This document shows, piece by piece, positions 1 to 24,353 of a stretch of DNA of 24,353 bases (position 1 is its first letter; the number at the start of each line of letters is the position of its first letter). Below the pieces are notes generated by a model. It did not search any database. It was not told where the DNA came from and worked only from the letters and a program-made list of their open reading frames with translations. The DNA comes from a virus. Position numbers and translations under genes: made by a program. The stretch spans positions 1 through 24,353 of IMG/VR virus record IMGVR_UViG_3300042298_000023; one strand, 5' to 3'.

Positions 1-163
1 AGTTGCCCCGCCGCGCCGCCCATCTAACGGTTAGATGCCGCAATGCGTGACTCCTGTGCAGCCTGCCGCGCACCCCCGCTCTCCCACTCTCTCGCTCTCT
101 CTCCCGCGCCGTGGACTACTATGACGCCGCCCGCGCAGTGCGGGCATGGGTAAGTAGGGACGT
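1..163. other. Left-end non-coding stretch
   Basis: No credible gene is seen here. The stretch opens with GC-rich simple sequence and has a pyrimidine-rich, CT-repeat tract at about 79-113. It contains the perfect palindrome annotated at 21-37. It lies downstream of the leftward gene ending at 203, so it could be the region between that operon and whatever lies beyond the window. Confidence 0.5.
21..37. promoter_or_regulatory. Perfect palindrome, possible operator (left copy)
   Basis: CATCTAAC and GTTAGATG form an 8-bp perfect inverted repeat around a single central G. The core CTAAYGGTTAGAT recurs at 1087-1099 beside the promoter of the leftward gene. A dimeric repressor or activator site is the simplest reading. 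The palindrome and its second copy are seen; the function is inferred. Confidence 0.4.
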
Positions 164-186
164 AAAAAAGCCGCCTTGCGGCGGCT
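164..186 (-). terminator. Intrinsic terminator of the leftward small gene
   Basis: Read leftward, this is a 7-bp stem AGCCGCC/GGCGGCT closed by a GCAA (GNRA) tetraloop and followed by a run of T residues. It starts 16 bases past the stop codon of the gene at 203-433. Stem, stable loop and T-run make it a convincing rho-independent terminator for that strand. Confidence 0.8.
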
Positions 187-202
187 CGGGGTGGCGAGTA
201 GA

Positions 203-433
203 TCAGACGATCGAGGCCATCGGGTTATTGTAAAGCGGTACTAAATACCCTAGACCGTGGCGTATATCGCGCCATGCAGTATCGCACCATCCGTTTAAAT
301 AGTTTTCCCGTGCTAAGGTGTTAGCTACTACCTTTGCACCTTTGCCTGTCAGGCGCACGGCGGGCCCGTATTGGGTGGAAATTTGTTCGACCTTAAGATT
401 AGGCCAGACCTTATTAATTTGTTCGACTTGCAT
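203..433 (-). CDS. Small protein of unknown function (leftward)
   Basis: This 76-residue protein is not recognised. It is soluble, mixed alpha/beta in character, with no signal peptide or membrane segment. The start is supported by an AGGAAA ribosome-binding site about eight bases upstream of ATG on the minus strand, and a clear intrinsic terminator follows the stop. It lies downstream of the leftward gene at 490-993 with a GC-rich hairpin between them. Position opposite the late operon suggests an early or regulatory role, but no motif supports a specific function. It is a real gene on the strength of its ribosome-binding site and terminator. Confidence 0.65.
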   Translation of the reverse strand: MQVEQINKVWPNLKVEQISTQYGPAVRLTGKGAKVVANTLARENYLNGWCDTAWRDIRHGLGYLVPLYNNPMASIV

Positions 434-463
434 GGTGGTGGTTTCCTATAGGGGTTTATAAAC

Positions 464-491
464 GGGCCCGGTTTCCCGGGCCCTTGTTTTT
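464..491. terminator. GC-rich hairpin, terminator or attenuator between the leftward genes
   Basis: GGGCCCGG and CCGGGCCC form a perfect 8-bp stem. On the minus strand the loop is GAAA, a stable GNRA tetraloop, and the hairpin lies six bases past the stop of the gene at 490. The minus-strand tail is only GTTTATAAA, a weak U-tract, while the plus-strand side is followed by TTGTTTTT. It may therefore attenuate leftward transcription and also stop any rightward transcript. Confidence 0.6.
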
Positions 492-993
492 ACTCTGCTG
501 ATTCCTTGAAGTCCGGGTCAAGTTCAATGATCAAGTCAACGATACCCGATGCGGTAGCATCCTGCTGCATTATGCGGGCCTGCTCTAACGCTTTAGAAAG
601 GGTCTTGACCAGCGCTTTAGTATCGGTAGTTTTAACGGACCCCGATACTTTCGTTTTTCCCGTTGTGGCACTAGGGACCGCCAGTTCCGGTTGTTGAAAT
701 GTGCGCGGTGTCCATTCGACACCATGATAAAAAGCCCGGGCCGCGCCAGTCGCATAATTTGAGGCCGTGGATTTTAGAATTGCGCCAGTTGCTACAAAAT
801 CGGCAAATCCTTCGCGTACCATTGTCCCGATAACCTTCGCTCCCTTCGCATCCTTCGTGAGCCCGCTGATACGCTGCGCGTCAATGAACTGATTAAAGAT
901 GATAGCAACTTGCTGGCTTGCTTTGATAGTGGCTTGATCGCCTTTTTCCAGTGCGAGGATGACGGGTTTAGCATTAAACATTGACTTGACCAT
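490..993 (-). CDS. Hypothetical protein, possible early gene (leftward)
   Basis: This 167-residue protein begins MVKSMFNAKP and ends ELDPDFKESAE. An in-frame ATG lies 12 codons further upstream (at 1029), but GGAG at 1002-1005 sits eight bases before the ATG at 993, so 993 is preferred. The sequence looks helical, with an Ala- and Thr-rich centre; no catalytic motif, signal peptide or membrane segment is visible. A sigma70-like promoter lies about 60 bases upstream, beside a CTAATGGTTAG palindrome that recurs beyond the other end of the leftward block. A regulatory or DNA-binding role would suit the position, but nothing in the protein proves it. Confidence 0.65.
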   Translation of the reverse strand: MVKSMFNAKPVILALEKGDQATIKASQQVAIIFNQFIDAQRISGLTKDAKGAKVIGTMVREGFADFVATGAILKSTASNYATGAARAFYHGVEWTPRTFQQPELAVPSATTGKTKVSGSVKTTDTKALVKTLSKALEQARIMQQDATASGIVDLIIELDPDFKESAE

Positions 994-1052
994 GAGAGTA
1001 ACTCCATGTCGGCAGTGCGTTCGATACAAACACTTAAACCACCGACACCCAT

Positions 1053-1081
1053 AATGTAACTCAAACCCTATACATTGTCAA
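1053..1081 (-). promoter_or_regulatory. Sigma70-like promoter for the leftward genes
   Basis: On the minus strand a perfect -35 TTGACA (1081-1076) is separated by 17 bp from a -10-like TACATT (1058-1053; four of six consensus positions). Transcription would start near 1046 and give a leader of about 50 bases before the ATG at 993. The palindrome at 1087-1097 lies just upstream of the -35. Confidence 0.55.
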
Positions 1082-1086
1082 GTCAA

Positions 1087-1099
1087 CTAATGGTTAGAT
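1087..1099. promoter_or_regulatory. CTAATGGTTAG motif, possible operator (right copy)
   Basis: CTAA and TTAG arms are separated by TGG. The motif matches the perfect palindrome at 21-37 over 12 of 13 positions (CTAAYGGTTAGAT). It lies six bases upstream of the leftward promoter's -35 and ahead of the rightward late operon, so a bound protein could affect both. The match is seen; the role is inferred. Confidence 0.4.
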
Positions 1100-1187
1100 T
1101 GTCCAGCCAGCGCCGACCCACCCGCACCCGGGGAGCCCGCCTATGTGTCGGAGTCCCACGCGCATTTACTCTGAGCGTCGCTCCCAC

Positions 1188-1224
1188 GCAAACCAAGCCG
1201 CGACGCACCTATACACAATCAAGC
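1188..1224 (+). repeat. 37-bp perfect direct repeat, copy 1
   Basis: The unit starts GCAAACCAAGCCGCG and ends CTATACACAATCAAGC. It is identical to the copy at 1239-1275, separated by a 14-bp AT-rich spacer. Candidate roles are activator sites, a duplicated promoter element or replication iterons. Confidence 0.85.
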
Positions 1225-1238
1225 ACCTTAAAAATTCT

Positions 1239-1275
1239 GCAAACCAAGCCGCGACGCACCTATACACAATCAAGC
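1239..1275 (+). repeat. 37-bp perfect direct repeat, copy 2
   Basis: This is identical to 1188-1224 over all 37 bases. The start-to-start distance is 51 bp, close to five helical turns, so both copies would present the same face of the DNA. Confidence 0.85.
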
Positions 1276-1353
1276 CCCGGTCCCCGGAAACACACCCCCC
1301 ATCAAAATAAAACACATACCAAAAATTTTTATGTAATAATTTCATATCGCCTT

Positions 1354-1890
1354 ATGGCTGCGGATAGAACAATGCAAGTACCTGATATCGACACCGATAT
1401 TCCCTATGCGGGTTACCCACCTACGTTTGAAGACCTTCAAGCACGTATAAATGCTGCGTTCAACAGTCTTGCGGAGATTGCCGATGACATCGAGGTTACT
1501 GACGACGACATTGCCACAGCGCACTCCATCTTCACGGGCACTCAGCAACCCACGGCGACAATCCTTTCGTCCCCCGGCACGGTTGTTCACATCAAAGCAA
1601 TCTTGGACGAATACGACAAAGTGGTTGTGCAGTCAGCCGTCCAACTGCGTACCTACGTCACAAACAAGCTAATTGTCGATTCGACAAACGCAGACCCCCG
1701 CATTCGGATCAAGTGCTACGAACTGCTTGGCAAGATATCTGATGTGGGGCTGTTCACCGATAAGACAGAGATAACCATGCGGCACAGGCCGACGGAGGAG
1801 CTAGAGCAACTTCTGCGAGAACGCCTGATGAAAACTTTTGATGCGGATGACTTTGGTGTAGTAACCCCCCAGACGCTACTCAATGACTGA
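1354..1890 (+). CDS. Probable terminase small subunit
   Basis: This protein of about 178 residues sits directly upstream of the large terminase and overlaps it by eight bases (ATGACTGA), the usual place for the small subunit, which recognises viral DNA and regulates the motor. The C-terminal half carries the DPRIRIKCYELLGKISDVGLF segment pattern followed by a charged stretch and a helical RPTEELEQLLRERL. I associate that pattern with small terminase-like proteins of aquatic phages. The acidic N-terminus (DIDTDI) has no visible helix-turn-helix. The start is uncertain: ATG at 1354 has no clear ribosome-binding site, and ATG at 1372 has a weak GGAT. Upstream in-frame codons from 1075 run through non-coding repeats and were rejected. 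Confidence 0.6.
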   Translation: MAADRTMQVPDIDTDIPYAGYPPTFEDLQARINAAFNSLAEIADDIEVTDDDIATAHSIFTGTQQPTATILSSPGTVVHIKAILDEYDKVVVQSAVQLRTYVTNKLIVDSTNADPRIRIKCYELLGKISDVGLFTDKTEITMRHRPTEELEQLLRERLMKTFDADDFGVVTPQTLLND

Positions 1891-3445
1891 GGCCGAAGAA
1901 GTCAAGCGCCTGCTTGGCAATATCAAGAACATGTCGCACGAAGACATGGCGGCAACCCTATCCCTGCTGGATGAGTTGGAAGAGCGCAAGCGCACGCATC
2001 TGGCGCGGACAGACTTCTTGGCGTTTATTGCAGCCGTAGATGGGGCGTACAAGTTTGGCGTTCACTTAAAGCGGTTGGGTGCGTTGCTTATGCAGGTTGA
2101 GGCTGGGTCCAAGGATCGTATTGCCGTCAGTATGGCACCCCGGTTTGGCAAGAGCCAAATGATTTCTATCTATTACCCTGCGTGGTATCTTGGGAAGCAC
2201 CCGGACCATAAACTGATTGTGGCCTCCCATACGGGTGACCTAGCTGTAGATATGGCGCGTAAGGTGCGGAACTTAATGCAGACACTGGAGTACAAGCAGA
2301 TGTTTCCCGGGGTGGCTATTGCTGCCGATGCTAAAGCCGCAGGCAAGTGGAATACAACCAAGGGGGGCGAGGTGTACGCAGCAGGTGTGGGCGGTGCCCT
2401 TGCTGGCCGGGGTGCCCACCTGATTGTGCTGGACGATCCCATTTCCGAGCAGGATATCAAGTCGGGGAATACGACAAGTCTTGACGGGGTGTATGAGTGG
2501 TTCCGTGCTGGTTTACGAACTCGTCTGATGCCCGGGGGCAAGATATGTATTCTGCACACCCGCTGGCACCAGCGTGATCTTATTGGCCGTTTGCTGAAAG
2601 ATGGCACCCTGAACGAAGACGGCGACCAGTACGAGATGTTCGAGTTCCCCGCAATTATTGAGACCCCCAACCCTGTTGCGGAAACGCAACACGAAGAGTT
2701 TGACGTAGACGCGCCCTTGATGTTGCAGAAATCGCTGTGGCCCGAGCAGTGGAGTTTGGAATCCCTTTTGCGGACTAAGGCGAGTATGCCTGCGTGGCAG
2801 TGGAACGCACAGTATCAGCAGAACCCCACAGCACAGGAAGCTGCGATTATCAAGCGGGATAATATTATGTGGTGGCCGAAAGAAGACCCGCCAAAGGTGG
2901 ACTTTATTGTGCAGTCTTACGATACCGCGTTGACCACCAAGGAGCGGTCAGATTACTCGGTGTGCCAGACATGGGGTGTGTGGAAGAATGAGGAGGGGGT
3001 TGATAACGTCATCCTGCTTAACCGGATTAGGGGCAAGTGGGAGTTCCCCGAGCTAAAGAAGATGGCCTTGCAGCAGACAAAGGACTGGGAGCCAGACAGC
3101 GTGATTGTGGAAGCTAAGGCCAGCGGACAGCCACTGATTGATGAGATGCGTCGCTCAGGGTTGTTTGTGCAGGACTACAGCCCGGGTAAAGGGCAGGACA
3201 AGATAGCCCGTATGAACTCCGTGAGTGATATGTTTATGACGGGGCAAGTATGGTTCCCAGAGACAGGGTGGGCGACGGAGGTGGTTGAGGAAGTGCTGGC
3301 GTTCCCAAGCGGCGAGCATGACGACGATGTGGACGCCCTGACCCTTGCCTTGATACGGATTCGCAAAGGGGGTTTGTTGCGGCTACGCAACGATCACGAC
3401 GACTCACCCCAGTATTCCACGGGGCGCAAAGCAGCGTATTACTAA
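1883..3445 (+). CDS. terL: Terminase large subunit (packaging ATPase and nuclease)
   Basis: This 520-residue protein is the DNA-packaging motor that docks on the portal, translocates DNA with ATP and cuts the concatemer. The N-terminal ATPase domain shows a Walker A variant APRFGKS at residues 85-91, Walker B LIVLDD at 180-185 and an HTRWHQRD coupling motif at 225-232. The C-terminal RNase H-like nuclease shows YDTAL (Asp347), IVEAKASG (Glu410) and the acidic DDDVDAL at 481-486. All the expected acidic residues are present and the length is typical. The ATG lies in an ATGACTGA overlap with the preceding gene, which suggests translational coupling. Identification is secure; the packaging type cannot be read from the sequence. 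Confidence 0.97.
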   Translation: MTEAEEVKRLLGNIKNMSHEDMAATLSLLDELEERKRTHLARTDFLAFIAAVDGAYKFGVHLKRLGALLMQVEAGSKDRIAVSMAPRFGKSQMISIYYPAWYLGKHPDHKLIVASHTGDLAVDMARKVRNLMQTLEYKQMFPGVAIAADAKAAGKWNTTKGGEVYAAGVGGALAGRGAHLIVLDDPISEQDIKSGNTTSLDGVYEWFRAGLRTRLMPGGKICILHTRWHQRDLIGRLLKDGTLNEDGDQYEMFEFPAIIETPNPVAETQHEEFDVDAPLMLQKSLWPEQWSLESLLRTKASMPAWQWNAQYQQNPTAQEAAIIKRDNIMWWPKEDPPKVDFIVQSYDTALTTKERSDYSVCQTWGVWKNEEGVDNVILLNRIRGKWEFPELKKMALQQTKDWEPDSVIVEAKASGQPLIDEMRRSGLFVQDYSPGKGQDKIARMNSVSDMFMTGQVWFPETGWATEVVEEVLAFPSGEHDDDVDALTLALIRIRKGGLLRLRNDHDDSPQYSTGRKAAYY

Positions 3446-3454
3446 GGAGTCCCT

Positions 3455-3721
3455 ATGGCTACACAGAAACACACCGGGGCAAACGAATTGGTTGACCGAT
3501 TGGCGTCCCAAGTTGGCGGGCGGGAGTTAGCCATTAGTTTGCTACGCAAGCGTGGGCAGATGGCGCAGGATTCGGAAACTCTGACTGATGCAGGGCAAGC
3601 GCGTAACGCTATGACTGCGGAGAGTCGGGCCAAGGATCGTGCGGCTAAGCTGTCTGGTAAACCCGTGAGCCAATACAATTACAGCGTAAAAACTAACCGT
3701 GCGACGTTGAAACGCCGCTAA
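3455..3721 (+). CDS. Conserved small basic phage protein, unknown function
   Basis: This 88-residue, basic, helical protein lies between the large terminase and the portal. A good AAGGAG ribosome-binding site precedes the ATG. The segment VGGRELAISLLRKRGQM followed by MTAESRAKDRAAKLSG resembles small proteins found at the same locus in other aquatic phages, as I recall them, but I know no function. The spacing (nine bases on each side) places it firmly in the head operon. A minor head protein or packaging accessory is possible; no motif decides this. Confidence 0.75.
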   Translation: MATQKHTGANELVDRLASQVGGRELAISLLRKRGQMAQDSETLTDAGQARNAMTAESRAKDRAAKLSGKPVSQYNYSVKTNRATLKRR

Positions 3722-3730
3722 AGGACACTT

Positions 3731-6274
3731 ATGGCTACAAATATCGACAAAGCGCTTAACCAAGCTCCACTAGGGCTGGATGCCATCCTGCCAGATCAGT
3801 TTGACCAAGGAGAGGCTGCGCTGGAGATAGAGATTGTTGACCCAGAGATGGTCACGCTATCGGATGGTAGTGTGGAGGTTACCCTGCTCCCAGATGCGGA
3901 ACTTGGTGGAGGGTTTGGTGATAACTTAGCTGAGGACATGGACCCGAGTGACCTGACGAGTCTGTCGTCAGAGCTTCTTGCCCTAGTGGATGCGGATATC
4001 TCCGCCCGTAAAGAATGGGTAGAAGCGTATGTCAAGGGACTAGAAGTCCTTGGGATGAAGTACGACGAGCGTACTGAGCCTTGGTCTGGAGCCTGTGGTG
4101 TTTACAGCACCGTGTTGACTGAAGCTGCCATTCGGTTCCAAGCGGAAATGGTTACAGAGACGTTCCCGGCTCAGGGTCCGGTGAAAACGCAGATTGTTGG
4201 GGCTATTGACAAGCTGAAAGAAGAAGCCGCCGCCCGTGTCCAAGAGGATATGAACTACCAGATTCTGGAGAAGATGCCTGAGTACCGCCCGGAGCATGAG
4301 CGGTTGCTGTTCAACCTTGGGTTATCTGGCGCTGCCTTTAAAAAGGTGTACTTTGATCCTAGCTTGGGGAGACAAGTAGCTATCTTTATCCCGGCAGAGG
4401 AAATTATTATTCCTTACGGGGCATCTAGCGCCCAGACTTCTGAACGTGTTACCCATGTAATGCGTAAAACGGAGAACGAAATCCGTAAATTGCAGGTTGC
4501 CAACTTCTACAGAGATGTAGACTTGGGTGACCCAGTGCATATCTCTACCGATGTGGAGAAAAAGAAAGCCGAAGAGCAAGGCTACAGCGTCACGGATGAC
4601 GATAGGTTCCAGCTTATGGAGATTCACGTAGATTGGGACATGCCCGGATATGAGAATGAGGACGGAATTGCTCTTCCTTATGTCGTTACCATCGAACGAG
4701 GCACTACTGAAGTCCTTGCGATCCGTAGAAACTGGGTAGAAGAAGACGAAAAATACATCCGTCGGCAGCATTTTGTCCAATATACGTACATTCCCGGCTT
4801 TGGGCCTTACGGATTTGGCCTGATTAACCTAATTGGTGGCTACGCTAGGGCAGGAACGTCCCTTATTCGTCAATTGGTGGACGCAGGCACCCTATCTAAC
4901 CTCCCCGGGGGCTTAAAAACCAAAGGGCTGCGGATTAAAGGGGACGATACACCCATTGCTCCGGGTGAATTCCGAGATGTTGACGTTGCCTCTGGGACTG
5001 TACGTGACAACATCATGGCCCTTCCGTATAAAGAGCCAAGTCAAACCCTACTGGCGCTATTAAATCAGATTACTGACGAAGCCCGTCGGCTAGGTTCCAT
5101 TTCTGATATGAATATCAGCGACATGAGCGCAAATGCGCCTGTTGGAACTACCCTTGCGCTGTTAGAACGCACCCTAAAGACCATGAGTGCCGTCCAAGCG
5201 CGGGTTCATGCGTCCATGAAGCAGGAGTTTAAACTTCTGGCGGCAATTATTCGGGATAACGCCCCGGATGAGTACGAGTATGACCCAACTGGGGCAGATC
5301 GGAAGGCTAAACAGTCCGATTACGACATGGTGGAGGTTATTCCAGTCAGTGATCCCAACAGTTCCACAATGGCGCAGCGGATTATGCAGTACCAAGCTGC
5401 TATTCAATTGGCCCAAGGTGCCCCACAAATCTACGACTTGCCACAGTTGCACCGTCAAATGCTGGAGGTTCTGGGGATTAAGAACGCAGAGAAACTTGTT
5501 CCCATTGAGGATGACATGATGCCTCGTGACCCAGTTTCGGAGAACATGGCCTTCCTAACGGGTAAACCGACCAAAGCATTTATGGTTCAGGACCATGATG
5601 CCCACATTGCTATACACATGGCAATGATGCAAGACCCGCTGTTGATGGCGCAGATTGGTCAAAGTCCACAAGCAGCCAAGATGCAGGCCGCAATCATGGC
5701 CCACGTATCTGAGCATTTGGCGTTCTCCTACCGGAAGAAAGTCGAAGAGCAGCTTGGCGTACCAATGCCACCGCCAAACGAAGACCTCCCTCCAGAAGTT
5801 GAAGTTCAGTTGTCCAAGATCGTGGCGCAAGCGGCAGCACAGGTTCTGGCGCAGAGTAAAGGGCAGGCCCAGCAGCAACAGGCCCAACAGGCAGCACAAG
5901 ACCCATTGGTTCAGATTCAGCAAGCTGAGTTGCAGATTAAAACTCAGGAAGCCCAGACTAAGGCCAAGAAGGTTGACGGTGAACTGGCTATCAAACAGGC
6001 AGAACTACAGCTTAAGCAAGATGAGTTGGCAATGAAGGGCGGGGAAACCCCGCAAATGATCGCTGCCCGTCACGCGCAGGAGATGCAAGCTCAACAGGCT
6101 CAAATGCAAATGATGCAGCAGAAACACGCTCAGGAGCTACAGCAGGGCCAGCAGCAACACGCGCAGGGCATGGCGCACGGTGGGCAGGTACACCAACAGA
6201 AACTGGCACATCAGCAACAACAGGCCCATCTAAAAATGTTGCAGCGCAACAAACTGGTAGCCAAAGATGACTGA
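3731..6274 (+). CDS. Portal protein (P22-like type)
   Basis: This 847-residue protein forms the dodecameric channel at one capsid vertex through which DNA enters and leaves. Its position after the large terminase, its size and the N-terminal half (acidic start, then a conserved WSGACGVYSTVLTEAAIRFQ segment near residue 118 and ETFPAQGPVKT near 140) fit the large P22-like portals. From about residue 697 to the end the protein is extraordinarily Gln-, Ala- and Met-rich with long heptad-like helices (runs such as QAQQQQAQQAAQ). This is comparable with the helical barrel of P22 portal, although its composition is unusual. It overlaps the next gene by eight bases through ATGACTGA. Confidence 0.9.
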   Translation: MATNIDKALNQAPLGLDAILPDQFDQGEAALEIEIVDPEMVTLSDGSVEVTLLPDAELGGGFGDNLAEDMDPSDLTSLSSELLALVDADISARKEWVEAYVKGLEVLGMKYDERTEPWSGACGVYSTVLTEAAIRFQAEMVTETFPAQGPVKTQIVGAIDKLKEEAAARVQEDMNYQILEKMPEYRPEHERLLFNLGLSGAAFKKVYFDPSLGRQVAIFIPAEEIIIPYGASSAQTSERVTHVMRKTENEIRKLQVANFYRDVDLGDPVHISTDVEKKKAEEQGYSVTDDDRFQLMEIHVDWDMPGYENEDGIALPYVVTIERGTTEVLAIRRNWVEEDEKYIRRQHFVQYTYIPGFGPYGFGLINLIGGYARAGTSLIRQLVDAGTLSNLPGGLKTKGLRIKGDDTPIAPGEFRDVDVASGTVRDNIMALPYKEPSQTLLALLNQITDEARRLGSISDMNISDMSANAPVGTTLALLERTLKTMSAVQARVHASMKQEFKLLAAIIRDNAPDEYEYDPTGADRKAKQSDYDMVEVIPVSDPNSSTMAQRIMQYQAAIQLAQGAPQIYDLPQLHRQMLEVLGIKNAEKLVPIEDDMMPRDPVSENMAFLTGKPTKAFMVQDHDAHIAIHMAMMQDPLLMAQIGQSPQAAKMQAAIMAHVSEHLAFSYRKKVEEQLGVPMPPPNEDLPPEVEVQLSKIVAQAAAQVLAQSKGQAQQQQAQQAAQDPLVQIQQAELQIKTQEAQTKAKKVDGELAIKQAELQLKQDELAMKGGETPQMIAARHAQEMQAQQAQMQMMQQKHAQELQQGQQQHAQGMAHGGQVHQQKLAHQQQQAHLKMLQRNKLVAKDD

Positions 6275-6458
6275 ACTTGACCTAGTTGAGAAGAAATTTA
6301 ACGAGCATGAGCAACACTACGTTACTGCGCTAACTCGCGGTAACTGTAAGGACTTTGGTGAGTACCAGAGAATTTGCGGGGTTATCCACGGTCTAAACCT
6401 TGCAAAAACCGAGTTAGAAGACCTGCGAAGAAAATTGGAGAAATCTCAAGATGACTGA
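6267..6458 (+). CDS. Small conserved helical protein downstream of portal
   Basis: This 63-residue protein is probably all helical, with a charged coiled-coil-like C-terminus (LAKTELEDLRRKLEKSQDD). The central pattern GEYQRICGVIHGLNLAK is one I recall from small proteins of unknown function at this position in other phages. Start and stop both lie in ATGACTGA overlaps, with the portal upstream and the GroES-like gene downstream, so it is translated as part of a coupled head-assembly block. No enzymatic motif is seen. Assembly factor is only a contextual guess. Confidence 0.75.
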   Translation: MTELDLVEKKFNEHEQHYVTALTRGNCKDFGEYQRICGVIHGLNLAKTELEDLRRKLEKSQDD

Positions 6459-6864
6459 ACTTTTAATCGGGCAAACCTTGGAAGCAGGGGGGCCAGTATC
6501 CGTACTACCCGCTACGCCAGAAGAAAAAGCCCGACAAGTACCGGACCCAGTGACTTATCACTTGCTGTGCGCCCTACCGGAAATTGACGAAAAGTACGAG
6601 AGCGGTTTGCTTAAGGCAAATCAAACACAGCAATTTGAGGAATTACTTTCCCCAGTTTTGTTTGTGATGAAGATGGGGCCAGATGCTTTTAAAGATGAAA
6701 AGCGGTTTCCAAGCGGTGCTTCATGCGCGGTAGGGGATTTTGTATTGGTTCGGCCCAACAGCGGAACTCGGATCAAGATTCACGGCCAAGAGATGCGGAT
6801 CATTAACGATGACTCCGTAGAAGCAGTTGTGCAAGACCCTCGCGGCATTAGTAGGAAGTTTTAA
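6451..6864 (+). CDS. GroES-like co-chaperonin
   Basis: This 137-residue protein resembles the Cpn10/GroES fold. It has an N-terminal strand TYHLLCALPEIDE (residues 35-47), a glycine-containing mobile-loop equivalent KYESGLLKANQ (48-58), VLFVMKMGPDAF (69-80), the barrel strand CAVGDFVLVRPNSG (92-105), and IKIHGQEMRIINDDSVEAVV (108-127). The last segment corresponds to the GroES C-terminal region. GroES caps GroEL and closes the folding chamber; T4 gp31 is the known precedent, replacing GroES to fold T4 major capsid protein. Its place between portal and scaffold/capsid genes points to capsid folding. No GroEL gene is present, so it would use the host's. A roughly 34-residue N-terminal extension is atypical. 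Confidence 0.8.
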   Translation: MTELLIGQTLEAGGPVSVLPATPEEKARQVPDPVTYHLLCALPEIDEKYESGLLKANQTQQFEELLSPVLFVMKMGPDAFKDEKRFPSGASCAVGDFVLVRPNSGTRIKIHGQEMRIINDDSVEAVVQDPRGISRKF

Positions 6865-6866
6865 TC

Positions 6867-7805
6867 ATGGCTGAAATTGAAAAAACCACGTTTGAGTTTC
6901 CAGACGAAGTAGAAACAAAGAACCCCCGTGAAGGTGGGCGCGTTGTAACTCCGGAGCCTGAAGTTGAGATTATTGACGATACCCCAGAGGCAGATCGCAA
7001 CCGAAAACCCATGACTGAAGCGCCGGTAGACCCTACCGATGAAGAGCTTGAGGCGTATTCCGAGAGCGCCAAAAAGAGAATCAAGCACTTTACCAAGGGC
7101 TACCACGAAGAACGCAGAGCAAAAGAATCCGCCTTGCGGGAACGCGAAGAGGCCATTCACGCTGCGCAAACCATTGCGGAAGAGAACCGAAAACTAAAGG
7201 GTTCACTCAACCAAGGCCAGCAAGCTCTTCTTGAGCAAGCCAAGAAAGTGGTTGCCAATGAACTGGAAGAGGTTAAGCGGGAATACAAAACCGCTTACGA
7301 GAATGGCGACTCTGATGCGTTGGTAGCCGCGCAGGAGAAAATGACCACGGTAAAGATGAAGGCTGAAAGAGTAAATAATTTCAAACCAGCCCCTTTACAT
7401 GAAGATAAACCTGTGGTACAAACACCACAAGCTGCTCCCGCTGATCAAAAGGCTGTAGCATGGCAACGAGAAAATGACTGGTTTGGCTCAGATGATGAGA
7501 TGACCAGCTTCGCACTTGGCCTACATAATAAGTTGGTTAAAACCGGAGTTGACCCTCAATCAGATGAGTATTACGATAAGGTTAATGCTCGTGTGCGGCA
7601 AGTGTTTCCAGAGAAATTCGACTCTGAGGAAACCGCTGATGCTCCTACTCAGCGCACTAATAAACAGAATGTGGTTGCACCGGCCACGCGAAGCACTGCG
7701 CCCCGAAAAGTCGTTCTTACGCAAACACAAGTGAATATCGCCAAACGGCTTGGAGTTCCTTTGGAACTGTATGCTCGTAAGGTTGCTGAAGAAATGAGGA
7801 AATGA
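6867..7805 (+). CDS. Capsid scaffolding protein
   Basis: This 312-residue, highly charged protein lies two genes upstream of the probable decoration gene and three upstream of the major capsid gene. The N-terminus is acidic and Pro-rich, so probably disordered. Residues about 65-170 form long charged helices consistent with a coiled coil (for example RRAKESALREREEAIHAAQ). The C-terminus is a short basic helical region (LTQTQVNIAKRLGVPLELY). That layout, with a disordered N-terminus, coiled-coil middle and small basic capsid-binding end, is the usual one for phage scaffolds, which template the prohead and then leave. No protease motif is seen. The assignment rests on composition and location. 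Confidence 0.75.
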   Translation: MAEIEKTTFEFPDEVETKNPREGGRVVTPEPEVEIIDDTPEADRNRKPMTEAPVDPTDEELEAYSESAKKRIKHFTKGYHEERRAKESALREREEAIHAAQTIAEENRKLKGSLNQGQQALLEQAKKVVANELEEVKREYKTAYENGDSDALVAAQEKMTTVKMKAERVNNFKPAPLHEDKPVVQTPQAAPADQKAVAWQRENDWFGSDDEMTSFALGLHNKLVKTGVDPQSDEYYDKVNARVRQVFPEKFDSEETADAPTQRTNKQNVVAPATRSTAPRKVVLTQTQVNIAKRLGVPLELYARKVAEEMRK

Positions 7806-7807
7806 AA

Positions 7808-8254
7808 ATGACTGGACCCCGTACAACTCGTGATATTGAAGTTCGTTCAACGATGGAGCGCCCAAAACAATGGATGCCTCCGCAGCTTCTGCCTGATCCC
7901 AATCCGGAACCGGGCTATGCTTTTCGTTGGATTCGCACCAGTACACTCGGTAACGCTGATCCCATGAACGTTTCCTCAAAAATGCGTGAGGGTTGGGAAC
8001 CGGTAAAGGCTTCAGAGCATCCTGAGATTCAGCTAATGGGCGCTAAAACTAACGTTCCAGATAGCATTGAAATCGGCGGCTTGATCCTTTGCAAAACACC
8101 TATTGAGTTTGTGGAACAACGGGATGCTTTCTATCGTCAGCAATCCGAAGGCCAAATGAACTCAGTTGACAACAACTTCATGCGCGAGAACGATCCTCGT
8201 ATGCCTCTCTTTCGGGAACGGCAGACCAAAGTATCTTTCGGGCGCGGTACTTAA
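7808..8254 (+). CDS. Conserved head-region protein, unknown function
   Basis: About 148 residues. Two ATGs are possible: 7802 overlaps the scaffold stop but sits one base from AGGA, while 7808 lies seven bases from AGGA (7797-7800) and is preferred. The conserved-looking segment LPDPNPEPGYAFRWIRTS followed by NVSSKMREGWEPVKASEH suggests a compact domain. I recall this pattern from proteins located between scaffold and capsid in aquatic phages, but I know no tested function. Tight coupling to scaffold and capsid genes suggests a virion or assembly protein. Confidence 0.75.
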   Translation: MTGPRTTRDIEVRSTMERPKQWMPPQLLPDPNPEPGYAFRWIRTSTLGNADPMNVSSKMREGWEPVKASEHPEIQLMGAKTNVPDSIEIGGLILCKTPIEFVEQRDAFYRQQSEGQMNSVDNNFMRENDPRMPLFRERQTKVSFGRGT

Positions 8255-8255
8255 C

Positions 8256-8268
8256 TAAGGAGTCCTTA
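8256..8268 (+). promoter_or_regulatory. Ribosome-binding site inside a perfect palindrome
   Basis: TAAGGA and TCCTTA flank a single G just before the ATG at 8270. The Shine-Dalgarno sequence AAGGAG therefore lies within a self-complementary element. It could tune translation of the next gene, although with a one-base centre a local hairpin would lose its inner pairs. Confidence 0.3.
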
Positions 8269-8269
8269 A

Positions 8270-8893
8270 ATGGCATCAGTCGCTTCTCCCTACGGGCTTA
8301 AGCCTGTAAATGAGTTGGGTGGCCTACCGTATGCAGGTAGCACCCGCTCATTTTTGTTCGATCCCGCTGGCTATAACGCCAATGTCTACACTGGTAGCTT
8401 GGTTTATGTAAAGGCCACGGGCTATGTTGAAATCGTTAGTGCCACAGGTGCTGATGCAACTACCAACGGCTTTCCTATCGGCACCGCTAATACCGGCGCT
8501 GTAGGTGTGTTTGTCGGTTGTTCGTACACCAACACCCAAGGCCAAACGGTTTTCGCTCAATACTACCCTGCCAATGCCTTGAACGGCGTGGCTCTTGTGG
8601 TTGATGATGATCGCTGTGTGTTCCAAGTTCAATCTGCTGGCTCTGTCACGCAGGCTGCTCTAGGTGCAAACGTGTTCTTCTCCACTGGCGCAGTGTCTAC
8701 CGGTAGTACATCTACAGGCAACTCTACCGCTTCTGTTGTGGCTGGTGCCTCCGCTGTTACGACTACCGCCGCTTTCCGCGTCGTTGGTTTTGTGAACATG
8801 GTTGGTTTCTCAACGGTGGGTGACGCCTACACTGACATTCTGGTGAAGTTCAACCCCGGATACCACAGCTACAGCAATGCTGTTGGCCTGTAA
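8270..8893 (+). CDS. Probable head decoration or minor capsid protein
   Basis: This 207-residue protein lies immediately upstream of the major capsid gene. It starts MASVASPYGLKPVNELGGLPYAG and is rich in Gly, Ala, Thr, Ser and Val, with alternating patterns typical of beta-structure. It includes GVFVGCSYTNTQGQTVFAQY at about residues 78-98 and a DDDRCVFQVQ segment. A Ser/Thr/Gly-rich stretch at about 140-165 may be a loop. Abundant virion proteins in this position of related aquatic phages are often called decoration proteins; I infer the same here. No enzyme motif is visible. Confidence 0.7.
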   Translation: MASVASPYGLKPVNELGGLPYAGSTRSFLFDPAGYNANVYTGSLVYVKATGYVEIVSATGADATTNGFPIGTANTGAVGVFVGCSYTNTQGQTVFAQYYPANALNGVALVVDDDRCVFQVQSAGSVTQAALGANVFFSTGAVSTGSTSTGNSTASVVAGASAVTTTAAFRVVGFVNMVGFSTVGDAYTDILVKFNPGYHSYSNAVGL

Positions 8894-8904
8894 GGAGCTA
8901 AATC

Positions 8905-9822
8905 ATGGCAATTTCACGCGCACAACTACTGAAGGAACTCCTTCCCGGCCTTAACGCTTTGTTTGGCATGGAGTACGCTCGTTACGGCGAAGAGCATAAA
9001 GAAATTTATGAACAAGAGTCGTCTGAGCGTTCTTTTGAAGAAGAAACCAAATTGGCTGGCTTCAGTGCCGCTCCGGTGAAGAACGAGGGTTCTGCCATCG
9101 CGTATGACAACGCGCAAGAGGCATGGACCGCTCGTTACAACCACGAGACCATCGCTATGGGTTTCTCCATTACCGAAGAGGCAATGGAAGACAATCTGTA
9201 CGACAGTCTGTCTGGTCGTTATACCAAATCCCTCGCACGGGCTATGGCGTACACGAAGCAGATCAAAGCTGCAGCCATTCTAAACACCGGCTTTACCGGC
9301 TCTGGCAACCCCACCTATGGTGACGGCCAAGTTCTGTTCTCCACTGCTCACCCTCTGGTGAATGGTGGTACTAACAGCAACCGCCCAACCACTGGCGCTG
9401 ACCTGAACGAAACCTCCCTTGAAGCGGCTGTTATTCAGATCGCTGCTTGGACGGATGAGCGCGGTCTGCTGATTGCTGCAAAGCCCAAAAAGCTGATCGT
9501 TCCCCCTGCTCTGATGTTCGTTGCTACCCGTCTGTTGGAAACCAGCCTCCGTGTTGGCACTACCGACAACGATATCAACGCGCTGAAGAACAACGGTTCG
9601 ATCCCCGGTGGCTATACCGTCAACCACTTCTTGACCGACACAAACGCGTGGTTCCTGACCACTGACGTTCCAAACGGTCTGAAGCACTTTGTTCGTATGC
9701 CTCTGGCTACGTCAATGGACGGTGACTTCGACACGGGGAACCAGCGTTACAAAGCCCGTGAGCGTTACAGCTTCGGCGTTTCGGACCCGTTGGGCATCTT
9801 CGGATCACCCGGTTCGTCTTAA
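8905..9822 (+). CDS. Major capsid protein (HK97-fold, Mu gpT-like)
   Basis: This 305-residue protein builds the icosahedral shell. The start (MAISRAQLLKELLPGLNALFG) leads into YEQESSERSFEEETKLAGFS (35-54), EGSAIAYDNAQEAWTARY (61-78) and GFSITEEAMEDN (86-97). This succession resembles the Mu gpT-like major head proteins, a branch of the HK97 fold. Gene order (scaffold, decoration, this gene) and the strong terminator directly downstream agree. The start has a good AAGGAG site. The short N-terminus without a long delta domain matches use of a separate scaffold. Confidence 0.87.
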   Translation: MAISRAQLLKELLPGLNALFGMEYARYGEEHKEIYEQESSERSFEEETKLAGFSAAPVKNEGSAIAYDNAQEAWTARYNHETIAMGFSITEEAMEDNLYDSLSGRYTKSLARAMAYTKQIKAAAILNTGFTGSGNPTYGDGQVLFSTAHPLVNGGTNSNRPTTGADLNETSLEAAVIQIAAWTDERGLLIAAKPKKLIVPPALMFVATRLLETSLRVGTTDNDINALKNNGSIPGGYTVNHFLTDTNAWFLTTDVPNGLKHFVRMPLATSMDGDFDTGNQRYKARERYSFGVSDPLGIFGSPGSS

Positions 9823-9841
9823 AAACGACTGGTTTTGTTCT

Positions 9842-9868
9842 AAAAAGGCTCCTTCGGGGGCCTTTTTT
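9842..9868 (+). terminator. Strong intrinsic terminator after the capsid gene
   Basis: The stem GGCTCC/GGGGCC (one U-G pair) closes on a TTCG tetraloop, is extended by an A-run pairing with a T-run, and ends in TTTTTT. It begins about 20 bases past the capsid stop. This would end or attenuate the head transcript and insulate it from the HNH gene. Confidence 0.9.
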
Positions 9869-9875
9869 ACGCCCC

Positions 9876-9905
9876 TTGCCCACGACCACACTTCTATGGT
9901 ACATT
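9876..9905 (+). promoter_or_regulatory. Possible promoter for the HNH endonuclease gene
   Basis: TTGCCC, an 18-bp spacer and an extended -10 TGGTACATT lie just after the capsid terminator and about 27 bases before the HNH start. The -10 TACATT is the same hexamer as in the leftward promoter. The location between a terminator and an isolated gene supports it; the -35 is weak. Confidence 0.4.
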
Positions 9906-9918
9906 ACCGGTGTCAAAC
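9904..9918 (+). repeat. Short direct repeat flanking the HNH gene, upstream copy
   Basis: TTACCGGTGTCAAAC matches TTTCCGGTGTATCAAAC at 10574-10590, apart from one substitution and a two-base gap. The pair brackets the HNH gene and could be a trace of insertion or a duplicated leader element. Confidence 0.4.
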
Positions 9919-9931
9919 CACAGGAGCGCAA

Positions 9932-10552
9932 ATGGACATACAAAACCTACCCAAAACCCGTGCCAAAGCAATGGCGGCAAAGGCAACGCACTACTTCACC
10001 GGGGAGCCTTGCAAGCACGGTCATGTTGCCCCCCGCAAGACCAAAGGAGCGTGCGTAGATTGCATAAAGGCGGAGTGGCAAAAAGCAAACGAAACTCGTG
10101 CGGATTACTTCAAGGCCTACAACAAATCGGAAGCTGGGCAAGAAGCTAAAAATCGGTATTACGCAGCCAACAAGGAGGCTGTAGTTGCCAAAGCTAGAGC
10201 TACACCCAATGGGCTAAAGAACAAATACCGGCAGGCATGGAAGGACGCCAATGGCCTTGCTATTAATGCAGACAATAAAGCGCGTCGCCGTAAGCACCGC
10301 GAAGCTACACCCGCATGGCTAACTAGAAAGCAGAAGACAGAAATCCGTGCTATCTATCAGGCGGCAATGCTATCAACACAGATTACCGGACAGCGCTATG
10401 TAGTAGATCACATCTACCCCCTACGGTCCGAAGTTGTGTGCGGCCTGCACGTACCGTGGAACCTTCGCATCCTGACGCAAGAGGACAACCTACGCAAATC
10501 AAATACTTTGCCAGATGACTCTGAAGCCATTGCATTCCCGCCAAAGAAGTGA
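9932..10552 (+). CDS. HNH endonuclease, free-standing homing type
   Basis: This 206-residue protein starts at ATG 9932 after AGGAG; the longer open frame from 9689 overlaps the capsid gene and was rejected. An N-terminal zinc-knuckle-like module spans residues 21-44 (YFTGEPCKHGH and CVDC). A basic, helical linker follows. The HNH site is VVDHIYPLR (Asp159, His160) with LHVPWNLRIL (His173, Asn177) and EDNLRKSN (186-191). HNH enzymes nick or cut DNA, and free-standing phage copies commonly spread as homing endonucleases. It interrupts the virion operon between the capsid gene and the next structural gene, behind a terminator and with its own promoter-like sequence. This is an insertion-like arrangement. 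Confidence 0.9.
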   Translation: MDIQNLPKTRAKAMAAKATHYFTGEPCKHGHVAPRKTKGACVDCIKAEWQKANETRADYFKAYNKSEAGQEAKNRYYAANKEAVVAKARATPNGLKNKYRQAWKDANGLAINADNKARRRKHREATPAWLTRKQKTEIRAIYQAAMLSTQITGQRYVVDHIYPLRSEVVCGLHVPWNLRILTQEDNLRKSNTLPDDSEAIAFPPKK

Positions 10553-10573
10553 TATATTGCATTCACTCCGGGC

Positions 10574-10590
10574 TTTCCGGTGTATCAAAC
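10574..10590 (+). repeat. Short direct repeat flanking the HNH gene, downstream copy
   Basis: TTTCCGGTGTATCAAAC corresponds to the copy at 9904-9918. It overlaps the left arm of the inverted repeat at 10579-10625. Confidence 0.4.
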
Positions 10591-10625
10591 AGTCCCGGCT
10601 GACTTACATGCAAGATTGATACACC
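10579..10625 (+). repeat. 10-bp inverted repeat upstream of a virion gene
   Basis: GGTGTATCAA at 10579-10588 and TTGATACACC at 10616-10625 are perfect reverse complements around a 27-base loop. The loop contains a smaller AGTC/GACT hairpin. There is no T-run, so it is not an intrinsic terminator. It could be a 5' leader structure or a protein-binding site for the gene starting at 10647. Confidence 0.5.
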
Positions 10626-10646
10626 TTAACGCATGAAGGAATTATC

Positions 10647-11150
10647 ATGGGATTCGCAACTCACCTTGGCCCTTGGCTGCTTGGCACGGTCAAAAACACC
10701 ACTGGCACCACTGCTGGCACGATCCGCAACATGGGCGCTACTATCGTTGCCCAGACCTACACAGCCCCCGCTTCTGTCATTCTGGCAAGCCCTGCGGCGC
10801 AACTGATGTTCGTGCTTCCTGCTGGCGCTAAGATTCTTCGTTTTGGCCTTGAAGTCAATGTCGCCCTGACTGGCGCGACTAACTGCGGCGTTACCATTGG
10901 TAGCAGCGGCACTGCCAACTTGTACATGGCTACGGTCAACACCGGCACTTCAGCAGTTCAGACTTCTCCAGCCACAATTGCTGCGGCTACTTCAGGTGTT
11001 TATGACAGCATTGGCACAACTGATGTGCTCGTCTACGGTACGTTTACCGCAGCTACTGCTGACGCTACTGCCGGTACGGTTACTGTCACTGTTGAGTACA
11101 TCGTCCGTGACACTGATGGTTCTGCTAATCCGTCTAGCACACAGGCTTAA
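10647..11150 (+). CDS. Beta-rich virion protein, unknown role
   Basis: This 167-residue protein is rich in Ala, Thr, Gly and Val with few charges, typical of phage structural proteins. It starts MGFATHLGPWLLGTVKNTTG and contains RNMGATIVAQTY near residue 27. A GAAGGA ribosome-binding site supports the start. It is the first gene after the HNH insertion and is followed by a short terminator-like hairpin, so it may be expressed as a separate, abundant unit. A head or tail surface protein is likely, but no family is recognised with certainty. Confidence 0.7.
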   Translation: MGFATHLGPWLLGTVKNTTGTTAGTIRNMGATIVAQTYTAPASVILASPAAQLMFVLPAGAKILRFGLEVNVALTGATNCGVTIGSSGTANLYMATVNTGTSAVQTSPATIAAATSGVYDSIGTTDVLVYGTFTAATADATAGTVTVTVEYIVRDTDGSANPSSTQA

Positions 11151-11157
11151 TTAATCT

Positions 11158-11179
11158 CAGGGGCTTCGGCCCCTGTTCT
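11158..11179 (+). terminator. C(UUCG)G hairpin, weak terminator
   Basis: CAGGGGC and GCCCCTG make a 7-bp stem around a TTCG tetraloop, followed only by TTCT. The short T-tract suggests partial termination or transcript stabilisation between two virion genes. Confidence 0.65.
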
Positions 11180-11193
11180 GAAGGAGATTGATT

Positions 11194-11700
11194 ATGGGTA
11201 TGCAAACAGACGTTAAATCGGGGCACCTTAACAACTCGGGTTTTGTTGTTCTAGGAAGAAATAGGCTCAAAGCTGTTTCTATGGTTGGCACAGCCACGGC
11301 TGGAACACTGGACATCTTTGACACCATCACAGCACCCGTTTCTGCGACATACGAGAGGGCAGCCGCTCTTATCACTGTTACCAAGAGTTCACACGGACTA
11401 GCTACCGGAGATGTAGTTGGCCTTGCGTTTGCAACAGCAAGCGGGTCATCTGGTACAAACGGAAACTACTCAATCACACGCACAGGCGCAAACACTTTTA
11501 CGGTTACAGACATTAACTCTGGAACTGTTGTTGCTGGAACAGTGGCGGCATACGCATCACTGTGGGTTGCCAGCTACGACACCGGTGCGTCTGACTTGTT
11601 TGGTAATTTTGCGTTGATTCCCGGTGAAGGTATTCTGGTAAGAAACGGTATCTACTTGAGCATGAGTAACTTACTTTCTGCAAACATTTACTATGGCTAA
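11194..11700 (+). CDS. Virion protein with an inserted beta-module
   Basis: This 168-residue protein uses ATG at 11194, seven bases after GGAG; an in-frame TTG lies two codons upstream. Residues about 1-50 (including NNSGFVVLGRNRLKAVSM) and 125-168 look like one structural domain. Residues about 55-120 carry a phage beta-module with the pattern SSHGLATGDVVGL, NGNYSITRTG and NTFTVTDINSG. Such modules occur in many tail and surface proteins. The stop overlaps the next start (ATGGCTAA). It is probably a head- or tail-surface protein; the exact role is unknown. Confidence 0.7.
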   Translation: MGMQTDVKSGHLNNSGFVVLGRNRLKAVSMVGTATAGTLDIFDTITAPVSATYERAAALITVTKSSHGLATGDVVGLAFATASGSSGTNGNYSITRTGANTFTVTDINSGTVVAGTVAAYASLWVASYDTGASDLFGNFALIPGEGILVRNGIYLSMSNLLSANIYYG

Positions 11701-11950
11701 GAAGAAAGGCCCGGTTCTCTCTGTTGGTCGGGGAGAAAAGCTCCCGGTCTCTCAGGGCGCGGGTCTGACTGCCAAGGGCAGGGCCAAGTACAACGCAGCA
11801 ACGGGCAGCAACCTGAAGGCTCCACAGCCCCAAGGTGGCAAGCGCAAGGACTCGTTCTGCGCCCGGATGTCAGGTATGCCGGGGCCAATGAAAGACGAGA
11901 AAGGCAAGCCTACACGCAAAGCTGCTGCTCTTGCTAGATGGAAATGCTGA
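11693..11950 (+). CDS. Small Lys/Gly-rich conserved protein with C-terminal Cys
   Basis: This 85-residue, strongly basic protein contains the segment GLTAKGRAKYNAATGSNLKA followed by GGKRKDSFCARMSGMPGPMK and an ALARWKC end. I recall this pattern as a conserved phage family of unknown function (possibly annotated as DUF6321). It overlaps the preceding virion gene by eight bases. It is the first of a series of tiny basic proteins up to 14063 and, like three of its neighbours, ends in Cys. Nucleic-acid binding or virion association would fit the charge; neither is shown. Confidence 0.75.
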   Translation: MAKKKGPVLSVGRGEKLPVSQGAGLTAKGRAKYNAATGSNLKAPQPQGGKRKDSFCARMSGMPGPMKDEKGKPTRKAAALARWKC

Positions 11951-11951
11951 T

Positions 11952-12191
11952 ATGGATGATGCAATACAGACGGCCCGAGAACTAGCCACTCATGCTTCGG
12001 ATATTGCACACTTGCAATCCGATATGGACAAAATGGCTGCGGACATGGAAGAGATTAAAAAGACTCTTGCAAGCATCCACACTACGCTCTCTGAAGCCAA
12101 AGGCGGCTGGAAGGTGCTGATGTTGGCCGGTGGTGCAAGCGCCGCTGCGGGTGCGGGGCTTATGCAAATACTCCACTGGTGGAGCAAGTAA
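11952..12191 (+). CDS. XhlA-like membrane protein, possible holin accessory
   Basis: This 79-residue protein begins MDDAIQTARE. Residues about 8-50 form a heptad-patterned amphipathic coiled coil. Residues about 53-74 (WKVLMLAGGASAAAGAGLMQIL) form one membrane span, and the end is HWWSK. This coiled coil plus a single C-terminal span is the layout of the XhlA family, small membrane proteins associated with holins. The start is ATG 11952, one base past the preceding stop; an in-frame TTG at 11931 was rejected. It is about 9 kb from the holin/endolysin pair, so it may instead be a membrane or tail-tip factor. Confidence 0.6.
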   Translation: MDDAIQTARELATHASDIAHLQSDMDKMAADMEEIKKTLASIHTTLSEAKGGWKVLMLAGGASAAAGAGLMQILHWWSK

Positions 12192-12565
12192 TGCCATCCA
12201 GCAGTAAGAAACAACACAATTTCATGGCTGCGATTGCCAATTCGCCATCGTTCGCTAAGAAAGTAGGAGTCCCACAGTCCGTGGGTAAAGACTTTAACGA
12301 GGCCGACAAAGGCCGCAAATTTTCAAAAGGTGGCGATATGAAAGAGTCAAAAGCAATGGTAGCCAAAGAGATGAACTTCATGAAAAAGAAGGGCGCTCCT
12401 AAATCCATGATCAAACATGAGATGGCTGAAGCAGGTATGAAAAAAAGCGGCGCGGCTAAGAAGATGATGGGCGGCGGCATGGCCTACGCTAAAGGCGGCG
12501 GCATTGAGTCCAAGGGTAAAACCAAGGGCAAGATGATCAAGATGTTGGGTGGCGGTAAGTGCTAA
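12191..12565 (+). CDS. Small basic tagged protein (GGGIESKGKTKG tail)
   Basis: This 124-residue Lys/Met/Gly-rich protein starts at ATG 12191 in a TAATG overlap, with GGAG six bases upstream. The N-terminal part (SSSKKQHNFMAAIANSPSF, then VGVPQSVGKDFNEADKGRKF) resembles a conserved phage/bacterial family of unknown function, possibly DUF3008-like. The centre is a Lys-rich helical stretch. The C-terminus AYAKGGGIESKGKTKGKM, ending GGGKC, carries the tag shared with the next two proteins. A second GG element (KFSKGGD) lies mid-protein. No catalytic motif is seen. Confidence 0.75.
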   Translation: MPSSSKKQHNFMAAIANSPSFAKKVGVPQSVGKDFNEADKGRKFSKGGDMKESKAMVAKEMNFMKKKGAPKSMIKHEMAEAGMKKSGAAKKMMGGGMAYAKGGGIESKGKTKGKMIKMLGGGKC

Positions 12566-12756
12566 TGGCTACCGCACCTAAAAAACCCAAAGTTGACCAG
12601 TCTAAAGAGACTAAGGTTTACACCGCTGATATGGGCCAACCACCAATGGACCCTGAAGTAGCGCCACCTACACCAAAACCCACTAAGGCAGTTAAGTCAT
12701 ACGTCCGTGGCGGTGGTATTGAGCAACGGGGTAAAACTCGCGGCAAAATTTGTTAA
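12565..12756 (+). CDS. Very small tagged protein (RGGGIEQRGKTRG tail)
   Basis: This 63-residue protein starts at ATG 12565, overlapping the previous stop by one base (TAATG). The body is Pro/Lys/Thr-rich and probably disordered, with no fold-like core. It ends SYVRGGGIEQRGKTRGKIC. Its last 16 residues closely match those of the following protein, although the bodies are unrelated; the protein is little more than a linker plus tag. Initiation appears coupled to the upstream gene because no strong ribosome-binding site is visible. Confidence 0.7.
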   Translation: MATAPKKPKVDQSKETKVYTADMGQPPMDPEVAPPTPKPTKAVKSYVRGGGIEQRGKTRGKIC

Positions 12757-12765
12757 GGAATGGTT

Positions 12766-13374
12766 ATGAAAAAACGTAAATTTGCAGACGGTGGCGAAAC
12801 TGAAGACCTCGTTGCTCCAGAGAGTCGAGAGGCAATACTTAGTCGCGTAACATCTAGGCTCCCAAAAACATTGGACGAGCCGTATACGCCTGAACCAGAA
12901 GAGCCATCTCGGACGTTTGCAAAGCCCGATAGGTTTTCAAAACCGGATAATTTTAAAGCGGCGTTTGCAGAAGCTAGGGCTGCTGGTGATAAAAATTTTG
13001 AATGGAATGGCACAAAGTATTCAACAGCTTTGGCTGGTAAATCGACGCCATCTGCAACTGAAAAAGCCTTCTCCACTGAGGGGCGTGGAAAAAATGTTGT
13101 AGCAAAACCAAAATATCAATCTTTGCAAGATCGTAATTCTGCTTACGCAGCTAAGTTAGCTACATCAGGTAAAGGTATGTACGGAACAAGTAAGTCCGTA
13201 AAAGAACCTCGTAGCAAAGAACCTCGTAGCGTCATGCAAATTTCCAGTTCTGATATGAAAGGTCCATATAAAGGTATGGGCACCGATTACAAACCAAAAA
13301 TGCGCGGCGACGAATCCTTTGCTCGTGGCGGCGGCATTGAGCAGCGCGGGAAAACCCGTGGACGGATGTGCTGA
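12766..13374 (+). CDS. Tagged protein with N- and C-terminal GG motifs
   Basis: This 202-residue protein starts at ATG 12766, six bases after AAGGA; the ATG at 12760 is too close. It begins KKRKFADGGETEDL, contains FKAAFAEARAAGDKNFEWNG near residues 64-83, has a low-complexity basic C-terminal half, and ends SFARGGGIEQRGKTRGRMC. Codons of the shared tag differ silently from those of the upstream gene, so the peptide is conserved rather than the DNA. Base composition looks more AT-rich than its neighbours. A segment of the form FxxAFxxARxxGxxxFxWxGxxY is one I associate with other phage proteins of unknown role. Confidence 0.7.
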   Translation: MKKRKFADGGETEDLVAPESREAILSRVTSRLPKTLDEPYTPEPEEPSRTFAKPDRFSKPDNFKAAFAEARAAGDKNFEWNGTKYSTALAGKSTPSATEKAFSTEGRGKNVVAKPKYQSLQDRNSAYAAKLATSGKGMYGTSKSVKEPRSKEPRSVMQISSSDMKGPYKGMGTDYKPKMRGDESFARGGGIEQRGKTRGRMC

Positions 13375-13375
13375 C

Positions 13376-13549
13376 ATGGCAACCGCAGGGCCAAAGCAAG
13401 TAGCTCAGTCTTTAAAAAAGGCTGGGTTTTACGGCGCAAGTAAACCTAAACGGCTGGGTATTATCAACAAGGTCACAACCAAGCCTCAGCGGATAGAGAT
13501 GGTTGATAAGCTGTTTTTAGCCAAAAAACCCAAAGGCGGTGCCAAATGA
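13376..13549 (+). CDS. Very small basic protein, unknown function
   Basis: This 57-residue, strongly basic protein starts at ATG 13376, one base after the preceding stop, and overlaps the next gene by four bases (ATGA). It contains SLKKAGFYGASKPKRLGIIN and ends KPKGGAK. It lacks the GGGIE tag of its neighbours but shares their charge and size. Tight packing on both sides supports a real gene. No function can be assigned. Confidence 0.65.
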   Translation: MATAGPKQVAQSLKKAGFYGASKPKRLGIINKVTTKPQRIEMVDKLFLAKKPKGGAK

Positions 13550-13833
13550 GAGCAAGTCGCGGCATGGGGGCCATTGACCCCAGCAAGATGCCTACTGGCA
13601 AGCGCCAGAAGCGCCGTGACGACACGGACTTCACGCAGTATGCCGAGGGCGGAGAAACCAAGTCCAAAGTCAACGAAGCTGGCAACTACACCAAGCCCAG
13701 CCTTCGCAAGCGCATCTTCAACAGCGTCAAAGCTGCGGCGATTGTAGGCACAGGTGCTGGGCAATGGAGCGCGAGAAAAGCACAAGTTATGGCTAAACGA
13801 TACAAGGCCGCAGGCGGCGGGTACAAAGATTGA
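13546..13833 (+). CDS. Small conserved protein with a QWSARKAQ segment
   Basis: This 95-residue protein starts MRASRGMGAIDPSKMP. A YAEGGETKSKVNEAGNYTKP element (one of the recurring aromatic-x-x-GG motifs) is followed by a basic helical domain, KPSLRKRIFNSVKA, then GQWSARKAQVMAKRYKAAGG. The latter pattern recurs, as I recall, in phages and some large DNA viruses as an uncharacterised domain. The gene overlaps both neighbours: ATGA upstream and TGA with a TTG start downstream. The charge suggests nucleic-acid or membrane contact, unproven. Confidence 0.75.
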   Translation: MRASRGMGAIDPSKMPTGKRQKRRDDTDFTQYAEGGETKSKVNEAGNYTKPSLRKRIFNSVKAAAIVGTGAGQWSARKAQVMAKRYKAAGGGYKD

Positions 13834-14063
13834 AAGCTCCACAGCAATCCCTCAAGGACTGGGGCGACCAGAAGTGGCGTACCAAGTCTGGTAAACCGTC
13901 TTCCAAGACGGGGGAGAGGTATTTGCCAGAGGCGGCTATCAAAAGCCTTAGCCCTAGTGAGTACGCAGCAACGACCAGAGCCAAAAGAGCAGGTAAAGCA
14001 AGTGGAAAACAGTTTGTAGCACAGCCTAAAGCAATCGCCAAGAAAACCGCAGGATTCAGATAA
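13830..14063 (+). CDS. Small conserved basic protein with TTG start
   Basis: This 77-residue, strongly basic protein starts with TTG at 13830 overlapping the preceding TGA. The coding sequence is conserved-looking from its first residues (MKAPQQSLKDWGDQKWRTKS, then TGERYLPEAAIKSLSPSEYA and GKQFVAQPKAIAKKTAGFR), so the rare start codon is probably genuine. Patterns like this occur in uncharacterised phage and large-virus proteins. Dependence on TTG in an overlap suggests low-level, coupled translation. The stop overlaps the next gene by one base. Confidence 0.75.
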   Translation: MKAPQQSLKDWGDQKWRTKSGKPSSKTGERYLPEAAIKSLSPSEYAATTRAKRAGKASGKQFVAQPKAIAKKTAGFR

Positions 14064-14983
14064 TGACTACTTCAGGCGTCTCTAACTTTGACATGGACTT
14101 GAGTGAAGTCATAGAAGACGCATTTGAACGTGCGGGGTCTGAGCTTCGCTCCGGGTATGACATGCGTACTGCGCGGCGTTCCCTGAACATTATGTTTGCT
14201 GACTGGGCTAACCGGGGCATCAACATGTGGACGATTGAGCAGGGGTCGTTTGCCCTGACTCAAGGTTTAAACACCTACGCGCTGCCGGTGGATACCGTGG
14301 ACTTGCTTGAGCATGTTATCCGCACAAGCGCCAACTCAACCTCTAACCAAGCGGACCTGACCATCACCCGCATTAGCATTAGTACCTACGCTACGCTACC
14401 CAACAAGCTAACTCAAGCCAGACCGATTCAGGTCATGGTGCAGCGCAACTCAGGGCAGACTTCAGCTACAACGATCACCCTTAACGGGGCCGTGACGGCC
14501 ACAGCCACCTCTATCACCCTGAGTTCGGTCATAGGACTCGCCGCTGCCGGGTACATCAAGGTGGACAGCGAAATCATCTACTACGGCTACATTGTGGGCA
14601 ATGTTCTAACAGCCTGCTCCAGAGGGCAGGCCAACACCACCGCAGCCACGCATACAACCACCACAACGGTGTATGTATCCAACCCCCCGGCAATCACCGT
14701 CTGGCCCACTCCTGATGGCTCCCAGACCTACACCTTTGTGTACTGGCGGCTGCGTCGGAACCAGAACGCCGGGGACGGCTCTGACACGATGGATGTGCCG
14801 TTCCGGTTTATACCTTGCGTAGCAGCAGGGCTGGCTTATTATTTGGCGCTCAAGCTGCCCAACGGCATGGAGCGTTTACAGGTATTGAAGGCACAATACG
14901 ATGAAGCGTGGCAATTGGCCCAAGATGAAGACCGAGAGAAAGCAGCGGTGCGGTTTGTGCCAAGACAGATGTTTATGAGCTAA
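14063..14983 (+). CDS. Probable head-tail connector protein with inserted beta-domain
   Basis: This 306-residue protein has an N-terminal helical section with TARRSLNIMFADWANRG (residues 36-52) and MWTIEQGSFALTQGLNTYAL (55-74), typical of connector/gp4-like proteins that seal the portal. Residues about 132-206 are an inserted Ser/Thr/Gly-rich beta-module with IKVDSEIIYYGYI (165-177) and SRGQANTTAATH (186-197). The core then resumes with VWPTPDGSQTYTFVYWRLRR and PFRFIPCVAAGLAYYLALKL. Location just before the adaptor genes agrees. The core pattern is one I associate with this position in aquatic phages. Exact layer in the neck is uncertain. Confidence 0.72.
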   Translation: MTTSGVSNFDMDLSEVIEDAFERAGSELRSGYDMRTARRSLNIMFADWANRGINMWTIEQGSFALTQGLNTYALPVDTVDLLEHVIRTSANSTSNQADLTITRISISTYATLPNKLTQARPIQVMVQRNSGQTSATTITLNGAVTATATSITLSSVIGLAAAGYIKVDSEIIYYGYIVGNVLTACSRGQANTTAATHTTTTTVYVSNPPAITVWPTPDGSQTYTFVYWRLRRNQNAGDGSDTMDVPFRFIPCVAAGLAYYLALKLPNGMERLQVLKAQYDEAWQLAQDEDREKAAVRFVPRQMFMS

Positions 14984-14985
14984 TC

Positions 14986-15369
14986 ATGGGCAACAGGTTT
15001 GCGTCAGGTAAGAATGCAATAGCGGAGTGTGACCGCTGTGGGTTTCGCTACAAGCTAAAGCAACTGAAGAAGGAAGTTGTTAAGACTAAAACTTACAACT
15101 TGCTGGTGTGTCCAACCTGCTGGACACCGGATCAACCTCAGTTGCAGTTGGGAATGTACCCGGTAGATGACCCGCAGGGCTTGCGGGAACCGCGCAGGGA
15201 CTTGAGTTATGTGGTTTCTGGCCTGTTGATAGACGGATACGCAGGCGAAGGCAGCAGGATATTTCAGTGGAACTGGAACCCGGTAGGTGGGTCCAGAGCA
15301 AACGATGACGGACTAACACCCAACTATTTGGTGGCAGAATTAGAACTTGGCTCAGTTACAGTAACCTAG
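14986..15369 (+). CDS. Zinc-ribbon phage protein
   Basis: This 127-residue protein carries CDRCGF (Cys15, Cys18) and VCPTCW (Cys42, Cys45), a classic four-Cys zinc ribbon. It is followed by DQPQLQLGMYPVDDPQGLRE and a Gly/Asn-rich C-terminus ending LELGSVTVT. It lies two bases after the connector gene. Zinc ribbons typically stabilise small structural or nucleic-acid-binding domains; in this operon a neck or assembly role is more likely than gene regulation, but that is inference. Confidence 0.75.
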   Translation: MGNRFASGKNAIAECDRCGFRYKLKQLKKEVVKTKTYNLLVCPTCWTPDQPQLQLGMYPVDDPQGLREPRRDLSYVVSGLLIDGYAGEGSRIFQWNWNPVGGSRANDDGLTPNYLVAELELGSVTVT

Positions 15370-15377
15370 GAGTTGAT

Positions 15378-15560
15378 ATGGACAAGGCAGACAAGAAGCA
15401 AGACAAGAAGATGATCGCAGACATGGTGCATACGCACGAGGGGAAGTTGCACCCCGGCAAACCCAAGACCAAATTTGCCAAAGGCGGCAAGACAGACATG
15501 GACATGATGAAGTATGGTCGTGGCATGGCTAAAGTTATGAACCAAAAATCTGGAGGTTAA
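15378..15560 (+). CDS. Very small basic protein with KFAKGGK motif
   Basis: This 60-residue Lys/Asp/Met-rich protein has a clear AGGAG ribosome-binding site. It contains DKKMIADMVHTHEGKLHPG and then KFAKGGKTDMDMMKYG, ending QKSGG. The KFAKGG element matches motifs in the tagged proteins at 12191-13833, although the rest is unrelated. Probably disordered. No function can be assigned. Confidence 0.7.
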   Translation: MDKADKKQDKKMIADMVHTHEGKLHPGKPKTKFAKGGKTDMDMMKYGRGMAKVMNQKSGG

Positions 15561-15562
15561 TC

Positions 15563-15826
15563 ATGGCTAAGTTCAGTCAAAAACTTATGGGTAAAGAAGT
15601 TGGTTCTGCCGCTGTTTATGCAGAACCTCACACCATGACTGGTGGCAAAGTTAGCATCCAAAGTGCTGGCTATGACGGCGGTGACCGGGGTAAGGTAGGC
15701 GACGATAGCGTATCAGTCGGTAATTTCCGAAGCAAAGATTATGCAGGCGTGAAGACCAGCGGAATCAAAGTGCGTGGAACTGGCGCAGCCACTAAAGGCA
15801 CAATGGCTCGGGGTCCGATGGCATGA
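15563..15826 (+). CDS. Small Gly-rich protein ending RGTGAATKGTMARGPMA
   Basis: This 87-residue Gly-rich protein has a GGAGG ribosome-binding site. The C-terminus RGTGAATKGTMARGPMA is a pattern I recall at the ends of other small aquatic-phage proteins, uncharacterised. The body (GKVSIQSAGYDGGDRGKVG) lacks an obvious fold. It overlaps the adaptor gene by four bases (ATGA). It is a probable virion-associated or assembly peptide by context only. Confidence 0.7.
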   Translation: MAKFSQKLMGKEVGSAAVYAEPHTMTGGKVSIQSAGYDGGDRGKVGDDSVSVGNFRSKDYAGVKTSGIKVRGTGAATKGTMARGPMA

Positions 15827-16485
15827 ACTACAGCGCGTTGGTTTCTGCCGTTTCTTCTTACACCGAGAATACGTTTCCAACGGTGGATATGAATGTGTTT
15901 ATTACACAGGCAGAGAAACGCATTTACAACGCCGTTCAGATTCCAGCACTACGCAAGAATGTAACGGGTATCACCACCGCAAGTAACAAGTATCTGGCCT
16001 GCCCAGATGATTTTCTGTCCTCGTATTCTTTGGCAGCAATAGACCCAACCACGGGTGCTTACACATACCTGCTGAACAAAGATGTAAACTTTATCCGAGA
16101 GGCATATCCAAAGCCAACATCGACAGGGTCACCCAAGTTTTACGCCCTGTTTGGCCCTGCTGTGGCTTCTAGTGTTATTACGACGGAACTCACATTCCTT
16201 ATCGGTCCTACTCCAGATGCCGCCTACAGCATGGAGCTTCATTATTACTACTACCCCGAGTCCATTGTTACGGCCTCGACCACATGGCTCAGTGACAACT
16301 ATGACCCGGTTCTTTTGTACGGAACGTTGGTTGAAGCCTACACCTACATGAAAGGTGAACAGGACATGGTTGTTTTGTACAACACTAAGTTTGCTGAGGC
16401 GTTAACGCAACTCAAACGTCTGGGTGACGGTCTTGAGAGGCAAGATAGTTATAGGAGTGGGCAGGCTAGGATGCCAGTAACATGA
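15823..16485 (+). CDS. Head-tail adaptor protein (SU10 adaptor-like)
   Basis: This 220-residue protein contains ENTFPTVDMNVFITQAEKRI (residues 15-34), YLACPDDFLSSYSLA (57-71), FLIGPTPDAAYSMELHYYYY (near 125-144) and LLYGTLVEAYTYMKGEQDM (164-182). This order, with a helical start, a beta middle and a LLxxxLxEAYxYMKGE helix, matches adaptor proteins of short-tailed phages related to SU10 as I know the family. Adaptors attach below the portal and carry the tail. Starts and stops overlap both neighbours by four bases (ATGA). Confidence 0.78.
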   Translation: MNYSALVSAVSSYTENTFPTVDMNVFITQAEKRIYNAVQIPALRKNVTGITTASNKYLACPDDFLSSYSLAAIDPTTGAYTYLLNKDVNFIREAYPKPTSTGSPKFYALFGPAVASSVITTELTFLIGPTPDAAYSMELHYYYYPESIVTASTTWLSDNYDPVLLYGTLVEAYTYMKGEQDMVVLYNTKFAEALTQLKRLGDGLERQDSYRSGQARMPVT

Positions 16486-16898
16486 GTATTTCCCAAACCC
16501 TAACCACATCCTTCAAGCAGCAACTGCTTAAGGCGGTACACGATTTCGACACGGATACCTTCTATATGGCGCTTTACACAGCCAACGCCGATATAGGGGC
16601 AGCTACCACCGTTTACACAGCAACGGGGGAGATTACAGGTACTGGCTACACCGCAACGGGTCAGGTGATGACCGGCATCTCGGTCAGTGTCACAGACACC
16701 ACTGCCTTTGTAAATTTCAGCAATGTCGTCTGGACTACCGGCGCGTTTACAGCACGGGGTGCGCTGATTTACAATGCATCCAAGAGCAACAAATCGGTGG
16801 CAGTATTGGACTTTGGAGCGGACAAAACCACTACCACATCGTTCACAGTTGTAATGCCAACCAACTCATCCACCACCGCACTGATAAGACTACCATGA
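16482..16898 (+). CDS. Tail-associated beta protein (paralogue A)
   Basis: This 138-residue protein contains FYMALYTANADIGAATTVYT, GEITGTGYTATGQVMTG, GALIYNASKSNKSVAVLDFG and a final FTVVMPTNSSTTALIRLP. The same order of motifs recurs in the protein at 17087-17587, so the two are paralogues. Nearly uncharged and Thr-rich, it is likely a beta-sandwich virion protein. Role in tail or fibre attachment is inferred from the downstream fibre genes. ATGA overlaps link it to both neighbours. Confidence 0.75.
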   Translation: MSISQTLTTSFKQQLLKAVHDFDTDTFYMALYTANADIGAATTVYTATGEITGTGYTATGQVMTGISVSVTDTTAFVNFSNVVWTTGAFTARGALIYNASKSNKSVAVLDFGADKTTTTSFTVVMPTNSSTTALIRLP

Positions 16899-17083
16899 TC
16901 ACAACCACTAAAGGTCTGATGGATGAAGCCCTGCTGGACAAGCGGGAAGGCACCGTAGACAACGACAACGAAACCACGACATGGGTTGAATACTGGTTGG
17001 ATGGCGAATTGGTACACCGTTCTGCACATGTAGCTCTGAAAAAGTCCATGTTTGCAGGTCTTGAAGCAGCTTCACTAGGATAA
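16895..17083 (+). CDS. Small protein between the tail paralogues
   Basis: This 62-residue acidic/mixed protein contains the conserved-looking WVEYWLDGELVHRSAHVALK segment at about residues 30-49. It overlaps paralogue A by four bases and ends three bases before paralogue B. The location between two duplicated genes suggests it may have been present before, or carried with, the duplication. No function known to me. Confidence 0.7.
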   Translation: MITTTKGLMDEALLDKREGTVDNDNETTTWVEYWLDGELVHRSAHVALKKSMFAGLEAASLG

Positions 17084-17086
17084 ATT

Positions 17087-17587
17087 ATGGCAAATACACA
17101 ATCAATGTGCACCTCCTTCTTGGGCCAGTTGCTCAATGGTGGGCACCAATTTGGCACCATCACGCTGACCAGCAGGACTAGCTTGACTGCGCCTACCAAA
17201 GACTCGTTTAAAGCGGCTCTGTACCTTGTCGGGGCAACAGTAAACGCCGCAACCACGGCGTACAGCGCGAGCAACGAGGTCTCTTCAGCCAACTACTCTG
17301 CTGGCGGGGAAGTTATCACTAACGCCAACGTGCCGGTAGCAACCAACGCTTCAGCCACTGCGGGGGTGGGGTACTGGACACCTTCAGCAAGTATTGTGTA
17401 TGGGGCAAGTGCAACACCTGTAACCTTTGCTGCTTTCGATGCGGTATTGGTCTATAACGATACGCAGGGCGACACAGCGGTCAGTGTCCACACTTTCAGC
17501 AGCCAGACAATTACGGCAGGCGTTTTCACGCTGACCATGCCGACTAGCTCAACGACCACTGCGCTTCTGCGGTTGTCAACAACCTGA
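17087..17587 (+). CDS. Tail-associated beta protein (paralogue B)
   Basis: This 166-residue protein repeats the motif order of paralogue A: FKAALYLVGATVNAATTAYS, NEVSSANYSAGGEVIT, FDAVLVYNDTQGDTAVSVHTF and FTLTMPTSSTTTALLRLSTT. It has an N-terminal extension (including MCTSFLGQLLNGGHQFG) and a WTPSASIVYGASATPV segment. It directly precedes the repeat fibre gene. Probably a tail or fibre-base protein. Confidence 0.75.
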   Translation: MANTQSMCTSFLGQLLNGGHQFGTITLTSRTSLTAPTKDSFKAALYLVGATVNAATTAYSASNEVSSANYSAGGEVITNANVPVATNASATAGVGYWTPSASIVYGASATPVTFAAFDAVLVYNDTQGDTAVSVHTFSSQTITAGVFTLTMPTSSTTTALLRLSTT

Positions 17588-17591
17588 TGTC

Positions 17592-18272
17592 ATGTCTCTT
17601 GGCTGGGGTGATGGCACATGGGGTAGCAGTGTCTGGGGTGGCGGTCAACTAGCTATCACAGGCAATGCGGCAACGGGGGCCGTTGGGTCAGTCAAGGCCA
17701 ATGTATCGGTAGCCCTATCAGGTGTAGCGGCATCTGGGGCTGTAGGGACAGTTGTAGCAAGCACTGCCAGTGCCATAACGGGTGTAGTGGCGGCAGGAGA
17801 AGTTGGCACGGTCGGTACAGGCATAACGATGCCCCTGACCGGGAACGTAACAACGGGGGCCGTTGGGACCGTTGCAGTAGGTACTTCGGTAGCCCTATCA
17901 GGTGTAGCGGCATCTGGGGCTGTAGGGACAGTTGTAGCAAGCACTGCCAGTGCCATAACGGGCGTAGTGGCGGCAGGAGAAGTTGGCACGGTTGCCCCAG
18001 AGTTCTCGGTAGCCCTAACAGGTGTTGTGTCGGCGGGTGCGGTAGGCTTTGTAGTTAACGGCATTGAAATGGCGTTAACTGGAGCGGATGCAACCGGGGC
18101 AGTGGGGGCAGTAGCACCTAGCCACTCGCTGGCGCTGACGGGGGTGGTAGCCGCAGGGGCGGTAGAAAGTTTTGGAATTGCGTTTTGGTCTGTTATTGAT
18201 GATTCGCAGACACCCGCATGGGGGGTGATAGAGAATCCACCAACGCCCACTTGGCAGAGTATTGCAACGTAG
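17592..18272 (+). CDS. Tail fibre with nine 20-residue repeats
   Basis: This 226-residue protein opens with a Trp/Gly motif (GWGDGTWGSSVWGGG), continues as nine consecutive 20-residue repeats (residues about 19-198; consensus xxALTGVxAxGAVGTVxxxx) and ends in two tryptophan-based units, WSVIDDSQTPAWGVIENPPT and TPTWQSIAT. Regular hydrophobic/Gly spacing suggests a fibrous beta-structure. Repeats 2-3 and 5-6 are almost identical in DNA (see repeat features), so the number has changed recently. Role: fibre shaft or spacer, with the ends attaching to the virion and to partner proteins, inferred. Confidence 0.75.
   Translation: MSLGWGDGTWGSSVWGGGQLAITGNAATGAVGSVKANVSVALSGVAASGAVGTVVASTASAITGVVAAGEVGTVGTGITMPLTGNVTTGAVGTVAVGTSVALSGVAASGAVGTVVASTASAITGVVAAGEVGTVAPEFSVALTGVVSAGAVGFVVNGIEMALTGADATGAVGAVAPSHSLALTGVVAAGAVESFGIAFWSVIDDSQTPAWGVIENPPTPTWQSIAT
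17706..17812 (+). repeat. 107-bp intragenic repeat, copy 1
   Basis: This is identical to 17886-17992 except for one silent T/C difference at 17783/17963. The offset is 180 bp, exactly three 20-residue units, so the reading frame is preserved. Confidence 0.9.
17886..17992 (+). repeat. 107-bp intragenic repeat, copy 2
   Basis: This is the second copy of the fibre repeat pair (106 of 107 bases identical to 17706-17812). Flanking repeat units are clearly diverged, which points to a recent in-frame duplication or gene conversion. Confidence 0.9.
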
Positions 18273-18281
18273 GAGAAATTA

Positions 18282-19154
18282 ATGGCAACAACGTATAGTA
18301 CAAATTTGGCGCTAGCCCTCCCAACTACGGGGGAGTTGTCTGGCACATGGGGCGCAACGGTTAACTCCAATATCACCAACATGCTTGATGAGGCGTTGGG
18401 GTATCAAGCCTATTCAGCCACGGGGGGTGCAGACACAATTACTATCCCCAACGGTACTACAGGTGTGGCGCGGAGCATCTACATCCAGCTTAACGGCACG
18501 GGTGGTGGCAGCGTTGCGGTTCCTGCAACCAAGACAAAGATGTACTTTGTTTTCAATAACACGGCATCGGCCATTACGTTTAAAGTCACCGGCCAGACGG
18601 GGGTGTCTATTCCTGCTGCGGCAAAGATGGCACTTGTCAGCAACGGCACAGACATCATCGTTGCCCAGAACTACTTTGCAGCGTTGATCCTTGGCGCTGC
18701 CCTCCCCGTTCTATCCGGCGGCACAGGCATCACTAGCTTTGGCACTGGCGTAGCTACCGCCCTTGGCAACAACACAAATGCAGCAAGCGGGTTTCCAACG
18801 GGTAGCGGCACAGCCACGCTGACCAACAAGCGCATTGATCCAAGAACATTGTCCGCTGCCAGTACCGCTACGCTCACCCCGGATATTTCGGCCTATGACC
18901 AGAACAACTTGACAGCCCAAGCGGTTCCTTTGACGGTTGCAGCCCCAATTGGCACTCCTGTAGACGGCAACAAGCTGATTATCCGCATCTTGGACAACGG
19001 CACGGCCCGAGCTATTACTTGGAACGCCACTTACACAGTGATCGGCACTACGTTGCCCACCACTACAACCGCCAACAAGATGCTCTACGTCGGTTGCGTC
19101 TACAACAGCACCAACACCCGTTGGGATGTTGTCGCCGTCACCACACAAGCATAA
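18282..19154 (+). CDS. Tail fibre protein
   Basis: This 290-residue protein has a good TAGGAG ribosome-binding site. The N-terminus (TNLALALPTTGELSGTWG, then VNSNITNMLDEALG) is a virion-attachment type seen in many aquatic phage fibres. A collar-like segment LSGGTGITSFGTGVATALG follows at about residues 145-165. The C-terminal beta-domain includes LTNKRIDPRTLSA and KMLYVGCVYNSTNTRWDVVA, a common fibre-tip architecture. It recognises or contacts the host surface, by family. It is directly followed by the large adhesin gene. Confidence 0.8.
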   Translation: MATTYSTNLALALPTTGELSGTWGATVNSNITNMLDEALGYQAYSATGGADTITIPNGTTGVARSIYIQLNGTGGGSVAVPATKTKMYFVFNNTASAITFKVTGQTGVSIPAAAKMALVSNGTDIIVAQNYFAALILGAALPVLSGGTGITSFGTGVATALGNNTNAASGFPTGSGTATLTNKRIDPRTLSAASTATLTPDISAYDQNNLTAQAVPLTVAAPIGTPVDGNKLIIRILDNGTARAITWNATYTVIGTTLPTTTTANKMLYVGCVYNSTNTRWDVVAVTTQA

Positions 19155-19164
19155 GGAGGCATAA

Positions 19165-21285
19165 ATGGCAAATCTTTATTGGGTTGGTGGCACAGACAAT
19201 TGGGATGGTACTGCTGGCACTAAATGGGCGCTTAGTTCTGGTGGTACTGGTGGGGAACCCGTTCCTACTACGGCTGATGATGTGATTTTTGATCAGTATG
19301 GAGATACGGTTACTATTTCCACCGGAAACACTGGGGCAAAAACAGTTGAAGTTCAAAGTGGTTTTGGGGCGGGGACTATTGCGGGTACTGCGGCACTTAC
19401 TGTTGCGGGTAGTTTTTTCTTTTACTCGGGCGGCGCAGTTCTTTCTTGGACTGGTACTTTAACAATTACTGGCACTGGAAGTATTGCCTGCCTCTTCTTT
19501 GGTCCAATATTTAGCAATGTAATAATTAATGGGGCGGGAATAACCGTTTCGCTTCAATATGTGACCGTAGACCCTACGGGTACAACAACGCTAACTGAGG
19601 GCACGCTTAATCTTGGTGGTTACACGCTAAATACAGGTGCTTTTAGTTCTTCCGGAACCCTAACCCGAGATATTACTTTTGGCGGAGACGTCATTATCCT
19701 GACCAGCACCACAGCAGCAACCACTATTTTGTCAATGGCAGACGCCACTAACTTTACTTGGACAGGCTCGGGGCTGTTTATACGCGATCAAGCGGCTACC
19801 GCAACGGTAGCCTTTGGCTCAACTGCTGGTGGATTGACTACCAATGCCCCGAACTTGCAGATTACTACGGGTGGTTCTGACCTTACTATTACTCCCAACA
19901 GTTACTTCTATGACCTAAATATTACAGGTTATTATGGTACGGTAACCGGAGGCGTAAATATAGCAAACACTTTTAATCTGAATTTCGGTTTGACATATAC
20001 GGGTTTTACCTTAACATTTTTGGTTTCTACATTTTTTAACGGTGGTGGCCTAACGTTTGGTGGTTTTGGAGTTAACGGCGCTGGAATTAACGTCACAGCT
20101 AGTTTTATGACCGTAGACCCTACGGGTACAACAACGTTAACTGAGGGCACGCTTGAGATTAGTGGCAGCGCGTTAAGTACAGGTGCTTTTAGTTCCTCTG
20201 GAACTTTAACCCGAGCTATTAATTTTAACGGATACAACATTATCCTGACCAGCACCACAGCAGCAACCACTATTTTGTCAATGGCAGACGCCACAGGTTT
20301 TACTCAGGCCAATGTCTTTGGGTCGGCAGCGTTTATCCGCGATCAAGCGGCTACCGCAACGGTAGCTTTTGGCTCGACTGCTGGGGGATCAACTGCCAAC
20401 GCCCCCAACTTGACCGTCAATACTGGCACTTCCGCGCTAACAATAACCAACAGCAGTTACTTCAATACTTTAGATATTCAAAACTTTTTTGGCACGGTAA
20501 CTGGAGGCGTAAATATAACAAACGCTCTTTACCTTGATTATTTTGGTTCGACATATACGGGCCTTACCATAACATTTCTGGTTTCTACATTTTTTAACGG
20601 TGGTGGCCTAACGTTTGGTGGTTTTGGAGTTAACGGCGCTGGAATAACAGTTGATCTATTTGGCCCGCTAACTCTTGTAGGTACGCTTACATTGACTGAG
20701 GGCGCGCTTAATCTTAATAACATTTCGATAAGTACAGGTGCTTTTAGTTCAAGTAACAGTAATACTCGCACCTTGGATATGGGTAGTGGTACTTGGACAA
20801 TTACGGGTAGCGGAGCATCCGCATGGAACACAGCCACCGTAACGGGTTTGACACTTAACCCCAGCACATCAACAATATCCATGACAAGTGCATCAGCAAA
20901 AACTTTTGCTGGCGGCGGATCAACTTACTACAACTTGAACCAAGGTGGCGCGGGGGCATTGACCATCAGCGGTAGCAACACCTTCAATAACATTGCCAAC
21001 ACCGTTCAACCTAACACGGTTACCTTTACGGCCGGCACAACGCAGACGGTGTCTACCTTTGGCTTGTCTGGCACGGCTGGAAATCTGATTACCATCAACA
21101 GCAGTTCTGCGGGAACGCAGGCAACCCTGTCAAAGGCTTCCGGTACGGTCAACGCGCAATATTTAGCCATTCAAGACAGCAACGCTACGGGTGGGGCTAC
21201 ATGGAATGCGTTGTTCAGTACAAACTTGGGCAACAATACAGGCTGGATTTTTCCCGGTGGGAATATGTTTTTGATGTTTAGCTAG
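19165..21285 (+). CDS. Large beta-helix-like adhesin or tail fibre
   Basis: This 706-residue, Thr/Gly/Asn-rich, almost Lys-free protein has an AAGGAGG ribosome-binding site. It starts with the motif YWVGGTDNWDGTAGTKWALS (residues 5-24) and PTTADDVIFDQYGD. A central region (about 130-500) consists of two copies of a roughly 182-186-residue block. The C-terminus contains NAQYLAIQDSNATGGATWNA and NTGWIF, a terminal motif I recall from secreted or surface beta-proteins of bacteria and phages. No signal peptide is present, in keeping with a virion protein. Codon use is more T/A-rich than its neighbours, suggesting a separate origin. The stop overlaps the holin GTG by one base. Confidence 0.72.
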   Translation: MANLYWVGGTDNWDGTAGTKWALSSGGTGGEPVPTTADDVIFDQYGDTVTISTGNTGAKTVEVQSGFGAGTIAGTAALTVAGSFFFYSGGAVLSWTGTLTITGTGSIACLFFGPIFSNVIINGAGITVSLQYVTVDPTGTTTLTEGTLNLGGYTLNTGAFSSSGTLTRDITFGGDVIILTSTTAATTILSMADATNFTWTGSGLFIRDQAATATVAFGSTAGGLTTNAPNLQITTGGSDLTITPNSYFYDLNITGYYGTVTGGVNIANTFNLNFGLTYTGFTLTFLVSTFFNGGGLTFGGFGVNGAGINVTASFMTVDPTGTTTLTEGTLEISGSALSTGAFSSSGTLTRAINFNGYNIILTSTTAATTILSMADATGFTQANVFGSAAFIRDQAATATVAFGSTAGGSTANAPNLTVNTGTSALTITNSSYFNTLDIQNFFGTVTGGVNITNALYLDYFGSTYTGLTITFLVSTFFNGGGLTFGGFGVNGAGITVDLFGPLTLVGTLTLTEGALNLNNISISTGAFSSSNSNTRTLDMGSGTWTITGSGASAWNTATVTGLTLNPSTSTISMTSASAKTFAGGGSTYYNLNQGGAGALTISGSNTFNNIANTVQPNTVTFTAGTTQTVSTFGLSGTAGNLITINSSSAGTQATLSKASGTVNAQYLAIQDSNATGGATWNALFSTNLGNNTGWIFPGGNMFLMFS
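19692..19748 (+). repeat. 57-bp identical block in the adhesin, copy 1
   Basis: Identical to 20238-20294; the offset of 546 bp (182 codons) keeps the frame. It is part of a larger diverged tandem repeat in the adhesin gene. Confidence 0.85.
20022..20087 (+). repeat. 66-bp identical block in the adhesin, first copy
   Basis: Identical to 20580-20645, offset 558 bp (186 codons). It marks the junction between consecutive adhesin repeat blocks. Confidence 0.85.
20238..20294 (+). repeat. 57-bp identical block in the adhesin, copy 2
   Basis: Second copy of 19692-19748, encoding the same peptide segment. Confidence 0.85.
20580..20645 (+). repeat. 66-bp identical block in the adhesin, second copy
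   Basis: Second copy of 20022-20087. Sequence downstream of it diverges quickly into the C-terminal domain. Confidence 0.85.
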
Positions 21286-21800
21286 TGATCCCAATAGTCG
21301 CATCCCTGCTTGCGTCCCTTGCCGCTAACGGCTTGGGGCTGCTGTCGTCTGCAATTCAGGCAAAGGGCAAGCAGGTTGTCGAGAAAACGCTGGGCGTCAG
21401 CATCCCTGATGACCTAGCGCCAGAAGATGTTGCCAAGCTGCGCCAGCTTCAGTTCGACCATGAGGAGCGCCTGCTTGAACTTGGCATTGAGAAGGCCCGT
21501 CTGGAGCAAGAAGAACTTGAAGTCTTGCTTGCTGCGCAAGCCAACCAAGAAGACAACATCAGTGACCGCTGGAAGACTGATATGTCCTCCGACTCATGGC
21601 TGTCCAAGAATGTGCGCCCCGGAACTCTTGTGTACCTCCTGACTGCTTACGTGGTGTTTGCCCTGCTTGACGGCTACGGGTACAAAATCGCGGAGACGTA
21701 TGTCAACCTGCTCGGGCAGTGGGGTATGTTGGTGATGACCGCGTATTTTGGTGGTCGCACGTTTGAGAAGGTGATGGAAATGCGCCGGGGTTCTAAATGA
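21285..21800 (+). CDS. Holin (GTA-type three-span family)
   Basis: This 171-residue protein starts with GTG overlapping the adhesin stop (TAGTG). Hydrophobic segments lie at about residues 3-23, 113-129 and 140-158, with a long charged amphipathic helix between the first two (GIEKARLEQEELEVLLAAQA). The conserved-looking WKTDMSSDSWLSKNVRPGTL precedes the second span. This matches the three-span holin family found in gene transfer agents and many phages. Holins form the membrane lesions that time lysis. Immediate coupling to the endolysin gene (ATGA) makes the assignment strong. Confidence 0.85.
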   Translation: MIPIVASLLASLAANGLGLLSSAIQAKGKQVVEKTLGVSIPDDLAPEDVAKLRQLQFDHEERLLELGIEKARLEQEELEVLLAAQANQEDNISDRWKTDMSSDSWLSKNVRPGTLVYLLTAYVVFALLDGYGYKIAETYVNLLGQWGMLVMTAYFGGRTFEKVMEMRRGSK

Positions 21801-22162
21801 GCCTAAGCGATGAACAAGCCGCCTTCCTGCTTGATGCCTGCAGGTTGATCCAGCACGCCACAGCGACCGGGTTCAAGGTCACCGGAGGCGAACTAGCCCG
21901 TACCCCGGAGCAGCAAGCCATCTACGTCAAGACGGGCCGCAGCAAGACGATGGACTCAATTCACTTGCGGCGGTGCGCAATTGACCTGAATCTTTTCAAA
22001 GACGGTAAAATCGTCTGGGACAAAGAAACGCTGGCCCCACTTGGCGCATACTGGGAGTCGTTGAACCCTCTGAATTCGTGGGGTGGAAACGGCAGGACGC
22101 TGGTGGACACACCACATTTCTCCAGAGGCCAAGGCAAACCGGAGTGGATAAGGGTGACCTGA
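21797..22162 (+). CDS. Endolysin, M15-type peptidoglycan endopeptidase
   Basis: This 121-residue protein has the zinc peptidase residues in order: SIHLRRCAIDLNLF (His56, Asp63), Trp87 region LGAYWESL, and a final VDTPHFSR (Asp104, His107). The family (VanY/L-alanyl-D-glutamate type) cleaves cross-bridge or stem peptides of peptidoglycan. The N-terminal EQQAIYVKTGRSKT segment is typical. No signal peptide, so export relies on the holin, whose gene it overlaps by four bases. Length is normal for a single-domain enzyme. Confidence 0.92.
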   Translation: MSLSDEQAAFLLDACRLIQHATATGFKVTGGELARTPEQQAIYVKTGRSKTMDSIHLRRCAIDLNLFKDGKIVWDKETLAPLGAYWESLNPLNSWGGNGRTLVDTPHFSRGQGKPEWIRVT

Positions 22163-22163
22163 T

Positions 22164-24353
22164 ATGCCATTGCAAAAGATCACATTGAAAAGTGGGGTGA
22201 ATCGCGAGAACACGCGGTACACCAATGAGGGTGGGTATTACGAGTCGGATAACGTTCGTTTCCGTCAGGGGACACCCGAGAAGATAGGTGGCTGGCTGCG
22301 CATTTCTGCAAACACGTTCCTCGGTGTTTGCCGCTCTCTATGGAACTGGGTGACGCTGAGTTTTGAGAATTTGTTGGGCGTTGGCACCAGCCTAAAGTTC
22401 TACATATCCAACGGCGGTGCTTACTACGATATCACGCCTACGCAGGCAGTCCACACCCTGACCGGCCCGTTTACCACAAACGGCACCACCACGGTTACGG
22501 TCACGGATGCCGGCGGGGGGTACATAAACAGCAGCTTCGTGACGTTTACAGGCGGCACCGCCGTTGGTGGCGTACTCATAACGGGGGAGTACCAGATATC
22601 GTACTCTTCAGGTTCAACCTACACCATCACGGTTGCAACTGCGCCATCGGTAGACACAGGCGGCGGGACAGTCTATGCCGTGTACCAAGTCAATCCCGGC
22701 CCGAGTTACGCGGTCCCGCCGTCTGGATGGGGGTCTGGCGCTTGGAGTTCTGGAACTTGGGGTAACAGCGCTAATTCTTTTGAAACACTGCGGATTTGGA
22801 ACCAATTTAATTTTGGCGAAGACTTGCTGTACGGCCCAAGAGGTGGGCCGCTGTACTACTGGGATGCCACCATCGGGTACATAGCCCCCACGGTTACCAT
22901 GACAATTGCCAACCCCTGCGTTGTCACCACCACACTGAATCTGCCGGATCTGACCCCAATCGTCTTTGAGACTTCCGGCGCACTGCCTACAGGTCTGCTG
23001 GTAGGCACAACCTATTACACCCGGTATGTGTCGTCTACCACGTTTAATCTTTCTTTAGATAGCACAGTAGCAACAATAGAAGCTTCTTGTTCTGGCGCAG
23101 GCGTTAACACACTAACGGTTACTTTTGTAGTAGAAGGAACATTATTGGCAGGGATGACAGTTTACTACCCGACATTTCTTGGAACAATAACTTTTACAGG
23201 GACAGGTACTGGTGGAGTTGGTACGTACAGTGTTAGTGCAGGGGTTTCAGTTTCCTCAACGGTTATGGATGCTGCTACTCTAATTAACACCTCGGGTACG
23301 CAGTCGGGCGTGCAGACCATATCCCAAAGAGGCGTGTTGTTGTCGGCGCTGCCAACAGCAAGCAATGTCCCGCTGAGTCAAATTTTCTTCCTTGTCTCCG
23401 ATGCCAGCCGGTTTGTGCTTTGCTTTGGCACCAATGACATCGGCGCTTCCACGGTTGACCCCATGCTGGTTCGGTGGTCCGATCAAGAAGACCCGTCTAT
23501 GTGGACGCCCGCTATTACCAATCAGTCGGGCAGTATTGGTCTGTCCCACGGCTCCACCATTGTCACGGCTGTTCAGAGTAAGCAAGAGATCGTAATCTTC
23601 ACAGATGCTGCGCTGTATTCATTCCAGTACCTTGGCCCACCATATGTCTGGGGGCCACAGCTACTTGGCGACAACATCTCGCTTACGGGCCCCAATGCAG
23701 TAACGCTGGCGGCGGGGACTATTTATTGGATGGGGGTAGACAAGTTCTACAAGTACGATGGGCGACTGCAGACCCTTAGCTGTGACTTACTCAGGTACGT
23801 TTACAACGACATTGATCGAACGCAGTTTGAGCAAGTCTATGCATCTACCAATGAGGGTTTTAGTGAGGTGTGGTGGTTCTACCCCAGTAATGGCTCTACA
23901 ACTAACGACAGCTATGTGGTCTACAACTACTTAGAGAACATCTGGTACTACGGCTCTATGGCCCGTACTGCATGGCTGGACAGCGGCCTTCAAGACTACC
24001 CCCTTGCTGCCACCTACAGCAACAACCTTGTCCAACATGAACTGGGCGTGGACGACGGTGTGACCGCCACCCTTGCGCCAATCACTGCATTCATCACATC
24101 ATCTCAATTTGATATTGGCGATGGGCACAACTTTGCGTTTGTCTGGAGGATGCTGCCAGACCTGACCTTCAACGGCTCCACCGCCGGGACAACGCCCAGC
24201 CTGACCATGCAGCTTTTGCCGCTACAGAACTCGGGCTCTGGGTTCAACAACCCCAAGTCAGTCGGGGGTGACAGCAGCAGCGCAGAGGGCGCAGTCACAG
24301 CCACCCAGACCTACCCGATTGATCTAGACACCTACAACGGGCAGTTGAACATC
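22164..24353 (+). CDS. Tail nozzle/hub-like virion protein (partial, runs off the end)
   Basis: The frame is open for 730 codons from ATG 22164 to the window end with no stop. The N-terminus has GVNRENTRYTNEGGYYESDN (11-30), VRFRQGTPEKIGGWLRI (31-47), and LWNWVTL and GVGTSLKFYISNGGAYYDIT further on. This signature is widespread in aquatic short-tailed phages for a tail nozzle or stabilisation protein, comparable in role with P22 gp10 or T7 gp12. Later motifs include LVSDASRFVLCFGTNDIG and WWFYPSSNGS with VYNYLENIW. Residues about 100-170 and 245-375 look like inserted beta-modules, the second relatively AT-rich. A Trp/Gly motif WGSGAWSSGTWG lies at 189-200. It starts one base past the endolysin stop. 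Confidence 0.8.
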   Translation, partial: MPLQKITLKSGVNRENTRYTNEGGYYESDNVRFRQGTPEKIGGWLRISANTFLGVCRSLWNWVTLSFENLLGVGTSLKFYISNGGAYYDITPTQAVHTLTGPFTTNGTTTVTVTDAGGGYINSSFVTFTGGTAVGGVLITGEYQISYSSGSTYTITVATAPSVDTGGGTVYAVYQVNPGPSYAVPPSGWGSGAWSSGTWGNSANSFETLRIWNQFNFGEDLLYGPRGGPLYYWDATIGYIAPTVTMTIANPCVVTTTLNLPDLTPIVFETSGALPTGLLVGTTYYTRYVSSTTFNLSLDSTVATIEASCSGAGVNTLTVTFVVEGTLLAGMTVYYPTFLGTITFTGTGTGGVGTYSVSAGVSVSSTVMDAATLINTSGTQSGVQTISQRGVLLSALPTASNVPLSQIFFLVSDASRFVLCFGTNDIGASTVDPMLVRWSDQEDPSMWTPAITNQSGSIGLSHGSTIVTAVQSKQEIVIFTDAALYSFQYLGPPYVWGPQLLGDNISLTGPNAVTLAAGTIYWMGVDKFYKYDGRLQTLSCDLLRYVYNDIDRTQFEQVYASTNEGFSEVWWFYPSNGSTTNDSYVVYNYLENIWYYGSMARTAWLDSGLQDYPLAATYSNNLVQHELGVDDGVTATLAPITAFITSSQFDIGDGHNFAFVWRMLPDLTFNGSTAGTTPSLTMQLLPLQNSGSGFNNPKSVGGDSSSAEGAVTATQTYPIDLDTYNGQLNI

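Follow-up and report, generated by a model that had tools for sequence, protein, structure and literature searches.

A shared C-terminal peptide on unrelated basic proteins of aquatic podophages, a candidate virion-loading signal

Three consecutive genes in a viral record (IMG/VR IMGVR_UViG_3300042298_000023; the 24,353 nucleotides analysed are called the window) encode proteins P1, P2 and P3, which have different bodies and end in one short peptide, tag A (Table 1). The peptide sits at the C-terminus of non-homologous, very basic proteins, is maintained by selection on the protein, resides in the structural operon of one lineage and comes in types that match the branches of that lineage. Based on these sequence patterns, we propose, with a probability of about 0.5, that the tag acts as a C-terminal signal loading variable internal cargo into the virion. 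Within the literature and family libraries searched, the finding is undescribed: a description of tag A or of its counterpart tag B was not found in the papers, and the tag is covered by none of the Pfam, PHROG and NCBIfam models, in line with the first-pass annotation, made from the letters alone, which had noted such tails in other aquatic phage proteins as being without known function.

Table 1. Coordinates of the tagged ORFs, their tags and the neighbouring marker genes in the window
Feature	Position	Strand	Description
Major capsid protein (MCP)	8905..9822	+	Phage_capsid_4 / Mu gpT-like; marker of the tag lineage; candidate tag partner
DUF6321 protein	11693..11950	+	Upstream border of the tagged block; untagged in the window
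P1	12191..12565	+	124-aa basic protein, pI 10.2; N-terminal SKKQ module (residues 1-43, three predicted helices), disordered middle, tag A, 11-aa extension
Tag A, extended form, in P1	12488..12562	+	AKGGGIESKGKTKG-KMIKMLGGGKC, then stop
P2	12565..12756	+	63 aa; Pro/Lys-rich body and tag A; start overlaps P1 stop; C-terminus VRGGGIEQRGKTRG-KIC, then stop
Tag A, short form, in P2	12706..12753	+	RGGGIEQRGKTRG-KIC
P3	12766..13374	+	202 aa; N-terminal MKKRKFADGG, C-terminal tag A; C-terminus ARGGGIEQRGKTRG-RMC, then stop
Mini-domain in P3	12952..13044	+	FKAAFAEARAAGDKNFEWNGTKYSTALAGKS; resembles one in Rhizobium phage RHEph01 gp034
Tag A, short form, in P3	13324..13371	+	RGGGIEQRGKTRG-RMC
Adaptor	14063..14983	+	SU10/Pam1-type, SU10_adaptor match; downstream border of the tagged block

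Results

Three adjacent proteins with one ending

The three ORFs had been delineated correctly in the first-pass annotation, in coordinates and in reading frame, and its central observation of unrelated bodies on a common C-terminal peptide was confirmed: the endings match, the bodies of P2 and P3 do not align (BLAST E=4.6), comparison of P1 with P2 gave zero match, and P1 and P3 share 21 low-complexity residues, K-RKF--GG, at E=0.028. As a single occurrence of the motif was obtained from 300,000 composition-preserving shuffles of P1, P2 and P3, its presence in these proteins is not due to chance. The 13-residue core is the same in P2 and P3 with 8 of 13 codons differing, every difference being silent, as counted before. 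The earlier description of the tag as followed by a few residues fits P2 and P3, but not P1 with its 11-residue extension, which is itself a recurrent form.

P2 and P3 are without a family in Pfam, PHROG and NCBIfam, and the N-terminal module of P1 provides the sole convincing family match among the three (phrog_16759, phrog_22033, phrog_25121). According to AlphaFold this module alone folds, with tag A of P1 predicted to be disordered (pLDDT about 42-54), and Foldseek gave hits, for the most part weak, to small unnamed phage proteins, several of them from phiKZ-like phages. The module (phrog_16759) is common to phiKZ-like jumbo phages, constitutes most of phiKZ PHIKZ165.1 and opens jumbo-phage proteins annotated as virion structural (phrog_22033, phrog_25121, 121Q gp51). 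As for the P3 mini-domain, RHEph01 gp034 is located between head-tail connector and capsid-assembly genes. Two further observations concern body modules: the mini-domain pattern FxxAFxxARxxGxxxFxWNGxxYxT recurs in tagged proteins of six other loci (L087, L108, L163, L168, L169, L242), and a small protein encoded at 15378-15560 of the window, which contains KQDKKMIADMVHTHEGKLHPGK, represents on its own a module that tagged SKKQ proteins carry internally.

Placement, forms and distribution of the tag

IMG/VR was scanned with two degenerate DNA patterns, one for G-G-G-I-x-x-[K/R-like]-G-x-T-[K/R]-G and one for the R-G-D-G form of tag A, which gave at least 120 matches each. Some G and T positions are thus invariant by pattern construction; C-terminal placement and the other preferences are not, position relative to the stop having been no search criterion. 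At least 444 ORFs from at least 235 loci carry the motif at most 20 residues from the stop, which substantiates the earlier remark on similar tails in other aquatic phages. Among the matches listed, the distance from the motif to the stop is exactly 3 residues in 332 of the 444 ORFs and 11-12 residues in 86, and 22 further matches lie more than 20 residues away. The consensus is RG[G/D]G[I/C][E/A]x[R/K]G[K]T[K/R]G[R/K]x[V/C] followed by the stop, where the short form ends in [R/K]-[M/I/F]-[V/C/I] and the long form adds KM[V/I]xMxxGGxxC. Two copies are present in seven of the listed ORFs, with a spacing of 19-29 residues in six of them, so that the long form may represent a tandem unit that has been truncated. 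Since a few copies are internal, the tag may be able to do without a free C-terminus.

In bacterial genomes, 17 pattern matches were obtained, of which true tags are found in two MAG contigs only (L125 and L138), both also matching the phage adaptor. Although Planktothrix phage Pag-Yong1 and pelagiphage HTVC023P carry tags, tblastn of the bare tag against named phages gave no match, because the query is too short and of low complexity; Pag-Yong1 UMO75986.1, encoded in the block between capsid and adaptor genes described below, ends IGRDGCAKRGRTKGRFI.

A second type, tag B, with the consensus RGxGAAxRGxxFKGxx followed by the stop, terminates many unrelated proteins of a marine branch (L255:18698-19081, L303-L422), including gp51 of the cultured HTVC023P, which ends SRGGGAAVRGMGFKGVF. 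Scanning with RGxGAAxRGxx[F/Y]KG yielded at least 120 loci, and in 120 of the 128 matches listed tag B is separated from the stop by 2 residues; it is found on many bodies, with no tag A in these tag B loci. By eye only, beta-rich repetitive bodies look alike in two tag B loci (L312, L331) and one tag A locus (L233).

Character of the tagged proteins

The 386 tagged proteins among the matches listed are small (median 131 aa), contain 20.6% Lys+Arg and few hydrophobic residues and have a pI above 9 in 99% of cases, 89% still exceeding this value once the last 30 residues are removed; for other ORFs of comparable length in ten long contigs the figure is 29%. No TM-like segment was detected in any tagged protein, and the membrane anchor considered in the first-pass annotation is thus without support. 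Its second option, a processing protease, is likewise without support since the E of GGGIE is absent from the larger GDG/ADG class; an E-containing site common to GGG, GDG/ADG and B tags was not seen, nor is any cleavage-type residue conserved across tag types. Virion packaging, the remaining option, is on sequence grounds probably the best of the three.

Such a composition, with tag and bodies alike rich in Gly, Lys and Arg (pI about 10), is what would be expected of an RG/RGG-like nucleic-acid-binding tail, by which basic disordered proteins would settle on phage DNA or RNA, in the cell or on the packaged genome, with no specific protein partner. We regard this as unlikely, since the invariant and hydrophobic positions (T10, I/C4 and the terminal V/C/I after M/F/I), the fixed distance to the stop, the two exclusive lineage forms and the strict residence in the structural operon exceed what a basic tail needs.

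The tagged block and its carriers

Ten contigs of 61-67 kb contain 22 detected tagged ORFs, every one of them situated between MCP/cement/DUF6321 on one side and the homolog of the window ORF at 13546 or the adaptor on the other; of two further motif matches in these contigs, one is far from the stop and the other on the opposite strand, and both were attributed to chance. Further ORFs of the block carry degenerate tags, and counts of tagged ORFs are therefore lower bounds. The window MCP, which matches the phage capsid families PF25209 and PF10124 (AlphaFold model pLDDT 41), was found in 39 of 45 tagged contigs at 63-90% identity, and the adaptor in 22 of 24 further or MCP-unmatched contigs. 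Judged by these genes, the carriers form one podophage lineage comprising the window, Pag-Yong1 and HTVC023P, a large and abundant group of aquatic short-tailed phages. Named capsid relatives are Pag-Yong1, phage DSL-LC04, pelagiphages HTVC023P and HTVC027P, Roseobacter phages CRP-901/902, Alcaligenes phage QDWS535 and Caulobacter phage RW. No tag was detected in the close capsid relatives HTVC027P, CRP-901, 023Pt and RW, from which it follows that the conserved head proteins do not need the tag.

Some DUF6321 proteins stop at a WNC ending while others, in L020, L030 and L057, continue from this ending into tag A, so the tag behaves as an add-on. The last residues of DUF6321 (window 11693-11950) are W-K/N-C, and it aligns with the C-terminal ends of phrog_10346 (437-525/525), phrog_3477 (861-928/928), phrog_28131 (306-372/372) and phrog_11180 (73-141/141), much like a C-terminal module in its own right, larger than the tag and joined to various bodies.

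Adjoining the tagged block, window positions 13546-13833 and 13830-14063 encode small basic proteins (phrog_17747 and phrog_14910) of no known function, which are among the most conserved of the tag A lineage (median identity 70% and 84%). No usable solved structure was found for MCP, DUF6321 or these two proteins, and matches of the 13830 protein to designed alpha-repeat proteins were discarded as they look composition-driven. A divergent GroES-like co-chaperonin gene with a weak Cpn10 match (6451-6864) occupies the interval between portal and scaffold, a position conserved in the named relatives, and an HNH-endonuclease-like ORF, recognised by eye, lies between capsid and cement (approximately 9930-10552).

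The position of the tagged block between the cement protein and adaptor genes would also suit a tag which attaches proteins to the outside or neck of the particle, as decoration, connector or tail-assembly contact, instead of loading them into the interior. This is improbable, as the very basic, disordered and hypervariable bodies are closer to internal than to decoration proteins, and tag B copies are also encoded between portal and GroES.

Tag type follows the phage lineage

In the contigs checked, tag B ORFs lie either between cement and adaptor or between portal and GroES. Of 27 tag B carriers, 17 encode the capsid at 58-67%, the others being mostly short fragments. Among the matches listed, 234 loci carry tag A only, 117 tag B only and none both, an exclusivity that is indicative because loci were sampled by tag. 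Mapped onto trees of ten structural-operon genes (TerL, portal, GroES, scaffold, MCP, adaptor and four others), tag type requires 2-6 changes, compared with 19-35 in shuffles; it tracks all structural genes about equally, so that no single partner is singled out. Two unrelated proteins of L305 and L341 both carry tag B, although their relatives elsewhere carry tag A, with mostly different codons; the capsids of these two contigs are A-like (77-81%) and yet go with tag B, hence overall capsid similarity does not fix tag type. Within tag A, the AD/GD subtypes cluster within genomes above expectation (57 AD pairs observed versus 34) without sharing of codons (0.53 vs 0.58); co-occurrence of the H9 variant within genomes was not significant. 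Subtype clustering and the matched tags of L305 and L341 are as a genome-specific partner would produce, with shared ancestry also contributing.

The common partner suggested in the first-pass annotation thus gains indirect support from the exact C-terminal placement, the confinement to the structural block and the tag type that follows the lineage. Such a partner might be a host factor which recognises the tag for degradation, protection or localisation, with the proteins acting in the infected cell and outside the virion, and related lineages indeed infect different hosts and use different tags. The location in the late structural operon, the occurrence of one tag form across many different samples and the fact that tag type follows the phage structural genes render this a decidedly improbable alternative.

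Bodies diverge, the peptide is kept

Bodies were compared by BLAST after trimming of the tag and 15 upstream residues. Among the matches listed, 360 bodies fell into 150 clusters with 106 singletons, and not one of 223 same-contig pairs matched each other, with the proviso that homology of fast-changing disordered bodies may be too remote for BLAST to detect. Apart from the P1 module described above, the tagged bodies have no convincing relatives in Pfam, PHROG or PDB. Two cases are of interest in their own right: L243:6367-7518 (-) encodes, just upstream of a SKKQ protein, a 383-aa apparently folded tagged protein with the tail RGGGIEQRGKTKGRMV, for which no relative was found in Pfam, PHROGs or PDB and no protein other than itself in the viral contigs, and L220, L224 and L249 share tagged proteins of 251-256 aa with a possibly folded C-terminal half (YGYRNISTPAEL...KYFTMSDAE), for which no family was found.

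At amino-acid-identical sites of 407 tags, codons differ in 54% of comparisons within the same genome and in 57% between genomes, close to the 58% of random choice. Codons are thus near-saturated, the peptide is held by selection on the protein, as had been concluded from P2 and P3 alone, and recent DNA copying of the tag is ruled out. The same near-saturation weighs against a role of the shared 3' end itself, either as a recombination landing site for cassette exchange at the DNA level or as a translation-coupling signal at the stop. Variable bodies on constant ends, the overlap of most tagged ORFs with, or close approach to, the next start and the lower GC of the tagged block (0.470 vs 0.517 for the whole window) would agree with such a role, which we consider very improbable, as the 11-12 aa extended form also breaks the fixed stop distance. 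Ordinary paralogy, one gene family with diverged bodies and the reading which the first-pass annotation had set against its own, could draw on the largest cluster, the SKKQ family of P1 (124 of the 360 listed bodies), and is ruled out to within a very small residual probability by the 149 further clusters, the lack of any detectably related same-contig pair and the unaligned bodies of P1-P3.

Discussion

A putative loading signal for variable internal cargo

In the proposed model, the lineage would keep a fast-changing late-gene block for small, very basic, mostly disordered proteins that all terminate in a short linear motif, which is tag A or, within the marine branch, tag B. During procapsid assembly this motif would be bound by a conserved component of the forming head, for which the presumed HK97-type shell and the scaffold are the simplest candidates, and the changeable cargo would thereby enter the head. 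Once inside, it may help to neutralise the DNA, accompany the genome into the host on ejection, or do both. The loading reading is suggested by the combination of unrelated, basic, exchangeable proteins, a late structural block, a constant end and a lineage-matched tag, and draws further support from the P1 N-module, which opens jumbo-phage proteins annotated as virion structural, and from the precedent of the T4 internal proteins (PMC9026906). Location in the virion, identity of the partner, ejection and a role in the host are predicted steps of this model. Virion proteomics could have missed the tagged proteins, since at about 20% Lys+Arg trypsin would give very short peptides.

More tentatively, and with somewhat less than even odds, the tag may constitute a genome-matched C-terminal cargo code, by which any protein that gains the 13-16-residue ending would be loaded and delivered to the host; phages could then freely swap injected effectors, and co-evolution of the tag with a head component would lead to the mutually exclusive A and B tags of sister clades. 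If the tag is a loading signal, it would provide a simple sequence rule to recognise hundreds of unknown, possibly injected phage proteins and a cargo-loading handle for phage engineering.

Comparison with known systems

The closest working analogues are the internal proteins of phage T4, variable, basic, DNA-binding proteins with a common short targeting peptide, which are partly ejected into the host (PMC9026906). Like the tag, the T4 capsid-targeting sequence (IPI/IPII/IPIII, Alt) is a short peptide common to different small, basic, variable proteins, and as in the tag lineage the cargo varies between relatives with conserved head genes (PMC9026906). Both hallmarks are present here, the same peptide on unrelated proteins (150 clusters, 0 of 223 pairs) and small basic cargo (median 131 aa, pI above 9 in 99%), each among the matches listed. 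In contrast, the T4 signal is N-terminal, 10-19 residues long, cleaved by gp21 and bound by the T4 core, whereas the tag lies near the stop, shows no recognisable prohead-protease site common to the tag types and belongs to a different phage group, in which packaging is predicted.

Family 1 encapsulins bring unrelated enzymes into an HK97-fold shell through short C-terminal peptides (PMC8346489), and a short C-terminal peptide on non-homologous cargo is likewise seen here. The encapsulin is, however, a cellular compartment with enzyme cargo, and its TVGSL-type sequence (PMC8346489) differs from the consensus of tag A and tag B; binding of the tag to the shell is hypothetical. Among podophages, the N4 virion RNA polymerase needs a C-terminal region for encapsidation (PMC5512222), which resembles the proposed role of the tag in that the C-terminal part of a podophage cargo is required, but comprises about 1,400 aa on one protein instead of a short tag on many. 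Phage polyvalent proteins, of which Pag-Yong1 has a large annotated representative, have been proposed as variable cargo packaged and injected with the DNA, as is proposed for the tagged proteins; they are large and multidomain, and in the portion of the source consulted a shared short C-terminal tag was not found in them.

Membership in the T4 or encapsulin families is not claimed, because the T4 signal is N-terminal and cleaved and the encapsulin peptide sequences differ; the tag would work like both and belong to neither. As a loading signal, it would represent a C-terminal counterpart of T4 capsid targeting.
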